DNA of 64,000 bases from a virus, in IMG/VR virus record IMGVR_UViG_3300027771_001853, positions 233,624-297,623 of that record; one strand, written 5' to 3'. The position numbers were made by a program, and so were the translations under genes. Below are positions 1 to 64,000 of this stretch, in pieces. Position 1 is the stretch's first letter, and every line of letters begins with the position of its first letter. The notes under the pieces are model-generated. The model worked only from the letters and a program-made list of their open reading frames with translations. It was not told the DNA's origin and made no database searches.

Positions 1-106
1 TTTCATAAATGATAATTTCTATGTCCTTTAAACCTGATGTGGACTTTAGATGTTTGACGTATTCCTCGTCTCTTTGTTTTGTACTTACTACTACTGATAA
101 TCCCAT
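1..106 (-). CDS. Glycosyltransferase-like protein, 5' part only (runs off the left edge)
   Basis: Reading the minus strand from an ATG at 104-106 gives about 35 residues that stay open to the window edge. They begin MGLSVVVSTKQRDEEYVKHL, a beta strand followed by an S-T-x-x-R-D segment typical of the start of family-2-like glycosyltransferases. The gene starts 5 bases after the dUTPase stop, so the two are probably cotranscribed. Only the N-terminus is visible, so family and substrate are inference. Confidence 0.55.
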   Translation of the reverse strand, partial: MGLSVVVSTKQRDEEYVKHLKSTSGLKDIEIIIYE

Positions 107-110
107 AATT

Positions 111-725
111 TTATTTTATTCCTGTACTACCAAAACCACCTTCGTCTCTGTTAGTACTTTCTAGTTTAGATACTTTTATATATTTTGCCCAATTGGTGTT
201 AAGAATGTTATTTAAAACTGCTTGAGCTACCCTATCTCCATCATTAATAGTAAAAGGGTCTTCACCTAAATTTATTAGGATAATTTTTATTTCACCTCTA
301 TAACTTCTATCAACAGTACCAGGTGTATTAAGAACTGTTATACCGTGTTTTAAAGCTAAACCACTTCTGGGTCTTACTTGTAATTCATAATTCTCTGGTA
401 ATTCAAAGTAAAGGCCGGTAGGAATTAATTTCCTTTTACCTGGATGAATAACCATAGTATCGTTTGGTATTGATGCTCTTAAATCAAAACCACTATCGTC
501 TTTATGTGCGTATTCTGGGTCTGGATTATTAGATGTGTTGACATACTTTACCTCCATCCTTGGAATGTCTTCATCAGTTATAAAAGAAGTGTTTTCTAGT
601 TCTTCTAGGTCTATTCCTAGAATTTTTGGTAATTCCAATGGGGTTTCGTCTATTGAGTTACTGTTTGCGTACCTTTCTATTTGTGATAAAGTACTTTTCA
701 TTTTTTTATTAGTGTTATTATTCAT
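111..725 (-). CDS. dut: dUTPase (deoxyuridine 5'-triphosphate nucleotidohydrolase)
   Basis: Hydrolyses dUTP to dUMP and pyrophosphate, keeping uracil out of phage DNA and supplying the dTMP precursor. All five trimeric dUTPase motifs are visible: DSGFDLRA (~77-84), RPRSGLALKHGI (~118-129), GTVDRSYRGEIKI (~136-148), GDRVAQAVL (~163-171) and the C-terminal glycine-rich RDEGGFGSTG (~193-202) that closes over the active site. The 204-residue length exceeds the usual ~150 because of a ~57-residue N-terminal extension rich in Asn and acidic residues, with no motif I recognise. A second Met at residue 9 is an alternative start. It lies 6 bases downstream of the exonuclease-like gene in the same direction. 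Confidence 0.97.
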   Translation of the reverse strand: MNNNTNKKMKSTLSQIERYANSNSIDETPLELPKILGIDLEELENTSFITDEDIPRMEVKYVNTSNNPDPEYAHKDDSGFDLRASIPNDTMVIHPGKRKLIPTGLYFELPENYELQVRPRSGLALKHGITVLNTPGTVDRSYRGEIKIILINLGEDPFTINDGDRVAQAVLNNILNTNWAKYIKVSKLESTNRDEGGFGSTGIK

Positions 726-731
726 AGTACC

Positions 732-1463
732 TTATTTCAATAAATTTATTTTTAACATTAACCTCATGACCTCTAAAAGATTTTTTTCACACCTTTCTTT
801 AATTTCTTTTTTTCTAAATAAATCCCCTTTTCCCCAATATAGTTTGTGTGCATCACTTCGTTCCCACTGAGAATCGTGATGGTCATCTGTTTTTATTCCC
901 ATAGCTGAACTTATAACACCTAAAGAGTACAACCCCCTACCGGAAGCAAAACCCCAAACATCTTTTGTGTCTATAGCTCTAATCTCCCAAGGTTTAGTTT
1001 CGTGATTAGGGAATATTTTTGGTGGTTTTAGACCATTGATAAGCATTCTTTTTGCTATACATGGAATAGTGAATGATTTTATCTCATGTCCACATAATTT
1101 AAAACCTAAATTATCAACTTTTTCAACTATTCCTCTGAATTTAGTAATAATTTCTTTTTCGTCTAACGGATTTTCACCTAAATCACACCAGGTCTCAACT
1201 TTTGGTGTGTTGTCAGTTTGTAGGAATGCTGCACTTACACATATAATTTTAGCAAATTCAGGTATTCCTGCAGCTCTTTTTACGAAAACTTCTTCTGACG
1301 ATAATTTGTCATCCTCCGTAAACCATTTTCTAATGTAATGTATCACATTATTTTCCCAACTATCGTGTAATAGTGGGTATTTGTTTTCAAGTTCACTTAA
1401 ACTAGAAGTTATTCCAGCTGTTTCAATGTGAAAAAATAGTAGTTTGTTTAAATTCTCTGACAT
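732..1463 (-). CDS. DnaQ/PolB-type 3'-5' exonuclease fold with degenerate catalytic residues
   Basis: The overall pattern matches predicted PolB-like 3'-5' exonucleases (DEDD superfamily): an opening strand LLFFHIETAG, a CVSAAF strand after a KIICV segment, GHEIKSFTIPCIAKRML, PWEIRAIDTKDVW, and a final helix with RCEKNLLEV. In active members the opening motif is F-D-I-E-T, the second is G-H-N-x-K-x-F-D and the last is C-E-x-D-V. Here the expected Asp residues read His12, Thr and Asn, while Glu14 and the IDT Asp remain. I read this as an exonuclease fold that has probably lost metal-dependent catalysis and may act as a DNA-binding or regulatory protein. The motif assignment was made by eye. 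Confidence 0.72.
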   Translation of the reverse strand: MSENLNKLLFFHIETAGITSSLSELENKYPLLHDSWENNVIHYIRKWFTEDDKLSSEEVFVKRAAGIPEFAKIICVSAAFLQTDNTPKVETWCDLGENPLDEKEIITKFRGIVEKVDNLGFKLCGHEIKSFTIPCIAKRMLINGLKPPKIFPNHETKPWEIRAIDTKDVWGFASGRGLYSLGVISSAMGIKTDDHHDSQWERSDAHKLYWGKGDLFRKKEIKERCEKNLLEVMRLMLKINLLK

Positions 1464-1526
1464 AGTGTTTTAGGTTTATTGGTTCTTTATAAAACTAACA
1501 AATCTTAACAGTAAAATCAAACAATA

Positions 1527-1769
1527 TTACCCTAATTTTTGATTGTAGTAGTTAGGTGTTAGTTGTGGGTGAAGAATATCTTCATATGGTGCTTTGATGA
1601 CAGATATAACTTCTGAGTCTCTAGTGTCTTCTGAAAGATAATGAGATAACCTTTTATTAGCCTCAAAAACCGATTCTGATTCCACGATATATTTAAATTT
1701 TTTAACTTTGGGTTTTCCTTCACTGTCGATTACCCCTGTCTCGAATGCTACGATTGCTTGATAGTACAT
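1527..1769 (-). CDS. Small DUF4494-like protein
   Basis: An 80-residue protein with the pattern E-x-G-K-x-K-V-K-K-F-K-Y-I-V-E-S-x-S-V-F-E-A-N-K-R. This resembles DUF4494, a small family common in Bacteroidota and their phages in which a 'YLVDA.SFTEAE' segment follows a charged hairpin. The match to the family is by memory only. It lies in line with the surrounding minus-strand genes. Function unknown. Confidence 0.6.
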   Translation of the reverse strand: MYYQAIVAFETGVIDSEGKPKVKKFKYIVESESVFEANKRLSHYLSEDTRDSEVISVIKAPYEDILHPQLTPNYYNQKLG

Positions 1770-1787
1770 ATTTTTAGTTTTTAGTTT

Positions 1788-3020
1788 TTATTGTTTATTT
1801 TTTTTATCTACGAGCATTTTATAATACTCCGCTCTATTTTTAGTAACCACATCTATATGGTACTTTTGTACCGATTCGTATAGTCTTTCCCCCAAATCCT
1901 CCCTTAAAGAAGGGTTAAGTAGTAAAGTTTTTATGTGTTTATCCCACATTTTGTGGTTTTTATGTGTGTCAACTAATAAAGCGTTACCTTCATTATTAAA
2001 TCCTCCACCGTGGTTAGCGGCACTTATTAAATCTATCTGGTATGGACCATAATTCTGAGCAATTAATGCTTTCTTATGGAACCCAGCTTCAATAACTTTT
2101 AATTGGGATTTAACCCTATTAAATGTATGCTCTTTAATCGGAGCAAGACTTATATCGAATTTATTATAGTTAGAAGCGTATGTGGTAATAGGTTTAGTCC
2201 ACACCCTTCTATAAGGCATATCAACCTCATTAGCGTATTCTTCCTCAACAAATTTTAATAAGTGTTTATGGTATTCTGGTGAAACAGTACTGAACTTGTT
2301 AGTGAAAATTTCTTCATATTTGTACCATATAGATTCATGTGGTTCAATTGGTCTTTGTTTTTGTTCACCAGTTGCCTGGTCTATAAAAGTTATACTCCCT
2401 CTAGTGTCAAAACCACACAATACAAATTGTAATTTATCCATATGTGGTTGTAATTTTCCCACAACACCGGATAGTATTCTTAAATCTTCCATATGCGATG
2501 AACCACCTAACCAACCCACCCTTAACCTATCAGAATCTGGTGTGTCAATTTTGAATTGGTTTTCTTTGGGGTCAACAGCATTAGGGAAAACCTCCACTGA
2601 TGGGTTTAGTTTCCTTATTTCGTCAGCGAAGATTGGTGTTGTTGTATTAACATGTTCAGCTAATTTTAAATTTTCTACAATTAATTTATCTAAATTATTT
2701 TGTTTTACCATCATATGAGCTGGATGGTCTATTGTAGGTAACCAATAATCGTCCAAATCCATAATACTGACTATCCCTAACTTTTTTAACCTAGGAGCGA
2801 CTTTTTTAGATAAGTCGTAATTAGGTGATAATGTTCTGTGATAATGAATGATATCGTATTTTTTTAAGTATTCATCATTTTCTAATTGTGGTTCGTAGTC
2901 AATGTCAACCCAAAAATCTTCTGGATATAAATTTTGTAAGGCTAGATGTGGGTCAACACTTCTAAATTTGGAGACTCCCGTTCTATCACTTGGTATTACT
3001 AGTACTTTAATTTGGCTCAT
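1788..3020 (-). CDS. GT-B fold glycosyltransferase (GT4-like)
   Basis: The start at 3020 gives MSQIKVLVIPSDRTGVSKFR, a normal Rossmann entry. A longer reading to 3185 would run through the terminator at 3080-3109 and into the capsid gene, so I rejected it. The 410 residues contain DIIHYHRT and SIMDLDDYW in the N-lobe, a PNAVDP linker, RVGWLGGSSHMEDLRIL opening the C-lobe, and a late FDISLAPI...FNRVKSQLKVIEAGFHKKALIAQNYG segment like the donor-binding E-x7-E region of GT4 enzymes. The substrate could be capsid protein, DNA or host glycan; nothing in the sequence decides. Placement just downstream of the capsid gene could suggest virion decoration, which is inference. Confidence 0.7.
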   Translation of the reverse strand: MSQIKVLVIPSDRTGVSKFRSVDPHLALQNLYPEDFWVDIDYEPQLENDEYLKKYDIIHYHRTLSPNYDLSKKVAPRLKKLGIVSIMDLDDYWLPTIDHPAHMMVKQNNLDKLIVENLKLAEHVNTTTPIFADEIRKLNPSVEVFPNAVDPKENQFKIDTPDSDRLRVGWLGGSSHMEDLRILSGVVGKLQPHMDKLQFVLCGFDTRGSITFIDQATGEQKQRPIEPHESIWYKYEEIFTNKFSTVSPEYHKHLLKFVEEEYANEVDMPYRRVWTKPITTYASNYNKFDISLAPIKEHTFNRVKSQLKVIEAGFHKKALIAQNYGPYQIDLISAANHGGGFNNEGNALLVDTHKNHKMWDKHIKTLLLNPSLREDLGERLYESVQKYHIDVVTKNRAEYYKMLVDKKNKQ

Positions 3021-3079
3021 ATTTCTTTTATTTGAACAAAAAGTAATGAAAATAATTGGTATGTCAAACTTGTGGGCAT

Positions 3080-3109
3080 AAAAAAAAGCCCCAGAAGGGG
3101 CTTTTTTTA
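3080..3109 (-). terminator. Rho-independent terminator after the major capsid gene
   Basis: A GCCCC/GGGGC stem with an AGAA loop (3088-3101) is flanked by an A run on one side and a T run on the other, so it can terminate in both directions. It lies 20 bases past the capsid stop and before the glycosyltransferase start, isolating the very highly expressed capsid transcript. Confidence 0.88.
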
Positions 3110-3129
3110 TTAATATATAAAACTTAAGA

Positions 3130-4968
3130 CTATCTAAGTTCTCTAATGTCAAACGTTCTAACACCGTCAATTGTAATAGCTCCATAGAATCTATTGTTAA
3201 CCACCTTTTTAGCGTATCTAGTCATGATACCCTTGATTGGTGCAAAGTTAAATGGATTATACATTGTTGGTGTAAGTTGTAATGGTACATAAGGAGCGTA
3301 AATATATCCTGTGTCTAATAAAGATGTTCCTTTATGTCCAATTAACACTTTGTTAGCTGGGAAGTAAGGGTCTCTATATACAGTATATCTACCTGATAAT
3401 GTTCCAATCTTCTCAATACCCATATTGTACTGGTCTTGGTCTGGAGCTGCGTTTGAAGCGTGGAAGTATTCTAAGTCATCAAATATTGCAGAACATTCAG
3501 ATGAACAAACAATCCAGTTAGCACCACCTCTCAACGTAGATTTGTGAATCTGTGCTGAAATTTGGTTAATAGCAGTAATCAGAGTTTGATTCCAGTCTTT
3601 TTGAGTATAAGGAGCTTGTCCCGCTTGGAAACGTTTCCATCCGTTGTAATCCCATCTTAATGTCCAAGATGCTGCCGCTCTTAAATCTTTAAGAATCTCA
3701 CGGTCTATCTCAGCCGCAACTTCTTCAGATAATAGAGCTGTTAATTCAGCTTCTGCATCAATGTTATGGAACGCACTAACGTCTTGTGCAAGTTCTGGAG
3801 ACCAAGTAGCTCTTAATTTTCTTTCTGTTACCGAAACAGTTACAGAGTCTAAATCAAATGAAACTTCACCTAATTCATCTTCAAATTCAAGGTCTTGGTA
3901 AATTCTGTACTCAGCAGTAAAGTTAGTAGTTGCTAGTGTTGCGTTAACATTAGCTCCAACGTAACCATCTACAGACTCACATGTAATACATGCTGGACAT
4001 GATAAGTCTAATTCAACGTAAAGGTAACCTTCACCATCACAAACGTTGTCATAAGTAGAATCTTTTCCTGGCCAGTAAGAAGTACCTTGTCCTGGAATAT
4101 TATCTACAATACCTTTTCCGTATTTCTGAGTTACTAATCTAAAAGGTACATACCCTTGAGCTGCAACTACCTGAGTAGTACTACCAGTTGGACAACAAGT
4201 TACAGGATTTGTCGCTTTGAATTTCAAAGAAGACAAGAACTCTTCAGTATCCATCTCGTTACCATTAGGTCCAACTAATTTACCTTGTCCTAAGTTATTA
4301 AATCCACCTACTCTAACAAGTAAGCTTCTAAGTCCACCATTAAGACAGTCGTAACTATTATATGTCCCACTAGTAGTTGAACCAGTAAGAGTTTCGTAGA
4401 TAGTGGATGGAGTCATTGTTCCACCAGTAGTGTTCCACGTTACAAATTGAGCTGTACGTGACACACCTGAATATCTACCTTTCGAAATATCGAATAAACC
4501 TCTACCATCTTCATAGTATTGGTCATATAAGTTTACAGTGTCGTAAGTTTGTTGATTTGCGTTAGTTGCACCTGGCATTCCTTTTGGTTCGAAATGATTC
4601 CAAGTGTTATCTGCAGCACCTCCCCAACGTCTGTCGGAGATTTTTGGTACGAAGTAGAACAATTTACCAATTGGTAAGTTCAAAGCTTGTACCGATACAA
4701 TGTCGTTAGCTAGTAATTTAGAAAATACTCTTCTAATTATTGGGAAAACAACTGTTTCAAATGAACCTGAGGCATCAGCTTGTGTTGCCTCGTTGATTAA
4801 ATGCGTCGCTTGGTTTTCATATAACTGAGCGATGTTTTCTCTTGTATGACCTTTAAGTCCATCCAAGAAACCAAGTTTGTTCCATTTTTCAATAGTGTCT
4901 TCTCTAATAACTTTAAGATGTTTCAATCCGATATTACCTACTAATCCTGATTCTAATAAAGCACCCAT
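3130..4968 (-). CDS. Major capsid protein (T4 gp23-like)
   Basis: A 612-residue shell subunit. The N-terminal region up to THLINE|ATQ is followed by ETVVFPIIRRVFSKLLANDIVSVQALN, matching the gp23 layout in which a ~65-residue N-terminal piece is removed by the prohead protease and the mature chain then begins. The I-N-E at residues 58-60 fits the T4 protease rule (I/L-x-E). The C-terminal half keeps the gp23-like pattern: LSEEVAAEIDREIL, then NWIVCSSECSAIF, and KVLIGHKGTSLLDTGYIYAPYVPL. A Cys-rich insertion (CPACITCE) near residue 325 is unusual. Gene order capsid, core, protease, core-like, portal, terminase is the T4 head order read backwards. No own late box is seen, so it is probably transcribed with the core gene. 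Confidence 0.96.
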   Translation of the reverse strand: MGALLESGLVGNIGLKHLKVIREDTIEKWNKLGFLDGLKGHTRENIAQLYENQATHLINEATQADASGSFETVVFPIIRRVFSKLLANDIVSVQALNLPIGKLFYFVPKISDRRWGGAADNTWNHFEPKGMPGATNANQQTYDTVNLYDQYYEDGRGLFDISKGRYSGVSRTAQFVTWNTTGGTMTPSTIYETLTGSTTSGTYNSYDCLNGGLRSLLVRVGGFNNLGQGKLVGPNGNEMDTEEFLSSLKFKATNPVTCCPTGSTTQVVAAQGYVPFRLVTQKYGKGIVDNIPGQGTSYWPGKDSTYDNVCDGEGYLYVELDLSCPACITCESVDGYVGANVNATLATTNFTAEYRIYQDLEFEDELGEVSFDLDSVTVSVTERKLRATWSPELAQDVSAFHNIDAEAELTALLSEEVAAEIDREILKDLRAAASWTLRWDYNGWKRFQAGQAPYTQKDWNQTLITAINQISAQIHKSTLRGGANWIVCSSECSAIFDDLEYFHASNAAPDQDQYNMGIEKIGTLSGRYTVYRDPYFPANKVLIGHKGTSLLDTGYIYAPYVPLQLTPTMYNPFNFAPIKGIMTRYAKKVVNNRFYGAITIDGVRTFDIRELR

Positions 4969-4996
4969 AATTTTTAATTTTTTTTATTTTTGGTTA

Positions 4997-6478
4997 TTAT
5001 TTTATTTTACTCATGATATCTAAACTTCTTGCGATTTGTGGGTCAACATACGTTCTTGATTCTCTCAATTTCGATGCTCCCGTCGCAGGAGATTTATTTA
5101 TCTTTTTTTGTACACTTTCACTAAGTTGTACAGTCTTTTTGCTATTTTTACTCTCGTAAGATTCTGTTACAACACTTTTAGTACTAGAAGAAAGTTGTTT
5201 CTTCACGTTCTTATATAGTGCTTTAGATTCTTTAAGAGATTCAACTGAGTCAAACCTTCTAAGAATGTTAATTTTCTCAGACTTGTTAGTTGTGTGTTCT
5301 GTAAACAATTTCGTAGCGTAAGCTAAGTTAGAATTGAATACAGCGACTTCATTTAACTTGTCTCTAAACATTTTAAGAGCTTTTTTATATTCTCCATTTT
5401 TGTTTTTAAGAATACCAACTTCCCCTTTTAGATTATCGATAGTTTCAGTAAGAATTTTAGTGTCGTCCATTCTTTTTCTTTCGTTTATAAAACGAGTTCT
5501 TATAGAACGTTTAGACTCATTCATATTGATTCCGGCTTTTTCTCTTGCAGCTTTATTGAACTTGTTAGTTCTATTACCTGCATGAACTTTTTGACTTAGG
5601 TTGTTTCCACGATACATTTCTTGAAAATCTGCTTCCCCTTCTTCTTTGGCTGTTTCTCTAGTCTTTCCCCCTCGGCCATAACGACCTTTCTTTTTACGGT
5701 CTCCCGTTGGGATATCACCTTTCTTACCACCATAGTTTTCTTCCATATCAGTTTCCATGTCCACTTCATCCATGTCCATGTCCATATCAACTTCATACGT
5801 TGGTTCTTGCGTTTCTTCCATATCGTCATGACGTTCAGAATCATAATGTGCATCCTTTTCTAACTTCTCAATTTGTGAGTAGTCATCTTCAGCTGCATCA
5901 CCAAAATAATTTCCATCATCTTCTTCCAAGTCTTCCGCTTCAACATCAACGTCGTCCTCGTCTTCATCTTCTTCGTTCATATCGACATCATCTTTTTTAG
6001 ATTCGTCTAACTCTATTCGGTACTCCTCTCCAGTACCCTCATCTTCTATGCTGATTACATCATCGTCCTGTTTTACGATTACGCCATCTTCAGCACCCAT
6101 AGCTTTAAAGACTTTTAGTACATCTTCATCCGATGCTTGTGTTAAGTCTAGTGGTTCAAACTCGTCATCGCCTTCAGGTGATGGGATATCGTCAACATCA
6201 ATTTCGTCCGCCATAGCTAAAACGTCCTCCATTTCTGTGTCTCCTCCCTCATCGTCCATGTCCATGACATCTTCGTCATCATCGACCATAGCTTCGAGTT
6301 CTTGTTCTTTTATTACTTTTTTTGTTTTTAAACCATTGTTGGATAATGATTCTTTTACCAGTTCTTCAATTTCTTCCTTCATGGTAGAAGCAAGTATTTC
6401 TTTTGCATTGGATTTAACAGTTTCTTCAATCTGTTGGGCTTCAATCAGAGCCGATTCAAGTAAGGATTTATTACTCAT
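4997..6478 (-). CDS. Prohead core/scaffold protein (gp22-like position), Asp/Met-rich
   Basis: 493 residues, extremely acidic between about 65 and 260 (runs such as VDDDEDVMDMDDEGG and EVDMDMDMDEVDMETDMEEN), then a basic linker and a long helical C-terminal half with NLKGEVGILKNKNGEYKKAL coiled-coil character. Composition and position between capsid and prohead protease fit the assembly core, which is digested after prohead completion. Several I/L-x-E sites (LIE|A near residue 13, INE|R in the middle) would allow that digestion. A CTATTTATG element lies about 50 bases upstream of the start. It shares Asp-Met repeats with the product of 15204-16553. Confidence 0.8.
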   Translation of the reverse strand: MSNKSLLESALIEAQQIEETVKSNAKEILASTMKEEIEELVKESLSNNGLKTKKVIKEQELEAMVDDDEDVMDMDDEGGDTEMEDVLAMADEIDVDDIPSPEGDDEFEPLDLTQASDEDVLKVFKAMGAEDGVIVKQDDDVISIEDEGTGEEYRIELDESKKDDVDMNEEDEDEDDVDVEAEDLEEDDGNYFGDAAEDDYSQIEKLEKDAHYDSERHDDMEETQEPTYEVDMDMDMDEVDMETDMEENYGGKKGDIPTGDRKKKGRYGRGGKTRETAKEEGEADFQEMYRGNNLSQKVHAGNRTNKFNKAAREKAGINMNESKRSIRTRFINERKRMDDTKILTETIDNLKGEVGILKNKNGEYKKALKMFRDKLNEVAVFNSNLAYATKLFTEHTTNKSEKINILRRFDSVESLKESKALYKNVKKQLSSSTKSVVTESYESKNSKKTVQLSESVQKKINKSPATGASKLRESRTYVDPQIARSLDIMSKIK

Positions 6479-6580
6479 AAATTATCTTATATATTTTTAT
6501 TATAGTTTTATTCATACATAAATAGTGAGGGGTACGTAAAAAGTTTGTGTTTTACACCTCAAAACCCGTAAAATTTAACT

Positions 6581-7306
6581 TTATCTATCTAAAAAGTTGT
6601 TTAACTTCTTCATCATAGTTAAAGCATGTGTATTTGGACCATTAAAATCTGCTGGTATTGGTGGTGGTGTTGCCTCTTCTAAAGTCTCTTCATATTTGTC
6701 TTTGTCTTTTATGTCTTTGAATAGGTAAGCTCCTGGAGTTGATGGTGACGACACTAAATCAAAACATATCAATTCAAAATCATCTTGTACTATATTTTTT
6801 CCTCCTTCACTCTTTAGTGACCCTACACCCCTAGAAGAAATACCTAGAGTAACACCATGTCTTAATAGATTAGCTGCTATATCACCAACACATGAGATAA
6901 TACCCTTAGTGTGGTAAGCTGGTGAGGTTAGTATTTGTAGTTTCCCCATTAATGTGTCCCCGTCCCAAAAAGTCTCCACAACTCTATGGGAACTTCTTTC
7001 TAAGTCCACTAATGACGATTCTGGGTGATTTAATTCGGATAAGGCTCTACCTTGTCCTATTAGTTGTTGGTATTTGTCTACCTCTCTCTTTAATATGTCT
7101 GCTGGGTATATCCTACCATTTCTGTTTTGAACCCCACACTTCTGTAGGACAGCATAAATAAAAACACCTTCAGAATCTTTAAATCCTTTGGTTTCTGTTA
7201 TTATTTTTTTATTTAAATCGTAGTGTGGTGATATGTGTCCCGCATCAATTTCTAGTAGGACTCCTTTACCGATTTCGTTAGCTTCAAGTAATTTATATGT
7301 ACGCAT
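6581..7306 (-). CDS. Prohead maturation serine protease (T4 gp21-like, S77 type)
   Basis: 241 residues with the conserved blocks of phage prohead proteases: NRNGRIYPADILKREVDKY (~61-79), ALSELNHPESS with probable catalytic His94, the segment GDTLMGKLQILTSPA, then GVTLGISSRGVGS with the nucleophile Ser157 or Ser158, and a DDFELICFDLVSSPS strand. It should cleave core, capsid and internal proteins at I/L-x-E inside the prohead, and digest itself. It is the natural candidate for processing the many leader-bearing late proteins in this window. A late-type box lies at 7324-7331. Confidence 0.93.
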   Translation of the reverse strand: MRTYKLLEANEIGKGVLLEIDAGHISPHYDLNKKIITETKGFKDSEGVFIYAVLQKCGVQNRNGRIYPADILKREVDKYQQLIGQGRALSELNHPESSLVDLERSSHRVVETFWDGDTLMGKLQILTSPAYHTKGIISCVGDIAANLLRHGVTLGISSRGVGSLKSEGGKNIVQDDFELICFDLVSSPSTPGAYLFKDIKDKDKYEETLEEATPPPIPADFNGPNTHALTMMKKLNNFLDR

Positions 7307-7323
7307 AGATTAATATCTTTACA

Positions 7324-7331
7324 TATAAATA
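7324..7331 (-). promoter_or_regulatory. Late-type box TATTTATA before the prohead protease
   Basis: In the sense direction the gene is preceded by GTATTTATATG; the box ends 17 bases before the start codon. Same element as in front of many other late genes here. Confidence 0.6.
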
Positions 7332-7349
7332 CAATAGAGATAATTAAAA

Positions 7350-7781
7350 TTATTTTTTATTTGAGTAGAAGTTAAAGTATTTGTTATTTTTAAAATTCTG
7401 GTTTTGAATATGACCTATTGTTTTGTGTACAGAATCTTTTATTGTTTGTGAACGGATGTTCTCTTTAACTTTAAGAAATAGGGTTATTTCACAAGAAATA
7501 TAACTTCTTTTTAATAGTTCGATACCACTTGTTCGTAAATCCAAATCTACAATATTTTTTTCTGTTTTAAATAAGTTATCGTCCAATACCTCATTTAAAC
7601 TAATTTTAATATCTCTTTTTAATAACCCAACAACCCTAACCCAATTAGGTGCTTCGTTAATTGGTTGGGCCCAAGATGAAAGATTCATATATAGCGATTT
7701 AAAATTCTTGGAGTCTACTGTCCCGTAGTTAGTTTTAAAACTAGGGTGTAGGTTAAATTTGATTTGTTTTCCTGACTTCAT
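7350..7781 (-). CDS. Hypothetical head-module protein
   Basis: 143 residues, basic, mixed alpha/beta, with the segments NLSSWAQPINEAPNWVRVVGLLKRDIKISLNEVL and SYISCEITLFLKVKENI. It has no recognised motif, but it lies between protease and portal, where T4 relatives keep small core or portal-accessory genes, so a role in prohead assembly is plausible by position only. It contains I-N-E and L-N-E tripeptides that could be protease sites. Confidence 0.65.
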   Translation of the reverse strand: MKSGKQIKFNLHPSFKTNYGTVDSKNFKSLYMNLSSWAQPINEAPNWVRVVGLLKRDIKISLNEVLDDNLFKTEKNIVDLDLRTSGIELLKRSYISCEITLFLKVKENIRSQTIKDSVHKTIGHIQNQNFKNNKYFNFYSNKK

Positions 7782-7836
7782 GATATATTCTATTTTAGTA
7801 AAATATACTAACGAATTACTTATAAGTCAAAATAAT

Positions 7837-8568
7837 CTAAGATAGGTCCTCTTCTAATTGTTGTAACCTTAATAAGTCTTTTTTTCTATACCCACAATCA
7901 ACCACCTCATTTTCTACAACTAAAAGTTTATCTTTTAACTCTGTATTTTCAGTTTCTTTGATTAGGTTCGTTAGTAACTTATTTAGATTGTCTTTACTTG
8001 TATCCACTTTTTCTTTGAGTTCTCCCACTTCTATGGATAGGTATTCTTTTAGTTTACCTTTGTCGGATTCACTTAAAGAAGAATATTTTTCATTATATAA
8101 CCTAGTTAAACTAGAAACTAATAATGAATGTCTTACTGTTGTTGTTTCATTAATTTGTTCTGGTTGATTTAACCACGTTACTAATTCTTTTTTTATTTCA
8201 TTATGTTTTCTTGGGTTATATGAAAAGTTTTCAAAAATAAGTTTATCTAGTTTTTGATAAATTTTTTCACTATCACCCTTATAATAAGGACTTTTTTCTA
8301 TTAGTTTATTAATATTTGTGGATTCCGCTATTAGAACTTTAGATTTTGATTTTAGTTCAGTTAGGACGTTTTCTAAGAAAATCCTTGCCTCATTTTTATC
8401 AGTGAACCTTTGTTTATCTATTTCACCATACAGTGTAAAAAATTCTCTTAGTGTTTTGGTCTTTTTTAAAGACCCCATTAATACATTAAAATTTCTTTTA
8501 AATGTGCTTTTGTTAGAATATGATTCTGTTAGAATGTCGTTGATTCCCTTTTTTATTTTACCAAACAT
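7837..8568 (-). CDS. Helical prohead core-like protein with cleavable N-terminus
   Basis: 243 residues, almost entirely alpha-helical and Lys/Glu rich, located between protease and portal where T4 has gp67/gp68 core genes. The N-terminus MFGKIKKGINDILTE|SYSN is a short amphipathic helix ending in L-T-E, a predicted prohead protease site at residue 15. The rest has heptad-like stretches (ELKEKVDTSKDNLNKLLTNL) suggesting coiled coil. Preceded by a late-type box. Confidence 0.72.
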   Translation of the reverse strand: MFGKIKKGINDILTESYSNKSTFKRNFNVLMGSLKKTKTLREFFTLYGEIDKQRFTDKNEARIFLENVLTELKSKSKVLIAESTNINKLIEKSPYYKGDSEKIYQKLDKLIFENFSYNPRKHNEIKKELVTWLNQPEQINETTTVRHSLLVSSLTRLYNEKYSSLSESDKGKLKEYLSIEVGELKEKVDTSKDNLNKLLTNLIKETENTELKDKLLVVENEVVDCGYRKKDLLRLQQLEEDLS

Positions 8569-8583
8569 AGATTTATATTTTAC

Positions 8584-8591
8584 TATAAATA
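8584..8591 (-). promoter_or_regulatory. Late-type box TATTTATA before the core-like gene
   Basis: Sense sequence ATATTTATAGTAAAA begins right after the portal stop codon and ends 15 bases before the next start, giving the core-like gene its own late transcript. Confidence 0.6.
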
Positions 8592-8592
8592 T

Positions 8593-10443
8593 CTAATCTT
8601 TTAGTAAATCTTCTAGGTTCTTACTAACATCCTCTAATTCCTTAACACCCTTATTAAGTTTTATTACTCCGTTGTTTGTTCTATCCTCAAGAATTAGTGG
8701 TAAGTCCGAATCTCTGGCAAACATTTCTATCTCTAAGTCTGCACCCATATCAGCTCCTCCAGCTCCACCTTCTTCAGCTGGTGGTTCTTCTGGGGCATCA
8801 CCTCCTAGGTCACCCCCTGAAGGTGGTGGTACGTCACCAAATCCTCCAGTGTCTTCACCTTCTTCTGTACCTGATTCTGCACCTCCTGCGTCTTCTTTTG
8901 GTGTTCCGTATAAAGCATCAATTTTATCAAAAATACCAGTACTTGTTATAACTTCACCAGTTTTACCCAATTCTTCACCAACAGCTTTCTCTATTCTTTG
9001 TTGTTGTAAATCTAACTTAACTTCTTCATCACTCATACCCAACACATTCTTTTTAGCCCATGTTGATGACGTTGCTTGAATCCCATTTCCTGGGTCGGTA
9101 ACACAGTCTCTATATAACGTAACTTTTTCTTTCCAAAGTTCAATTTTTAGTAAGTCCGATTGTGTGGATGGGTTAGTTAACCCTAATGTAAAATTATCTA
9201 ACTCGTCTTCAAAACCTAATATATACAAATGTATTATTGCTATTTTATTTAGTTCTTGTATAATAGCTTTTTGGACGTGGTTTATCGTTCTTGCAAATCT
9301 AATGTCTTGTAATGATAAATTTTTACCCTCACCTACTACGTCTTCAAAACCTAAAAAAGCTTTAGGTACACGTAATGCAGCTAATAATTTTTTCTGTATG
9401 TACTCAATATCCGCAATCTCACTTAAATTCTGTGCACCGGGTAAAGTTTCTATTGGCATAGGTGCTGCCGGGTCACGAACTGGGATAAAGTAATCTTGGT
9501 CCACAGCTAATTGATTGTACCTTAAATCCACATTACCATTTTGTGGGTCAACAACTTGGTCTCTTTTAAATTTATTAGCGATTCTTTGTACATAAGCCTC
9601 AACATCTTTATCATCCATATTCCCAACATAGACCTTAAATACCCTTCTTTCTGGTGCTCTAGAAGTCCTATAAATCAACATGGCATCTTCAGCTAACAAT
9701 AATTGTTTCCATATTCTTCTAGACTTATCTAGTACCGAGGTGCCATATGGTAATCTTCTATCGTCACCCAATAACCTAAAATGAGCTACTTCCCAATTTT
9801 TAAAAACCATATCCTTATCTTTCCAACCAAACTCTATCTTCCTATCTTCAGTGTCACCGTCAAATGCTCCAGCACCATAAGCGTCTGGTTTATTTTCAAT
9901 TCTTTCAATTTCTATGTTTGGTAGTTGGTTTACACCTAAAACCCCCTTTTTAGGGTCCACTTTAAGATACACAAAATTATCACCGTATTTACAAGTATTT
10001 CTAATCCACATAGGTAAATTAGTTTCCACATCTATCACATTATTGAATAGGTCTGCTAAGATACTTTTTATTCTTTTTGATTCGGAGTATATGTTCAACA
10101 TAAACCCTTGTTCTGACATTGTTGTTGCTTCGTCAGCCATAATATCTAAAGCTGCTGAAATTTCCGGAGTAAACTCCATGGATTCATAGTCATAATAAGA
10201 AGCTAACCTTGTAGGTTCATAGTAGACCGCTTGTTGGTATAGTTGGTTTTCTACCTTACTCCATTGATTATTTATATAAGATGATTGTTGTTGTTGTAGT
10301 TTTTCTTTTTCGTACTCAGCTTTGTCGGTTGTTCTTAAAAGCACTTCCTTATCAAAATCGTATGATGGTTTTGGGGCTCTTGGGCCATTTGGTCCAAACA
10401 GGGAAGCTAGTCTCTGATATAATGTTAAGTTTTTTTCTGCCAT
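8593..10443 (-). CDS. Portal protein (T4 gp20-like)
   Basis: 616 residues forming the dodecameric DNA gate at the head vertex. Portal-family features visible: SMEFTPEISAALDIMADEAT near residue 90, WEVAHFRLLGDDRRLPYGTSVLDKSRRIWKQLLLAEDAMLIYR in the wing, PERRVFKVYVGNMD, then QKKLLAALRVPKAFLGFEDVVGEGK and the long helix that follows. The C-terminal ~80 residues are a Gly/Glu/Pro-rich low-complexity tail (GGAESGTEEGEDTGGFG and similar) ending in a helix. Upstream is a small gene, then the terminase, the classic T4 order. Confidence 0.95.
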   Translation of the reverse strand: MAEKNLTLYQRLASLFGPNGPRAPKPSYDFDKEVLLRTTDKAEYEKEKLQQQQSSYINNQWSKVENQLYQQAVYYEPTRLASYYDYESMEFTPEISAALDIMADEATTMSEQGFMLNIYSESKRIKSILADLFNNVIDVETNLPMWIRNTCKYGDNFVYLKVDPKKGVLGVNQLPNIEIERIENKPDAYGAGAFDGDTEDRKIEFGWKDKDMVFKNWEVAHFRLLGDDRRLPYGTSVLDKSRRIWKQLLLAEDAMLIYRTSRAPERRVFKVYVGNMDDKDVEAYVQRIANKFKRDQVVDPQNGNVDLRYNQLAVDQDYFIPVRDPAAPMPIETLPGAQNLSEIADIEYIQKKLLAALRVPKAFLGFEDVVGEGKNLSLQDIRFARTINHVQKAIIQELNKIAIIHLYILGFEDELDNFTLGLTNPSTQSDLLKIELWKEKVTLYRDCVTDPGNGIQATSSTWAKKNVLGMSDEEVKLDLQQQRIEKAVGEELGKTGEVITSTGIFDKIDALYGTPKEDAGGAESGTEEGEDTGGFGDVPPPSGGDLGGDAPEEPPAEEGGAGGADMGADLEIEMFARDSDLPLILEDRTNNGVIKLNKGVKELEDVSKNLEDLLKD

Positions 10444-10482
10444 AATTTTAAATTTACGATAATAATATCGGTTGTCAATTAT

Positions 10483-10728
10483 CTAGACCACATAATCACA
10501 AATAACATAGTCTTCTAATACATATGTTACTTCACACTCGACCTCAACGAAGGGTACTTGTGGTATAGATGATTGTACGTTTCTTTTGTTTAAATCGGGT
10601 GGGAAATATATCCATTCATAAACAGCCTGGTCTAGTGCTTGTCTTAAATTCTTTTTAATGCAACGACCAAAACTATTTCTAGTTAAACCTCTACCACATT
10701 TATTACCACCTACTTTTCTTACACCCAT
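10483..10728 (-). CDS. Small hypothetical protein between portal and terminase
   Basis: 81 residues starting MGVRKVGGNKCGRGLTRNSFGRCIKKNLRQALDQ, a basic Cys-containing N-terminus followed by a beta-rich acidic C-terminus (PFVEVECEVTYVLEDYVICD). It has no recognised family. It starts 7 bases downstream of the terminase stop and is probably translated with the packaging genes. Confidence 0.6.
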   Translation of the reverse strand: MGVRKVGGNKCGRGLTRNSFGRCIKKNLRQALDQAVYEWIYFPPDLNKRNVQSSIPQVPFVEVECEVTYVLEDYVICDYVV

Positions 10729-10735
10729 ATTATTA

Positions 10736-12469
10736 TTATTTTAGTCCTCCGAATAACCATAAATATTCTTTAGGGTTGTTTGGGTCCATATTGACAGGTC
10801 TCCCTGAAACTGTATGTGGACTCCATACCGGTTTATTACCTCTGGTTGGTTCTTCTCTTGCTACATCGGTGGTAACCCAACTATCTAACATTGCTTTAGC
10901 CTGGTTTGTGTTCCTTTCTAGTTCAGCGAAAGAATTTTGGGCTACGTATAATGCCATAGCAATTGCCATAATTAAGTCATCGTGGTGTCCTTTCATATGG
11001 TCTGGACGACCATTTAAATAAACAAATGTTTTAAACTCATTAATTAACCTATGTGACCTAACAATAAAACCTGTCCTTAATTGTTCTTCTAGAGCTTGTA
11101 TTATTTGTGCTCTTTTACTGTTAAAGTTAATCCCGGGACATTTATCCTCTTGGTTTGGGTTGAACTTCCAAATGTCGTTAGATTTTACATTATCATAATA
11201 TAAATTTTTGTATCCTAGTTCTATTAATTTTCTAGACGTTGACACTCCCATACCACCGGTAATGTCTACCACAATAAAACACTTATATTTTATAGCCCAT
11301 TTATTTGCTAATTCAGCCGCTATATCTGGTGGGATTTTCCCTAAGTATTCTAATACTTGTTCCCTATCATCAAAATCTATAATAGTAAAAGATGTAAAAT
11401 CGTCACTATCCCCTCTGGAAACATCAATCCCCATAATGTAACGATGACCTTCTTTTGGTGGTTTCCAAACCCATAGAGTATTACCTACCCATATCTCTAG
11501 TGGGTCACACACGTCTTTCATTAAGTCAGCTATAGTGTCTGAAGGTATAACATTATCACCCGAACCTAAAAATGCACATTCTAGTTCTTGTGATATTTTT
11601 CTTCTGTCAAACTTTAATTTTTTACACATTTTTTCAAACCAATCAGTAAATGGTTTGTAACCTAACTGTAATAATTCATCAGCCCTATCTAACGAGTTTT
11701 CTAATATTTCTTCATCTTTATACTCATCTCTATTTAATAGGAAATGTGTAATATCTTTAGTTTTTACCCACCTTAATCCTTTATTAAATCTAGGGTCACG
11801 AAACCACGTTAAACTACTAATTTTAAATTGGTTTAGTCCTCTAATGGATTGGTCATATATCTCATAATAAATCCTGTCGAATCCGTTCGGTGTGGATATC
11901 ACCACAACCTTACCCCCTGTAGCTAAAGATGCCATACACGCTGCCCATAAATCATCACCGGACTCTATGTAAGCCGCCTCATCAAATATTAACATAGTGG
12001 GCGTGTAACCCCTCAACGCATCCACAGATGTTGCTACAGCTTTTACTTCTGAATCATTATTTAATTTATAATGTTTTTGAGTGTCTTTGTCTTTAGAAAA
12101 CCCAACATTTATCCAATCGGGCCACTGACGTAAAAATCCTTTTATTTTACTAGCCATCTCTACTGCCGTATCTAATTTATTAGCTAATATAAGTATTTTT
12201 TCTGGTTTTTCTTTTGATGCGAATTGTAGTGTTTTAGATATCCAAGCTGATGTAGCGGTAGACACTCCTGCCTGACGATACTTTAAAACTATATTATCAT
12301 TATAGTTTTCATAGTCATGAATCATCTCTACTTGTTCGGGAAATAATTTAAATGGGACGTACTTACTCTGAGTATTATCATAAGTTTCCAAATATGTTCT
12401 TAGAGCATAATCGGTGTCTTTATAACACTTAGCGTATTCTTTTATATATTCTTGTCTATTCATAGCCAT
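10736..12469 (-). CDS. Terminase large subunit (T4 gp17-like packaging ATPase/nuclease)
   Basis: 577 residues. The ATPase domain has the deviant Walker A RQAGVST (65-71) typical of gp17-like terminases, Walker B TMLIFDEAA with Asp163/Glu164, and a coupling motif VVVISTPNG. The nuclease domain opens with RYIMGIDVSRGDSDDF, has CFIVVDITGGMG, and ends with KGHHDDLIMAIAMAL carrying the acidic metal ligands. The protein docks on the portal and pumps then cuts the concatemeric DNA. Two Met codons six bases apart (12469 and 12463) are possible starts; an ATATTTATTATAT element lies directly upstream. Confidence 0.97.
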   Translation of the reverse strand: MAMNRQEYIKEYAKCYKDTDYALRTYLETYDNTQSKYVPFKLFPEQVEMIHDYENYNDNIVLKYRQAGVSTATSAWISKTLQFASKEKPEKILILANKLDTAVEMASKIKGFLRQWPDWINVGFSKDKDTQKHYKLNNDSEVKAVATSVDALRGYTPTMLIFDEAAYIESGDDLWAACMASLATGGKVVVISTPNGFDRIYYEIYDQSIRGLNQFKISSLTWFRDPRFNKGLRWVKTKDITHFLLNRDEYKDEEILENSLDRADELLQLGYKPFTDWFEKMCKKLKFDRRKISQELECAFLGSGDNVIPSDTIADLMKDVCDPLEIWVGNTLWVWKPPKEGHRYIMGIDVSRGDSDDFTSFTIIDFDDREQVLEYLGKIPPDIAAELANKWAIKYKCFIVVDITGGMGVSTSRKLIELGYKNLYYDNVKSNDIWKFNPNQEDKCPGINFNSKRAQIIQALEEQLRTGFIVRSHRLINEFKTFVYLNGRPDHMKGHHDDLIMAIAMALYVAQNSFAELERNTNQAKAMLDSWVTTDVAREEPTRGNKPVWSPHTVSGRPVNMDPNNPKEYLWLFGGLK

Positions 12470-12509
12470 ATATAATAAATATCGACAAAATTATTCTAAG
12501 AGTACAATT

Positions 12510-14816
12510 CTATTGGCTCTGTAAGAAATTTAATTCATCTGGTGATAATGAGCCCATACCTTGATTAAATATTTTATCAAGAATGACATTCATGTCTAGG
12601 TCAGATGGTATATCCCCACTTGGTTTAGTTTGTTTTGGTTTTGCTTGTGGTCTTGGTGTTGGTGGTGTTGGTTCTTCTTGACTTACACTTTCATCATAGT
12701 CATCTTCTTGTAAATCTTTAATTATAGATTTTACAATCTTTTGAAGTTCCATTTTACCTTCATCACTCCCCGATAAAATTTGTTTTGCTAAATCAAAAAA
12801 CTCTTCTGGTTCCATCCTTGTGAATTCACTAAAAAGATAATTTTGTATCTCTGTCTTATCTTCATCCATAAGTTCTTCTGGGTAAGCTGCTCTAAATTTT
12901 GACCAAATTACTGGACCTAATCTTAAGTCCCATATTTCTGCTGGTAGGGTATCAGTTGCCTTCATAACCATTTCGGCCTTTTTAGGGTCACTAGGAAGTC
13001 CTTGTGAAGCTAATAATTCCATCACACCTTTTATTAATTCATGTACTAATACTGGGAATGTTATCCCTACTGCTCTTATTGTCGGTGGGTCTGTTTCTAT
13101 ATCTATCTCTTCTTTTCCAGCTGCAGATTCTTCACCTTGTCCCATCATTTGTGCTGTCTCGTCCGACATAATCCAATATACCAAATCATTAACTGACATC
13201 ATAACACCATATAGGTCTAATAACTCTGGGTTTATAGCGTTTATCTTTTCTGGTATCATGTGGTATAGGTAGTGACCTTTCTTAGCTGAACCTTGTATTA
13301 AAGAATTTATAAATCTTCTCTTTTCTTTTTCAGCGTCAAACATCTCAAATGTACCAAATAATTCTTCTTCACTACTCATCTCTTCTTCTGATGGTTCCTC
13401 CTCTTCTCCTTTTTGCATTCCTGACATATCCACTTCACCCATACCAACAATCTTAGCGTCAAATTGTACAGCGTCATCAGGTAGTGACATATATTCTTTT
13501 ACCAATTCTACAGCTAAAGTCTCCAATTGTTCTTTATTTTGTGATTCTATCTGTAATATTTTCATAGTGGAACTTCGTAACATCATCTGTAGTTGCATAA
13601 ACTCGTTTTGAGTTACTTGACCCAAACCAGTATATTTTTTAACATTATCCACAACCTCTTTAAATCTTTCAGAAGCTACTAACTCTTCAAAATTATCTGG
13701 AATACCATCAGCGTCTACATCTGGAAAAGCTGGATTATCCCCTAAAGGGAAATCTTGTGAACCTATTTTTTGTTCAATATCCGATGCCATCCTTTCTGGG
13801 TTATCACCATAATCAATTGGTGGTGCTTCCAATAACTGGGATTTAGTGTATTCTGGTAAAGCTTTAGGTTTTGGTTTAACCCCTGGATGTGGTTTATATG
13901 GTGTACCCCTTCTTTTAGGTGGGGATTTTGTCCCAGGTTTAGTTGGTGCTATAGTTGGTGATTCTGTCTCACTGGGAGCTTCCTGACCACCCGAGAATAT
14001 AGATTCAAAATCTAACCAATCAGGTAAACCAGTTTCTTTTTCTGTTTGTACGTCCTCTACACCAACAACTTCTGTCTCATTAATTGTTCTTATTAATTCA
14101 GATTTTGTCATAGCAGGTCTAGAATTTTTTTGTACAATTTCTTTTATCCAAGTCTCTACTAACTTAGGGTTAGTATTTTTTATATTTTCATCTTGTTCTA
14201 CTTTTTCAGGTAGAGTCCCAAAATCTTCCGTATCATCAGAAAATTCTTTAGCGTATTTTTTCCATTTTTTACCTTCTTTACCTTTTTCATTCGCTTTAGC
14301 GTAAAAATATCTTGCTTGTGCTTTTGATGCGAATTTTTCTATTAGGTGTTGTTTTGTCACCCCTTCAAACATACCCATACCGTCATCGTCATCTTTTGGG
14401 TTCCCAAACCCATCGTCAGTGTCTGGACCTACCTGGTGTGGGTCTTGTGTTACCTCACCTTTTCCTGGGTGTATAGTGTCTTCATCGTACCCCTCATCTA
14501 AGTCGTTCTCATCTATAACATCTTTTTCACCGTTAACGTCTTTCTTTAATTTTTTACCGTCTACTGAAGCATCTGGAAAATCTTCATTTACCTCTAACTC
14601 TTGTTCTTTTTTTGATATGTCACCGTATGCTTTTGATAGGTCTGCGTAATCTTTCGCTATATCAGCTGAGGTCTTATCCTCTTCTTTAACCACCATACTA
14701 TGTAACATATTCATGCCACTTTCATTAAGTTTACTTAAAAAAGGTATAGACATACCCTTACTAAGTAATTTTTTAATTTTTATTCTATTTTGTTTTGTGT
14801 TCGAGATTTTTGGCAT
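12510..14816 (-). CDS. Large acidic head-region protein with cleavable N-terminus
   Basis: 768 residues, unrecognised. The basic N-terminus contains PFLSKLNE|SGMN, an I/L-x-E type site at residue 32. Then come a very acidic region (NDLDEGYDEDTIHPG...DDDDGMGM), a basic FASKAQARYFYAKANEKGK helix of the kind seen in phage internal proteins, a Pro/Lys-rich linker (TKPGTKSPPKRRGTPYKPHP), a helical acidic central domain, and a C-terminal Pro-rich stretch with a final short helix. Placement next to the terminase and the leader suggest a capsid-internal or neck protein; this is inference. Its start overlaps the preceding gene's end by 32 bases. Confidence 0.7.
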   Translation of the reverse strand: MPKISNTKQNRIKIKKLLSKGMSIPFLSKLNESGMNMLHSMVVKEEDKTSADIAKDYADLSKAYGDISKKEQELEVNEDFPDASVDGKKLKKDVNGEKDVIDENDLDEGYDEDTIHPGKGEVTQDPHQVGPDTDDGFGNPKDDDDGMGMFEGVTKQHLIEKFASKAQARYFYAKANEKGKEGKKWKKYAKEFSDDTEDFGTLPEKVEQDENIKNTNPKLVETWIKEIVQKNSRPAMTKSELIRTINETEVVGVEDVQTEKETGLPDWLDFESIFSGGQEAPSETESPTIAPTKPGTKSPPKRRGTPYKPHPGVKPKPKALPEYTKSQLLEAPPIDYGDNPERMASDIEQKIGSQDFPLGDNPAFPDVDADGIPDNFEELVASERFKEVVDNVKKYTGLGQVTQNEFMQLQMMLRSSTMKILQIESQNKEQLETLAVELVKEYMSLPDDAVQFDAKIVGMGEVDMSGMQKGEEEEPSEEEMSSEEELFGTFEMFDAEKEKRRFINSLIQGSAKKGHYLYHMIPEKINAINPELLDLYGVMMSVNDLVYWIMSDETAQMMGQGEESAAGKEEIDIETDPPTIRAVGITFPVLVHELIKGVMELLASQGLPSDPKKAEMVMKATDTLPAEIWDLRLGPVIWSKFRAAYPEELMDEDKTEIQNYLFSEFTRMEPEEFFDLAKQILSGSDEGKMELQKIVKSIIKDLQEDDYDESVSQEEPTPPTPRPQAKPKQTKPSGDIPSDLDMNVILDKIFNQGMGSLSPDELNFLQSQ

Positions 14817-15189
14817 AATTTAAAATTAAATCTTTTGTATATAGTTTATCTTCAACCGACTTCAAGTCTTCCCCGAAGGAAAATACAGCTCTTGAGTCTG
14901 TAATATTTTCATCATCGTATATCTCCCAACATAGAGAGATAACGTTATCTACAGCGTCACACATACCAAAATAATCCGAGTTTTGGATTAATTCAAATTG
15001 TATATCACTATCATACAGTGTACCTACTTTTGTAATAACTTCTAATTGTGGGGGTGTCGGACTACCTTGTGCTGGTGTTTTGTCCCAATCTTCTCCCCAA
15101 ATATCAGCTACATCATCTGAGAAGATAAATTCGTACACATTTTGCCCTTTGTAGTTGGGTCCTAGTTCATTTACATAGACAAGGAACAT
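14785..15189 (-). CDS. Hypothetical head-region protein
   Basis: 134 residues, acidic, beta-rich start MFLVYVNELGPNYKGQNVYEFIFSD followed by alpha/beta sequence including SLCWEIYDDENITDSRAVFSFGEDL. No family recognised. The 3' end overlaps the start of the downstream 768-residue gene by 32 bases, implying translational coupling. Confidence 0.65.
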   Translation of the reverse strand: MFLVYVNELGPNYKGQNVYEFIFSDDVADIWGEDWDKTPAQGSPTPPQLEVITKVGTLYDSDIQFELIQNSDYFGMCDAVDNVISLCWEIYDDENITDSRAVFSFGEDLKSVEDKLYTKDLILNYAKNLEHKTK

Positions 15190-15203
15190 GATTGATTAAT
15201 TTA

Positions 15204-16553
15204 TTAAGATTTTAAACCTTTTCTACTAATCTCTGTAACCTTACCATTACTGTTAAACACTAAAGAACCTTTAGTATTTTTACCAACTACTTCAATGTTG
15301 TCATTTTCAGTTAAGAATTTTCTACTAGCTGATTCTTGTTCAATAGTTTCGGTATGTTCCAAGATAGAAGTTATCTTTCTTGCTTTGGTTAACTTAGAGT
15401 CTAAAAAGTTGTTTCTTTTTTGTTTATTATTTGCTTTTTCTTCTTTACTAACTTTAAAGTAATTGTTAATCACACTACTTACTTTATCGTAACCTTCAGC
15501 AAGTTCTTCCCCGTCTGTTGGTTGGAATATGTTAGCTAATTCATCATCACTGAAATCCATTTTAGTTCCTGATTTTTTAAAACTTCTTAGTGTTTTTTCT
15601 AAAGCTTTTTCTCCGGCCCAACCACCTATTGCTGCTCCTGCTGCACCCATCATAGCTGGGATGTTTTCGTCTAAATCCAAATCACCACCATCGTCTCCCA
15701 TATCAAAATCCATTTCCATTTCTTCGTCGTCTCCCATATCAAATTCTTCTTCACCACTAGACTCCATATCACCCATGTCATCTAAATCATCATATTCAGA
15801 ATCAGTCTCTTCAAATTTTTCTACAATCTCTTCTCTATCTTCAGAATCTAGATTATCTAAATTAACAGCGGAAATAACCGAATTTAACACATATTTTATC
15901 GTTTCAGAATCTAATGCACCTTGACCATCAGCTTTACGTAATTTTTGACCCAATTTACCAGTTAGTTTTTGGATACTTTTAACAGCGTCTTCTTCTTCAG
16001 CACCATCACCACCTTCAACATCAATGTCCATATCCATTTCCATTTCTTCATCATCACCTTCATCACCACCTTCAACATCCATATCCATATCCATCTCTTC
16101 ACCTTCAATACCCATATCGTCACTACCCATATCCATATCGAAATCCATATCTTCTTCTACTTCAGGTTCTGGTGTTGGTAAGTCTATTTTTAGTACTTTT
16201 TTTTGTTCCTCTATAACCCCGTAATTGTTAGCCTCATTAATCGACTTCATTTTGAAGTTTAGTCTTTTTAATGCTGTAGAATAAGAAGTAAAAGTTTCGT
16301 TTCTATTTGCTGACCCTAATTGCCCATCAATATGTGAAAGGTTATTTTCGTCTTTACCAGATTTTATGAAATACTGTTTATTCTCTTTTATTATAGCATA
16401 AACATTACCATCCTGCCCTTTAACACTATAATGGGTATTAGAATAATTTGTTACGTTACTAGGTTTACTACTAATTCCCGCTATTTGTTTTATTCTTTCT
16501 ATTTTTTCTTGTAATGGTAGTTTTTCACTCCCCACTGGTTTTAATGCACTCAT
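15204..16553 (-). CDS. Second Asp/Met-rich prohead core-like protein
   Basis: 449 residues. An N-terminal ~110-residue basic domain ends in SINE|ANN (residue 107), a predicted protease site. Next is a long acidic stretch of Asp-Met repeats (DMDMGSDDMGIEGEEMDMDM, then related blocks), a Gly/Ala helix AMMGAAGAAIGGWAGEKALEK that could be membrane-active or a packing helix, and a basic C-terminus. The Asp-Met repeats closely resemble those in the core protein at 4997-6478, suggesting a paralogous or convergent scaffold component. Confidence 0.7.
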   Translation of the reverse strand: MSALKPVGSEKLPLQEKIERIKQIAGISSKPSNVTNYSNTHYSVKGQDGNVYAIIKENKQYFIKSGKDENNLSHIDGQLGSANRNETFTSYSTALKRLNFKMKSINEANNYGVIEEQKKVLKIDLPTPEPEVEEDMDFDMDMGSDDMGIEGEEMDMDMDVEGGDEGDDEEMEMDMDIDVEGGDGAEEEDAVKSIQKLTGKLGQKLRKADGQGALDSETIKYVLNSVISAVNLDNLDSEDREEIVEKFEETDSEYDDLDDMGDMESSGEEEFDMGDDEEMEMDFDMGDDGGDLDLDENIPAMMGAAGAAIGGWAGEKALEKTLRSFKKSGTKMDFSDDELANIFQPTDGEELAEGYDKVSSVINNYFKVSKEEKANNKQKRNNFLDSKLTKARKITSILEHTETIEQESASRKFLTENDNIEVVGKNTKGSLVFNSNGKVTEISRKGLKS

Positions 16554-16577
16554 TTTTAATATTTTTATTTTTTTTAT

Positions 16578-17006
16578 TTAACTAAATTGTCCTGGTCCCC
16601 CTAGACTACTACCACCTAACGTATTTGGGTAGAAAGTATATCCACTATAAATACCTGGGCCACCTAACTGTCCAGGTGGGTCTGTTGCTGTACTATTATC
16701 TGGGTTAAAAGGCCACATTTTTTCTCTCATGGTCTGTCTTTCATCCTCATAACAATCATGACAACTACATGTAAAACACGCATCAGTTAAAGTACCACCA
16801 ACATGAGTTACAATCATATCTAGTGTACTCCCTGCCGGTATCGCTACTACAGCACCATTAAGTACTAGATTAGCCACAGCACCTCTAGCGTATACTGAAG
16901 TACATGTTATCCCAGACAAACGCCCGGTAGGCATCTGCATAAACGGTTGTATGTCTGCACCGCAGTATAATTTGTCACTCGAGCTGTTATCGTATCCTAT
17001 TGCCAT
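16578..17006 (-). CDS. Hypothetical structural protein, Gly/Cys-rich
   Basis: 142 residues. The N-terminal part looks like a beta sandwich (GRLSGITCTSVYARGAVANL, then VVAIPAGSTLDMIVTHVGG). A CFTCSCHDC cluster near residue 78 could bind metal, and the C-terminus is Gly/Pro-rich and probably flexible. A late-type box precedes it, so it is likely a virion or assembly protein. Not assigned to a family. Confidence 0.6.
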   Translation of the reverse strand: MAIGYDNSSSDKLYCGADIQPFMQMPTGRLSGITCTSVYARGAVANLVLNGAVVAIPAGSTLDMIVTHVGGTLTDACFTCSCHDCYEDERQTMREKMWPFNPDNSTATDPPGQLGGPGIYSGYTFYPNTLGGSSLGGPGQFS

Positions 17007-17027
17007 ATTGTAAGTCTATTTGTTTCT

Positions 17028-17035
17028 TATAAATA
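17028..17035 (-). promoter_or_regulatory. Late-type box TATTTATA before the 142-residue protein
   Basis: Sense GTATTTATAAGAAAC ends 21 bases before the start codon at 17006. Confidence 0.6.
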
Positions 17036-17056
17036 CTTCGATTAAAAAGAAAAAAT

Positions 17057-17818
17057 TTATATAGTTAATATGTTATCTATAAGTTTATTCTTTAAATCAA
17101 TTAATTTTTTAATATACCCGTTTCTTCTTAGTACTTTGAAGACCAAATTCTCATAAGAATATTCACCACCAGACTCTAATCCACAGCTTCTGTATTTCTT
17201 TAATTTAGCTTTAATGTCTTCAATTTCTTTTAGGGTTTTTTCTGGTTTAAGATTCTTAGACCTTTCCACTAACCTGTCTATAGCGTCTACCCAGTTAGTT
17301 GCTTTCTCATCTAACTTTTTATCATCTATGGTTACGTGTTGGTAGGAGGGTTCAACTATCCATTTATTGTATAGTACCGAGTACACACCACTAGAATGGT
17401 GTACTTCTCTATAGTCTTGTGAGTATATTTCTACCTCATAACCGTCTATAGTAATATCGTGGGTACTATTCCATATGGTTTTTTTACTATTTAAGTAATT
17501 TCTGACAAGTTCACTATTTTCGTCTATTTCATTAAAATCTAAAATTATGTGTAGGTCAATGTCTGAAAATTTACTCCAATTAAAATTAGCTAAACTACCA
17601 GTCATAGTCACATCATACACATCACATTCTTGTGTGTCTATATCACAACTTAACTCTTCCATACCGGTATAGTCAAGAAATCTGTCAGAAACACTTAGTA
17701 GTGTGGACCTAACTTTAGGGTTCAAAGTGTATGTCCCGTCTTCCATTTCGTCCCATATTGATGGTGCTAAATGGTCCTTAGTTTTAAAGCTTTTTAGTAT
17801 CGATGATTTTACTCCCAT
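17057..17818 (-). CDS. Nucleotidyltransferase-fold protein
   Basis: 253 residues. The segment TMTGSLANFNWSKFSDIDLHIIL matches the pol-beta superfamily signature (G-S, spacer, D-x-D) with strands on both sides, and a later GYEVEIYSQ strand could supply the third acidic residue. Such proteins transfer NMP groups to RNA, protein or antibiotics; the acceptor here cannot be predicted. The C-terminal third is helical and basic. It sits at the upstream end of the head cluster with two tandem late boxes directly before the ATG. Confidence 0.7.
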   Translation of the reverse strand: MGVKSSILKSFKTKDHLAPSIWDEMEDGTYTLNPKVRSTLLSVSDRFLDYTGMEELSCDIDTQECDVYDVTMTGSLANFNWSKFSDIDLHIILDFNEIDENSELVRNYLNSKKTIWNSTHDITIDGYEVEIYSQDYREVHHSSGVYSVLYNKWIVEPSYQHVTIDDKKLDEKATNWVDAIDRLVERSKNLKPEKTLKEIEDIKAKLKKYRSCGLESGGEYSYENLVFKVLRRNGYIKKLIDLKNKLIDNILTI

Positions 17819-17822
17819 AACT

Positions 17823-17841
17823 TATAAATATTTTATAAATA
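17823..17841 (-). promoter_or_regulatory. Two tandem late-type boxes TATTTATA
   Basis: Sense TATTTATA occurs at 17841-17834 and again at 17830-17823, the second ending only 4 bases before the ATG at 17818. A transcript starting at the usual distance would be leaderless or nearly so. Confidence 0.6.
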
Positions 17842-17842
17842 A

Positions 17843-17868
17843 AAAATGGTTGCAATTGCAACCATTTT
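17843..17868 (-). terminator. Palindromic terminator AAAATGGTTGCAATTGCAACCATTTT
   Basis: A perfect 26-base palindrome (half-site AAAATGGTTGCAA) with A and T runs at its ends can act in both directions. It separates the upstream minus-strand genes (tRNA, KTSC gene) from the nucleotidyltransferase transcript, whose late boxes begin 2 bases further on. Confidence 0.7.
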
Positions 17869-17945
17869 GTTTGTTTTATTTTTAATTTGTTTACACAATA
17901 TCCCCTTCTGGGGGTTATCGATATGTTTTTTAACTATTAGTTTAG

Positions 17946-18059
17946 TTAATTTTTATACTCTTCCCAGTACTTAAAAGTATCTCTATCTTTTTTAGAACCG
18001 TGTATTACTGGTTTCCAAAATACAAATAAAGCTACAACTATTAATATAAATGCTATCAT
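17946..18059 (-). CDS. Very small single-span membrane protein
   Basis: 37 residues: one hydrophobic helix MIAFILIVVALFVFW followed by a charged tail ending TFKYWEEYKN. A clean ATG and stop, in line with neighbouring minus-strand genes and just downstream of the tRNA. Function unknown; phages often encode such peptides near lysis or host-takeover genes. Confidence 0.5.
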   Translation of the reverse strand: MIAFILIVVALFVFWKPVIHGSKKDRDTFKYWEEYKN

Positions 18060-18077
18060 AATGTTTTTTTAAGTTAG

Positions 18078-18149
18078 AGCGGGTGGGTGGAACGAACCAC
18101 CGTCTACATACTGGAATGTATGTCGCTTTTATCGTTAAGCTACACCCGC
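18078..18149 (-). tRNA. tRNA-Gly(UCC)-like gene with irregular anticodon and T arms
   Basis: The seven-base acceptor GCGGGTG pairs with CACCCGC, the D arm is GCTT/AAGC, and the anticodon region reads ATTCCAG as in tRNA-Gly(UCC). Two oddities: the anticodon arm is 18 rather than 17 bases (an 8-base loop on a 5-bp stem, or a 6-base loop on a 6-bp stem), and the T loop is TTCGTT, 6 instead of 7 bases, on a GGTGG/CCACC stem. CCA is not encoded. It could be a functional divergent tRNA or a decaying one. Confidence 0.75.
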
Positions 18150-18216
18150 ATAAATTACTATTTACTGATTAATTCAGATACAAATATACGTAGAAAAAAT
18201 CTAATACACAAGTAAA

Positions 18217-18465
18217 TTACTTCTTAATTTCGTTATATCTATACTTTTTTGATATTTCTCTATTAAAGAACTTACCCTGACTTTCTGACATCCTAAACTT
18301 AGTAAATAAATTATGTGGTACATTATGGTATTGGTATTTTCTACCACCTTTAAATGTAACTAATAGTTCACTAGTCTTAGTATCATACTCTGTAGCGAAT
18401 ATATTACTTGACGCGTACTCATTTAAAATTCTGGTTCCTTTTATTTCTTCTTTCGTTGGTTTCAT
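18217..18465 (-). CDS. KTSC-domain protein
   Basis: 82 residues with the KTSC pattern: SSNIFATEYDTKTSELLVTF, then GGRKYQYHNVPHNLF, then SESQGKFFNREISKKYRY. The family is short, widespread in phages and bacteria, and sometimes fused to RNA-related domains; its biochemical role is not established. It lies 31 bases downstream of dnaK's stop, in the same direction, so it probably belongs to the Hsp20-DnaK transcript. Confidence 0.8.
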   Translation of the reverse strand: MKPTKEEIKGTRILNEYASSNIFATEYDTKTSELLVTFKGGRKYQYHNVPHNLFTKFRMSESQGKFFNREISKKYRYNEIKK

Positions 18466-18496
18466 ATTTAATTTTTTAAATTCTTATATTTTATAA

Positions 18497-20374
18497 TTAT
18501 TCCTTAACCTCTTCATATTCCACATCGGTAGTACTTTCTTCTACTGGTGGTTCTTGATTTACGTCCTCTTCCCCTTCTTGGGTAGTTTCGTAAAGTTTAG
18601 TACTTATTTCGTTCCAATCACTAGTTAGTTTTTCCTTTAAGGTTGTTATAGTTTCCATATTTTTACCTTCTACGGCCTCTTTTAGTTCTTTTAAAGCACT
18701 TTCTAATTTAGTTTTATCTGAGTCGTCTAATTTATCACCAAATTCTTCAATTTGTTTTTCTGTTTGGAAGATTAGTCCATCTGCCTCATTTAAAGTATTA
18801 ACATCTTCTTTCTTTTTCTTGTCTTCTTCTGCGTTTGCTTCAGCATCTGATTTCATTTTTTGGATTTCCTCATCAGACAAACTACTACCGGACTCAATCT
18901 TAATATTATGTTCTTTACCGGTACCCTTATCTTTAGCTTTAACAGTTATTATCCCATTAGCGTCAATATCAAATGTTACCTCAACCTGTGGAATCCCTCT
19001 AGGTGCTGGTGGAATGTCTGTTAGTTGGAACCTACCTAGTGTTCTATTATCTGGTGCCATAGACCTTTCTCCTTGTAAGACATGAATGTCTACCGCTGGT
19101 TGGTTATTTACCGCTGTGGAGAAAACTTCACTTTTGGACGTTGGTATTGTTGTGTTTGATTCTATTAACGTTGTCATCACACCACCCATAGTTTCTATAC
19201 CAAGTGATAGTGGGGTCACATCTAACAATAAAACATCCTTAACATCACCAACTAACACACCACCTTGTATAGCAGCTCCCATCGCTACAACCTCATCCGG
19301 ATTAACTCCTTTAGATGGTTTCTTTTTAAATAATTTTTCTACAGCTGATTGTATGATTGGTATCCTAGTTGACCCACCAACTAAAATTATCTCATCAATC
19401 TCAGTAACTTTTAAACCAGCATCTTTAATTGCCTTTCTACAAGGTGTTAAACTTTTCTTAACTAAAAATTCAACCATAGACTCAAACTTCGCTCTAGATA
19501 ATGTACGAACTAGATGTTTTGGTCCAGTAGTGTCGGCAGTTAAATAAGGTAAGTTTAGTTCTGTAGTTGTTGAGTTAGAGAGTTCTACTTTTGCTTTTTC
19601 AGCCGCTTCTCTTAGACGTTGTAAAGCAGAAGGGTCTTCACTTATATTCATACCACTTTCTTCCTTAAACTCTTCAAGTAACCAATCAACAATCACCTCA
19701 TCAAAATTATCACCACCTAAATGTGTGTCACCATTTGTGGATTTTACTTCGAACACACCACCAGATATTTCCAATATAGAAATGTCAAAAGTACCACCAC
19801 CTAAATCATAAACAGCGATAGTTTTATCTTTTGTCTCGTTTATACCGTACGCTAATGCTGCAGCAGTTGGTTCGTTGATGATTCTTAGTACGTTTAGTCC
19901 CGCGATTTCACCAGCTTCTTTTGTAGCTTGTCTTTGTGAATCATTAAAGTATGCTGGTACCGTTATTACCGCGTCTGTTACCGTTTCTCCTAGGTATTCT
20001 TCTGCTGTTTTTTTCAGATTCTGTAATATTACAGCTGATATTTCTTGTGGAACGTATGTTTTACCATCTACAACCACATTAACATTTTCGTCACTACCTT
20101 TTTTTACTGTATAAGCCATTTTTTTAGCTTCTTTACTTACCTCATCAAACTTACTACCTATAAAACGTTTTACAGAGTAAATTGTATTTGTTGGGTTTGT
20201 TACTGCTTGTCTTTTTGCTGGGTCCCCAACAACTCTATCACCATCTTTAAACGATATAACCGAAGGTGTTGTTCTTTTACCCTCCGAATTAACAATTATT
20301 GTGGGTGACCCACCTTCTACTACTGAAACACATGAGTTTGTAGTACCTAAATCTATTCCAATTACTTTTGTCAT
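18497..20374 (-). CDS. dnaK: Hsp70 chaperone DnaK, full length
   Basis: 625 residues with every Hsp70 landmark: the N-terminal phosphate loop [14 protein letters not shown], the segment [20 protein letters not shown], the [15 protein letters not shown] phosphate-2 motif, [10 protein letters not shown], the interdomain linker [15 protein letters not shown], the substrate-binding beta domain, and a Lys/Glu-rich lid with an acidic tail ending EEVKE. It uses ATP cycling to refold or protect proteins; GrpE and DnaJ are not in this window, so host cochaperones are presumably used. The gene follows hsp20 by one base. A complete phage-borne DnaK is uncommon. Confidence 0.97.
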
Positions 20375-20375
20375 A

Positions 20376-20837
20376 TTAACTTATTTTTATTTGTTTTTTA
20401 TTATTACTATTTTTTACTAATTTAGGTATAACTATACCTAAAACACCATTTTCTACCTTTGCTTTAATATTGTCGATATCAACATTATCTGGTAACCTAT
20501 AATCCAACTCTAGTTCTGTATTATAGAACTCTCTTCTTAAATAAGTTATTTTCTCCGCTTTACTGTCATATAAGTCATGATGCTCTTCAGCTACTGACGT
20601 TACCACTAAAACCCCATTTTCTACTATTACCGTGATATCGTTTTTTGTTAGTCCTGGGGCTTGCATTTCTAACATATAAGATTTGTTAGTTTCTAACAAA
20701 TTACTCCTATAACTACCTAACCCACCATAACTCGAATCTTTAGTTTTGTTAAAGTTTTCATCTTGTTGTTCATGAAGGTTATCAGTAAAGAAATCATCAA
20801 TGACTCTAGTTAAATCTGCTTTTGTTTTGTAATCCAT
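20376..20837 (-). CDS. Small heat-shock protein (Hsp20/alpha-crystallin)
   Basis: Starting at the ATG at 20835-20837 gives 153 residues; an upstream in-frame ATG adds only a poly-Lys/Asn stretch. The alpha-crystallin domain runs from about residue 48: [20 protein letters not shown], the segment [31 protein letters not shown], and the signature [12 protein letters not shown]. It would hold unfolding proteins for the DnaK encoded next to it. A host-type TATATTTG box lies at 20937-20944. Confidence 0.93.
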
Positions 20838-20936
20838 AATTTTATTCTTTTTTATAAATTTATTAATTTTTATTCTTTTATTCAAGTAATTTATATTACT
20901 TTTACATTACCTTTAATACAATTACTGTACCAAAAG

Positions 20937-20944
20937 CAAATATA
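20937..20944 (-). promoter_or_regulatory. Host-type TATATTTG box for the Hsp20-DnaK operon
   Basis: Matches the Bacteroidota -7 element TAnnTTTG in the sense direction, about 93 bases before the Hsp20 start. No clear TTTG upstream partner is visible. Confidence 0.5.
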
Positions 20945-20954
20945 TAAAAAAATA

Positions 20955-20969
20955 ATGACATAATGTCAT
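20955..20969. promoter_or_regulatory. Candidate operator palindrome ATGACATAATGTCAT
   Basis: A perfect 15-base inverted repeat centred at 20962 in the 220-base space between the divergent hsp20 and clpC genes, with an extra half-site ATGTCAC about 13 bases on. Its position immediately upstream of the minus-strand TATATTTG box suggests a repressor or activator site controlling the chaperone genes. Confidence 0.5.
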
Positions 20970-21025
20970 ATTAGGAAGTAAAAATGTCACTAGGTTAATA
21001 TTTTTACATTTTATAAAACATTTTA

Positions 21026-21033
21026 TATATTTG
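21026..21033 (+). promoter_or_regulatory. Host-type TATATTTG box for the ClpC-like gene
   Basis: TATATTTG ends 24 bases before the ATG at 21058, a normal spacing for a short A/T-rich leader. Confidence 0.6.
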
Positions 21034-21057
21034 TTTAAACAATTTAAATTATAATAT

Positions 21058-23106
21058 ATGAAAGAAATAATAAAATCGTCATTCTCGGGTATCGAAGAAG
21101 ATGGAGCTCAAAGTAAAAAACCAAAGAAAAGTAAATCAGAGAAAACATCTAGAACACCCATATTAGATAACTTTTCTAGAGATTTAATAAAATTAGCTAG
21201 TGAAGGAAAATTAGACCCTGTGGTCGGTAGACAAGCTGAAATAACTAGAGTAGCACAAATATTATGTAGGAGAAAGAAAAATAATCCTGTTTTGATAGGT
21301 GGTCCTGGTTGTGGTAAAACAGCTTTGGCTGAGGGATTGGCACTTAAAATACATAGTGGTAAATGCCCACGTAACTTATTAGATAAAAAAATAGTTGCAT
21401 TAGAACTAACTAGTTTAGTTGCTGGTACAAAATACAGGGGACAATTCGAAGAAAGAATGAAAGCTGTATTGGAGGAATTAAGGGATAATCCAGATATTAT
21501 AATTTTTATAGACGAATTACATACTGTCGTAGGTACAGGAAATTCATCTGGTTCACTAGATGCAGCTAATATCTTTAAACCAGCTTTAGCTAGAGGTGAA
21601 CTACAATGTATAGGAGCTACCACATTAGATGAGTATAGGGAGAATATAGAAAAGGATGGTGCATTAGAAAGAAGGTTCCAAAAAGTTATGGTAGAACCAA
21701 CCACTGTAGAGGAAACATTAAAGATATTAACCAACCTTAAATCGAAATACGAAGACCACCATAAAGTGGTTATTAGTAACGAAATACTAAAACTTTGTGT
21801 TCAATTAGCTGAAAGATATATAACACATAGAGAATTTCCTGATAAAGCTATCGATATAATGGATGAGGTTGGTGCTAAGGTACAAGTAGATATAGAGTTC
21901 CCAGATGAAATAGAAAATTTACGTAAGAGCATTGGTAAGTTGGGTGATGAGAAAAAATCAGTAGTTAAGTCACAACAATATGAAAAGGCAGCACACCTTA
22001 GAGATAAGGAATTAAAATTAATAACTAAGTTGGATGATTTAAAACTTGCGTGGGAAATAGAAATGGAGGAGCAAAGGACAGTTGTAAGTGTGGACGATTT
22101 ATACACTGTGGTTTCTCAGATGACAAAAATACCATTAGCTAGATTATCTGAAAATGAAATGGCTAGTTTAATAGAATTAGAATCACAGTTAAAAAACTAT
22201 GTAGTTGGTCAAGATGAAGCTATTGAAAAAGTTTGTAAAGCTATAAGAAGAAATAGAGTTGGTATTAGAGATGGTTCTAAACCTATAGGTACGTTTATGT
22301 TTTTAGGTCAAACAGGTATAGGTAAAACACATTTAGCTAAATCACTAGCAAAAGAAATATTTGGTTCTGAAGATTCTCTTATTAGGGTAGATATGTCAGA
22401 ATATCAAGAAAAATTTAACACTTCTAGGTTGATAGGTTCTCCTCCTGGTTACGTTGGGTACAACCAAGGTGGTCAATTAACTGAAGCCGTTAGAAATAAA
22501 CCCTACAGTGTTGTATTATTTGACGAGATAGAGAAAGCACATCCAGATGTTTTTAACGTACTTCTACAGGTGTTCGATGATGGGCATATGACTGATGGTA
22601 TGGGTAGAGTTATTAATTTTAAAAATACGTTAATAATTATGACATCCAATATTGGTGTTAAGAAACTACAGGAGTTTGGTAGTGGTATAGGTTTTGATAC
22701 CTCCGCTAGATTAGAGAAAAAAGAAGAAGCGATGAAAGATATTATAGCATCACAATTAAAAAAATCTTTTAGTCCAGAATTCCTAAACAGGGTAGACGAC
22801 ACTATTGTATTTAACCAGTTAGATGAAAAGAACATAGAAGGTATTGTAGAAATGGAACTTAACAACCTTAAGAAAAGATTATTAGATAAAGATTACAATA
22901 TAACGTTCAATGCTTCGGTTAAGAAATTTATAGCTAAAGAATCGTATGATGAAAAGTTTGGTGCAAGACCATTAAAAAGAATGATTCAAAATAAAATAGA
23001 GGACTTTATTTCAGAAGAAATTTTAAAAGGTAAAATAAAAGAAAAAAGCCGTTATTCTATTAGTATGGATAAAAAGACTGAGAAACCTAAATTAAAGAGT
23101 CTTTAA
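21058..23106 (+). CDS. ClpC-like AAA+ protein unfoldase lacking the N domain
   Basis: 682 residues with two AAA+ modules. D1: GGPGCGKT (81-88), a Walker B FIDELH, and pore segment AGTKYRGQFEER. A short middle region carries a UVR-like QQYEKAAHLRDKE (~305-318), as in ClpC. D2: GQTGIGKT (~417-424), pore loop SPPGYVGYNQGG, Walker B VVLFDEIEKAHP, then SFSPEFLNRVDD and GARPLKRMIQ. The loop GSGIGF (~541-546) is where ClpA/ClpC contact ClpP, so it may feed host ClpP. The usual ~140-residue adaptor-binding N domain is replaced by a ~30-residue basic stretch. The stop overlaps that of the convergent fibre gene by 4 bases. Confidence 0.93.
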   Translation: MKEIIKSSFSGIEEDGAQSKKPKKSKSEKTSRTPILDNFSRDLIKLASEGKLDPVVGRQAEITRVAQILCRRKKNNPVLIGGPGCGKTALAEGLALKIHSGKCPRNLLDKKIVALELTSLVAGTKYRGQFEERMKAVLEELRDNPDIIIFIDELHTVVGTGNSSGSLDAANIFKPALARGELQCIGATTLDEYRENIEKDGALERRFQKVMVEPTTVEETLKILTNLKSKYEDHHKVVISNEILKLCVQLAERYITHREFPDKAIDIMDEVGAKVQVDIEFPDEIENLRKSIGKLGDEKKSVVKSQQYEKAAHLRDKELKLITKLDDLKLAWEIEMEEQRTVVSVDDLYTVVSQMTKIPLARLSENEMASLIELESQLKNYVVGQDEAIEKVCKAIRRNRVGIRDGSKPIGTFMFLGQTGIGKTHLAKSLAKEIFGSEDSLIRVDMSEYQEKFNTSRLIGSPPGYVGYNQGGQLTEAVRNKPYSVVLFDEIEKAHPDVFNVLLQVFDDGHMTDGMGRVINFKNTLIIMTSNIGVKKLQEFGSGIGFDTSARLEKKEEAMKDIIASQLKKSFSPEFLNRVDDTIVFNQLDEKNIEGIVEMELNNLKKRLLDKDYNITFNASVKKFIAKESYDEKFGARPLKRMIQNKIEDFISEEILKGKIKEKSRYSISMDKKTEKPKLKSL

Positions 23107-26100
23107 ATTGTCATCACAACAACCCTTAACTTTTCTACAGAAACAACACCAATAATCCTAATTGTGTTATAGTTCATTATAGTAATGGTCACAGACGCGT
23201 CTCCAAGTAGTTTCATATCTCCACTAGCCCCATCGGTACTACCAATTAAGGAAATTAACACATCTCTACTATTAAGGTTGTGTGTCACATAAATCGAAGA
23301 ACCCACACCTAGGATGAAAGTGTTAAAATGGTCGGTAGTATATTTTCTAGCTAGTCCCATCTCGGTACTACCTGATGAAAGTGTACTACTTGGTGATGGG
23401 ATTTTTATTGAACCTGAACCTTGTGTATTTGCTGAGTAGACTGTTGACCCTGTTATCCACCCATTTGATATACTTATCCCTCTATCATCAGGGGTATTAA
23501 GCTCGACGTTACCAATAGTAGCTTTTAATACTAGTTTAGTACCTTTTACTTCTGATATTATCTCACTGTCACCAAATTTAGTTTTACCTTCTTCCGATTC
23601 TATTGTACTTTTACCACCTAGAGTGATATATGAACTTGCGTGTACACTTGTGGCTGAAACAGTATTACCGGTTAAGAATGTAGCCGTTATACCACCAATC
23701 ACATCTAGTTTACCATCTTCACCACCACCTTTCAGTCCAGAATTTAATGTTAATACACCATCTACAGTTGTATCACCACTAATGTTAGTTGTCCCACTAA
23801 ATGTTACCGGAACTCGTCCAAAACCTACAGAGTATGGCCAAATAACAACTATATTATCATCTGCTCTAAATAAGGGAGTACCAGGGTATGTGGTAGCGGT
23901 TATTGTTAAACCACCATTAATTGTAACATTTTTATTAAATTTACTATCCTCAGAGAATGAAGTCACACCAGAAACTCTTAATGCCCCATCTAAAATAGTG
24001 TTTCCTGTTACTTCAAATTGAGTGGGGGTACTAGCGTTTCTAAATCTAGCGATAAGTAGTTCACTTCCTTTTTCATCGCCATCAGGTGACCCTTGTATCC
24101 TTAAACTATCCTTGGTGGTACCATTATTATTTATTGTTAATCTACTACTAAAGTCTTGGTTAGACTCGTACCCACCAAAACCAGACGGTGTTCCAACCAT
24201 AACACTATCACCACTAATTGTTAATGTTTGATTTGTTGAACTACCTGTGAAGATACCAAATGGTGTATAACTACCATGACCAACGGCTATCCCAGAAGGT
24301 GATAGTTTTATCTGAGCTAGATTATACAATGGGTTTATGTTTTCAGATGTGGATTTTACCACTAAACCTGCTCCCACATTACTTCTACCTAAGAAATGAG
24401 CTACCACACTATTTTTACATGCCGCACTTAACGCTGGTTGTAAATCACTAGCTTCGATAGAAAGTGCTGCTGATGGGATGAAAGACAATCGTTGAGGGGT
24501 TACAGCTAAACCACTAGTTATTTGTGTTGTACTGGCTAGAATAATATTAGTACCATCTGGTCCTTCACCGGTTGCACCACAAGCGGTGATGTTTGCTGTG
24601 ACCAAACTACAAGCACTTAACACCCCTAAGACTTGGGTATTACCCGATATCAGACCACCGGAAGTGGTTGAGGACCTGGAGGAACTTGAGGTTTTAAAGT
24701 CTTGGAAATCCTTTACCTTAATAGCTCCGAACCCACCCGGTTTATTAGGGTCTAACTCTCTAACTAGAATTTGTGTTAACGTTGTTGAGGTCATTGCTGA
24801 CTGTACGTTTAATAAATTTGTGTATGACGTATCAGCACTATAAGCGAATATATCTTGTCCCGCAAGTATACTACTGTTGACCGCACTTGGTGCTATATGA
24901 TGGTTATACCCAGCTAATACCGCTGAGTTATTTCCAGTAATATGGTTGTTTCTACCTGCAAGTACGGATGACGAATTACCGTTAATAAGATTTTTTTGCC
25001 CTCCTAATATTGTAGAATATTGTGAAAGGGTACTAGCACTATTTAAAGAACCATTAAGTATTGTGTTGTATTGTTGTATGTTGGATATTGAATTGGCGGT
25101 AATAACTATTAGGTTTTGATTACCGTTAACTATTGTATTGTATGAGTTCTGGGTGGAAGTTCTGACTGGGTCAGCACCAGGTACCATCTGTACAGTATTT
25201 GTCCTACCAATAATGTTGTTGGTATTACCATTAATTATTGAATTACTTTTTGGTTGGTACGATGTTATTGTCTGATTTTGGCCATTGAGTATCTGGTTAT
25301 TTTGACTTTCTTTCAGACCACCCTTAGTATCGATAGTATTATAGTAACCATTTAGTATGGTCCCATATGATGTGGCTCCTGACTTTATGCGGTTATTTAC
25401 TCCAGTTCCTATAAGATTAGCCGTCCATCCACTTATCGCATTACCATATCCACCGGCAATTACATTACCTACACCACCCGCACGTCCACCGGAAGCCGTA
25501 CTAAAACCAAATTGTCCTGATATTTTATTCCAAGCTCCACTAATAATAGTTGATATGGAACCACTAAGAATGTGGTTACCGGTACCACCTACAACTGTAT
25601 TACCAATATAAACTGATGCATTTGAACCTCCAGCCCAGAATTTGTCTTTAGGTCTTATTAGGTTGGTACTCCCTATGGTACCCCCACTAAGCATATCACC
25701 ACCACCAAGAATTTGTGACCACTCAGAGGTTATAACGTTTTCATTAGGTCCTCCTGGTGATGTCGGGTTCCATGAATTTATCGGTCCTGCCCATTTATAT
25801 GGTGAAAGAAAGTTATTACATGTATCTGCTGTAACTGTTGTCCCCGAATTAGTATATAAATAAAGAGTACACCCTATTGTATGTGCAGAAACAACATAAC
25901 TATCTCCACTCATAAATTGTGGCTGTACTGAACCTGGTACTGGTGCCCATCTTGCTCTACCATCTGCATTTACACCAGCTAGGAATACGTTTGGACTTCC
26001 GGAATAGGCTGGACTATTAGGGATTATTATATTATTAGCTGCACCTCCATGATAATGGAATGGTCTGTCACCATCCCCAGTGTCTGTCCACACATTTAAT

Positions 26101-28529
26101 CCGTGTGTGTATGTTGTTTGGGAGGTTCTAGCTGTTATTGCGTTACCCCCTAATATTGCTGATGATGATGCTGTGTTAAATATAGTATTTCCAGTACCAC
26201 CTAGTATGTGACCACCATCAGCTAAAACTGTACTACCTGAACTACTTAATATAGTCGCAAATTTAGCACCACCAACATAATTACGAGTACCAGAAACATG
26301 ACTAAATGTAGTAGCCGAATTTAGATTATTATGATGACCGTGAATATTATTCCAACTAGAATTGTATACAAAATTTGTAATACCAAAAATTGTATTACCA
26401 GAACTACTTATTTCTAAATTACTTAACCCTTTTAAATGTGAATGTTCTCCCGCTCCTACACCACCAATAATGTTATTACTTTGACCTAACAGACTTGAAA
26501 AATTCCCAGAGGATAATCTCAGATTACCTTGTCCCATGAAAAAACCATGTTTACCCCCAAAAGTTATGTTGCCAACTCCGAACATAAGGTTGTACCCACC
26601 ATTAGTAGAGTTAAGTGCAGCATTGGATGAACCCCCTAGTATGTTGGTGTAGGTTTCAAAGTTATTATTCATACTCCCTCCTTGTACGTTACCATACAAA
26701 CCAGTAGTTTGGTTAAGTCCTAAAACTGGCATTATTGAATTGGTTCCAATCCCAAACTTATAAGGTCCTGCATTAGAACAAGTGTCAGCGGTTAAGGTTG
26801 TACCTGAATTAGTTACACCATACCAAGTACACCCACTTGTGTAGGCAGTTAACATATACACGTCAGAACCACTAAAACTAGTTATCCCACTTGGGATTAG
26901 ATTTGCTAAATTTTTCCACTTTGCGTGACCGTCATTATCATGAGAAACTAAAACTCTACCTAATCCTTGGTCTGCGTTTATACCGTGATATTGAAGCCAG
27001 TTACCGTTTGGTGTGTTTCCAGCTACATCAGAATTAACATTTAACCCTCTTAAATATGTTGTTTGAGCCGACATAGCGGTTAATTGTGAGGCCCCTATAA
27101 TCGCGGATGATATTGCTGTTTTTTCAATAGTATTTCCACTACCACCAACAATAACAACATCACTATTTTCATGTACCCTATTAAGAGTACCACCTACTAT
27201 GACTGAACTCTCACTACCATCCAAATCATTATTATTACCACCCACTATTGCACTATAGGTAGAAGCTGAAATTTCATTCTGAGTACCCCCTAGTATAGCA
27301 CTTCTAGTACTACCACTTATAACGTTAACTCCACCACCACCTATAAAACTTGCAGTACTGTATTTAAATTTATTAGCAGTACCTCCGACTATAACCGACT
27401 GTAGGCTCCCCGACATCACACTGTTAATACCACCGACTATAGCTCCGTATGCACTACCGTGTAAAAAATGGTTACTACCACCAACAATAGCACTGTAATA
27501 TGAAGGGACTCTAACAGTAGCTATTATCTTAGAACTAGTGGAACCAAGAATACTACTATATGATTCACCGGATATGGTATTTAATATACCACCAGCTATA
27601 ACATTATGTTGGTCATTTGAACCGGCTACTATTTTATTTTGTTTTCCAGCAAAAATACCTGATGAAGTGAACCCACCTTGTATAATATTACTATTACCAG
27701 CAGCGATTACATTGTCTTCTGAATTTATGCCCGACATAACTATATTATGTCTACCACCACCAATAACACTATATTTAGCGTTGGCTTGGTTTGCTCCTAG
27801 TTTTGGTTCTATAGATTGTAGTGCTTTTCCATAACGATATGGTCCAAAATCTTCACACGTATTAGCACTAAACGTTTGGTGTCCTGTATTAGAGGAATAA
27901 ACTAAGAATGTCGTACATCCTGTCGTATACCCACTTACTAAGAATGTTGCACCAGTTAAATTAACAGGTATAATATCATTCCCTCTTTTTACGCTATTAG
28001 TGGTACTATCCCAAATTAAATTGTAATCACCACCAACAGCAACATCCCTAACCATTAAATCACCAGCAATATCTAAAGTCGCTAATGGAGCTAACTTTCT
28101 AATACCTACAGTACCACCACTAGTTATTACTAATTGATGGTCTTGGGCAAAAGTAGTTCCAGTGGCGATAGTATATGTGTTGTAACTTCCCGTACCATTA
28201 CTAAAATCTACACCTGCTGCCCATATCGCGTTACCGACACCTATATCGCCTTTCCTATGTACTATGTAGGAATCTGTTTCATTTCTTGTTTGGAAGTTAA
28301 GTATAGCGTCACCCCCATCAGATACTATGGCTGCTTCTGAAGAGGCACCATCTCTAAATAATTCTAAATCCCAATCTGGTAAACTAGTACCCATACCAAT
28401 TTTCCCACCACTTCTAACGATAAAGTCAGCTATCCCAGTTCCTGAGTGTACAACACTAAATCCAGTGTATGAATCATTATCACCTTGACCCCAAACCCTT
28501 AAAGAGCCATATAAATCATTAATTCCCAT
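23103..28529 (-). CDS. Giant modular fibre/adhesin with YadA-head-like beta-roll repeats
   Basis: 1808 residues. After an N-terminal ~190-residue region come three copies of one module: a cap (GYTTGC, AYTSGC or AHTIGC, followed by A(N/D)TC and (G/S)PY(R/K)), a ladder of short repeats of the type SAILGGTQNEIS that resembles YadA-family collagen-binding heads, and an end piece such as SQTTYTHGLNV. The C-terminal ~500 residues contain other beta-rich repeats and finish with YVTHNLNSRDVLISLIGS, a terminal domain shared with the neighbouring gene. It is most likely a trimeric tail fibre binding the host surface. No transmembrane segment or signal peptide is seen, so it is not a host adhesin. Confidence 0.85.
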   Translation of the reverse strand: MGINDLYGSLRVWGQGDNDSYTGFSVVHSGTGIADFIVRSGGKIGMGTSLPDWDLELFRDGASSEAAIVSDGGDAILNFQTRNETDSYIVHRKGDIGVGNAIWAAGVDFSNGTGSYNTYTIATGTTFAQDHQLVITSGGTVGIRKLAPLATLDIAGDLMVRDVAVGGDYNLIWDSTTNSVKRGNDIIPVNLTGATFLVSGYTTGCTTFLVYSSNTGHQTFSANTCEDFGPYRYGKALQSIEPKLGANQANAKYSVIGGGRHNIVMSGINSEDNVIAAGNSNIIQGGFTSSGIFAGKQNKIVAGSNDQHNVIAGGILNTISGESYSSILGSTSSKIIATVRVPSYYSAIVGGSNHFLHGSAYGAIVGGINSVMSGSLQSVIVGGTANKFKYSTASFIGGGGVNVISGSTRSAILGGTQNEISASTYSAIVGGNNNDLDGSESSVIVGGTLNRVHENSDVVIVGGSGNTIEKTAISSAIIGASQLTAMSAQTTYLRGLNVNSDVAGNTPNGNWLQYHGINADQGLGRVLVSHDNDGHAKWKNLANLIPSGITSFSGSDVYMLTAYTSGCTWYGVTNSGTTLTADTCSNAGPYKFGIGTNSIMPVLGLNQTTGLYGNVQGGSMNNNFETYTNILGGSSNAALNSTNGGYNLMFGVGNITFGGKHGFFMGQGNLRLSSGNFSSLLGQSNNIIGGVGAGEHSHLKGLSNLEISSSGNTIFGITNFVYNSSWNNIHGHHNNLNSATTFSHVSGTRNYVGGAKFATILSSSGSTVLADGGHILGGTGNTIFNTASSSAILGGNAITARTSQTTYTHGLNVWTDTGDGDRPFHYHGGAANNIIIPNSPAYSGSPNVFLAGVNADGRARWAPVPGSVQPQFMSGDSYVVSAHTIGCTLYLYTNSGTTVTADTCNNFLSPYKWAGPINSWNPTSPGGPNENVITSEWSQILGGGDMLSGGTIGSTNLIRPKDKFWAGGSNASVYIGNTVVGGTGNHILSGSISTIISGAWNKISGQFGFSTASGGRAGGVGNVIAGGYGNAISGWTANLIGTGVNNRIKSGATSYGTILNGYYNTIDTKGGLKESQNNQILNGQNQTITSYQPKSNSIINGNTNNIIGRTNTVQMVPGADPVRTSTQNSYNTIVNGNQNLIVITANSISNIQQYNTILNGSLNSASTLSQYSTILGGQKNLINGNSSSVLAGRNNHITGNNSAVLAGYNHHIAPSAVNSSILAGQDIFAYSADTSYTNLLNVQSAMTSTTLTQILVRELDPNKPGGFGAIKVKDFQDFKTSSSSRSSTTSGGLISGNTQVLGVLSACSLVTANITACGATGEGPDGTNIILASTTQITSGLAVTPQRLSFIPSAALSIEASDLQPALSAACKNSVVAHFLGRSNVGAGLVVKSTSENINPLYNLAQIKLSPSGIAVGHGSYTPFGIFTGSSTNQTLTISGDSVMVGTPSGFGGYESNQDFSSRLTINNNGTTKDSLRIQGSPDGDEKGSELLIARFRNASTPTQFEVTGNTILDGALRVSGVTSFSEDSKFNKNVTINGGLTITATTYPGTPLFRADDNIVVIWPYSVGFGRVPVTFSGTTNISGDTTVDGVLTLNSGLKGGGEDGKLDVIGGITATFLTGNTVSATSVHASSYITLGGKSTIESEEGKTKFGDSEIISEVKGTKLVLKATIGNVELNTPDDRGISISNGWITGSTVYSANTQGSGSIKIPSPSSTLSSGSTEMGLARKYTTDHFNTFILGVGSSIYVTHNLNSRDVLISLIGSTDGASGDMKLLGDASVTITIMNYNTIRIIGVVSVEKLRVVVMTI
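24850..27790 (-). repeat. Three arrays of ~14-28-residue G-G-x-N-x-I coding repeats
   Basis: Within the 1808-residue fibre the ladder repeats lie at roughly 27790-27090, 26740-26130 and 25740-24850. Each repeat encodes a turn of the form (S)xI(L/V)GGxxNxI, so the DNA itself is a degenerate tandem array prone to expansion and recombination. Confidence 0.75.
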
Positions 28530-28530
28530 A

Positions 28531-31500
28531 TTATCCTATTATTACAGTTTTTATATTATCTTTATTCATAGTAAGCTCTACAGTTATAGTATTTAATGTT
28601 ACATATACAATCGTTGCATCGATTCTCTGACCTGCTTCTTTCCAAAGATTCACTACCACATCTAGTGTATCTAAATTATGTGTTATTGTTTCAGCTACAT
28701 TCGCTGTATAATTTCTTGTGTCCACAAATTTCTGTGGTACATTCCACGCGTATAATGTAGTTGCTGATATTGTTCCAGCTGTTAAACCACACATATATGT
28801 GGTATTAGGTTGTGTAGCTGTTAAATTGTTACACCCTATAATCGCTGACGATACAGCAGTATATTCAATCGTGTTTCCAGTACCACCAACAATATGACCA
28901 AAGTTGCCATCTACTGTATTACCGGAACCACCTAATATTGTCCCATACCCACCGGAAGGTCCAATACTATTACTTCTACCATTAAGGATTGTAGCGTAGT
29001 CTCGCATGATAGAATTATTAGTACCATTACCAATCATACTAAAATATCCTCCGTTCAAATGGCCGATTGTATTACCGGAACCACCTAAAATAACATCATA
29101 CCCTAGACCGGTTGCCCGATTACCAAGTCCACCCAATATGGATTTATGTCCAGAATTAACCACATTTCCCCAAGCTCCTGATGTATAGTCGTCAGTTATA
29201 ACATTACTATCACCACCAACAATACTACTATTAGAGATTCTTCTTATATCGTTTTGTTTACCTGCACCAATAAAATTATAGTGACCACCACCAACTATTA
29301 GATTACTCATTCCACCTACTATAGCACTAACCTTTGTTCTTCCTGTGTAATCTGTTTTTTGTGTTATAAAATTAAGTTCACCACCACCTATAAATGAACT
29401 GGTACTACCTGTAATGGTATTTCTATACCCACCAACTACTACTGAGGTGTCTGCTGATTGGATGATATTGTTATATCCGGCACCTATAAACACACCGGAC
29501 GTAGAATTGTTACTTCTAGAACCAGAGTAAGGACTATTAATTAAATTATGTTGTCCAGCAACAATTACTGAACTATTAGATTCACCACTTATTGAGTTAT
29601 TTCTTCCACCTAAAATAGCAACTGTATTTGCTGATATAATCTGGTGGTGGTGCCCATTTAAAATCGTACTGTAACTTGACCCTGATGTTATCCTATGTAG
29701 TGAACCGTTACCAATTAAATTATAACCACCCTCTTTACCTGGTCTTAATTGTGCTTTATTACCAGTTATTCTATTTTGTTTACCGTTTATAATTGTACTC
29801 CATTGTGCACCATCTTCTAAATAATTGGCGTCACCATTTAAAATAGTACCACCACGAACTGAAGCGTTATACCCACTATAACCATTTAAAATGGTTCTAT
29901 GGTTGTAAGGTTTCATAGAATCAGTATAGGTATTCCAGAAGGTGGTGTTTACAATTTTATTTTCTTGTCCATTACCTATGAAGTCATGTATTCCTTCGAT
30001 ATCATTACTGATACCATTAACAACTGAACCAAACGTACCCGGAGCTCTATTAAATAACCCCCCTTGTACTGTAGAGAAATTCCCCACTGTGGTATTTGTA
30101 CCTAAAACTGGTTTTATTGAGTTTGTGCCCGCTCCATATTGGTAAGGTCCTAGATTAGAACATGTATTTGCGGTTAATACCGCTCCTTGACATAAGGTTC
30201 CACCTGTTAGTGTCATATAAACCGTACACCCACTTGTGTAAGCGGAGGCCATATAACACCCACCAGACACGTTAGTTATGCCACTAGGTATAAATGGTAA
30301 ACTTATCCATTTTGCGTGACCATCATCAGTATTAGACATTAAGAATTTACCATTCCCTGGTGAAGCATAATTACCATGGTACCTAAATGGTCTGTGTTCT
30401 GTATTAGATACCCCACCTAGTGCTTGGGTTATGTCAGTATGAGCATCCAAACCTCTTGTATATGTTGTTTCGGAAGAATAAGCGATTAATCCCACACCGG
30501 CTGAGATGGTTGACGCACTAGCTGTAGATGATATTGTGTTTGCACTCGAGTTTAATATAACACCGTACACAGCATTAACCTTATTAAGTTTACCCGCCAA
30601 AATACTACCGTGTTCTCTAAATACTTTATTTTTAGTACCACCAACAATTGAAGCTGTTGATGCACTTATTTCATTCTGGTAACCACCTAATATAGAAGAG
30701 TAACCCCTACCCCCTTCTTTTACCAAAAAGCCATCTGTTAGACCACTTGTAATAACGTTTTTATAACCACCACCTACAAACCCCCAACCAATATCTCTTA
30801 TTACGTTCGATTGACCACCCGCTATAGTTGATTTAGTAGCTCCACTTATTAAATTTGTTTGTCCACCAGCAATCGTATTCCCAAACCTATCATTAACAGT
30901 AGGGTTACCACTCGACCCAACGTAAGGGTTTAATATTTTATTAGATACCCCACCTAGTATGGCAGATGTAGACGCTGAAGATATTAAGTTATCTTTTCCA
31001 TTTACGATAACACTATTACTACTAGCTACATTGAGTCCTACCCCAAGAATACCACTACCAGCTATAGTATTACCAGAACCACCACCTATAGAAGCGTTTG
31101 TATTATCTGGGCTAATTACATTAAGGTACCCACCAGCGATATTAGAATACTGACCTCTGGCGATATTCTCCCCTAAACGTGGTCTAATTCCGGTGTAGTC
31201 CGGTGCAGTCTCATTAAAGACGTAAGGTGTCTCACCCGATAATTGTAAATTCCATTGTACACCGTCACTTCTATGAATATTAATAATACTTGGATGTCCA
31301 CCTAGGTTGGTACCCCATGATGTGTCGTCCACATATAAATCAGTAAATACTGTAGCTGAAGACGATACTGTACCCCACATTAGTTGGTTACTACATCCAC
31401 CTGTTTGTGATGCTGGTGGAGCTAAAACTAAAGTTTGTCCAGTGGTTGCTGGACCATACATTGGGAATGTATACCCTGAAGTGGCTTTTTCAAATTTTAT

Positions 31501-31866
31501 ACCACAGTCCCCACATGGTGTTATTGTACCCGCAGTTAAAGCTGAATCACAAAATTCAGGAAACACACTAAGAGTTAGAGTACCATCACCAAATGAATCA
31601 GTAATTGTAATACCAGAACCACCAATTAAACTATAAAAATTTAATGTACCGTTATCTGCAGCATAAGTTTTGCTATGGTAAACCCCGAAAGTACCTGCAG
31701 GACCAACATTAAGACCAATGGTGTCGTTAATCTTTTGATTTAACATCAAAAGACTCGTATCTAATTCGGCCCAACTTAGGACAGAACCTTTTGGTATTGC
31801 TTGTCCAGCTATGGGGGACGCATTTGAACGAGTAAAAAATTGACTCGGATATGGGGTTAAAGGCAT
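28531..31866 (-). CDS. Second giant fibre/adhesin, paralogous modules
   Basis: 1111 residues, ending one base before the next fibre starts. The N-terminus MPLTPYPSQFFTRSNASPIAG and the GPAGTFGVYHSKTY segment look like a virion attachment region. Two beta-roll ladders follow, separated by the same cap seen in its neighbour (AYTSGCTVYM, then LTANTCSNLGPYQYG), and both ladders end with ETTYTRGL or NTTYMCGL. The last ~60 residues (ETITHNLDTLDVVVNLWKE) resemble the neighbour's C-terminus and are common in phage fibre tips. The two proteins probably assemble side by side or in series. A late-type ATATTTATC element lies upstream. Confidence 0.85.
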   Translation of the reverse strand: MPLTPYPSQFFTRSNASPIAGQAIPKGSVLSWAELDTSLLMLNQKINDTIGLNVGPAGTFGVYHSKTYAADNGTLNFYSLIGGSGITITDSFGDGTLTLSVFPEFCDSALTAGTITPCGDCGIKFEKATSGYTFPMYGPATTGQTLVLAPPASQTGGCSNQLMWGTVSSSATVFTDLYVDDTSWGTNLGGHPSIINIHRSDGVQWNLQLSGETPYVFNETAPDYTGIRPRLGENIARGQYSNIAGGYLNVISPDNTNASIGGGSGNTIAGSGILGVGLNVASSNSVIVNGKDNLISSASTSAILGGVSNKILNPYVGSSGNPTVNDRFGNTIAGGQTNLISGATKSTIAGGQSNVIRDIGWGFVGGGYKNVITSGLTDGFLVKEGGRGYSSILGGYQNEISASTASIVGGTKNKVFREHGSILAGKLNKVNAVYGVILNSSANTISSTASASTISAGVGLIAYSSETTYTRGLDAHTDITQALGGVSNTEHRPFRYHGNYASPGNGKFLMSNTDDGHAKWISLPFIPSGITNVSGGCYMASAYTSGCTVYMTLTGGTLCQGAVLTANTCSNLGPYQYGAGTNSIKPVLGTNTTVGNFSTVQGGLFNRAPGTFGSVVNGISNDIEGIHDFIGNGQENKIVNTTFWNTYTDSMKPYNHRTILNGYSGYNASVRGGTILNGDANYLEDGAQWSTIINGKQNRITGNKAQLRPGKEGGYNLIGNGSLHRITSGSSYSTILNGHHHQIISANTVAILGGRNNSISGESNSSVIVAGQHNLINSPYSGSRSNNSTSGVFIGAGYNNIIQSADTSVVVGGYRNTITGSTSSFIGGGELNFITQKTDYTGRTKVSAIVGGMSNLIVGGGHYNFIGAGKQNDIRRISNSSIVGGDSNVITDDYTSGAWGNVVNSGHKSILGGLGNRATGLGYDVILGGSGNTIGHLNGGYFSMIGNGTNNSIMRDYATILNGRSNSIGPSGGYGTILGGSGNTVDGNFGHIVGGTGNTIEYTAVSSAIIGCNNLTATQPNTTYMCGLTAGTISATTLYAWNVPQKFVDTRNYTANVAETITHNLDTLDVVVNLWKEAGQRIDATIVYVTLNTITVELTMNKDNIKTVIIG
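28830..31160 (-). repeat. Two arrays of G-G-x-N-x-I coding repeats
   Basis: Ladder repeats of the 1111-residue fibre at roughly 31160-30490 and 30080-28830, of the same type as those in the adjacent gene. Confidence 0.72.
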
Positions 31867-31899
31867 AATATATCTTTTAATGATAAATATGCACGATGT

Positions 31900-32793
31900 T
31901 TAGAATAAATTAAAGTGGTTTGTGGGTTTTGATTTGTATTTGTATTTGTTTTCCCCTAGTATGTTGGTTACTTTTTTACCTAGAGTAAGAGCGTTAAATA
32001 CGTCCTCTACCACCACATACTCATTTTTGGTATGGTAATTGTAGTATCCAGCCGCAAAATTTAAACAACTAAAATCAAATTTCTTTTTTAACATCATAGT
32101 ATCGGTGTATGGGTGATTTAACCATTCTGTTATACCATGTTCTAAAATTACGTCTTTAGTTTTATTAATAAACTCACTATTTTCTTCAAATAATTTTACA
32201 CCCATTAATGAAATACTCATAGTATCGTTTTCTGTAGAATCAAATTGTAAGGCATAACCAACGTCTTTAAAAAAGTCTTCGTCAGCTTCTTTAGAACCGT
32301 GACACCCAGTTTCTTCAGCAACAGGTAGGAATATTTTACAAACATCCAATTCTTTTAATAGTTCCAAACATATAAAAACACCAGCTTTATCGTCACCACC
32401 TATACCAGTGGGTTCACCACTTATTTTTTCATAAGCTTTTAAAGCTAATTTTAATTCACCCTGTGCGTTAGGTAACATTTCTTCTTCTACTACCATATCT
32501 ACCTTTTCATGTACACTATCTAAATGAGCAACAAAACATGGGTAATATTCAGCTTTACCTTTGGTTATGTAGATGTTACCTAAACTGTCTATGTCCATAT
32601 CATCGAAACCTTTAGTGTTGGTTACTATGTATTCGATTAACTCGTCTTCTTCCCAAGTTTTAGTTGGGACAGATAAAATATTTTTTAACCTTGCCAGTTT
32701 TTCTTTGTGTTCATTAGAGTGATATTCGTCGTCAATATAATCATTTACCATATTAGTTTGATTTTTAAGGATGTGTTCTGTTGTTTTACTCAT
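31900..32793 (-). CDS. M20-type zinc peptidase
   Basis: The start at 32793 gives 297 residues. Metal ligands of the peptidase T/M20 clan can be followed: VAHLDSVHE (H-x-D), GIGGDDKAGVFICLELL (bridging Asp), VAEETGCHGS (Glu-Glu), FDSTENDT (Asp) and a late YHTKNEY His. The small dimerisation domain appears shortened, since M20 proteins are usually 370-410 residues. It probably trims or recycles short peptides in the cytoplasm. It stands next to the tmRNA, transcribed away from it. All zinc ligands appear intact. Confidence 0.85.
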   Translation of the reverse strand: MSKTTEHILKNQTNMVNDYIDDEYHSNEHKEKLARLKNILSVPTKTWEEDELIEYIVTNTKGFDDMDIDSLGNIYITKGKAEYYPCFVAHLDSVHEKVDMVVEEEMLPNAQGELKLALKAYEKISGEPTGIGGDDKAGVFICLELLKELDVCKIFLPVAEETGCHGSKEADEDFFKDVGYALQFDSTENDTMSISLMGVKLFEENSEFINKTKDVILEHGITEWLNHPYTDTMMLKKKFDFSCLNFAAGYYNYHTKNEYVVVEDVFNALTLGKKVTNILGENKYKYKSKPTNHFNLF

Positions 32794-32864
32794 AATATAT
32801 ATTTTAAGCAAAGATACACTTTATTTCTTTTAAACACCAATATAATTAAAATAATCCATAATTG

Positions 32865-32896
32865 TTTTGTCATTTTATAAAGTTTGTATATATTTG
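32865..32896 (+). promoter_or_regulatory. Bacteroidota-type promoter of the tmRNA
   Basis: TTTTG at 32865-32869 and TATATTTG at 32889-32896 are separated by 19 bases, the classic arrangement for the primary sigma factor of Bacteroidota. The predicted start lies at the first G of the mature tmRNA, 7 bases downstream. Confidence 0.85.
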
Positions 32897-32902
32897 TCTT
32901 AT

Positions 32903-33312
32903 GGGGGTGACTGGAATTGATTGGCATTATTTGGTTAATATCAGCACGTCAAGCCTGAATTAAGCTTGTAAAACTGATTCACACTTTCTAAACGGTGACG
33001 TATTAGATACTATGGCTACTCTTGGACTTGTCCGTGAAGAGTCATTAGCGACAGCGTAGTTAGACTACGAGGTTGTTACATCCCATCTAAAGAATTTAAG
33101 ATTTGTGTCTTTAGTTTTTGGGGTGTCGAATAGACAAATCGAACCCGGGAATATTACCCCACCGGTTTATGTTGGGCGGGTAGTTGAGACTGACTTGAAG
33201 GTTGTTTATTCTATAGGGTTAAGTCTGACAACAAATGAATGAACTAAACGTGTAGGATAGATATTTTTTGAAGATGAACAAGACGGGGGTTCGATACCCC
33301 CCACCTCCACCA
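32903..33312 (+). ncRNA. ssrA: tmRNA (ssrA), complete with encoded CCA
   Basis: A 410-base transfer-messenger RNA that rescues stalled ribosomes. The 5' GGGGGTG pairs with CACCTCC near the 3' end, followed by ACCA. The T arm reads GGGGG-TTCGATA-CCCCC. The tag reading frame, 33015-33059 after the ATG at 33012, encodes ATLGLVREESLATA and ends in TAG inside a CGTAG/CTACG hairpin, the usual place for the tmRNA stop. The tag ends LATA rather than the common LAA. The mRNA-like part is followed by pseudoknot-rich sequence. The resume codon is inferred from frame and position. Confidence 0.93.
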
Positions 33313-33339
33313 AATTAAATTTAAATAAAAACCTAGAAA

Positions 33340-33612
33340 ATGGCAAAAGTAAGAAAGAACGGACCAACCAGTAGAAACGAAAGAAGACGAGAGGCTGAGG
33401 TAAGACAAGAATCCTATAGTGCTTTAACACCACAAGAAAAATTAAATAAACTACCACCTACTGGGTCGAAGAAACAAAGAGCAAAATTAGAACACCTAGT
33501 AAAGTTTGGTAGGAAATTAAATGAATCGGTTACTCCGTCTAAGACTAAAAAAATGAAAGACGCTAAACCATCAAGAAGAGAAAGGTGGGAAGAAAAATCA
33601 AAACAGGAGTAA
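33340..33612 (+). CDS. Small basic hypothetical protein
   Basis: 90 residues, about one third Lys/Arg, starting MAKVRKNGPTSRNERRREAE, with the segment PTGSKKQRAKLEHLVKFGRKL. It begins 28 bases after the tmRNA 3' end and likely shares its transcript. The composition suggests nucleic-acid or ribosome binding; no family is recognised. Confidence 0.7.
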   Translation: MAKVRKNGPTSRNERRREAEVRQESYSALTPQEKLNKLPPTGSKKQRAKLEHLVKFGRKLNESVTPSKTKKMKDAKPSRRERWEEKSKQE

Positions 33613-33614
33613 TG

Positions 33615-34403
33615 TTAGGCTGTTGTGGATGCTTGTTTACCAAATAGATTACTAATAAACCCAGTAAGTCCAGTACCAGCATCTTTCATATTAAAGCCTT
33701 CTGATTCTTTTCCTGGTGTTTCTCCAGCACCTGAAACTTTTTGTGTTGTAGCGTCACCCATTCTTCCTTTTAAGTCTTTTAAATTATCACATAAAACTGG
33801 GATAGCTTTTTTCTTAATATCTTCAAGGAAAGCGTCATCAATTAATTCATTCATACTTTCACCAACCCAACTACTAAACATTCCACCACCAGGTAAAGTA
33901 CCGGTCATTTTCCTGAAATAGTATTCAAGGACACCTTTTAACACTTTATCTAATAAAAATTCACAACTACTAAATAATTTAGGGAATTGTGTAAATGGGA
34001 CATTACCTAAAGAAATCGCGATAGCGTCTCTTAGACCACTTTCTTTTACACCGAACACACTTAAAACCCATGTAATTAAATACGTACGAATCCCTTCTAC
34101 AGCACCTGTTGATGAAGCACCGAATATAAGACTCATAATACCCTCATTAATTATTTTTGGGTTAACACCTTTTTCACCTAAACGTATACTTTTACTAGCA
34201 ACAACACTAAAGATATCACTAGAATTAGATTCATTTATGACTTTATACTTTTTGGATATCTTTTGGAATGTTTTATTAACTAAAACTTTGTGTTCCCTTA
34301 GTAGTTGTTTTTCATTGATTGTAGTTTTTTTATTTCTACTTTCTCTGATAACTTTTCTAACTACGTTTTTTAGGTTTTTTTCGTTTAATTTTATAACTGT
34401 CAT
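33615..34403 (-). CDS. Hypothetical late protein with cleavable capsid-targeting-like leader
   Basis: 262 residues. The leader MTVIKLNEKNLKNVVRKVIRE|SRN is an amphipathic helix ending in I-R-E at residue 21, and further L-R-E, I-N-E sites follow within the next 70 residues, giving several possible protease cuts. A mostly hydrophobic central part (SLIFGASSTGAVEGIRTYLI and onward) could insert in membranes or form a helical bundle. It starts 2 bases after the upstream gene's stop and is likely coexpressed with it. Confidence 0.7.
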   Translation of the reverse strand: MTVIKLNEKNLKNVVRKVIRESRNKKTTINEKQLLREHKVLVNKTFQKISKKYKVINESNSSDIFSVVASKSIRLGEKGVNPKIINEGIMSLIFGASSTGAVEGIRTYLITWVLSVFGVKESGLRDAIAISLGNVPFTQFPKLFSSCEFLLDKVLKGVLEYYFRKMTGTLPGGGMFSSWVGESMNELIDDAFLEDIKKKAIPVLCDNLKDLKGRMGDATTQKVSGAGETPGKESEGFNMKDAGTGLTGFISNLFGKQASTTA

Positions 34404-34405
34404 AT

Positions 34406-36724
34406 CTAAAATTTCTCTGTTTTTTTAATGTTTCTACGTGTTTTTAAATCATAAGCTTTTCTTACTTTTCTAGAACCATCACCTAAAGCTGGGAAATTAT
34501 GATTATCGTAACATGTTTTAAGTGGTCTTAAATTAGTTGCCTTTTTCATACCACTTTTTAACATACCAGCTTCAAACCTAATTAAAATCTGACAATACTT
34601 TTTTTGTTGTTTACCAGAAGAATTCATAACATCTTTTTGTAACTTACCTCTTTTACCTGGTACACTTTCACTTTGTGTTTCTTCTTTTTCAGGTTTTACT
34701 GGACTAGGTTTTACTGTTGTTGTGTCTGTGGTAACTGTTTCTTCTTCAGGTTTTACTGTTTCACCAGCAGTCTCATTCTTATATTTTAAAGTTTCCAAAG
34801 CTATTAAATCATCACAATCTATAACCCCTCTTTGTGATTGGTCACTCTTACCTAAAAAGGCATTAACAGCTGTTTTAGTTTCTGCACCGAAGTCACCGTC
34901 TGCTCCATGTTCAGGTAATTTATAACCATTTCTTATCAATTCTTTCTGTAGTTGTTTAACACCACTTCCACTATCACCTAATTTAAACACATTAGTACAT
35001 TCTTTTACTGAGTCATATGATTTTGTTTCTTTTTTCTTTTTTGGTTTGTTTTCTTCACCAGCAGTGTTGTCAACTTTTCCTCTAACTCTACGGATTCTAT
35101 GTTTTCCCTCAATCTCACTTCTACTATATTTTTGTTCACCTAGAAAATGGTTTTCTTTTATTAACCTTTCCAAACCTTTATAAGCTTCTTGTAATACCTC
35201 AAAATCAGCCGCATCCATCACATATGCGATTGCTGCACCTTGTAATACATGATTTTGTCTTTTTGCTGTTCTAGGGTTATCTTGTACCATCTCATCATAA
35301 ATGACATCAGCATAACCACCAGGACCAGCAATAGTACCTAAATCTTCACCTTTTTCATAAAGTTCTCCGGCTACCTCAATATCCCTACCTAATTCGTAAT
35401 CACCACCAGTAGAGTCACCCTTTCCAAATATTTTTAATATAGCTGCTCTATCATCTGCGTCCGCTATTGCTCCTACTTTTTTATTAGGTAACAATAAATA
35501 AACTTTATCTTCAGAATTTTCTATATATTCAAACTGTCCTAAATATTCTTTTCCTGCGGCTACAAATACTGGAGCTACATTACCATCAACAAACACATCA
35601 ACAGTATCACCATCAAATAATAGTTTAAATTTAACTCTTGTGGCTGGTAAACCTTCTGGTCTATTAACCATATCATTCGCTAAATTTTCTATTTTATCGT
35701 TTAAGTCCTCTGGACTATATATTTTTTCACCATCAATAATACAAATAGGTTTATCTCTTAATATATCAGCAATCGGTTGGAAGTCACCCTCATCCAATTC
35801 ATCTAATAATTCTTCTAACAAAGGTGTCCCAAATTTTAATTGGTAGATACCTGATAAGTGTGAACAATCGTAAAGTGAATTTATTTGTCTAAAAGCTGAG
35901 TAGATATCATCTTCTTCTGTACCAGCACCTTTTGTAGCTCCAAAAGACAACACATCAACAACCCCTTTACCAAAATATTTTTCACCACCTTCAGTAGCAT
36001 CATTAATTACATCAGCTAATTGGGATAATGCTCCTTCATCTTGAAAATTAAAAGGTATTTCCTGTATTAGACCTTGTTGTTCTACTTGGTCGTAAACTTC
36101 CGGTGTAAAAGCGATAGATAAGTAATCGTCTTCACTTAACTCACCACCACCAGACCAATCCTCCATAGCTGAGGCTGCGTTTCCTGGTACTTTCGCACCA
36201 CTACTACCTATATTACCTATAAGATACGCTCCCGTACCCCAAGTTAATAACCTGTTTAATCCAGAAGCGGCTTGTTTATTAATAATTGCTTTACTTACAT
36301 TAAGTGGTACAAGTCCTTTGCCTAATTTTTGACCAGTAGCTATTTTTGACGCGATAGACGCTGGTACACCCTTTAACCCAGTTGTACTTACTCTACCAAA
36401 CCCACCTATCCATTTTAAACCATTAGGTAAACTTTTCATTATACCACGACTACCTATCGATGCTCCACCTCTACCTATATTAGCTAAACCTCTAACAGCT
36501 GTAGGAAGAATTCTTGCTAGTCCAGCAATTAATGGTGCCCACTCAGTTAAAAGAGCGTACGGTTTTTCACTATTATTTTTTTTAGTATTTTTTGGTGTTA
36601 ACTTATCTAAGTTATTATATTCTAATAAGTCTTTTTGTTCTGTATGTGGTTGTGCTCTGTCGAACCCAATTAAATACTGTAAAGAGCCTAATTCCTCTTT
36701 AAGATTTTGTTTGTCTTTTTGCAT
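34406..36724 (-). CDS. Large late protein with C-terminal peptidoglycan-binding domain
   Basis: The start at 36724 gives 772 residues; an upstream extension would read through the late box. The N-terminus reaches KDLLE|YNN (residue 35), a possible protease site. A Gly/Ala/Arg-rich region (GLARILPTAVRGLANIGRGG) looks membrane-active. The central ~350 residues are acidic and unrecognised. Near residues 600-660 is a peptidoglycan-binding type 1 module: LGDSGSGVKQLQKELIRNGY, then DGDFGAETKTAVNAFLG. The C-terminus is Lys/Arg-rich. It may be an injected or baseplate-associated protein helping DNA cross the cell wall; this is inference from domain and leader. Confidence 0.75.
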   Translation of the reverse strand: MQKDKQNLKEELGSLQYLIGFDRAQPHTEQKDLLEYNNLDKLTPKNTKKNNSEKPYALLTEWAPLIAGLARILPTAVRGLANIGRGGASIGSRGIMKSLPNGLKWIGGFGRVSTTGLKGVPASIASKIATGQKLGKGLVPLNVSKAIINKQAASGLNRLLTWGTGAYLIGNIGSSGAKVPGNAASAMEDWSGGGELSEDDYLSIAFTPEVYDQVEQQGLIQEIPFNFQDEGALSQLADVINDATEGGEKYFGKGVVDVLSFGATKGAGTEEDDIYSAFRQINSLYDCSHLSGIYQLKFGTPLLEELLDELDEGDFQPIADILRDKPICIIDGEKIYSPEDLNDKIENLANDMVNRPEGLPATRVKFKLLFDGDTVDVFVDGNVAPVFVAAGKEYLGQFEYIENSEDKVYLLLPNKKVGAIADADDRAAILKIFGKGDSTGGDYELGRDIEVAGELYEKGEDLGTIAGPGGYADVIYDEMVQDNPRTAKRQNHVLQGAAIAYVMDAADFEVLQEAYKGLERLIKENHFLGEQKYSRSEIEGKHRIRRVRGKVDNTAGEENKPKKKKETKSYDSVKECTNVFKLGDSGSGVKQLQKELIRNGYKLPEHGADGDFGAETKTAVNAFLGKSDQSQRGVIDCDDLIALETLKYKNETAGETVKPEEETVTTDTTTVKPSPVKPEKEETQSESVPGKRGKLQKDVMNSSGKQQKKYCQILIRFEAGMLKSGMKKATNLRPLKTCYDNHNFPALGDGSRKVRKAYDLKTRRNIKKTEKF

Positions 36725-36741
36725 AATAATTATTTTTCTCC

Positions 36742-36749
36742 TATAAATA
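36742..36749 (-). promoter_or_regulatory. Late-type box TATTTATA before the peptidoglycan-binding protein
   Basis: Sense ATATTTATAGGAGAAAAAT: the box is followed by AGGAG, one of the few Shine-Dalgarno-like sequences in the window, about 14 bases before the start. Confidence 0.6.
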
Positions 36750-36770
36750 TGTTTATAACGGTAAAAAAAG

Positions 36771-37364
36771 TTACATATAAGTAGGATTCCCCTTACCTCT
36801 TGTAACTTTACTTTCCCATGGTGCTCCACTTTGTAGTGGATTAGCGTTTGCTCGTGTTAAACCAGTGTCGTGTGGTCCTCCACTTTGTAGTGGGTTCCCT
36901 TTCCCTCTTGTGACCCCTGTTTCCCATTCTGGTGCTCCTGTCCCACCCCCACCACTTGGTGTTGAGGTGTCACTACTCGTTGTATCTAGTCCTCCGTCTA
37001 GGTCTTGTTCAGATAAATCATCTTCATTACTACCCAACCATTCATCCAATAAATCTCCAGCTATTCCATTAACTCTGCCATTTATTTGAATTAGTGTTGG
37101 TTCTTCCTCTTCTATGGTTATTTCCTCCATAGCTTGACTTATAAGGTCTTCCCTAAACTCTTCAATAACTGTATTAATGTTAATTTCTTCACCTAACTTA
37201 GTTTCTAAATCTAGAAAATTGAAAACATCTACACTTATGTCGTCCCCAACAATAGGTGCTTCATCTTCGTATTCAGTACCATCGTATTCGGTATCGTATT
37301 CTTTTAATACTTTCCTTACTAAATTTTCTATGTCGGATTCTGTTAGTTTTACCACCTTTCTCAT
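36771..37364 (-). CDS. Late protein with leader and C-terminal tandem repeats
   Basis: 197 residues. The leader MRKVVKLTESDIENLVRKVL ends at L-K-E (residue 22). The middle is acidic. The C-terminal ~50 residues hold three ~17-residue repeats built on TRGKGNPLQSG, TRANANPLQSG and TRGKGNPTYM, each preceded by a W/H-x-(T/S)-(G/K) segment. The repeats may be a flexible binding or spacer element. The gene is read from a duplicated bidirectional promoter block (37380-37428). Confidence 0.72.
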   Translation of the reverse strand: MRKVVKLTESDIENLVRKVLKEYDTEYDGTEYEDEAPIVGDDISVDVFNFLDLETKLGEEININTVIEEFREDLISQAMEEITIEEEEPTLIQINGRVNGIAGDLLDEWLGSNEDDLSEQDLDGGLDTTSSDTSTPSGGGGTGAPEWETGVTRGKGNPLQSGGPHDTGLTRANANPLQSGAPWESKVTRGKGNPTYM

Positions 37365-37379
37365 TGTTCTATGTTTATC

Positions 37380-37428
37380 TATAAATACTTTGTAACATAT
37401 TATAAATATTTTCGTATACCCTATTAGT
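37380..37428. repeat. Duplicated bidirectional promoter block, copy 1
   Basis: A 49-base block that recurs at 47191-47239 with two mismatches. It starts with the late box (TATAAATA as written, TATTTATA for the minus-strand gene), includes CTTTGTAACATATTATAAAT, and ends TATTAGT. In both copies it separates a minus-strand leader-bearing late gene from a plus-strand gene for a small or exported protein. Confidence 0.8.
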
Positions 37429-37444
37429 TAATTAAAAAAAACAT

Positions 37445-37452
37445 TATCTTTG
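37445..37452 (+). promoter_or_regulatory. TATCTTTG box, leaderless-type promoter
   Basis: TATCTTTG ends 4 bases before the ATG at 37457. At the usual Bacteroidota spacing transcription would start at or next to the A of ATG. Confidence 0.65.
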
Positions 37453-37456
37453 TATT

Positions 37457-37627
37457 ATGATTAAAAAAAGTGGGTATAAATTAGTGAGTGTGGGGTTCAG
37501 TGACCCCAGAGGTATAGAAATTGGTCGATTACTCGTTAAAAAACAAGCTATATTATCACACTTTTCTATGAATAAATTCTACTACTGGATAAAAAACGGA
37601 ATAAAATTGTCTAACCTTAAAAAATAA
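37457..37627 (+). CDS. Small hypothetical protein
   Basis: 56 residues starting MIKKSGYKLVSVGFSDPRGI, including a GIEIGRLLVKKQAILSHFSM segment. It is translated from the leaderless-type promoter and followed after 5 bases by the lipoprotein gene, so it is the first gene of a two-gene operon. No family recognised. Confidence 0.65.
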   Translation: MIKKSGYKLVSVGFSDPRGIEIGRLLVKKQAILSHFSMNKFYYWIKNGIKLSNLKK

Positions 37628-37632
37628 AAAAA

Positions 37633-38181
37633 ATGAAATATCCTAAACTTGTACTTTTACTTTCACTATTAATAACTTTTACTTCTTGTGAAAAAAATGA
37701 ATTCGATGATTACCCACAACCACCAACCACAGTAGATGTTGATTCTGACAATACTAGTGTCGTAACGGACGATTACCCAAACCTTAGTGGTAAATGGTTA
37801 TTATATGAGGGTATAAGATATACACACACTGAGGGTATGGCCTCTACTGATACCTACGATGTAACAGAATACGATGTAAACGGATACGAAAATGTTTATA
37901 ACTCACCACAAACACCATTAGATAGCGTGTCTGTTAATAACACTGTTTGGGAACTCACTTATAACGATTTGTTAGTTAATTACCAATATAATTTTGTATA
38001 CGTTATAGGTAACTTTAATAATACCGTAGAAATAAACACTGGAGGCACAAAAAGAATATTCACAATCCTAGAGTACGAAAACTTAGGAACTGAGTTAAGA
38101 ATTAAAACTGCTAACCAAGAATGGTTAGATAATGGTGTACCTAAGTACCAGTTTAGTATCTTGAAATTTTATAAGATTTAG
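37633..38181 (+). CDS. Predicted lipoprotein
   Basis: 182 residues. The N-terminus is a signal peptide with lipobox ITFTSC at residues 14-19, followed by acidic EKNEFDDY, a context compatible with surface export in Bacteroidota. The mature part is beta-rich with alternating strands (LSGKWLLYEGIRYTH, VWELTYNDLLVNY, RIFTILEYENLG), resembling small lipocalin-like lipoproteins that measure 'W-x-L' barrels. A phage-encoded outer-membrane lipoprotein suggests superinfection exclusion or envelope remodelling, which is inference. It ends 4 bases into the convergent 49-residue gene. Confidence 0.82.
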   Translation: MKYPKLVLLLSLLITFTSCEKNEFDDYPQPPTTVDVDSDNTSVVTDDYPNLSGKWLLYEGIRYTHTEGMASTDTYDVTEYDVNGYENVYNSPQTPLDSVSVNNTVWELTYNDLLVNYQYNFVYVIGNFNNTVEINTGGTKRIFTILEYENLGTELRIKTANQEWLDNGVPKYQFSILKFYKI

Positions 38182-38327
38182 GTATCGTCTCTTTCGAAGT
38201 AGAAATCTTTTCGGTCTTCATCTTCTTCTAAAGTTTCTAATACCCCTAAACATCTTTCTACTAATGCCCAATCTTCTTCTTGTATGGCTGTTTTAAGGTC
38301 GTCTATTAAGTCTGTAATATAATTCAT
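38178..38327 (-). CDS. Very small acidic hypothetical protein
   Basis: 49 residues, helical and acidic: MNYITDLIDDLKTAIQEEDW, then LVERCLGVLETLEEDEDR. It has a GAGAAAAA sequence upstream and its stop overlaps the lipoprotein stop on the other strand. The pattern resembles small phage proteins of unknown function found in T4-like and Bacteroidota phages. Confidence 0.6.
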   Translation of the reverse strand: MNYITDLIDDLKTAIQEEDWALVERCLGVLETLEEDEDRKDFYFERDDT

Positions 38328-38374
38328 ATTTATTTTTCTCAATATTAAATATAGATTATATTTAAAAAAGTACT

Positions 38375-39442
38375 TTAAATAAGCATACTATTTTTAAAAA
38401 CGTAATATTCTATGAGTGGTTTGAGTATTTTCTTGTCTTCATTTATTGTGGTTCTAATGAAAGATGATTTTGGAAATATGTAAGATTTACGGTCACTACC
38501 GGATTTAACATCCACGTCGTTTTTAAATACTAGTTTTTCACCGTCATACTGTCCACCGTTACCAACAAACACATAAAAATCTGGTCCGTTAGGTGGTTGG
38601 AGGTATGGTTTAGAGTTACCCACTTGTGTTACCACATAGTCCCCATTAACGGCATTATTTACATCACGAAATGGTTTTACTTGAAATCCTTGTGGTACAC
38701 CATCTAATATTTGTGTAATATCTATTCCCTTCTTAACGTCATCCTTATCTCCGTGACACGCACCTATCCATTCTCCACCTCTTGTAGAAATATCCTGTAA
38801 ATATGTTAAAGCTTCGCCCTCTCTAATGTCCCCGTCTACCGTAGTATGTTGTATCATACATAAAATATCAGAGTAGTATTTTCCATCCTCACTAAAAAAG
38901 TCTTTATATGTTGGTGTCTTTATAGTTTTACTTTCTCTTTCTATTTGTTGACTTACCACCCTATCCCCAGGTCTCATATATTGTCCACTAGCTTCCATTT
39001 CTTCCGGACTTAGATTTGGTATGTCAGAAACCACCTCTTCTTCTGTGGTTACTTGGCCAGTAGTTAATGTTTCTCTTAATAAATCTATATCTACCTTATT
39101 GTTATATACCACATTTAAACCTAATGAGTCTAACACATTAAGAATGTAAGCAAAAACATAGAAATGATTATCCACTCTATTTAATATTGACCATGACCTA
39201 TCTTTATTAACCACCCCAAACCTATAGGCTTTATTACCTTTAGCTTCAAGACAAGGAGTAGTGTTGGTCCATCTATCCAATGGTTTATAAATGTTTTCTG
39301 TGAAACCCAGTAAAAGTTTTCCAAAAGCCCTTAGGTTGCCTAAGTTTTTGGCTTTTGTATAATTCCACTTACTACCAGCATTTCTAACAATAGTTCCAGC
39401 GGGACTACAATTTTCTATTCTTTGTTCGTTAATTATCTTCAT
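38375..39442 (-). CDS. Hypothetical late protein, probable internal or virion protein
   Basis: 355 residues, starting MKIINE|QRI with an I-N-E site at residue 6. Mixed alpha/beta with segments SWSILNRVDNHFYVFAYILN, DILCMIQHTTVDGDIREGEA and YVVTQVGNSKPYLQPPNGPD. No family recognised. It sits 4 bases after a smaller leader-bearing gene and probably shares its transcript. Confidence 0.65.
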   Translation of the reverse strand: MKIINEQRIENCSPAGTIVRNAGSKWNYTKAKNLGNLRAFGKLLLGFTENIYKPLDRWTNTTPCLEAKGNKAYRFGVVNKDRSWSILNRVDNHFYVFAYILNVLDSLGLNVVYNNKVDIDLLRETLTTGQVTTEEEVVSDIPNLSPEEMEASGQYMRPGDRVVSQQIERESKTIKTPTYKDFFSEDGKYYSDILCMIQHTTVDGDIREGEALTYLQDISTRGGEWIGACHGDKDDVKKGIDITQILDGVPQGFQVKPFRDVNNAVNGDYVVTQVGNSKPYLQPPNGPDFYVFVGNGGQYDGEKLVFKNDVDVKSGSDRKSYIFPKSSFIRTTINEDKKILKPLIEYYVFKNSMLI

Positions 39443-39446
39443 ACGT

Positions 39447-39716
39447 TTAATTACTCAATTTAATCCAAACATCAGCCTCGTCCATAATATCTAAAGTCCT
39501 ACCATTATCCCATTTCACCACATATTGTTCTCCCCAAGGTGTTTTTTGTATGCCAATAACTTTCCCTTCACTATTAGCTGGGACAGCTGTTGGGTCATCC
39601 ATATACAATAACCTAACTCTATCATTTATACTCAATTTTTGATTAACTTCCATCTTGGCAGTTCTTTCACCAATCTCATTTATTAATGTTTGTGTTAGAC
39701 CAAATTTATTCTTCAT
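39447..39716 (-). CDS. SH3-like (DUF4314-like) protein with leader
   Basis: 89 residues. The first 14 residues MKNKFGLTQTLINE end in I-N-E. After a short linker comes a compact beta domain: LSINDRVRLLYMDDP, then GKVIGIQKTPWGEQYVVKWD and GRTLDIMDEADVWIKL, the layout of DUF4314-type SH3-like barrels (R-V-x-L, D-P, G-x-V, W-D-x-G). It is a good small example of a leader attached to a known fold. A late element CTATTTATG lies about 15 bases upstream. Confidence 0.75.
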   Translation of the reverse strand: MKNKFGLTQTLINEIGERTAKMEVNQKLSINDRVRLLYMDDPTAVPANSEGKVIGIQKTPWGEQYVVKWDNGRTLDIMDEADVWIKLSN

Positions 39717-39738
39717 AGAGCGTTTTACACATAAATAG

Positions 39739-39770
39739 TTTGATAAGTTGTTTAATATTATTTATCATTG
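39739..39770 (+). promoter_or_regulatory. Promoter TTTG / TATCATTG
   Basis: TTTG at 39739-39742 and TATCATTG at 39763-39770 are 20 bases apart, and the second ends 5 bases before the ATG at 39776. An overlapping TATTTATC at 39759-39766 could instead be a late-type box. Confidence 0.55.
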
Positions 39771-39775
39771 ATAAT

Positions 39776-40120
39776 ATGAATAGATATATCTTAATTTCCA
39801 TACTGCTTTTCTTTTTAGCACAAACTATGGTTTGGTTACAATTAAACGGCCAATTCGTGTGGACTTCTTTTCGTAAATACGAATGGGTTTTAATTCTTTT
39901 TGGGTTACCTATTAGTTGGTTGTTTCTAGAAGCTACTAGACATGGTGTAGCTGCTTTTGATGGGTTACTTTGGCCACAAAGATTTATTGCGTTCGCTTGT
40001 GGTATTGTTATTTTTACTTTTTTTACTTGGGTATTTAAGGGTGAAGGTATTAATACTAAAACCCTAATTTCTTTGTGTTTGGCAAGTTGCTTAGCGTTAA
40101 TTCAGATTTTTTGGAAGTAA
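39776..40120 (+). CDS. Four-span membrane protein
   Basis: Starting at 39776 gives 114 residues; a longer reading from 39740 would run across the promoter. Four hydrophobic helices are visible (ILISILLFFLAQTMVWL, WVLILFGLPISWLFL, RFIAFACGIVIFTFFTWVF, LISLCLASCLALIQIFW), with conserved-looking WLQLNGQF and LWPQRF segments between them. It probably resides in the inner membrane. Function unknown. Confidence 0.75.
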   Translation: MNRYILISILLFFLAQTMVWLQLNGQFVWTSFRKYEWVLILFGLPISWLFLEATRHGVAAFDGLLWPQRFIAFACGIVIFTFFTWVFKGEGINTKTLISLCLASCLALIQIFWK

Positions 40121-40122
40121 TT

Positions 40123-40503
40123 CTATCTTAATCGACCCGAAAATCCTCCAGCTGAACCAGCTGATGTAGCTTCCTTAGTCTCAACCTCATCCTCATCGTC
40201 TCTTGTTATAGAAACTTCACCATTTTCAGATTCAAAGGCTGCTTTACTATTATTAACTTGATGGTTTTTATATTCAGTAACATCTAACTCATTGTTAAGG
40301 GTAATACCTCCACCATCCACAGCAAGACCATGGTTATCTTTATATTGTTTTAACATCTCAGTAACTTTTTCAGCGGAGTTAATTCTTTGGTTTTCGTGAA
40401 TATGCAATTCTCTAATTCTATCTTCTTCAGATTTATTATTAGTAAAATTATTAGAGTTTTCTTTATATGTATTGAACTTAGGTCCTGGTATTATTGCTGT
40501 CAT
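40123..40503 (-). CDS. Hypothetical late protein, class-B-like leader
   Basis: 126 residues, acidic. The segment SEEDRIRELHIHENQRI (residues 25-41) resembles the E-x-x-R-I-R-x-L-H pattern of the leaders at 59808-60978, with I-R-E and I-H-E tripeptides. The C-terminus is acidic then Gly/Ser/Arg-rich (TSAGSAGGFSGRLR). A TATATTTATTT element lies upstream. No family recognised. Confidence 0.62.
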   Translation of the reverse strand: MTAIIPGPKFNTYKENSNNFTNNKSEEDRIRELHIHENQRINSAEKVTEMLKQYKDNHGLAVDGGGITLNNELDVTEYKNHQVNNSKAAFESENGEVSITRDDEDEVETKEATSAGSAGGFSGRLR

Positions 40504-40601
40504 AGTATATTCTTTTTAAATAAATATACGTGAAGTATAATATAGTCTTTATTGTCTTTTCAAATTGTTGACTTAGATTACAATATAGAGTATAACATAT
40601 A

Positions 40602-40760
40602 ATGTATAAACAAGTTGTGGTTAAAGGTTATTTTAGAAAAAACGGTACCTGGGTTGGGGAACATACCCGTAGAATAAAAGCATCATCTAAAATTGTGTTT
40701 GTTACCCTTAAAGACATTAAAACTGAAAATCCAAATCAACTAAGTATTAATTTTGAATAG
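40602..40760 (+). CDS. Small hypothetical protein
   Basis: 52 residues, MYKQVVVKGYFRKNGTWVGE followed by HTRRIKAS. The G-Y-x-R-K-N-G-T-x-V-x-x-H-x-R pattern is found in many small phage proteins. The plus-strand gene is followed 26 bases later by the 107-residue gene, whose promoter overlaps its 3' end. Confidence 0.65.
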   Translation: MYKQVVVKGYFRKNGTWVGEHTRRIKASSKIVFVTLKDIKTENPNQLSINFE

Positions 40761-40782
40761 TTAAAAAAATTCACTACCCTTA
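40751..40782 (+). promoter_or_regulatory. Promoter TTTTG / TACCCTTA
   Basis: TTTTG at 40751-40755 and TACCCTTA at 40775-40782, 19 bases apart; the second ends 4 bases before the ATG at 40787, the same leaderless geometry as elsewhere. Confidence 0.55.
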
Positions 40783-40786
40783 CACT

Positions 40787-41110
40787 ATGATACCACACGT
40801 AGACGAAAAATATCTATCGACAGGAAAATTAATATCAACCCCATGGAGGTATGTGGATACTGAATACTCAAAACCGTACAATGTAATGTTTTTGGTACAG
40901 GAAAGAAGGAATGTACACGACATGGGTAAAACAGATGTTAGTTATTGTGAATTATTAGGTTACAAAAATTTTAATAAATTCAAAAAGGTAATACACGAAC
41001 AAATGAAATGGTACGAACCTAAATTGTGTGAATTACATAAGAAACATTACCCGACTATAAATAAAATAAACGACATCATATATAAATTAAGTCCTTGGAG
41101 ATGGCAATAG
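40787..41110 (+). CDS. Hypothetical protein
   Basis: 107 residues, rich in Tyr, Lys and His, with STPWRYVDTEYSKPYNVMFL and a helical C-terminal half (EQMKWYEPKLCELHKKHYP). No family recognised. It is expressed from a leaderless-type promoter on the plus strand, like other probable early genes. Confidence 0.65.
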   Translation: MIPHVDEKYLSTGKLISTPWRYVDTEYSKPYNVMFLVQERRNVHDMGKTDVSYCELLGYKNFNKFKKVIHEQMKWYEPKLCELHKKHYPTINKINDIIYKLSPWRWQ

Positions 41111-41175
41111 TTAAGTTTTTAACAGTCCTATTGTTTTTATATTTTTTGTATATTTGTTTAACTAAAGAAGATTAG
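41101..41175 (+). CDS. Possible 24-residue membrane peptide
   Basis: MAIVKFLTVLLFLYFLYICL followed by TKED, a single hydrophobic helix whose ATG overlaps the previous stop region in another frame. Short enough to be chance; its favour is the overlap typical of translational coupling. Its stop overlaps the convergent gene's stop. Confidence 0.3.
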   Translation: MAIVKFLTVLLFLYFLYICLTKED

Positions 41176-41426
41176 TCCCAGAATATTATCTTACCCAATA
41201 TACCTATAAGGACAATCCAAATAGACCATAATGTTTTTTGACTAAACTTTCTAAACGCTGTATTCTTATTGACTCTTGCTATCGCACCATCGTCAGGGTT
41301 AAGTAATTGTTTCTTAATCATAGTTAAATCGTCTTGCATTTTGGACTGTCCGTCCCTTAGATGTTGTACATCTTTTTTTACAAGTTTTATCTCACTAGCT
41401 AGATTTTCGTTTGTTAATCCGGGCAT
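41172..41426 (-). CDS. Coiled-coil protein with C-terminal membrane anchor (XhlA/holin-accessory-like)
   Basis: 84 residues: an N-terminal coiled coil (ASEIKLVKKDVQHLRDGQSK, then DDLTMIKKQLL), a short basic linker and a C-terminal hydrophobic helix LWSIWIVLIGILGKIIF. This layout is that of haemolysin XhlA-type phage lysis accessory proteins. Function as part of the lysis apparatus is inference. Confidence 0.62.
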   Translation of the reverse strand: MPGLTNENLASEIKLVKKDVQHLRDGQSKMQDDLTMIKKQLLNPDDGAIARVNKNTAFRKFSQKTLWSIWIVLIGILGKIIFWD

Positions 41427-41450
41427 TAATTTTTTTTTAATAAATACTCC

Positions 41451-42146
41451 TTACCTTGGTCTTTGGTTAGATTTATTACGAGTATTTGTCTTATTTATCC
41501 TATTTGTGTTTGTTTTTTTAACATTAGTACGAGTATTGGTTTTAATAACCTTTGTATTGTTGGACCGATTACTGTTAGTTTTTACTCTAATAGGTATTAT
41601 TTTATTATCAATATTTCTAATCGTTGTTCTATTGGGGGTAAAAGTTACCTTAGTTCTGTTTGTTTTAACTCTAACATTGCCTCTCCATTTGGTAGGTACA
41701 TTTGAGTTACTTATAACTTTTACTCCTGTGGTATGAACATTGTTGTGGTTATATGTTAAGTTTGTTTTATTGTTGTGTCTCCAATTACCTCTTGGTCTGT
41801 AGACATACCCACTATTACCTAAGTGACAATGTACGTGTGTGGTAATGTTGTAATAATAAGAAGGTGTGTGGTTGTAGTAATACCACCAAGGGTAGATATG
41901 TCTATACCCGTAGTAGTAATAGTACCCACTGTGGTATCCCCAATATGGTGAATCGTTATAATAATAAAGTCCAGCTATAGGTGCGTAATTAACGTTAAAA
42001 TAGTCTAGTTCATCCTCACCATGGTAAGAGGTACCACCATAACTTCCTCCATAGACAAGACAACCAGATAATAAAGTCACTAAACATGTTGTTATAAAGA
42101 ATACCACTAATACTCTCGATATTGTTATTTCATCCCAATTTTTCAT
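41451..42146 (-). CDS. Tyr/Gly- and Asn/Thr/Arg-rich predicted lipoprotein
   Basis: 231 residues. The signal peptide ends in lipobox TLLSGC at residues 23-28. The mature chain is low complexity: first a Tyr/Trp/His/Gly-rich region (PYWGYHSGYYYYYGYRHIYP), then a strongly basic region of Asn, Thr, Arg and Lys to the end (NTRTNVKKTNTNRINKTNTR). The latter could bind anionic envelope polymers or DNA. Nothing like an enzyme is visible. An exported basic lipoprotein of this composition is unusual in a phage. Confidence 0.72.
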   Translation of the reverse strand: MKNWDEITISRVLVVFFITTCLVTLLSGCLVYGGSYGGTSYHGEDELDYFNVNYAPIAGLYYYNDSPYWGYHSGYYYYYGYRHIYPWWYYYNHTPSYYYNITTHVHCHLGNSGYVYRPRGNWRHNNKTNLTYNHNNVHTTGVKVISNSNVPTKWRGNVRVKTNRTKVTFTPNRTTIRNIDNKIIPIRVKTNSNRSNNTKVIKTNTRTNVKKTNTNRINKTNTRNKSNQRPR

Positions 42147-42151
42147 TTTAT

Positions 42152-42415
42152 TTATATTTTAATTAATTTTATTAATTGTTCTGGAGTGTCGAAATCCCTG
42201 TCTACCGCTAAGAATTTAAGTTCCTTGGTGTTACGATTTACCTCAACTATGGTTGGGGTGTACTTAATTTTTTCTTGTTCCCTTACGGATTCCCACTCCA
42301 TCCTATTTAAAGATACGTCTTTTACGGTGTAAGGTACATTATTACTGTCTAAAACCTTTTTTAGTTCATCACAGAATTCGCACCCTTCTTGACTATATAA
42401 GAAATATTTAATCAT
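42152..42415 (-). CDS. Glutaredoxin-like protein
   Basis: 87 residues with the thioredoxin fold of glutaredoxins: strand MIKYFLYSQEG, active site CEFC (residues 12-15), a helix KKVLDSNNV, the cis-proline segment YTPTIV, and a final helix. It would reduce disulfides, for example to supply electrons to ribonucleotide reductase, which is not in this window. The CTATTTATTAATT element lies upstream. Confidence 0.88.
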   Translation of the reverse strand: MIKYFLYSQEGCEFCDELKKVLDSNNVPYTVKDVSLNRMEWESVREQEKIKYTPTIVEVNRNTKELKFLAVDRDFDTPEQLIKLIKI

Positions 42416-42496
42416 TGTTGGTCTTTCTAGTTTTATTTGTTACATTTAATTAATAAATAGATTCTATTAATATAATATTAATTAAAAAAGTTTAAA

Positions 42497-42703
42497 ATGC
42501 AAAATAAAAACACAAAGAAGGATAAATTTGTTAGGGATTTAACTCACGGTAATATAGGTGGTGTTTGTGCTGGAATAGCTAATTACTTCGGTAGTAATGT
42601 TACCTTAGTAAGGGTATTATTCATTATGTCATTTTTCATACCTTCCATACCAATAATATTAATATACCTAATTTTATGTATTGTAACACCTGAAAAATAC
42701 TAA
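42497..42703 (+). CDS. PspC-domain membrane protein
   Basis: 68 residues; the PspC signature GNIGGVCAGIANYFGSNVTL, then VRVLFIMSFFIPSIPIILIYLILCIVTPE with one long hydrophobic segment. Host PspC senses envelope stress and signals to the phage-shock system; a minimal phage copy may act on the membrane or interfere with that response. It is followed by one base and the next start, so the two are an operon. Confidence 0.88.
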   Translation: MQNKNTKKDKFVRDLTHGNIGGVCAGIANYFGSNVTLVRVLFIMSFFIPSIPIILIYLILCIVTPEKY

Positions 42704-42704
42704 T

Positions 42705-42929
42705 ATGGGGTTCAATAAAAAACACCTACTCAATGAAAGTGTACTAAAGTTATTAAAGACCGGTGGTTTGGATAGTGTTAGGGAGTGGTTAAAAAAAGCT
42801 GACTCTGTAATCGCTGAAAGTGGGGTATCATCTGAAGTGCTAGACTTGTTAGAGGGTGAAAATTTAACACCAGAAAAAATACAAGATAAAGTAAAAAAAA
42901 TTATAGATAAGGGTAGGGACTTAAACTAA
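42705..42929 (+). CDS. Small helical hypothetical protein
   Basis: 74 residues, helical: MGFNKKHLLNESVLKLLKTG, then DSVREWLKKADSVIAESG. The start ATG overlaps none but follows the pspC stop after one base. The N-terminus contains L-L-N-E, similar to the leader sites of late genes, but the gene lies on the plus strand, so a leader role is uncertain. Confidence 0.65.
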   Translation: MGFNKKHLLNESVLKLLKTGGLDSVREWLKKADSVIAESGVSSEVLDLLEGENLTPEKIQDKVKKIIDKGRDLN

Positions 42930-44036
42930 AACAACCTCCACTTTACAGAATGTAGATGTGAACTCTATCGTCTCGGAATAAAACTCCCACATCATTTCTA
43001 TAACCTCTAACTGTTCCTCACTATAATTTCTAAATGAAGTTAATTTATTTCTTGCACTTTCTGGAAACAATTCTTGTATAAATGGTTTAACCTCATCTAG
43101 GTTGTAGATAACTTCCATGTTAACTGGTAACCCCAAGTCACCATCTTTATCTATAAGAACCCTAATATCCCAACAAGCATAACCATGTTCACCAAAGTTT
43201 TCGGACTCATCATATAGGTAATCATAATCAACTGGTTCTATTTTAAATTTTAATCTTTCAAAACCCATTTCACTAGTGTCTAACCAATTCATATTCGCGA
43301 ACTTAGTATTCTTAATACCACCAATCCATTCAAGATAGAGGAGAGGGTAAACTACATCCCCAATATTACGAAAATCAGTAAATTCTTCATCAACTCCCTC
43401 ATCACTTATATTAAATAATTTTAAAACACCGAAATCGGCTTTACCAAGTTTATCCCACTGTTTAAAAATTTGTTTTTTATATTCTGGTTTAACAAACTCG
43501 TTAAAATACGCGTCGTCCCCTCCTCCTTCAGCAAATTTGTTTGGGTATTCACCACTATCCTGTTGTTCATTAATACCCACCTTATTCACCTCTTGTTCGA
43601 AGTACGGGGAACGCATAATGGTTGTGTAAGCTTTACGAGTTAAATATTCAAAAAAGTGATTTACATTACCGGTGGACATTTCTTCACCGTTTTCTTGCAT
43701 ATACAACATAGTGAATCTAGTCATAATGTCTCTCATTTTTTGTGAATTATCATGAATATATTTCACTTCTGGGTACCTTTCTTCTAAAAACATCTCGTAG
43801 TCAAAATCTTCACCCTCTTCATCCATAGCATTTAAAATTTCCGCCGCTAGTTCTCGTCTAAGGACATTTTTTCCGTCTGTAAAGAAAGGTGTTAAATTTG
43901 TGGTAATTGTATTATATTTCCCCCAAGTTCTAAGTATGTTAAACCATTTAGCTATTTCTTTTTTATCGGAACCAGTTAAATGTTTTAAAATTTCTCGGTT
44001 GGACCACAGTATTTCTATTTCTTGAGGTAATGCCAT
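42921..44036 (-). CDS. Hypothetical late protein
   Basis: The start at 44036 gives 371 residues beginning MALPQEIEILWSNREILKHL, typical of a domain start; an 8-residue upstream extension is possible. Acidic, alpha-rich N-terminal half with ERYPEVKYIHDNSQKMRDIM, then a beta-rich C-terminal half with YACWDIRVLIDKDGDLGLPV. No family recognised. A TATATTTATATAA element lies upstream and a terminator at 44067-44080 separates it from the next gene. Confidence 0.65.
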   Translation of the reverse strand: MALPQEIEILWSNREILKHLTGSDKKEIAKWFNILRTWGKYNTITTNLTPFFTDGKNVLRRELAAEILNAMDEEGEDFDYEMFLEERYPEVKYIHDNSQKMRDIMTRFTMLYMQENGEEMSTGNVNHFFEYLTRKAYTTIMRSPYFEQEVNKVGINEQQDSGEYPNKFAEGGGDDAYFNEFVKPEYKKQIFKQWDKLGKADFGVLKLFNISDEGVDEEFTDFRNIGDVVYPLLYLEWIGGIKNTKFANMNWLDTSEMGFERLKFKIEPVDYDYLYDESENFGEHGYACWDIRVLIDKDGDLGLPVNMEVIYNLDEVKPFIQELFPESARNKLTSFRNYSEEQLEVIEMMWEFYSETIEFTSTFCKVEVVLV

Positions 44037-44066
44037 ATATTTGTTTATATAAATATACAAAAAAAA

Positions 44067-44080
44067 GGGACAGAAGTCCC
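44067..44080 (-). terminator. Terminator GGGAC/GTCCC
   Basis: In the minus direction GGGAC-TTCT-GTCCC is followed by eight T residues. It ends the transcript of the 81-residue gene before the 371-residue gene. Confidence 0.8.
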
Positions 44081-44138
44081 TAATTTATTTTATGTTTGGG
44101 TATAACCCTGTACTAAGTATTTTAGCTGTTAGAATTAA

Positions 44139-44384
44139 CTAGCTAATTTCTAGTATGTCTGAGTACGGACCTTTTCTTGTGTCTAGTAAAAATTTGTCAC
44201 CGTTTTGTGTCTGACCTGTCAAATAGTAAGTGAATGCAAATTTACTGGCTCTTATGTTATTTTCATTAATTGCCCCTTCTGACATGTTCCAAACTGAACC
44301 TCTTGTGTTGTAGTCATGACCGTCAGTATTTCCAGCTGGTGCCGCTTGTGGTGGAAATTGTCCGTAGTTGTTATTTAATCCCAT
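44139..44384 (-). CDS. Small hypothetical late protein
   Basis: 81 residues starting MGLNNNYGQFPPQAAPAGNT at 44384, the first Met after a TATTTATTATAAAAG element. The Gly/Asn/Pro-rich N-terminus is probably flexible; the C-terminal part SKFAFTYYLTGQTQNGDKFL is beta-rich. A structural or scaffold role is possible. Confidence 0.62.
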   Translation of the reverse strand: MGLNNNYGQFPPQAAPAGNTDGHDYNTRGSVWNMSEGAINENNIRASKFAFTYYLTGQTQNGDKFLLDTRKGPYSDILEIS

Positions 44385-44454
44385 AGTATTTGTTTTTTCT
44401 TTTATAATAAATATCTCCAACTATTAAAAAGTTTGTGGTTGTTATTTACTTTTT

Positions 44455-44751
44455 TTATATTTCTTCCTCTTCTTCGTAATCATACTCATGAGTTACTGTG
44501 GTGTGTGTTGGGTTTTGGTCCTCCTCAGTTGGTTCTTCACCACCTTTAGGTGAGAAGTTTTCTGCTGCGGTAAACCCAAGTCCTGCCATTACTATCCACT
44601 GTAACGATTGAAATAGGTCACTTTCAATTGTAAAATCCCAAAATAAATTTGCTGTGTAACCAATTAACATAAATAATAGACATATAAATGTCACAAATCT
44701 CTTACTAGAGACTTTACCCTCACTACTTAACATATTTTTAAAGAAATTCAT
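44455..44751 (-). CDS. Putative holin
   Basis: The start at 44751 gives 98 residues. Two hydrophobic segments are visible: FVTFICLLFMLIGYTANLFW and LQWIVMAGLGFTAAENF, followed by an acidic tail. The pattern K-R-F-(V/I)-(T/A), two spans, then G-x-G-x-T-A-x-E-x-F is that of a small phage holin type. The function would be timed inner-membrane pore formation before lysis. A TATTTATA box stands upstream. Endolysin is not obvious in this window. Confidence 0.65.
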   Translation of the reverse strand: MNFFKNMLSSEGKVSSKRFVTFICLLFMLIGYTANLFWDFTIESDLFQSLQWIVMAGLGFTAAENFSPKGGEEPTEEDQNPTHTTVTHEYDYEEEEEI

Positions 44752-44766
44752 AGTATTTGTTTTTAT

Positions 44767-44774
44767 TATAAATA
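44767..44774 (-). promoter_or_regulatory. Late-type box TATTTATA before the holin candidate
   Basis: Sense CTATTTATAATAAAAA, ending 15 bases before the ATG at 44751. Confidence 0.6.
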
Positions 44775-44821
44775 GCCGTATACTTAAGAAAATAACATTA
44801 TTATAACAAAAAATTAAAAAA

Positions 44822-45001
44822 ATGGCAGTAGAAATTAACATTATGGAAAATGGACCAATTTTGGTCAAAGGAGAAACCATTGTAACAAAAGGTGGTGAAA
44901 AAATAACAGTGGGTGAAAATTATGCGTTGTGTAGGTGTGGACAATCTAAGAAACAACCAATGTGCGACGGAGCTCATAAGGCTTGTGGTTTTAAAGGATA
45001 A
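44822..45001 (+). CDS. CDGSH iron-sulfur domain protein
   Basis: 59 residues. The motif CRCGQSKKQPMCDGAH (residues 37-52) is the C-x-C-x2-(S/T)-x3-P-x-C-D-G-(S/A/T)-H signature that ligates a [2Fe-2S] cluster by three Cys and one His, as in mitoNEET-type proteins. The preceding residues form the usual beta strands (GPILVKGE, EKITVGENYALC). It is too short to be an anchored protein and is probably cytoplasmic. It starts the CDGSH-HAD operon with 5 bases to the next gene. Phage versions may carry electrons or clusters; function is unknown. Confidence 0.9.
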   Translation: MAVEINIMENGPILVKGETIVTKGGEKITVGENYALCRCGQSKKQPMCDGAHKACGFKG

Positions 45002-45006
45002 AACAA

Positions 45007-45369
45007 ATGAAAACGATTATCTGTGATATAGACGGTACTTTAGTTTCATACAAAAAAGACACTAAGGGTATTGTTACAACACCTCACGACATATTACCGG
45101 GGGTTTCAAAACACCTTAATAAGTGGGAAAATCAAGGTTGTAAAATAATTCTTATTACCGGTAGGAGGGAAAACTTAAGAAAAGTAACTGAGGAAGAATT
45201 AACTAATCTAGGTCTTCCTTTTGATTTACTAATCATGGGTTGTGCTGATTCTGGTAGGGTATTAATAAATGATGAAGGTGGTAAAGTAAAAGCTCACGCG
45301 GTATCTTTAAAACGTGATGAAGGATTTAATGACTATGATTGGTCTGAAGTTGGTTTAAGTAAGGTATGA
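45007..45369 (+). CDS. HAD-superfamily phosphatase
   Basis: 120 residues, with motif I ICDIDGTLV (D8-x-D10-G-T), motif II IILITGR (Thr), and a shortened C-terminal region MGCADSGRVLIND that could supply motif III/IV. The size and pattern resemble the phosphatase half of polynucleotide kinase or small nucleotidase-like HADs, so it may dephosphorylate nucleotides or nucleic-acid ends. It ends in an ATGA overlap with the next gene. Confidence 0.85.
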   Translation: MKTIICDIDGTLVSYKKDTKGIVTTPHDILPGVSKHLNKWENQGCKIILITGRRENLRKVTEEELTNLGLPFDLLIMGCADSGRVLINDEGGKVKAHAVSLKRDEGFNDYDWSEVGLSKV

Positions 45370-45635
45370 AAAAAGAAACAGTGAGAAATATAGAGTTGTT
45401 GGTAAAGGATATCGTGGGTGTTGTGACATTCAAAGAAATCAAAACCCGCATAAATGACGGTAGAATATCGTCACATTTAGAATTACGGTTATGGGGGTTA
45501 TCGAGTATATACACCGACCCAACCTACCTAAAGATTATTTACGAGGCCTTTAAAATTAAAAAATATACTTGGTTAAAGTACCTTAACCCCAGATATTGGG
45601 TACTGTTGTTGGGTTGTTTCTTTGTATTGGTCTAG
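45366..45635 (+). CDS. Hypothetical protein
   Basis: 89 residues, start overlaps the HAD stop by ATGA. The N-terminal part is charged helix and strand, and the last ~20 residues (YWVLLLGCFFVLV) are hydrophobic and may form a C-terminal anchor. No family recognised. Its 3' end overlaps the convergent 67-residue gene by 53 bases. Confidence 0.6.
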   Translation: MKKETVRNIELLVKDIVGVVTFKEIKTRINDGRISSHLELRLWGLSSIYTDPTYLKIIYEAFKIKKYTWLKYLNPRYWVLLLGCFFVLV

Positions 45636-45786
45636 CTGGTTCTACTAAGATGTTAGTCCCTCTTGTCGTATCTTCTTTAACACTACCCATTCTAGATTTT
45701 AATAAATCTAAATCTTGGGGGGACAATCCTCCTTGTTTTGAGTCTATAAAACCTTTTAACCAATTGTAAAAATCTCTGTGATTCAT
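45583..45786 (-). CDS. Small hypothetical protein
   Basis: 67 residues, MNHRDFYNWLKGFIDSKQGG, then LSPQDLDLLKSRMGSV, a helical pattern also common in phage small proteins. It follows the leader-bearing 100-residue gene by 6 bases and is likely cotranscribed. Overlaps the convergent plus-strand gene at its 3' end. Confidence 0.6.
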   Translation of the reverse strand: MNHRDFYNWLKGFIDSKQGGLSPQDLDLLKSRMGSVKEDTTRGTNILVEPARPIQRNNPTTVPNIWG

Positions 45787-45792
45787 ATATTA

Positions 45793-46095
45793 TTATTTAG
45801 TAATCTTCTTTCTGTTCCCATTGTTAGATTTTTCGAAAACTTTCCTAGCTTTACGACTTTCTCTAATTCTTTTAAAATCCTCCTTTTTAACCACATTAAC
45901 AGTATTTTCCTTTTTTGACTCTGTAACTTTCGGTTTTTGTGTTTTATTTTCTGCGGTAACTTTATCAACTATTTTATATAAATCATTCTCATTTAATTTA
46001 ATGGTATCGGACTGTCTTTCTTTTTTTATCCGTTTAACTGTTTGTTCTATAAAGTCTATTAATTCTGTTTCTGTAAGTTGTAATTTCTTTTTCAT
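45793..46095 (-). CDS. Basic late protein with two leader-like segments
   Basis: 100 residues, very Lys/Arg/Glu rich. It begins MKKKLQLTETELIDFIEQTV and contains a second, similar segment IKLNENDLYKIVDKVTAE at residues 36-53, so the leader motif appears twice. L-N-E in the second copy could be cut. The rest is basic and may bind DNA. Consistent with a small internal head protein, by inference. Confidence 0.65.
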   Translation of the reverse strand: MKKKLQLTETELIDFIEQTVKRIKKERQSDTIKLNENDLYKIVDKVTAENKTQKPKVTESKKENTVNVVKKEDFKRIRESRKARKVFEKSNNGNRKKITK

Positions 46096-46138
46096 ATTTA
46101 AGTTTTTTGATTATTTTAGTTGTTAATACCTAATTCCA

Positions 46139-46741
46139 CTAAGCACCAGCATTTTTAATTTTTCTACGTATATCACTATAGTATGGTTTCACACCTACTG
46201 GTCTTAAAGTTCCATCAGCTGATTCACCCAATCCACCTTTTAAACCTTTGGTTACCATTGTATTTAATTTATCCGTACCCGATTCTAATGCCCACGCATA
46301 TGTTGGGGTATGACCCTGACCATTGTGACATTCAATCTCACCACCACAACATTGTAACATACCGTTATCCATATAAGTGTCATTTAATAATGCCCATTGA
46401 CCTGGACCTTGTTCATCTTCACAGAATTGTATTCTTTCCGTTACTGGTGTATTAGCACCCGCCCCGAATAACGCTCCTTCATCCGATTTACGTTCAAAAA
46501 TTGGTTGTCCGTTTAATGTCTGACTTATTTTCATAAATGTTAAACCACTGACCAATAACCCCATTACCTGACTAGGTATGTTTAAAGCTGTGGATGTTGT
46601 TGCTGTAGAGTAGTCTACATTTTTTGCTATTGGTTCTGCCTGTAGTCCACCCGCCATTGATGGTGCTACACCACCTGGTATAACTGGTGATGTAAACATA
46701 CCATATGTGTGTGTTCCTCCCGGATTGTTAATATTTCCCAT
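46139..46741 (-). CDS. Hypothetical virion-type protein
   Basis: 200 residues, Gly/Thr-rich and hydrophobic in part (ALNIPSQVMGLLVSGLTFMK), with Cys near the centre (LQCCGGEIECHNGQGH). No signal peptide. Late box upstream; a structural role is likely but no family is recognised. Its Cys-Cys and Gly-rich character recalls the product of 16578-17006 without clear alignment. Confidence 0.6.
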   Translation of the reverse strand: MGNINNPGGTHTYGMFTSPVIPGGVAPSMAGGLQAEPIAKNVDYSTATTSTALNIPSQVMGLLVSGLTFMKISQTLNGQPIFERKSDEGALFGAGANTPVTERIQFCEDEQGPGQWALLNDTYMDNGMLQCCGGEIECHNGQGHTPTYAWALESGTDKLNTMVTKGLKGGLGESADGTLRPVGVKPYYSDIRRKIKNAGA

Positions 46742-46754
46742 AATTTTGTTTAAT

Positions 46755-46762
46755 TATAAATA
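46755..46762 (-). promoter_or_regulatory. Late-type box TATTTATA
   Basis: Sense ATATTTATAATTAAAC, ending 13 bases before the start at 46741. Confidence 0.6.
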
Positions 46763-46772
46763 TCTTTATTTT

Positions 46773-47186
46773 CTATTTATTCCCACCGACCTTAAAGCCT
46801 ATAGGTCCTTCTTCTTTGTCTGGTAAACCATCAAGAATATCAATCAATTCCTGTACTAGTGAATGTAGTTCACCACCTTCAGCTAACAGTTGGTACATTC
46901 TTTGTACTAACACATCGTCCTCGTATAGTGATTTTTTATTTACTTGGTCTTTTATATGTCCAGATACCACATCTATAAAAGAATCTATATCATCTTTTAA
47001 TTCACCACTATAACTTTTGGTGAACCCCATAGCTTCTTCCACGTCTTCTTTTTTTTCTGATTCTGGTTTACATGCCTTACTTTTACCACACCAGTACATC
47101 CCTTTAGGACACTTATTTTTCCCCCCTTCTGAGACAACTTTTTCTATAAGTTTTACTAATTCTGTTTCTGTTAATTTAAATTTCAT
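46773..47186 (-). CDS. Late protein with class A leader and Cys motif
   Basis: 137 residues. The leader MKFKLTETELVKLIEKVVSE is followed by GGKNK (V-S-E, a near fit to the cleavage rule). Then comes CPKGMYWCGKSKACKPE, a compact three-Cys segment that may bind metal or form disulfides, then a helical acidic part. The promoter block at 47191-47239 ends 4 bases upstream of the start, so this gene would be read without a leader mRNA. Confidence 0.7.
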   Translation of the reverse strand: MKFKLTETELVKLIEKVVSEGGKNKCPKGMYWCGKSKACKPESEKKEDVEEAMGFTKSYSGELKDDIDSFIDVVSGHIKDQVNKKSLYEDDVLVQRMYQLLAEGGELHSLVQELIDILDGLPDKEEGPIGFKVGGNK

Positions 47187-47190
47187 ACTT

Positions 47191-47239
47191 TATAAATACT
47201 TTGTAACATATTATAAATATTTTCGTACACCATATTAGT
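47191..47239. repeat. Duplicated bidirectional promoter block, copy 2
   Basis: Second copy of the block at 37380-37428 (47 of 49 positions equal). Here it drives the 137-residue leader gene on the minus strand and precedes the CAP-domain gene on the plus strand. Confidence 0.8.
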
Positions 47240-47255
47240 AACCAATAAAAATTAA

Positions 47256-47263
47256 TATCTTCG
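47256..47263 (+). promoter_or_regulatory. TATCTTCG box, leaderless-type promoter
   Basis: One mismatch from TAnnTTTG, ending 4 bases before the ATG at 47268, as in copy 1 of the promoter region. Confidence 0.55.
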
Positions 47264-47267
47264 TAAT

Positions 47268-47867
47268 ATGAAAAAAATAACACTAACATTCATCCTAATC
47301 CTACTTTCAGTACTTGGGTTTTCCCAGTATAGTGACTTTGAGTTGGCGGTGGCTGATGGGGTGAACGAATATAGAAACTCACAGGGTTTGTCAGACTTAG
47401 AATTTTTACCTTCATTAAGTGACAAACTGGATTTCTTACTGGAGAGGGTTGTTGATGCTAATTCGTTGTGGGGACCTGATGGGGGACACTCTTCAAATTT
47501 TAAATATTCTGGTAAACTAATTTCTGAACAGATTAAAGAAAATACCGTACCCAATAAAGAAATAGAAACGTTATACAAAAGTATAAAATTTAAATATGAG
47601 TCAGTAAAAATGATACGAGGTGAAGGAGAGACAACGTTTAACTCTATTTCACATTTAGCTGGTGAAAATTTATTTCGTACAAATTATGATATGGACCCAA
47701 AAAGGTTTGTGGTTAACTGGATAAACTCACCAACACACGAACATATAATGACTTTAGATAAACATAGAGAAAACGTAGTCCCTATTGGTGTTGTTAATGT
47801 GATTTACGATGGTCAATGGTGTTACGTTACATTCATAATAATATTATTAGAAAAAGAAGACCTTTAA
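47268..47867 (+). CDS. Secreted CAP (SCP/PR1)-like protein 1
   Basis: 199 residues with signal peptide MKKITLTFILILLSVLGFSQ. The CAP signature is recognisable: VNEYRNSQGLSDL opening helix, GGHSS, and a later AGENLF...VVNWINSPTHEHIM block (helix, W-x-x-S-P-x-H). The canonical first His region is changed to WGPDGGHSS. CAP proteins are exported, with varied roles including peptidase-like or lipid-binding functions. It is directly followed by a second CAP gene. Confidence 0.8.
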   Translation: MKKITLTFILILLSVLGFSQYSDFELAVADGVNEYRNSQGLSDLEFLPSLSDKLDFLLERVVDANSLWGPDGGHSSNFKYSGKLISEQIKENTVPNKEIETLYKSIKFKYESVKMIRGEGETTFNSISHLAGENLFRTNYDMDPKRFVVNWINSPTHEHIMTLDKHRENVVPIGVVNVIYDGQWCYVTFIIILLEKEDL

Positions 47868-47902
47868 AGAAACAAAACACAACCTACAACGTATACTATA
47901 AT

Positions 47903-48382
47903 ATGAAGAAACTAATCACATTATTATCCCTAATCTTAACACTAAACTCTTACGGTCAAACCGTTTTAGATTCACTTGTTTTTAAAAGACTTAACGAGTA
48001 CCGTATAGAGAACGGTAAAGTAGCCTTAACTTTAGATACCTTAGTATATAAAGCGGCTTACCACCATTCTAAATACTTACACGACAATGGTTGGGATTGG
48101 GGGCACAGAGAAGATTCTTTGGTTAAACCTTGGGATAGATTAAAAGCACAGGGATTATTTTTTTGGTCGGCTGGTGAGAACATAGCTACGTTTACCGTAA
48201 ATTTAGTTTCACAAGATGGGTGGGTGGATATGGAAGCTTTATCAACACAAGTTTTAACTCAGTGGATTGGTTCACCTTCACATCATTGGTTAATGTTAAA
48301 CGAAAAGATTAACCAGGGAGCTATAGCTGTATACATTGGTTCTGGAAAGGTATTTGTAACACTAAACGCGATAAAGCAATAA
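47903..48382 (+). CDS. Secreted CAP (SCP/PR1)-like protein 2
   Basis: The start at 47903 gives 159 residues with signal peptide MKKLITLLSLILTLNSYGQ. The CAP features are clearer than in its neighbour: FKRLNEYRIENGKVALTLD, then HHSKYLHDNGWDWGH with the active-site-like His, SAGENIATF, and QWIGSPSHHWLML. Both His residues of the CAP cavity seem present. Tandem placement suggests duplication followed by divergence. Confidence 0.85.
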   Translation: MKKLITLLSLILTLNSYGQTVLDSLVFKRLNEYRIENGKVALTLDTLVYKAAYHHSKYLHDNGWDWGHREDSLVKPWDRLKAQGLFFWSAGENIATFTVNLVSQDGWVDMEALSTQVLTQWIGSPSHHWLMLNEKINQGAIAVYIGSGKVFVTLNAIKQ

Positions 48383-48389
48383 AAAACTC

Positions 48390-49661
48390 CTAAGTGGTAG
48401 CGACTGGTTCACAAGGATTAAACGGTCCAAATAATGCACACTTTTGTTTATAACTTCTACATCCCTTGTAACTTTTTACCTTACTAGCTTCTGCATCTAA
48501 TAAGGTTTCCCCTTTACCGTTTACCATAGTTATAAAAGGTACTTCAGAATGTGGGTCCGAGGATAATCCTTTAATTTGTAATGTTAATTCACCTGGTTCC
48601 CACTTCGACCCTTCACCAGTGTTAGCCACTATTTTTTGTAGTTGTTCTTGTGTTACAGCAAATGTACCCTTTCTACTTAAACCATCTTCAAGATTATTTA
48701 AGTTTACTTTACCTACTGGTACGTCATTTAGGAAAAATGCAAATTTTGCTCTATCACATTTATGATACGCTGTACTCGCACGACCATTATTAAAACTAGA
48801 CACAGCTTGTTTTACGTGATAACCACTTAGTGGTCGTCCTTTTGCTAACGCAGCCGTTACATAATAACCACACGTTATTTGGAGATTATTTGTACATTCT
48901 TCAAAGTCACCAAATTCAGATTTTTCAGATGTATAAGCAAAATCTAACGTAGTATCAACAAACTGTCCTGGGTTTTTGAAGCTCTTACTACAGTTTGGGT
49001 CTCTTTTACATTTTTCATCCGTTAAACCACCGGTACTAACTATACTAGAGGTTACTGTTTCTTTTATTGCTGGGAATATTTTTACACCTTTTGCTATTAA
49101 GGCCGTTTTAAGTGCAGCTAAAAATTTTGTACTTCTTCTTTGAGCTAGAGCTTTATTAGCTTTCCAGTTATCTGTCGTGTTATCACTTAAAGAACCATAA
49201 CCGTCAGGGAATACGTTAGGATTAGTGTAGTAATTTAAATTAGGATTACTCTTGTAGTCATTATCCACTTCAGGTTGTAAAGGTGTTTTATACCAGTTAC
49301 TAGCACCACTTCTAATATTTGCTGTAGCTAGTTGGAGTTCCCCTTTTTCTAGTGCTAATTTCATATCAGCGTCGGAATCAATAGTTGCTACAATACCATC
49401 AACAAACTGTTTTAAGAATTTACTTGGGTCGTCCTTGTTAACCGCGTACATACCTATTTCGTTATAATTTTTTTTAAGGTTCTTAGTTTTCATACCCATA
49501 AAGACCTTTCCATCAACAACATCACCAATCTCTAAACCTTCACTATCTTGTTCCGTAATCAAACTAGGGTTACATAATTTAGTCCCCCAACCAGATATGT
49601 TTTTAGACTGTCTTTTTCTTATATGAGCTTTCTCAGCTTCTGTTAATTTTAATCTTGGCAT
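48390..49661 (-). CDS. Late protein with class B leader, possible OmpA-like segment
   Basis: 423 residues. The leader MPRLKLTEAEKAHIRKRQSK continues to NPSLITE|QDS, an I-T-E site at residue 37. The body contains WKANKALAQRRSTKFLAALK, which resembles the N-x-x-L-(S/A)-x-x-R-A helix of OmpA-type peptidoglycan-binding domains, but the rest of the domain is not convincing. The C-terminal part is Cys-rich (CRSYKQKCALFGPFNPCEP). Preceded by a late box. Confidence 0.65.
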   Translation of the reverse strand: MPRLKLTEAEKAHIRKRQSKNISGWGTKLCNPSLITEQDSEGLEIGDVVDGKVFMGMKTKNLKKNYNEIGMYAVNKDDPSKFLKQFVDGIVATIDSDADMKLALEKGELQLATANIRSGASNWYKTPLQPEVDNDYKSNPNLNYYTNPNVFPDGYGSLSDNTTDNWKANKALAQRRSTKFLAALKTALIAKGVKIFPAIKETVTSSIVSTGGLTDEKCKRDPNCSKSFKNPGQFVDTTLDFAYTSEKSEFGDFEECTNNLQITCGYYVTAALAKGRPLSGYHVKQAVSSFNNGRASTAYHKCDRAKFAFFLNDVPVGKVNLNNLEDGLSRKGTFAVTQEQLQKIVANTGEGSKWEPGELTLQIKGLSSDPHSEVPFITMVNGKGETLLDAEASKVKSYKGCRSYKQKCALFGPFNPCEPVATT

Positions 49662-49678
49662 AATAATTTCTATTTTAT

Positions 49679-49686
49679 TATAAATA
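49679..49686 (-). promoter_or_regulatory. Late-type box TATTTATA
   Basis: Sense GTATTTATAATAAAA, ending 17 bases before the start at 49661. Confidence 0.6.
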
Positions 49687-49754
49687 CCACGAAATAAATT
49701 AAAACCTAGGGTATTGTTATGGTCATTTTTTTTTAATATACTTTAAATAAAGTA

Positions 49755-49979
49755 ATGAGTAAAAAAAGAACATTAAACGAGTTAAGACAGGTAAAAACAT
49801 TCGGATATCGACCACCTAACAGTAATCAGGACAGTAATGAGTGTAAACCACTTACTGAAATAGAAAAAATGGTTAAAAACACACCTAACGACATGGAACT
49901 TGGTGCAAAAATTAGATATTATATGAAATGTAATGAAACTGGGGTAGAATTTATCTGGGACGATTTTTTTTCTGCTTAA
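49755..49979 (+). CDS. Small hypothetical protein
   Basis: 74 residues, MSKKRTLNELRQVKTFGYRP, with ELGAKIRYYMKCNETGVEFI toward the end. No family recognised. TACTTTAA stands 5 bases before ATG, a weak version of the leaderless promoter geometry. Confidence 0.62.
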   Translation: MSKKRTLNELRQVKTFGYRPPNSNQDSNECKPLTEIEKMVKNTPNDMELGAKIRYYMKCNETGVEFIWDDFFSA

Positions 49980-49983
49980 TATA

Positions 49984-50031
49984 GCAGCTTAAAGCTCTTA
50001 AAGCTTTAAAGCAAATAAGCAAATAAGCTGC
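49984..50031 (+). other. Nested A/T-rich inverted repeats between genes
   Basis: GCAGCTTA (49984-49991) and TAAGCTGC (50024-50031) form an 8-bp stem enclosing repeated AAGC/GCTT units and the palindrome GCTTTAAAGC, followed by a second repeat run CATATAGCATATATGC. It separates the 74-residue gene from the nuclease-like gene and might terminate, fold in RNA, or act as a site for the nuclease. Confidence 0.5.
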
Positions 50032-50112
50032 ATATAGCATATATGCATTAAAGCAGGAAAAATCTCTCTTTTACGGAAGTTTTTTTGAACATTTTAAATA
50101 AAAAATTAAACA

Positions 50113-50820
50113 ATGAAAAAATACATTTATACTGGTGAGTATTTTCACCAAACAAACGAACATTATCCTAGTAATGATGTAAAGATTGGTCTTACTAAGG
50201 ATGTCTTACAGAGAGAACGTGAACTTACTGGGACCAACGGCCCAATTAAGTACGAAATGACCAGTGTGTGGGAAATTTCTATAGAAAATATAGAAAACCC
50301 CGCTTTTATTGTGGAAAGTATATGTCATTCTTTCTTTCACTTATTCAGATACGATGGGAATGAGTGGTTCAATACGGAATTATTGGGTAAATCAGCGTTT
50401 TACACGTGTTTAAGTCGGGGGTTAGCTTCTTTAAATAGAATTCCTGGTGTAAAGATAACTAAGGTTAATGACATAATAGATAGTGAGACGGATGAGACGG
50501 TAGAAAAGCGTAGGAGATTGATTACGAAACTAGGAAATTCCGAAGGTGACCCAAGAATCGTCGAGTTGTGTGAGAAGTTAGGTGAATCTGAGGTGGAATT
50601 AAGAAGATACTATAAGGGTAGTGAGGTTTCGGTAACTGTAACCGCGGATGGGAGGTATAAGTTCATGGGTATAGATTATAACACACATAATAAAATGTAT
50701 AATAATGGTATTGTTCTAGAACATAGGGGTGTTAAGGGTGGTAGTGGTAATAGTTCTCTTAAACCGTACACTATATATAAAACAGGTGATAAAGTTAGTG
50801 ATATAATAGAATTAAAATGA
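50113..50820 (+). CDS. T5orf172/Mug113-type GIY-YIG-like nuclease
   Basis: 235 residues. The N-terminal domain follows the T5orf172 pattern: YIYTGEYF, the segment VKIGLTKDVLQRERELTG, then a helix with Glu in AFIVESICHSFFHLF and DGNEWFNTELL. These are the GIY-YIG-like strand, Arg and Glu landmarks. The remaining half is charged with a beta-rich C-terminus. Such nucleases are often freestanding homing or defence-related enzymes. It is in an operon with the next gene (ATGA overlap). Confidence 0.78.
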   Translation: MKKYIYTGEYFHQTNEHYPSNDVKIGLTKDVLQRERELTGTNGPIKYEMTSVWEISIENIENPAFIVESICHSFFHLFRYDGNEWFNTELLGKSAFYTCLSRGLASLNRIPGVKITKVNDIIDSETDETVEKRRRLITKLGNSEGDPRIVELCEKLGESEVELRRYYKGSEVSVTVTADGRYKFMGIDYNTHNKMYNNGIVLEHRGVKGGSGNSSLKPYTIYKTGDKVSDIIELK

Positions 50821-51020
50821 CATACAACATATTAAAAATAATGACAGATGGTAAGGGTAAAACGTTAAATGTTCTTATGTTAGATGGTTTGGCTAGTATT
50901 CTTGAAATTGAGACTAAAACTAGGGCTGTAAAGTTCGCTAAGATGTTAAACGAGAATTCTGATAGTAATTGGACTTACGAAGTTAGGAGTGGGGGAAAAA
51001 CTATTCCTCTGACTGATTGA
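50817..51020 (+). CDS. Small hypothetical protein
   Basis: 67 residues, MTYNILKIMTDGKGKTLNVL, then a helix RAVKFAKMLNENSD and a C-terminal strand WTYEVRSGG. Translationally coupled to the nuclease by ATGA. A frequent type of tiny phage alpha/beta protein; function unknown. Confidence 0.65.
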   Translation: MTYNILKIMTDGKGKTLNVLMLDGLASILEIETKTRAVKFAKMLNENSDSNWTYEVRSGGKTIPLTD

Positions 51021-51369
51021 GTAGTTTAAGTATCCTAGTTATATCATCATCCTCCTCATCCTCTTCATGTTCTTCACCATCCATAATAGTTCCGTCTGGC
51101 ATTACATGGGTAGGTTCTTCCTCATAATCCACTTGTATATCCATTTCAGGTTTTTTAGTGATGTCCACCTCTGGAGGTAGTTCAGTGTGAACTTCCACAC
51201 CCACAAGTTCTCCGGGTTCTCTTTCCATCCCCAATTGGTCAAATTCAGCGTCGGCATTCCACGCTCTTTTCGAAATGTAACTTAACGGGTGGTTGTGTTG
51301 TCCTGACGAAGAGGCTGTAGTAGCTTCTTTAATCATCAAATCTTTTAGTATTTCGGTAATCTTAAACAT
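51001..51369 (-). CDS. Acidic late protein with leader
   Basis: 122 residues. The leader MFKITEILKDLMIKE|ATT ends in I-K-E at residue 15. The body has SGQHNHPLSYISKRAWN, then acidic stretches ending in a long Glu/Asp run and a short helix. Its ATATTTATTAG element lies 5 bases upstream of the ATG. The 3' end overlaps the convergent plus-strand gene by 20 bases. Confidence 0.68.
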   Translation of the reverse strand: MFKITEILKDLMIKEATTASSSGQHNHPLSYISKRAWNADAEFDQLGMEREPGELVGVEVHTELPPEVDITKKPEMDIQVDYEEEPTHVMPDGTIMDGEEHEEDEEDDDITRILKLLNQSEE

Positions 51370-51425
51370 ATACTAATAAATATAACCTTTCTTTGGTTTA
51401 TACGTATAAAGAGTTACTTGGCCTC

Positions 51426-51530
51426 TTATGTTTTTATTCTGATTTTAATTTTTTTGGTTTCAACACTAACTTCAGATACCTCGGCCTTAATAATTGTAGA
51501 TATAAAATGTTTTATTTCTTTTAATCCCAT
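51426..51530 (-). CDS. Very small hypothetical protein
   Basis: 34 residues, MGLKEIKHFISTIIKAEVSE followed by a strand-like VSVETKKIKIRIKT. Fits the gap between the two surrounding operons. Coding status is uncertain because of its length. Confidence 0.4.
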   Translation of the reverse strand: MGLKEIKHFISTIIKAEVSEVSVETKKIKIRIKT

Positions 51531-51578
51531 GAACTAATAATAACTAACAATCTACTTTCGTAAATGAAATTAATTCCT

Positions 51579-51586
51579 TATCTTTG
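51579..51586 (+). promoter_or_regulatory. TATCTTTG box, leaderless-type promoter of the ligase-PEP synthase operon
   Basis: TATCTTTG ends 4 bases before the ATG at 51591; an upstream CTTTCG at 51555-51560 lies 18 bases away and may be the -33 element. Confidence 0.65.
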
Positions 51587-51590
51587 TACT

Positions 51591-51971
51591 ATGAACAACT
51601 ACTCAAAAACAAACCTAAACTATAACAATGGTAACACCATTAAATTAATTAAATCTTTAGTTAAAAAAGGTGATATCCTAAATTGGCATCAACCTATTTC
51701 GGGTAATATATTTAAAGATAATAAGGGTAAATTCAAAATAACTTCAGTGAAGCTTAACTCCTGGGGTTCCATTTATGTTAATGTACGTCTAATAAAAGCT
51801 AGATACTTTAATGAGGATTTAATGACGGTACTGACTCGGTCAACAAGACATGAAAATCAGAAACAAAGAGAAGAGTTTAAATACCTTACTTTAAAAAAAC
51901 TAATACATAAACAATTAAAATTAGTAGGTTACGAACCACACACAATATTCATCAAAAAACTTTATATATAA
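51591..51971 (+). CDS. Hypothetical protein, first gene of the ligase operon
   Basis: The ATG at 51591 follows the promoter box by 4 bases, so I prefer it to an upstream Met at 51564 that lies before the box. 126 residues, basic, with KKGDILNWHQPISGNIFKDN and a beta-rich middle (FKITSVKLNSWGSIYVNVRL). No family recognised. One base separates its stop from the next start. Confidence 0.7.
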   Translation: MNNYSKTNLNYNNGNTIKLIKSLVKKGDILNWHQPISGNIFKDNKGKFKITSVKLNSWGSIYVNVRLIKARYFNEDLMTVLTRSTRHENQKQREEFKYLTLKKLIHKQLKLVGYEPHTIFIKKLYI

Positions 51972-51972
51972 T

Positions 51973-52131
51973 ATGAAAGAAATAGACCAAATGTTAGAAC
52001 AATGGATACCAGTAAATACCATTATTAGGAAACAACTAAGAGATTTAATAGTTAAAGAAATAGAAAAAGAAAGAACCAGGGAAAGGATAAAACTATTAAC
52101 CTGGGATAACCAATTAAAAAATAAAAGATGA
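51973..52131 (+). CDS. Small helical protein
   Basis: 52 residues, MKEIDQMLEQWIPVNTIIRK, then a Lys/Glu-rich helix. Its stop overlaps the ligase ATG (ATGA), indicating coupled translation. Function unknown. Confidence 0.65.
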   Translation: MKEIDQMLEQWIPVNTIIRKQLRDLIVKEIEKERTRERIKLLTWDNQLKNKR

Positions 52132-53432
52132 ATGAAAATTTAAAAAAAATACAAGGTATGGTGGACGAACTAAAATCCACCAACGCGACAAATGAAAAAA
52201 TTACAATCCTTAAAAAATATAAAGACGATGAATATCTTTGTGCTATACTAGAAACTGTATATTCCCCATTTAAACAATTCTATGTGACCAGTAAGACCTG
52301 TAAAAAAAATAAGAAATTAGTTAACGAACATTACCTTGGTAGTGTTGATATGTTGTTATATAATCTAAGTGGTAGGGTTTGGACCGGTCATGACGCAATC
52401 TCATACATTAATGGACTAGTCTCCAACTACCCAGAATATGAAGAACTAATATATTCACTTATAGATAAAAACTTAAAGACAAGAACGGGAGCGGACCTAA
52501 TAAACAAAGCAATACCAGGATGTGTCCCAACTTTTAAGGTAGCGTTAGCTAACTCTTATGATAAACAAAAGGGTAAGGTTAATTTTGACACACAAAAATG
52601 GTTTGCCTCACATAAGTTAGATGGGGTTAGATGTTTAGCTATAATAGATGAAAATGGAAATTGTAATTTCTTCTCAAGACAAGGTAAGACATTCGATACT
52701 TTAGATGTACTTAAAAATGAAATAGAGAGTTTAGATTTGTGTAATATGGTACTTGATGGTGAAGTGTGTATTGTCGATGAAAATGGAGCAGAAGACTTTC
52801 AAGGTATTATGAAAGAGATTAAAAGAAAAGACCACACAATCCAAAATCCTAAGTACAAAGTATTTGATTACTTAATGTCAGATGAGTTTGACAGCCAAAA
52901 AAGTAAACGTACATTGAGTGATAGGTTAGGTAAGTTTAACATGATATATAATACATTTGGAAAAGAGTTAAAATGTATTGACGTGTTAGGTCAGTGGGAA
53001 GTAGAGTCAGAAGACCACTTTCAGGAACTCGCAGAACTTGCAACAAAAAATAATTGGGAAGGTTTAATCTTACGTAAAGATTGTGAGTATAAAGGTAAAA
53101 GAAGTAATGACCTACTTAAGGTTAAAAAATTCTTTGACGAAGAATATGTGGTTACTGGTGTCGAGAACTCAATACATAGAATAATTGTAGATGGCTTAGA
53201 GGTGGAAGAAGAAATGCTTAGTAATGTAATTATTGAACATAGGGGTTGTGATGTTGGTGTCGGTTCTGGGTTTAGTCAAGAAGAAAGAAAACTGTACTTT
53301 AAAAGACCGGAACTTATTATTGGTAAAACAATAACTGTTCAATATTTTGAAGAGACTTTAAACCAGGATGGTTGTCATTCTTTACGATTTCCTGTGGTTA
53401 AACATGTGTTTGAAAATGGTAGAAATGTATAA
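52128..53432 (+). CDS. ATP-dependent DNA ligase
   Basis: 434 residues. Nucleotidyltransferase motifs in order: motif I SHKLDGVR with catalytic Lys163 that accepts AMP, motif Ia FFSRQGK, motif III MVLDGEVCI, motif IV NWEGLILRK, motif V DLLKVKKF. An OB-fold C-terminal domain follows (EEYVVTGVENS). It seals nicks during replication and repair of phage DNA. Second to last in a leaderless-promoter operon with PEP synthase downstream. Confidence 0.95.
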   Translation: MNENLKKIQGMVDELKSTNATNEKITILKKYKDDEYLCAILETVYSPFKQFYVTSKTCKKNKKLVNEHYLGSVDMLLYNLSGRVWTGHDAISYINGLVSNYPEYEELIYSLIDKNLKTRTGADLINKAIPGCVPTFKVALANSYDKQKGKVNFDTQKWFASHKLDGVRCLAIIDENGNCNFFSRQGKTFDTLDVLKNEIESLDLCNMVLDGEVCIVDENGAEDFQGIMKEIKRKDHTIQNPKYKVFDYLMSDEFDSQKSKRTLSDRLGKFNMIYNTFGKELKCIDVLGQWEVESEDHFQELAELATKNNWEGLILRKDCEYKGKRSNDLLKVKKFFDEEYVVTGVENSIHRIIVDGLEVEEEMLSNVIIEHRGCDVGVGSGFSQEERKLYFKRPELIIGKTITVQYFEETLNQDGCHSLRFPVVKHVFENGRNV

Positions 53433-53550
53433 TAAAATAAATTTAGATAAACAGAATCGTATGTTACGGTTTGGTTTTGGAAAACATAACGGAACCTGGT
53501 TCATAAGAATAGACCTTTGGTACTTCGGAATAAGGATATACAAAATATAA
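53425..53550 (+). CDS. Small hypothetical protein
   Basis: 41 residues, including MLRFGFGKHNGTWFIRIDLW and a YFGIRIYK end. The ATG overlaps the ligase stop by 8 bases in another frame. The pattern F-G-K-H-x-G-x-W-F-x-R-(I/L)-D-L-W recurs in small phage proteins, supporting reality. Confidence 0.65.
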   Translation: MYNKINLDKQNRMLRFGFGKHNGTWFIRIDLWYFGIRIYKI

Positions 53551-53555
53551 TAAAT

Positions 53556-56030
53556 ATGAAATTTACAATAGATTTAAAGGAGGTCTGTCTTGACGACATA
53601 CCATTAGTAGGTGGTAAAAACGCGTCACTAGGTGAGATGATTCAAAATTTAACTAAAGTAGGTATAAAAGTACCAGGTGGTTTTGCTGTCACTTCTGATG
53701 GTTATTGGGAGTTTTTACGTTATAATGGTTTAAAAACTATAATTAGGAAATTAGTGGAATCCATCAAGGAAGACGATGTGGTGTCATTAAGAAAGGTCGG
53801 TAATGAAGTTAGACAAATTATAAGAAATGGAAAATGGCCACAAGAACTAAAAGATGAGATTAGAGAAAAGTATAATCAGATGTGTGAAGAGTACGGACAC
53901 GACATGACTGATGTAGCTGTTCGTTCATCAGCTACAGCTGAAGATTTACCTGACGCGTCTTTTGCCGGTCAACAAGAAACCTATTTAAATGTTAGGGGTC
54001 CAGAAACATTATTAGAGTCCGTTAGGAATTGTTTTGCTTCCCTTTTTACTGATAGAGCAATTTCATACAGGGGTACTTTTGGTTTCGACCACTTCAACGT
54101 AGCTCTTTCGGTATGTGTACAAAAAATGGTTAGAACCGACTTAGGTTCTTCCGGTGTAGCGTTTTCTATAGATACGGATAGTGGTTTTAAAGATACTGTA
54201 TTGATTAACTCGTCTTATGGTTTAGGTGAAATGGTTGTACAAGGTTCTGTATCTCCTGATGAGTTCCTAGTATTTAAACCAACACTAGAAAAGGGGTTTA
54301 GTTCTATTATAGAAAAAAAGATGGGTATAAAAGACAATAAAATGATTTACGGTAGTGACCCAGGTAAATTAACGAAAATAGTACAAATACAAGAATCACA
54401 ACAAAAAGAATTTTCTATAAGTGATAAACAAGTATTAAAAATTGCTGAATGGGTTACTTTTATAGAAAGGTATTATTCGGAACGTAAGGGGTCGTGGTGC
54501 CCTATGGATATAGAATGGGGTATAGATGGTATGACTAACGAATTACACATACTACAGGCTAGACCAGAAACAATACATTCTCGTAAGACTAATGATACTT
54601 TGGTTGAGTATAAACTACAAAAGAATGACGACAATAAAGTAAAATTAAAAGGTATAGCTGTTGGTGACAGGATAGGTTGTGGTGAAGTAAGGATACTCCA
54701 TTCAATAGATGGTAGAGATGGTAGTCTTGATGGTGCTGATTTTAAGGCTGGTGATGTGTTAGTAACTGATATGACCGACCCAGACTGGGAACCTTTAATG
54801 AAAAAAGCTAGTGCTATAGTAACAAATAAGGGTGGTAGAACTTGTCACGCTGCAATTGTAGCTAGGGAATTGGGTGTCCCAGCGTTAGTGGGTTGTGTAA
54901 ATGCTACAGAAAAACTTGTAGATAATGAAGTGGTTACTGTAAGTTGTACAGAAGGTGATGTGGGGTTTGTTTATGAGGGGGAAGTTAAATACGATAAAAT
55001 AGAAACATCACTTAAAGACCTACCAGAAGTTAAAACACCAATAATGTTAAATGTGGCTTCACCAGATTTAGCTTTTAAATTCTCGAGTCTACCACATAGT
55101 GGTGTTGGTTTGGCTAGAGAAGAATTCATAATAAACAATTATATAAAAGCTCACCCACTTGCTTTATTGAGACATAAGGGTTTGGGTGACGAAAAATTAA
55201 GTAAATCTATAGAACAACTAACACAAGGGTATAAGGATGAGGAAACTTTTTTCGTTAAAAGATTGTCTTATGGTGTAGCAAAAATAGCTTCAGCTTTTTA
55301 CCCACAAAAAGTTATTGTTAGGTTATCTGATTTTAAAACTAATGAATATAGAAATTTATTAGGAGGAGAGTACTTCGAACCAGTAGAGGAAAACCCAATG
55401 ATTGGTTGGCGTGGAGCTTCAAGATATTACTCAGAAGAATATAAAGAGGCTTTCGGAATGGAGTGTAAAGCGATTAAAAGAGTTAGGGAAAAAATGGGAT
55501 TAAGTAATGTAACTATTATGATTCCTTTTTGTAGGACAGTAGAAGAATTACATAAGGTTTATGGTGTAATGAAAGAATATGGTTTAGAACGAGGTAAAGA
55601 TGGGTTAGAGGTTTATTTAATGGCCGAGTTACCCTCAAACATTATACTAGCTGAAAGTTTTGCAAAACATATAGACGGGTTTTCAATTGGTTCTAACGAC
55701 CTAACACAATTAACCTTAGGTTTAGATAGAGACTCTTCTTTAGTTGCTCACTTATACGACGAAAGAAACGAATCGGTTAAAGAATCAATTAGGACACTTA
55801 TAAAGGTGGCTAAAAAAACTAAAACAAAGGTGGGTATATGTGGACAAGGACCTTCAGACTTCCCTGATTTTGCTTCGTTTTTAGTTGAGGAAGGGATAGA
55901 TAGTATATCGGTTACCCCCGATTCCCTACTTAAAACTTTAAAGACACTTAGTCGTCTTGAACGGGATTCAGATATTAGGTATTCTGCCTCTATAGATGGA
56001 CCAGGTCAACCAGTTAAAGAAATTTATTAA
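53556..56030 (+). CDS. ppsA: Phosphoenolpyruvate synthase (pyruvate, water dikinase)
   Basis: 824 residues from the ATG at 53556, close to the usual ~790. It converts pyruvate, ATP and water to PEP, AMP and phosphate. N-terminal ATP-grasp domain: VGGKNASLGEM, DVAVRSSATAEDLPDASFAG, and QARPET. Central phosphohistidine domain: GGRTCHAAIVARELG with His431. C-terminal PEP/pyruvate TIM barrel: NPMIGWRGASRYYSEEY, GSNDLTQLTLGLDRDS and GICGQGPSDFPDF with Cys762. All catalytic residues are intact. Start chosen because an upstream extension overlaps the 41-residue gene. The last gene of the ligase operon. Confidence 0.96.
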   Translation: MKFTIDLKEVCLDDIPLVGGKNASLGEMIQNLTKVGIKVPGGFAVTSDGYWEFLRYNGLKTIIRKLVESIKEDDVVSLRKVGNEVRQIIRNGKWPQELKDEIREKYNQMCEEYGHDMTDVAVRSSATAEDLPDASFAGQQETYLNVRGPETLLESVRNCFASLFTDRAISYRGTFGFDHFNVALSVCVQKMVRTDLGSSGVAFSIDTDSGFKDTVLINSSYGLGEMVVQGSVSPDEFLVFKPTLEKGFSSIIEKKMGIKDNKMIYGSDPGKLTKIVQIQESQQKEFSISDKQVLKIAEWVTFIERYYSERKGSWCPMDIEWGIDGMTNELHILQARPETIHSRKTNDTLVEYKLQKNDDNKVKLKGIAVGDRIGCGEVRILHSIDGRDGSLDGADFKAGDVLVTDMTDPDWEPLMKKASAIVTNKGGRTCHAAIVARELGVPALVGCVNATEKLVDNEVVTVSCTEGDVGFVYEGEVKYDKIETSLKDLPEVKTPIMLNVASPDLAFKFSSLPHSGVGLAREEFIINNYIKAHPLALLRHKGLGDEKLSKSIEQLTQGYKDEETFFVKRLSYGVAKIASAFYPQKVIVRLSDFKTNEYRNLLGGEYFEPVEENPMIGWRGASRYYSEEYKEAFGMECKAIKRVREKMGLSNVTIMIPFCRTVEELHKVYGVMKEYGLERGKDGLEVYLMAELPSNIILAESFAKHIDGFSIGSNDLTQLTLGLDRDSSLVAHLYDERNESVKESIRTLIKVAKKTKTKVGICGQGPSDFPDFASFLVEEGIDSISVTPDSLLKTLKTLSRLERDSDIRYSASIDGPGQPVKEIY

Positions 56031-56056
56031 AATTAGTTTATGTCAATTAATTTCAT

Positions 56057-56064
56057 TATCTTTG
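56057..56064 (+). promoter_or_regulatory. TATCTTTG box, leaderless-type promoter
   Basis: TATCTTTG ends 4 bases before the ATG at 56069, identical in geometry and sequence (TATCTTTGTATTATG) to the region at 37445. Confidence 0.65.
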
Positions 56065-56068
56065 TATT

Positions 56069-56428
56069 ATGAAGTTAACAAAACAACAATTAAATAAAAA
56101 ACTAAGGTCAAAAATACTAACACTACAAGCACGGAAAAAAAATCTAAAGGATTTACGAATTATGGTGGTTAGGGCAAGAAACGTAGATGTAACAAATGTT
56201 TTGTACCGTCACACTTCTGTAACTGTAAAAATATCAGGAGAGGTTAAATCCAGTAACGACAAATGGCTTCCTTTACAACTTTATAGACCAAACCAAATTA
56301 GAAAATTTTTACGTAGGAAGGATGTCGGTATAGTTGAATCTGTAAGTAAGTGGGTTAGATTGTGGGGTTTTGATAGTGATGTGTCCCTAGAGACGATAGA
56401 CATTGTTAATAAGGTTTTACCTAATTAA
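56069..56428 (+). CDS. Basic hypothetical protein
   Basis: 119 residues, strongly basic N-terminal helix MKLTKQQLNKKLRSKILTLQ, then beta-rich SVTVKISGEVKSSNDKWLPL and a C-terminal helix. May bind nucleic acid. Own leaderless-type promoter; its stop overlaps the convergent T9SS-domain gene by 12 bases. Confidence 0.68.
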   Translation: MKLTKQQLNKKLRSKILTLQARKKNLKDLRIMVVRARNVDVTNVLYRHTSVTVKISGEVKSSNDKWLPLQLYRPNQIRKFLRRKDVGIVESVSKWVRLWGFDSDVSLETIDIVNKVLPN

Positions 56429-56947
56429 ACTAACTTGTCCTGTATAGTGTTGGTTGTGGGTCCTAATTGAATACCCGTATACACCTATTTGACAACCCTT
56501 ACCATCCCAGGGGCTATTATTTGTAGTCTCATATATTTTCTCACCCCACCTATTAAAAATTATCATCAATTCTATATCACCCTTGTCAGCACCATGCACA
56601 TAAAAAGTCTCATTGGAGTTATCTTCGTTTGGTGTAAAAGAGTTAGGTACGAATATTTGTAGGTAGGGACAGTCCTCTATTATTACTTCGTGGTACGAAG
56701 TATCACCTTCACACCCAAACCTTGTAGTATAAACAGATATTATGTACGTACCTATAGAGTCAGGCCATTGTACTGTAATTGAATTCCCTTGGTCGTATAT
56801 GATTTGACCTTGTGAAATATCCCAGTAATATAATTTATCCACATCATAACTTACTTGGTATTCTTGTGGTACTATGTCACCACAATTCGTATAAGTTTCT
56901 TGTGCGAATAATTGCAGTGGTAGTAATATGTATACTAACCACTTCAT
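56417..56947 (-). CDS. Exported protein with T9SS type B (CHU_C) sorting domain
   Basis: 176 residues. Signal peptide MKWLVYILLPLQLFAQE, then a PKD/SprB-like region (YYWDISQGQIIYDQGNSITV, with W-P-D and Y-I-I-S-V strands), and from about residue 98 the gliding-motility-associated C-terminal domain: FVPNSFTPNEDNSNETFYVH, then ELMIIFNRWGEKIYET, SPWDGKG and a final VYGYSIRT...GQVSLIR. In flavobacteria this domain targets proteins to the type IX secretion system. A phage copy would be delivered through the host T9SS or mimic its substrates. Last of a three-gene exported cluster, one base after the previous stop. Confidence 0.9.
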   Translation of the reverse strand: MKWLVYILLPLQLFAQETYTNCGDIVPQEYQVSYDVDKLYYWDISQGQIIYDQGNSITVQWPDSIGTYIISVYTTRFGCEGDTSYHEVIIEDCPYLQIFVPNSFTPNEDNSNETFYVHGADKGDIELMIIFNRWGEKIYETTNNSPWDGKGCQIGVYGYSIRTHNQHYTGQVSLIR

Positions 56948-56948
56948 A

Positions 56949-57491
56949 TTAAAAGTGTTGTATTGGTCCTGTTACCGGTCCGTTATTTACTATAACATTG
57001 ATGGTTGTATTACAACCTGCCATTGAGTAAGTTAGTACGTAGTTTCCTACACCTGCTGTTGATGGTTGGAATGTATTAGCTACTACACCTGTTCCTGTCC
57101 ATGTACCACCTAACGGGGTACCTACTAATGGTGTTGTTGGGTCACCAGGACAAAAAGGTCCTATGACATTCCCAGATAAATCTAACACAAACACGTCTAA
57201 TAGTACCGGCGTTCCAGGACAGTTGGCAGCGTTTGATTCTATTACCTCAATTGCGTTTGGGTAAAGTCCTGAACCAACTCCCGTGTAATCCACGGTAATT
57301 GAATTCGTTCCTTGTCCTGTACTTAATGTTCCACCACCTGTAACTACCCAATTATATGTTGACGTTGGTGTGTTTGTTACAAAGTATTGTTCCCCAGTTG
57401 CGTTTACACACACTGTGTCTGGGTTGATTGTTGTTTGTCCGTATGTTGCTAACCCGAAGCAAACTAATAGAACTGTAAGTAATTTTTTCAT
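56949..57491 (-). CDS. Exported SprB/PKD-like repeat protein
   Basis: 180 residues. Signal peptide MKKLLTVLLVCFGLATYGQ, then a PKD-like module beginning DTVCVNATGEQYFVTNTP, with YNWVVTGGGTLSTGQGTNSI and VDYTGVGSGLYPNAI, as in flavobacterial adhesin repeats. A second beta module with GGTWTGTGVVANTFQPSTAG completes it. No sorting domain of its own, but it is translated together with the CHU_C protein. Possibly a two-part surface structure. Confidence 0.85.
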   Translation of the reverse strand: MKKLLTVLLVCFGLATYGQTTINPDTVCVNATGEQYFVTNTPTSTYNWVVTGGGTLSTGQGTNSITVDYTGVGSGLYPNAIEVIESNAANCPGTPVLLDVFVLDLSGNVIGPFCPGDPTTPLVGTPLGGTWTGTGVVANTFQPSTAGVGNYVLTYSMAGCNTTINVIVNNGPVTGPIQHF

Positions 57492-57516
57492 AGTTTTTGT
57501 TTTTTTTTGTTTATGT

Positions 57517-57550
57517 TTTGTCTTGTTTTCTCGTGAATAAACAAGACAAA
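57517..57550. other. 12-bp stem-loop between exported-protein genes
   Basis: TTTGTCTTGTTT and AAACAAGACAAA form a perfect 12-bp stem with a 10-base loop, positioned between the stop at 57558 and the start at 57491. Likely an attenuator or processing site that separates expression of the two genes. Confidence 0.55.
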
Positions 57551-57557
57551 GTTATTA

Positions 57558-58121
57558 TTAATAATGATTTATGTTCGACGTAATGGGTGTTACTACTTGA
57601 ACGTTTCCGTTGTATATGTTAAAGGCTGGGTCAGTACAACACGCCCCATTGTTCCAACCACCAGTAAGACAATCTCCTATTACGTTTATACCAATAGACA
57701 AATCATCAGGAGTACATGTTGGTCCTACAGTTACTCTAAATCTCATTGTGAATGGTCCTGTTGAACTACTTCCCCAGTCTGGATTAAAACCTGTGTTAAT
57801 AAATCTCCATCCAGGTCCAAAATTTAATCCACTTGGGTACGTATTTTGTACATCCCACGTCCAGGTTCCAGGTTGTGTTCCTCCACCTACTGGAGTTATT
57901 AATGGTATTAAGTTAGTCCATCCTGTCCCTAAGTTAATTTGAAATGCGATTATCCAATTTATGTTTAGTTGTGTGAATGTCCCTAATGTATAATCCACAG
58001 CGACAACATCTCCTGGTTGATATGGTCCAACTGGTGTCATAGTAAACGACTGATTTGAGACACACTGTGAATGAACGGTTAAGTTAATAAATAAAAATAA
58101 TACAAATAATAGTCTTTTCAT
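57558..58121 (-). CDS. Exported beta-sandwich protein
   Basis: 187 residues with signal peptide MKRLLFVLFLFINLTVHSQ. The mature chain is beta-rich and Trp/Gly/Pro-rich (YQPGDVVAVDYTLGTFTQLN, IPLITPVGGGTQPGTWTWDV, FGPGWRFINTGFNPDWGSSS), resembling Bacteroidota secreted repeat domains. Cys residues near the end (GDCLTGGWNNGACCTD) may form disulfides. First gene of the exported cluster, under a late box. Confidence 0.8.
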   Translation of the reverse strand: MKRLLFVLFLFINLTVHSQCVSNQSFTMTPVGPYQPGDVVAVDYTLGTFTQLNINWIIAFQINLGTGWTNLIPLITPVGGGTQPGTWTWDVQNTYPSGLNFGPGWRFINTGFNPDWGSSSTGPFTMRFRVTVGPTCTPDDLSIGINVIGDCLTGGWNNGACCTDPAFNIYNGNVQVVTPITSNINHY

Positions 58122-58138
58122 TAGATTAGTCCTTTATA

Positions 58139-58146
58139 TATAAATA
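58139..58146 (-). promoter_or_regulatory. Late-type box TATTTATA for the exported cluster
   Basis: Sense CTATTTATATATAAAGG, ending 17 bases before the start at 58121. Confidence 0.6.
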
Positions 58147-58176
58147 GTAGTTAAAGGGTGACCATTTGTCAAACCA

Positions 58177-58689
58177 TTATGTAATACCTTGTTCTTTTAA
58201 TATTCTTTTAATTAATTTTTTGCTTTCTGAAAGATTACGTAATTTAATTAAGTCTCTTTTTATTCTAGCTACATTAATCCTTAATAAATCTACATTGTCC
58301 CTATCTCTCCTACTTTTATATCCTTTTTTGGACATTAATTCATCTAAGTATTCCTGACTAACCTCTAACTCTTTAATTTTTTGTAATATCTGTGGGGACT
58401 CTAATTCTTTCTCTGGTTTTACTGGTGGTGGTGGTGGTTCTGGTACCTCATCTATAGTTAATGATTTTATATAGTCTTCTGGTGAGTCTATATATTTTTC
58501 TAGTTCGGAAACCCCTCTTTTCAATACGTTTTCCATAGCTTGTCTAGTTAACCTTAAATTAAGTGAGTCTGTAATATCAGGAATATCCATAGATAGGATT
58601 TCAGATTTGTCAGCTTGTTTAATTACGTCTAACAAACTAATCTCATTAATTATTTTATTATACTGATTCTTATTAACTAGTATTTTCAT
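58177..58689 (-). CDS. Hypothetical late protein with leader
   Basis: 170 residues. MKILVNKNQYNKIINE|ISL holds an I-N-E site at residue 16. The rest is helical and charged, with a PEPPPPPVKPEKE linker and a C-terminal coiled region ending in LIKRILKEQ (another L-K-E). ATATTTATTGG lies directly before the ATG (3 bases). Confidence 0.68.
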   Translation of the reverse strand: MKILVNKNQYNKIINEISLLDVIKQADKSEILSMDIPDITDSLNLRLTRQAMENVLKRGVSELEKYIDSPEDYIKSLTIDEVPEPPPPPVKPEKELESPQILQKIKELEVSQEYLDELMSKKGYKSRRDRDNVDLLRINVARIKRDLIKLRNLSESKKLIKRILKEQGIT

Positions 58690-58721
58690 ACCAATAAATA
58701 TTCCTATAGAGTCAATTAAAA

Positions 58722-59273
58722 CTAAACTCTTTTAGACGTACCAATTAACTGATAATAATCTTTTTTACCCTCTAGGTATTCTTTACATAATTTTAACATT
58801 CCTTTAAACATGAAAGCACCTGTGGTTTGTTTTTCACACTTACAAAATAATTCAACAAGTGTGGCTATTAGGTCTATTGGTAAGGCACCAATATCATCTA
58901 ATTCCTGGTAGGTTTTCGACAACCCTTTGGTATATCTTAGTTTATAACCGTCTCTTTCCTCTACAGTTGTAAATGGTTCTATATTATCATAAACAATACT
59001 TAAAGCGTTAACCAAAGATAATGTAGCTCTCTTGTTTAGTTCTCCTTTAATTACCAAATCAACAATCCAGTGTGTATGTGATGGTGTTCGTAATCTTTTA
59101 TTTGGTTCTTTATATTTTACGATAAAATCTAGGTCTGGGTTTTCCCCACGAAATCCTTGGTATATCGCTACTATGGTACCGTCTTTCATTTCCCATTGGT
59201 TTAACGGGTAACTACGTCTATCTTCGTTTTTTATTTTATAGGATAAATCTACTATTTTACTTTGCTGGGTCAT
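58722..59273 (-). CDS. Hypothetical protein
   Basis: 183 residues, mixed alpha/beta. Segments include WEMKDGTIVAIYQGFRGENP, DLDFIVKYKEPNKRLRTPSH and LPIDLIATLVELFCKCE. No family recognised. The start overlaps the SET-domain gene by 17 bases, implying coupled translation. Confidence 0.65.
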   Translation of the reverse strand: MTQQSKIVDLSYKIKNEDRRSYPLNQWEMKDGTIVAIYQGFRGENPDLDFIVKYKEPNKRLRTPSHTHWIVDLVIKGELNKRATLSLVNALSIVYDNIEPFTTVEERDGYKLRYTKGLSKTYQELDDIGALPIDLIATLVELFCKCEKQTTGAFMFKGMLKLCKEYLEGKKDYYQLIGTSKRV

Positions 59274-59556
59274 ACCATTTATATTTTAAAGTTAGTTCTT
59301 CACCACGTTGTATGGTTTTTTTAGTTTTAATCTGAATTAAACCATCATCCTCAACTCGTTCACAGTTAGGTTTTTCCGAATGGTTTATAAAACCACCTAG
59401 TGGTGTTCTAACGTAACTATCTTCGAATCTAATGTCTTTTACGTGACTTATGCCCATAAATAAATCTTTATCTAAATCATCTATAGCGAATAGACCTAGT
59501 CCTTGTACTTCAGATTCTTTAATTGTTAGGTAGTGTGGTAGAGGTTTGTAATTCAT
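59257..59556 (-). CDS. SET-domain protein (putative protein lysine methyltransferase)
   Basis: The start at 59556 gives 99 residues. SET landmarks: VQGLGLFAIDDLDKD (N-terminal G-x-G-x-F-A), YVRTPLGGFINHSEKPNC with the conserved N-H-S-x-x-P-N-C, and GEELTLKYKWYD (G-E-E-L-T-x-x-Y). These residues bind S-adenosylmethionine and form the pseudoknot active site. It would methylate lysine on a protein substrate, host or phage. Minimal size, lacking flanking pre- and post-SET parts; similar stand-alone SET proteins occur in bacteria. Confidence 0.88.
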   Translation of the reverse strand: MNYKPLPHYLTIKESEVQGLGLFAIDDLDKDLFMGISHVKDIRFEDSYVRTPLGGFINHSEKPNCERVEDDGLIQIKTKKTIQRGEELTLKYKWYDPAK

Positions 59557-59593
59557 ATAATTAAATGTAACGAATAAAAACATAAATTTCCAA

Positions 59594-59601
59594 TATTTAT
59601 T
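59594..59601 (+). promoter_or_regulatory. Late-type box TATTTATT on the plus strand
   Basis: TATTTATT ends 3 bases before the ATG at 59605. This is the clearest plus-strand case and shows the box in the sense direction there too. Confidence 0.5.
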
Positions 59602-59604
59602 GAT

Positions 59605-59811
59605 ATGAGAGTTACAAAATCAAGAAGTATATTGAAAGCTGTGAGTTGGAGAGTTATAGGAACGTTAGATACTATGGCTCTAGGGTGGTTAGTAACCGGA
59701 AGTCCGTTACTAGGTTTAAAAATAGGGGCACTAGAATTAGTGACTAAATTTGCCCTATATTATATGCACGAAAGAATATGGTTAAAATGTAAGTTTGGTA
59801 CTAAGGATTAA
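59605..59811 (+). CDS. DUF2061 membrane protein
   Basis: 68 residues with the DUF2061 pattern: SILKAVSWRVIGTLDTMALG, then LVTGSPLLGLKIGALELVTKF and YYMHERIW. Two membrane spans. In bacteria the family accompanies sulfate or nucleotide-sugar metabolism genes without a known biochemical role. Its stop overlaps the convergent late gene by 4 bases. Confidence 0.85.
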   Translation: MRVTKSRSILKAVSWRVIGTLDTMALGWLVTGSPLLGLKIGALELVTKFALYYMHERIWLKCKFGTKD

Positions 59812-60266
59812 TTAGAAATACCTGTACCTAAAACCTTGAGTGCGTCTCCTAGTCCACTTGCTAATGCTGATACACTTTTTACACCTAGACAAGTAAGAAC
59901 ACCAGTTAAATTAACAGCTTTCTCAAAACTCATTTGACAATTAGGGTTTTGCATTATGTTCATCATTTCACATTCTGAATTTTCCGTCATCCAAGTTTTA
60001 AGTGAATCATCATCACACTCCTTCAACATTTGTTGAAGTTTTGTTTTGTTCTCATTACCCAACTCAGTCCAAAACATTTTCCAATCCTGAGGTGATGATT
60101 GTGTATTTTCCCCCATATCTTGTTCTGGTTCATCTTGTTTAAATCCGTGACCAAATGCAGCTCCTGTAGGGGTTTCTTTTATTAAAGTTCCGTGTTGATT
60201 TTTGTGAGAATTGTGAAGTCCTCTAATCCTATCTTTTTCTGACTCTGTTAAGTTAATTTTTTTCAT
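59808..60266 (-). CDS. Late protein with class B leader
   Basis: 152 residues. MKKINLTESEKDRIRGLHNS continues to GTLIKE|TPTG, an I-K-E site at residue 31. The body is acidic and helical with two Cys pairs (LKECDDDS, ENSECEM, NPNCQM) and a hydrophobic C-terminal segment VKSVSALASGLGDALKVLG. Part of a three-gene tandem with similar leaders. Function unknown. Confidence 0.7.
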   Translation of the reverse strand: MKKINLTESEKDRIRGLHNSHKNQHGTLIKETPTGAAFGHGFKQDEPEQDMGENTQSSPQDWKMFWTELGNENKTKLQQMLKECDDDSLKTWMTENSECEMMNIMQNPNCQMSFEKAVNLTGVLTCLGVKSVSALASGLGDALKVLGTGISN

Positions 60267-60284
60267 TGTGTTTTTTTTTTTGAT

Positions 60285-60566
60285 TTAGTTTATGTTACCA
60301 CTTGTGTTTATATAATCATCCGCTTTATTTAAATAATCCGCGGCTAATGTAATTTTATCCATCCACCAAGTAGGTAATTCACCACCAACCTGTTGTAATT
60401 CAGCTAATTTCTCTAATATATCGTCAGCGTTATCTAAAATTAGTTTACATTTTCTAATAGCTGAAGGAATATCTGTATGACCATCCTCATTTAAAGTTAT
60501 TTTTTTACCCTTAATAACTTTTTCTATAAGATTTACTAGTTCTGATTCTTTAATTTCAACTTTCAT
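60285..60566 (-). CDS. Late protein with class A leader
   Basis: 93 residues. MKVEIKESELVNLIEKVIKG continues to ITLNE|DGH (L-N-E, residue 27). The mature part is a helical bundle candidate: IRKCKLILDNADDILEKLAE, then LAADYLNKADDYIN. Sits between two class B leader genes. Confidence 0.7.
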   Translation of the reverse strand: MKVEIKESELVNLIEKVIKGKKITLNEDGHTDIPSAIRKCKLILDNADDILEKLAELQQVGGELPTWWMDKITLAADYLNKADDYINTSGNIN

Positions 60567-60576
60567 GGTATATTAC

Positions 60577-60978
60577 TTATATTCTTTGTCCGTCTGTTCC
60601 CTTACCTGATTGACACCAACTATGTAAAGCTTTTAATACTGGTTTATCAGTTCCACAAGCTCTAGGACATCCACCCCTGTGTGAATGTTTACAATATTCC
60701 ATTAAAATTTCTTCAGTAAGGTTATTGGTTAGGTCTCCCATGTTCTTCAACCACTCCAACGGATTCCATTCGGTTTCTGAGTCTGGTGAAGTTTCACTAG
60801 ACGTAGATTTTACTGCATCAGTATTACGTGATTGTTCACCAACGTCTTGTCTACTATTAAACTTATCCAACCTATCCGAACCTTCTTGTTTGGTTACGAA
60901 CCCAGATTGTTCATTGATGTGGTGTAGACCTTTGATTCTGTTCTTTTCTTCCTCACTAACTTTAAACTTATTATTCAT
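60577..60978 (-). CDS. Late protein with class B leader and Cys-rich C-terminus
   Basis: 133 residues. MNNKFKVSEEEKNRIKGLHH continues to INE|QSGF (I-N-E, residue 23). The middle is Ser/Asp/Glu-rich; the end has CKHSHRGGCPRACGTDK and a further Cys, a possible zinc-binding knuckle. First gene of the tandem, under the late box at 60992-60999. Confidence 0.7.
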   Translation of the reverse strand: MNNKFKVSEEEKNRIKGLHHINEQSGFVTKQEGSDRLDKFNSRQDVGEQSRNTDAVKSTSSETSPDSETEWNPLEWLKNMGDLTNNLTEEILMEYCKHSHRGGCPRACGTDKPVLKALHSWCQSGKGTDGQRI

Positions 60979-60991
60979 GATATTATTTTAC

Positions 60992-60999
60992 TATAAATA
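60992..60999 (-). promoter_or_regulatory. Late-type box TATTTATA
   Basis: Sense CTATTTATAGTAAAA, ending 13 bases before the start at 60978. Confidence 0.6.
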
Positions 61000-61024
61000 G
61001 TTTATGTTTTGCAAATAAAAAAAA

Positions 61025-61043
61025 GGGTCCTAAAAAAGGACCC
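61025..61043 (-). terminator. Terminator GGGTCC/GGACCC
   Basis: In the minus direction a GGGTCC/GGACCC stem is followed by eight T residues. It ends the 99-residue gene's transcript before the leader-gene tandem. Confidence 0.82.
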
Positions 61044-61051
61044 CTTAATGA

Positions 61052-61351
61052 TTAAGTTAGTAAATCCTTGTTAGGATTCAAGATTTTCTCCAACTTATGT
61101 ACTTCATTCCATACGTTGTCAAACCTTCTATCTAGATTACTCTCGTGTCTATCCCTATATGATTCAATATTAGAATTAATACCTTCTAATTCATTATACA
61201 AATCTCGTCTAGTACTACCAAGTTCATCTATAAAATCCAACCTGTTAAGCTCCAAGTCATTGACCCTTCGCTTCAACCTTACCACACTCCAAACAGAAGC
61301 TACTAAAGCCACTACCCCAAGTGTAATTAAAACTGTTAAAATTGTTTCCAT
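61052..61351 (-). CDS. Membrane-anchored coiled-coil protein
   Basis: 99 residues: METILTVLITLGVVALVASV is a hydrophobic N-terminal helix, followed by a charged coiled coil (VNDLELNRLDFIDELGSTRR and YNELEGINSNIESYRD). The layout fits an inner-membrane spanin or a membrane-tethered rod. No lipobox. Function is not settled. Confidence 0.65.
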   Translation of the reverse strand: METILTVLITLGVVALVASVWSVVRLKRRVNDLELNRLDFIDELGSTRRDLYNELEGINSNIESYRDRHESNLDRRFDNVWNEVHKLEKILNPNKDLLT

Positions 61352-61372
61352 GATATTTTTTTTATATATTTG
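61342..61372 (+). promoter_or_regulatory. Promoter TTG / TATATTTG for the small membrane-protein operon
   Basis: TTG at 61342-61344 and TATATTTG at 61365-61372 are separated by 20 bases. The transcript would carry an ~80-base leader with two hairpins. Confidence 0.6.
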
Positions 61373-61374
61373 TT

Positions 61375-61437
61375 TATGTCTCTAGGACATAGTAAAAATA
61401 AAACATTTAATAACAAAGTCCATTTAATTTAATGGAC
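61375..61437 (+). promoter_or_regulatory. Structured 5' leader with two stem-loops
   Basis: TATGTC/GACATA with a TCTAG loop at 61375-61391, then GTCCATT/AATGGAC with a TAATTT loop at 61418-61437, both between promoter and first ATG at 61457. Could control translation or RNA stability. Confidence 0.45.
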
Positions 61438-61456
61438 AATTTAGTAAAATTACAGG

Positions 61457-61549
61457 ATGAGTGGAGCAAAGAAGAAAAAACCAAGTAAAATATCAACACA
61501 TAAAAGAAAGAAACAAAGTAGGAAAAATAGGCATAAAACTAAAAAATAA
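61457..61549 (+). CDS. 30-residue highly basic peptide
   Basis: MSGAKKKKPSKISTHKRKKQ and a similar end: about half Lys/Arg. Clean ATG and stop followed one base later by the next ATG. Likely binds RNA or ribosomes; phage peptides of this composition are seldom annotated. Confidence 0.55.
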   Translation: MSGAKKKKPSKISTHKRKKQSRKNRHKTKK

Positions 61550-61550
61550 T

Positions 61551-61655
61551 ATGGAAACAATAACAATAGTAGCATTCTTTGGGATGGGTGTAGCAGTAGG
61601 TCTATACATATCAAGTCAAATTGATAACAATATAGATAAAAACATTAAAAAATAA
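61551..61655 (+). CDS. 34-residue single-span membrane peptide
   Basis: METITIVAFFGMGVAVGLYI then a short charged tail. Starts one base after the basic peptide and ends one base before the next gene. A longer reading of the frame would enter the basic-peptide gene, so the later start is preferred. Confidence 0.6.
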   Translation: METITIVAFFGMGVAVGLYISSQIDNNIDKNIKK

Positions 61656-61656
61656 C

Positions 61657-62043
61657 ATGGAAATAATTAAAACACGTAAATTCGATAGAAGACGAGCTTT
61701 AGACTGTAAACTAATTAAAAAGTCTGAAACTTACACTGGTTACTACAAATACGAAGTAACCATAGGGGAGAAAGATGGGACGATACATAAACAACCAGCA
61801 TATGGTAAAGACATGCAAGGTGCTTTAAGTAGACTATTAAAAAAAGAATTGACCGTTAAGGTTGAAAGAAAACTGGAGACCAATACTGGATTCATATTTT
61901 TAGCATGGTTAGTAACTATGGGGACACCAGCTTTATTTGCTGATAGAAGTTCTCCGTGGTTCCTAGCGTACATATTTGGTGTGGTGTTAGTTTTGGTTTG
62001 TATGACTGTTTGGTGGTATAACTACGTAAATAAAGGAGAATAA
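61657..62043 (+). CDS. Two-span membrane protein
   Basis: 128 residues: a cytoplasmic N-terminal domain (KYEVTIGEKDGTIHKQPAYG, ALSRLLKKELTVKVE) and two hydrophobic segments, TGFIFLAWLVTMGTPALF and WFLAYIFGVVLVLVCMTVWW. Third gene in the operon. No family recognised. Confidence 0.68.
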   Translation: MEIIKTRKFDRRRALDCKLIKKSETYTGYYKYEVTIGEKDGTIHKQPAYGKDMQGALSRLLKKELTVKVERKLETNTGFIFLAWLVTMGTPALFADRSSPWFLAYIFGVVLVLVCMTVWWYNYVNKGE

Positions 62044-62049
62044 TAGATT

Positions 62050-62301
62050 ATGGTGGAAACAATTTTAGATACAATATCAGAGATAAACCCAAAAGCATTA
62101 AAAGCAGATGGGTTTAATGATGCGATTTTAGGTATAACAAGTAGATGTGGTGACGATTCTCTTATTGCTTATGACTATGACGAATGTGTAAAAATTCTAC
62201 AGAAAGACATGTCCTACGAAGATTCTGTAGAATATATGGAATTTAATGTGGTGGGTTCTTATGTAGGAGAGGGGACACCTATTTTTATAAAAAAATTATA
62301 A
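62050..62301 (+). CDS. Conserved-type small phage protein
   Basis: 83 residues; the pattern N-P-K-A-L-K-A-D-G-F-N-D-A-I-L-G-I, then Y-D-x-D-E-C-V-K-I-L, then E-Y-x-E-F-N-V-V-G-S-Y-V-G-x-G-T-P-I-F is found in many unnamed phage proteins. Its stop shares a base with the following start. Function unknown. Confidence 0.75.
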   Translation: MVETILDTISEINPKALKADGFNDAILGITSRCGDDSLIAYDYDECVKILQKDMSYEDSVEYMEFNVVGSYVGEGTPIFIKKL

Positions 62302-62480
62302 TGGAAATAATAGAAACGGTATTAGGTATGGTTTGGGTGTTGGTATGTGTAGGTGTTTTAGGTTTCGGTGTATCGTCTTACCTACATTTACTGACTAGAG
62401 GTGACAATAATAAGATAATGGATAATATCGATAAAATGGAAAGAGATGAAAAGAAACGTAAGGAAGGTAAGACTAATTAA
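62301..62480 (+). CDS. Small membrane protein
   Basis: 59 residues: hydrophobic span MVWVLVCVGVLGFGVSSYLH (residues 10-29) and a basic/acidic tail MERDEKKRKEG. Last gene of the operon; overlaps the convergent minus-strand gene by 8 bases. Confidence 0.62.
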   Translation: MEIIETVLGMVWVLVCVGVLGFGVSSYLHLLTRGDNNKIMDNIDKMERDEKKRKEGKTN

Positions 62481-62769
62481 TCTTAGTTCTTAAGAATCTC
62501 TTAACCGGGTTTATATAGTAATGTTTAATGAACGTTCTAATCTCCGGCATCTTTAGTTTCCTTCGTAACCTATTTTCCCATATTGTGGCTGGACAAACAA
62601 GAACTGGTGAAAAGATTAAATGCATGACCCAGACATTCACGGGTACCCATATCCAGAAAGGTTCGTTAATCATAACAAACACGGGGGTTATTATTAGTAA
62701 CACTATAAAGATGTGGTGTATGAGTACTAACAGTAATAATATAAACTTATCATCAATCAATTCTTTCAT
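62473..62769 (-). CDS. DUF2784-like membrane protein
   Basis: 98 residues with two to three spans (FILLLLVLIHHIFIVLLIIT, IWVPVNVWVMHLIFSPVLV) and a CPATIWENRLRRK segment that matches the C-P-x-T-x-x-E-x-x-L-R pattern of DUF2784 proteins. Family assignment is by memory. A late box lies 4 bases upstream. Confidence 0.68.
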   Translation of the reverse strand: MKELIDDKFILLLLVLIHHIFIVLLIITPVFVMINEPFWIWVPVNVWVMHLIFSPVLVCPATIWENRLRRKLKMPEIRTFIKHYYINPVKRFLRTKIN

Positions 62770-62773
62770 ACAT

Positions 62774-62781
62774 TATAAATA
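62774..62781 (-). promoter_or_regulatory. Late-type box TATTTATA
   Basis: Sense TTATTTATAATGT, ending 4 bases before the ATG at 62769: near-leaderless. Confidence 0.6.
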
Positions 62782-62846
62782 ACACACTATACCCGTTTTA
62801 TACAGGAACCTGAAATAAACCCGAAAGTTTTCGGAAAAATTTTTTT

Positions 62847-63290
62847 TTATTCTCCATAACCCTTATTAGGGGTAATAAGTCCAACTTTAACAATATAATC
62901 GTCACCATATATCTCTTTTAATAAAATAGCCCTATGATTACCGTCAAGTATACGATGGTTATCAAAATCCTCCCAACCTTCATGCTTCTTTATAAAGATA
63001 CCATCAGTATAACCGTTACTTAGTAATGACTCCTTTAAGGTATCCCAATCATAATAATGTCCACAAGGACACCATTTCTCCGTTGGGTCATCTGGATTCT
63101 CCTGAACACATGGACCTTCGTTGAGGATACCAAGTTCAATACACATAGGACAATCGGAACATTCAGGGGTATTACCTTCCAAATAATACTTACGTTGAAT
63201 TATTAGACTCTTACGAGTTATCAGTTTACCCAGGGGTATATTAATAAATTCACTACTTAATTCTTCTTTCACACTTTTCCCACTTACCAT
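62847..63290 (-). CDS. ParB-nuclease-like protein with Cys cluster
   Basis: 147 residues. INIPLGKLI, then WDTLKESLLSNGYTDGIFIK and RILDGNHRAILLKEIYGDD match the ParB/Srx fold (D-G-x-H-R with basic residues). Between these parts is an inserted Cys cluster CSDCPMC...WCPCGHYYDW that probably binds zinc. Such phage ParB-like proteins can have nuclease or CTPase-related roles; neither is proven here. It overlaps the preceding DUF2452 gene by 38 bases. Confidence 0.75.
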   Translation of the reverse strand: MVSGKSVKEELSSEFINIPLGKLITRKSLIIQRKYYLEGNTPECSDCPMCIELGILNEGPCVQENPDDPTEKWCPCGHYYDWDTLKESLLSNGYTDGIFIKKHEGWEDFDNHRILDGNHRAILLKEIYGDDYIVKVGLITPNKGYGE

Positions 63291-63777
63291 TTGTTAATAA
63301 TTTAAAAGTTCCTACATATATCTTATCCCATTGAGATGGTTCAATTAAACTTAAGAATAAGTTACCTTTCTCATAATGATGGTATAGGTGGTAAGATTCA
63401 CCTACTATGGGTTGGAAGGAGTATTCAGAACCATACACTAAAGAAGTCCACTCATACTCATCTACCAATTTATCGTATTCACCCTTTAACTCCGTGAACC
63501 TGGTCTCAAAGTATCGATTAACTTTAACAGAGTCACTCTTGTCAACCACTATAGGTTTAAAGTTCTGAGACCCTACTGTAGTAGGAAAAGATTTTATATT
63601 AGAGTCGAATTTTTCAGTATCGTCATTATAGACTACATTGTCAGGTTTCTTCTTCTTCGTCTTCTCCCTACCTATAATATCTTTATATTCATACCATGCT
63701 GGATTAGGTAACTCCGAATAGTGGTCCCACAATCCTTTCTCTACTATCTCTGATTCTTTCTTATCTTTTTTACCCAT
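63253..63777 (-). CDS. DUF2452-like protein
   Basis: 174 residues. The segment IKSFPTTVGSQNFKPIVVDK, then RFTELKGEYDKLVDEYEWTS, YGSEYSFQPIVGESYHLYHH and LFLSLIEPSQWDKIYVGTFK follows DUF2452, a family of bacteria and phages without known function. Its 38-base overlap with the ParB-like gene suggests that the two act together. Confidence 0.72.
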   Translation of the reverse strand: MGKKDKKESEIVEKGLWDHYSELPNPAWYEYKDIIGREKTKKKKPDNVVYNDDTEKFDSNIKSFPTTVGSQNFKPIVVDKSDSVKVNRYFETRFTELKGEYDKLVDEYEWTSLVYGSEYSFQPIVGESYHLYHHYEKGNLFLSLIEPSQWDKIYVGTFKLLTNGKWEKCERRIK

Positions 63778-63903
63778 GTATAATAATACCTAACTTTCCC
63801 ATAAAAATCTATAGAAATAATTTTTTACTCTATACGGCTTTCTCTCAGAACTGCTTCGCTTTTAGGGGTACTCTCTCTTTCCAACTTTTATAAAAAAAAA
63901 TAG

Positions 63904-63911
63904 TATAAATA
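63904..63911 (-). promoter_or_regulatory. Late-type box TATTTATA with a long leader
   Basis: Sense ATATTTATACTA, about 126 bases before the start at 63777. The leader between contains purine-rich GGAAAGAGAGAGTACCCC and CTAAAAGCG, unlike the short leaders elsewhere. Confidence 0.5.
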
Positions 63912-63929
63912 TTTTTTAACCTTACATGC

Positions 63930-64000
63930 TTTGTTTACGGCACCGTCCCCCTTATATGAGCCGCTAAAAGCTGCTGGTTACAGGGGATACGGCGGGGGGC
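63930..64000. other. GC-rich terminal segment with complementary parts, no gene seen
   Basis: The last ~70 bases are clearly richer in G+C than the rest. CCGTCCCCC near 63943 can pair with GGGGATACGG near 63982, and GCCG with CGGC inside. It could be a structured RNA or a regulatory region continuing past the edge. No coding frame is supported. Confidence 0.35.

Follow-up and report, generated by a model that had tools for sequence, protein, structure and literature searches.

Homology of a jumbo phage gene trio to a chromosomal operon of Flavobacteriales and its predicted export through the type IX secretion system

Why would a phage carry three consecutive genes whose products have host-style export signals, the last of them ending in a sorting domain of the type IX secretion system (T9SS)? 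The genes lie in a window of 64,000 nucleotides, the whole stretch of DNA that was analysed, which spans positions 233624-297623 of a 297,623-bp IMG/VR virus record. The record is a real tailed jumbo phage. It is identified as a tailed phage because genes for the terminase large subunit (10736..12469, minus strand; phrog_2, 143 bits), the portal protein (8593..10443, minus strand; phrog_213, 227 bits) and the major head protein (3130..4968, minus strand; phrog_138, 232 bits) are all found within the window; the terminase also serves below in a test for horizontal transfer. The sequence has no direct DNA match to phage records. We infer, rather than observe, that the host belongs to the Flavobacteriales. 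These head, portal and terminase genes, together with the sorting domain described below, support the claim of the first-pass annotation that a true phage genome encodes host-style export and a type B T9SS signal.

The three genes, here called A, B and C, are arranged head to tail on the minus strand, and an ORF check agreed with the coordinates and gene calls made in the first pass. Gene A (57558..58121) encodes a protein of 187 aa consisting of a signal peptide and one all-β domain. Gene B (56949..57491) encodes 180 aa with a signal peptide, a PKD_6 domain and a second Ig-like domain. Gene C (56417..56947), which starts 1 nt past the stop of B, encodes 176 aa with a signal peptide, one Ig/PKD-like region and a type B T9SS sorting domain. 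The predicted Sec signal peptides, read from the sequence, are MKRLLFVLFLFINLTVHS in A (58068..58121), MKKLLTVLLVCFGLATYG in B (57438..57491) and MKWLVYILLPLQLFA in C (56903..56947), all on the minus strand and each followed by Q. They were judged by eye and by conservation of the Q after the cleavage site. All three N-termini are Sec-like, as first described, and this Q is invariant in the alignments (Q19 of A across 35 homologues, Q19 of B across 24 and Q16 of C across 24), with likely cleavage between Q and a preceding VHS, TYG and LFA, respectively. A was also considered as a lipoprotein (SQC opening the mature protein), which was ruled out by eye as there is no lipobox.

No Pfam or NCBIfam family matches gene A. 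Its AlphaFold2 model (pLDDT 82) is a β-sandwich, and homologues are found at 30 IMG/VR loci as well as in Flavobacteriales. B, modelled with a pLDDT of 88, shows the highest conservation in the trio (84% mean column identity over 13 phage homologues) and was found in 19 IMG/VR loci by a scan. The PKD_6 domain of B covers residues 21-88 (57228..57431, minus strand; 35.2 bits against a cut-off of 25). SprB/PKD-like repeats had been read in this gene; the single PKD_6 domain accounts for the PKD-like part of that description, and no SprB repeat family matched. The gap between A and B (window 57488-57562, minus strand) contains a perfect 12-bp hairpin (-12.6 kcal/mol, z-score -4.45) with no T-run after it. 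The type IX type B C-terminal sorting domain of C (CHU_C/TIGR04131; 56420..56653, minus strand), located by profile matches, is complete, as first read: it scores 49.5 bits against PF13585 CHU_C (cut-off 27) and 40.3 bits against TIGR04131 (cut-off 35), and reaches the C-terminus. C is the only TIGR04131 match in the whole 297,623-bp record.

Some Flavobacteriales carry A-B-C as an operon on their chromosome, a relationship beyond what the first-pass annotation contained. When bacterial genomes were scanned with the A alignment, eight loci were recovered, each from a Flavobacteriales MAG, and one host contig with the operon is 1.06 Mb. Where the contig is long enough, the order is guaA, a LysM/PBP1 (periplasmic-binding-like) protein, A-B-C, LolA1 and FtsK; LolA1 was assigned by family model, and the names guaA, LysM/PBP1 and FtsK come from inspecting the sequences by eye. 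In a second host clade, one more large type B gene is found upstream of A. Of 397 genomes sampled from the order, 16 contain gene A, each 1.3-2.0 Mb in size; within the family the figure is 10 of 52. A freshwater-type A was found in 2 of 396 genomes of a phylum-wide sample, one being the query centre itself (G001). When the phage B profile was searched one way against seven host genomes, the best match adjoined A in all seven. The phage C profile gave 10-24 matches in each host genome, and C alone is therefore not operon-specific.

Phage and host versions differ in length. B has 173-190 aa in phages versus 278-575 aa in hosts, C has 170-194 aa versus 353-427 aa, and A has 184-205 aa versus 200-810 aa, so that a 200-aa host A is no longer than phage A. 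Most host repeat domains are gone from the phage versions. The maximum-likelihood tree of A needs three phage/host label changes and leaves parts of the branching open. It suggests that A has likely been exchanged between phage and host, and fixes neither the direction nor the number of exchanges. Among the host relatives at loci L137-L148 and at the G040-group loci L126-L129, either the A slot is occupied by other N-terminal domains or a further large type B gene lies upstream, and the C-terminal tail described below, or a variant of it, is kept.

All full-length homologues of the trio keep the signal peptides and the type B sorting domain. Type B substrates rely on PorP/SprF shuttles both to be secreted and to be placed, and the shuttles also anchor them (PMC12618676). 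Six of the seven host genomes contain SprA; the seventh, possibly incomplete, is a MAG. All seven contain PorP/SprF shuttles (3-7 each). A phage-encoded shuttle or translocon was considered and rejected: neither SprA nor PorP/SprF was found in 11 phage records (this phage and 10 related ones), so that the phage proteins would have to rely on the machinery of the host. Judged from sequence, homology of A-B-C to the host operon and T9SS-directed export are together very likely. Type A signals were seen elsewhere. A Por_Secre_tail (type A) protein (L021:49-1338, 49.4 bits) is encoded on another phage contig, which has both terminase and the trio. In the record of the present phage (G000), three secreted proteins (47581-48099, 155204-156211 and 35225-36523) end by eye in type-A-like T9SS tails (DLxGRxx...GxYII...K), for which NCBIfam gave no score.

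A and B, in phage and host, share the terminal tail (P)IxH[NYF], a feature also additional to the first reading of the locus. Phage A ends in ITSNINHY (57561..57584, minus strand), the pattern IxH[YFN] being present in 24 of 24 aligned free-standing phage A proteins. Phage B ends in VTGPIQHF (56952..56975, minus strand), and PIxH[FYN] is found in all 24 phage B proteins. In the first host clade PIxHN ends both A and B; the second has PI[IV][TSFY]N instead. The fetched loci together contain 2,845 ORFs of 60 aa or more, of which 189 end in IxH[NYF], and all 189 are A/B-slot proteins. Because these loci were collected around the trio or the pattern and include redundancy, the count indicates specificity and is not a probability. 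The DNA pattern for PIxHN followed by a stop has 0-3 matches when whole host genomes are searched, mostly on the A and B genes. PIxHN as a general secretion signal was rejected, since its frequency is about at control level in large Flavobacteriales genomes and it falls mainly on A/B-slot genes in the marine family. Some relatives have no detectable A domain, and their A- and B-slot proteins are still tailed and lie beside a type B gene.

Three phage homologues are fused. In L025 a single protein of 550 aa combines parts of A, B and C (that of B recognised by eye), LR745206 is a B-C fusion of 732 aa, and LR756502 is an A...C fusion of 1,670 aa. All three are without the tail, and the chain ends in the sorting domain. 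The AlphaFold2 models of A and B are of good quality in the domains, with tails that are extended and less certain. These features suggest that the tail may be a tag for docking that is no longer needed when the parts are linked covalently. It is possible, if somewhat unlikely, that the tail is more specifically a C-terminal assembly tag that docks A and B onto C, outside the outer membrane or for joint export, and that minimal phage subunits co-assemble with the host structure and disable it.

A, B and C lie within a few kilobases of each other on 28 IMG/VR contigs besides the window, some of them near-duplicates, and the records with homologues are mostly fragments. The gene order, with the window included, is A-B-C in 16 of 29 and B-C-A in 13 of 29; no other order was found. 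In most close pairs dN/dS is 0.04-0.26 (Nei-Gojobori script), indicating purifying selection; it is higher in one divergent C pair, and distant comparisons are saturated. Because about 28 further phage contigs carry the trio and dN/dS is in this range, chance and contamination are excluded as its source. The cassette and the terminase disagree in their divergence. Between this phage and G402 the terminases are 28.5% identical, and A, B and C are 65, 68 and 54% identical; between this phage and G404 the terminase identity is 73%, and that of A, B and C is 44, 68 and 46%. The cassette therefore moves between phages. In several relatives it is found beside genes located elsewhere in the genome of this phage, and its flanks vary from phage to phage. 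At L006:5108-6001 (IMGVR_UViG_3300030095_005243; L006/L022) B is joined in frame to an unrelated 5' part, neck-protein-like by eye, which is likely a chimeric assembly.

Several other genes of the phage were recorded in passing. Directly beside the cassette is a pyruvate phosphate dikinase/PEP synthase-like gene (window 53517-56030, plus strand), an unusual metabolic gene for a phage. Two secreted CAP-domain-like proteins are encoded at window 47268-47867 and 47816-48382 (plus strand), the first scoring under the Pfam cut-off. A short N-terminal motif (for example INLTESEKDRIRGLH, VSEEEKNRIKGLH or MKxIIxxxLREE) recurs on many small proteins, in window 58177-60978 (minus strand) and on many other genes of the record, and is possibly a targeting or packaging signal. 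Elsewhere in the record (G000:32099-34504, minus strand; locus L027 12099-14504) is a full TonB-dependent receptor of 801 aa with plug and barrel both above cut-off. The receptor gene adjoins OMP-like genes and a gene for a thioredoxin-like secreted protein with a type-A-like tail. This query found no relatives of the receptor in IMG/VR, and its INPHARED matches are short, partial and of low identity.

Searches of an open-access collection of the literature, which leaves many journals outside it, found no report of the tail (P)IxH[NYF], of the host A-B-C operon or of phage type B cargo, and the only precedent found there for phage T9SS cargo is Cryophage. That phage has three type A T9SS cargo genes (Bellas et al. 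2020; PMC7468147). As here, its products have T9SS C-terminal sorting domains and were proposed to use the host system, and its authors also proposed superinfection exclusion as a possible use (PMC7468147). In Cryophage, however, the type A domains belong to individual variable genes that encode enzymes and a PA14 protein (PMC7468147), whereas the type B domain of the present phage belongs to a conserved three-gene set that is homologous to a host operon and common to many phages. The sprC-sprD-sprB-sprF operon of F. johnsoniae likewise encodes a type B surface protein together with accessory gliding/surface proteins, but neither the phage nor the host A-B-C operon includes an sprF-type shuttle gene, and SprB is a very large protein that moves along the gliding track. 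In having no adjoining shuttle gene, C is similar to the orphan type B substrates Fjoh_1123, Fjoh_1720 and Fjoh_4934 of F. johnsoniae, which use a shared shuttle encoded elsewhere (PMC12618676). Unlike C, these three have not been reported to travel with A/B partners. Llp of phage T5, one of the envelope proteins that serve superinfection exclusion, is a single lipoprotein that is made by the phage, exported, and acts at the cell surface or receptor. The trio resembles it as a phage-made, exported product for the cell surface, here predicted from genes, and differs in comprising three proteins, in its T9SS sorting domain and in being copied from a host operon.

The reading favoured here, tentatively and at not quite an even chance, is that the phage trio is a miniaturised copy of the host A-B-C operon that interferes with the host surface complex and so serves exclusion. 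A minimal interfering version of the host complex is the best reading because the homology is to one operon, the signals are retained and most repeat domains are lost. From the observed homology, signals and selection we infer the following course of assembly and display. The host operon would encode a three-part cell-surface complex. During infection, A, B and C of the phage would be exported by Sec; the host T9SS would carry C across the outer membrane, and a PorP/SprF-type shuttle of the host would hold it. A and B may assemble with C, or ride on it, via the shared tail (P)IxH[NYF]. The phage parts would probably replace or cap the host's own complex, because the A domain, the tails and the sorting domain are kept in proteins that are usually much shorter. 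A surface receptor would in this way be hidden or removed, and the infected cell would not be re-infected by competing phages. Superinfection exclusion is the likeliest benefit of the cassette, a judgement made with distinctly less than even confidence. The blocking of receptors proposed in the first pass is plausible on this reading of the sequences; the interference with gliding proposed alongside it is not specifically supported. Phage A or C could also act independently of the host complex.

The chief alternative to exclusion is adhesion by the infected cell. The trio would then be displayed by the host T9SS as an adhesin, infected cells would be kept on particles or aggregated with their neighbours, and progeny would be helped to reach new hosts. 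Fold searches agree with such a role, A matching an adhesin domain, pilins and cohesins, and B matching Ig-type cell-adhesion proteins and intimin D00-D0, but all these matches are weak (TM <0.45 relative to the query). The further secreted or outer-membrane-like proteins encoded near the trio in related phages also suit an adhesin. However, the homology points to one host locus and the phage proteins are usually shortened, which suits interference at least equally, and the adhesin role is considered unlikely.

The gene-for-gene homology to the host operon could also mean that the phage, in the manner of an auxiliary gene, replenishes a host surface complex subject to turnover in infection and thereby sustains the envelope or gliding. 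Other envelope genes of the phage, including the TonB-dependent receptor, are consistent with this; the absence of most host repeat domains from the phage versions, with B and C far shorter, makes it a poor fit and quite improbable. Ig-like domains are common on virions, and B weakly matches the fold of a phage N4 capsid entry, as might be expected if the trio were virion proteins mimicking host adhesins, with incidental signal peptides and sorting domain. This alternative, also raised in the first pass, finds no support and is very improbable, as the signals are conserved in all full-length homologues and the genes lie outside the head/packaging region with flanks that differ between phages. 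Host contamination or an assembly artefact, for which one might cite the chromosomal occurrence of the homologous operon and the L006/L022 fusion as proof that artefacts do occur, is of negligible probability and, as the contamination envisaged in the first pass, is refuted by the 28 other phage contigs, including others with terminase, by a trio at L005 that adjoins a gene closely homologous (89%) to another one of this phage, and by the different lengths and gene orders of phage and host versions.

In this cassette, a recurrent module of large marine phages is linked to a surface operon, so far uncharacterised, of streamlined marine Flavobacteriales. If the proposed interference with the host complex is correct, the cassette would be a case, open to testing, in which a virus mimics an entire host surface complex by way of the T9SS; it would also suggest a new C-terminal tag in T9SS-linked surface assembly and point to what these phages may use or fight over on the cell surface.
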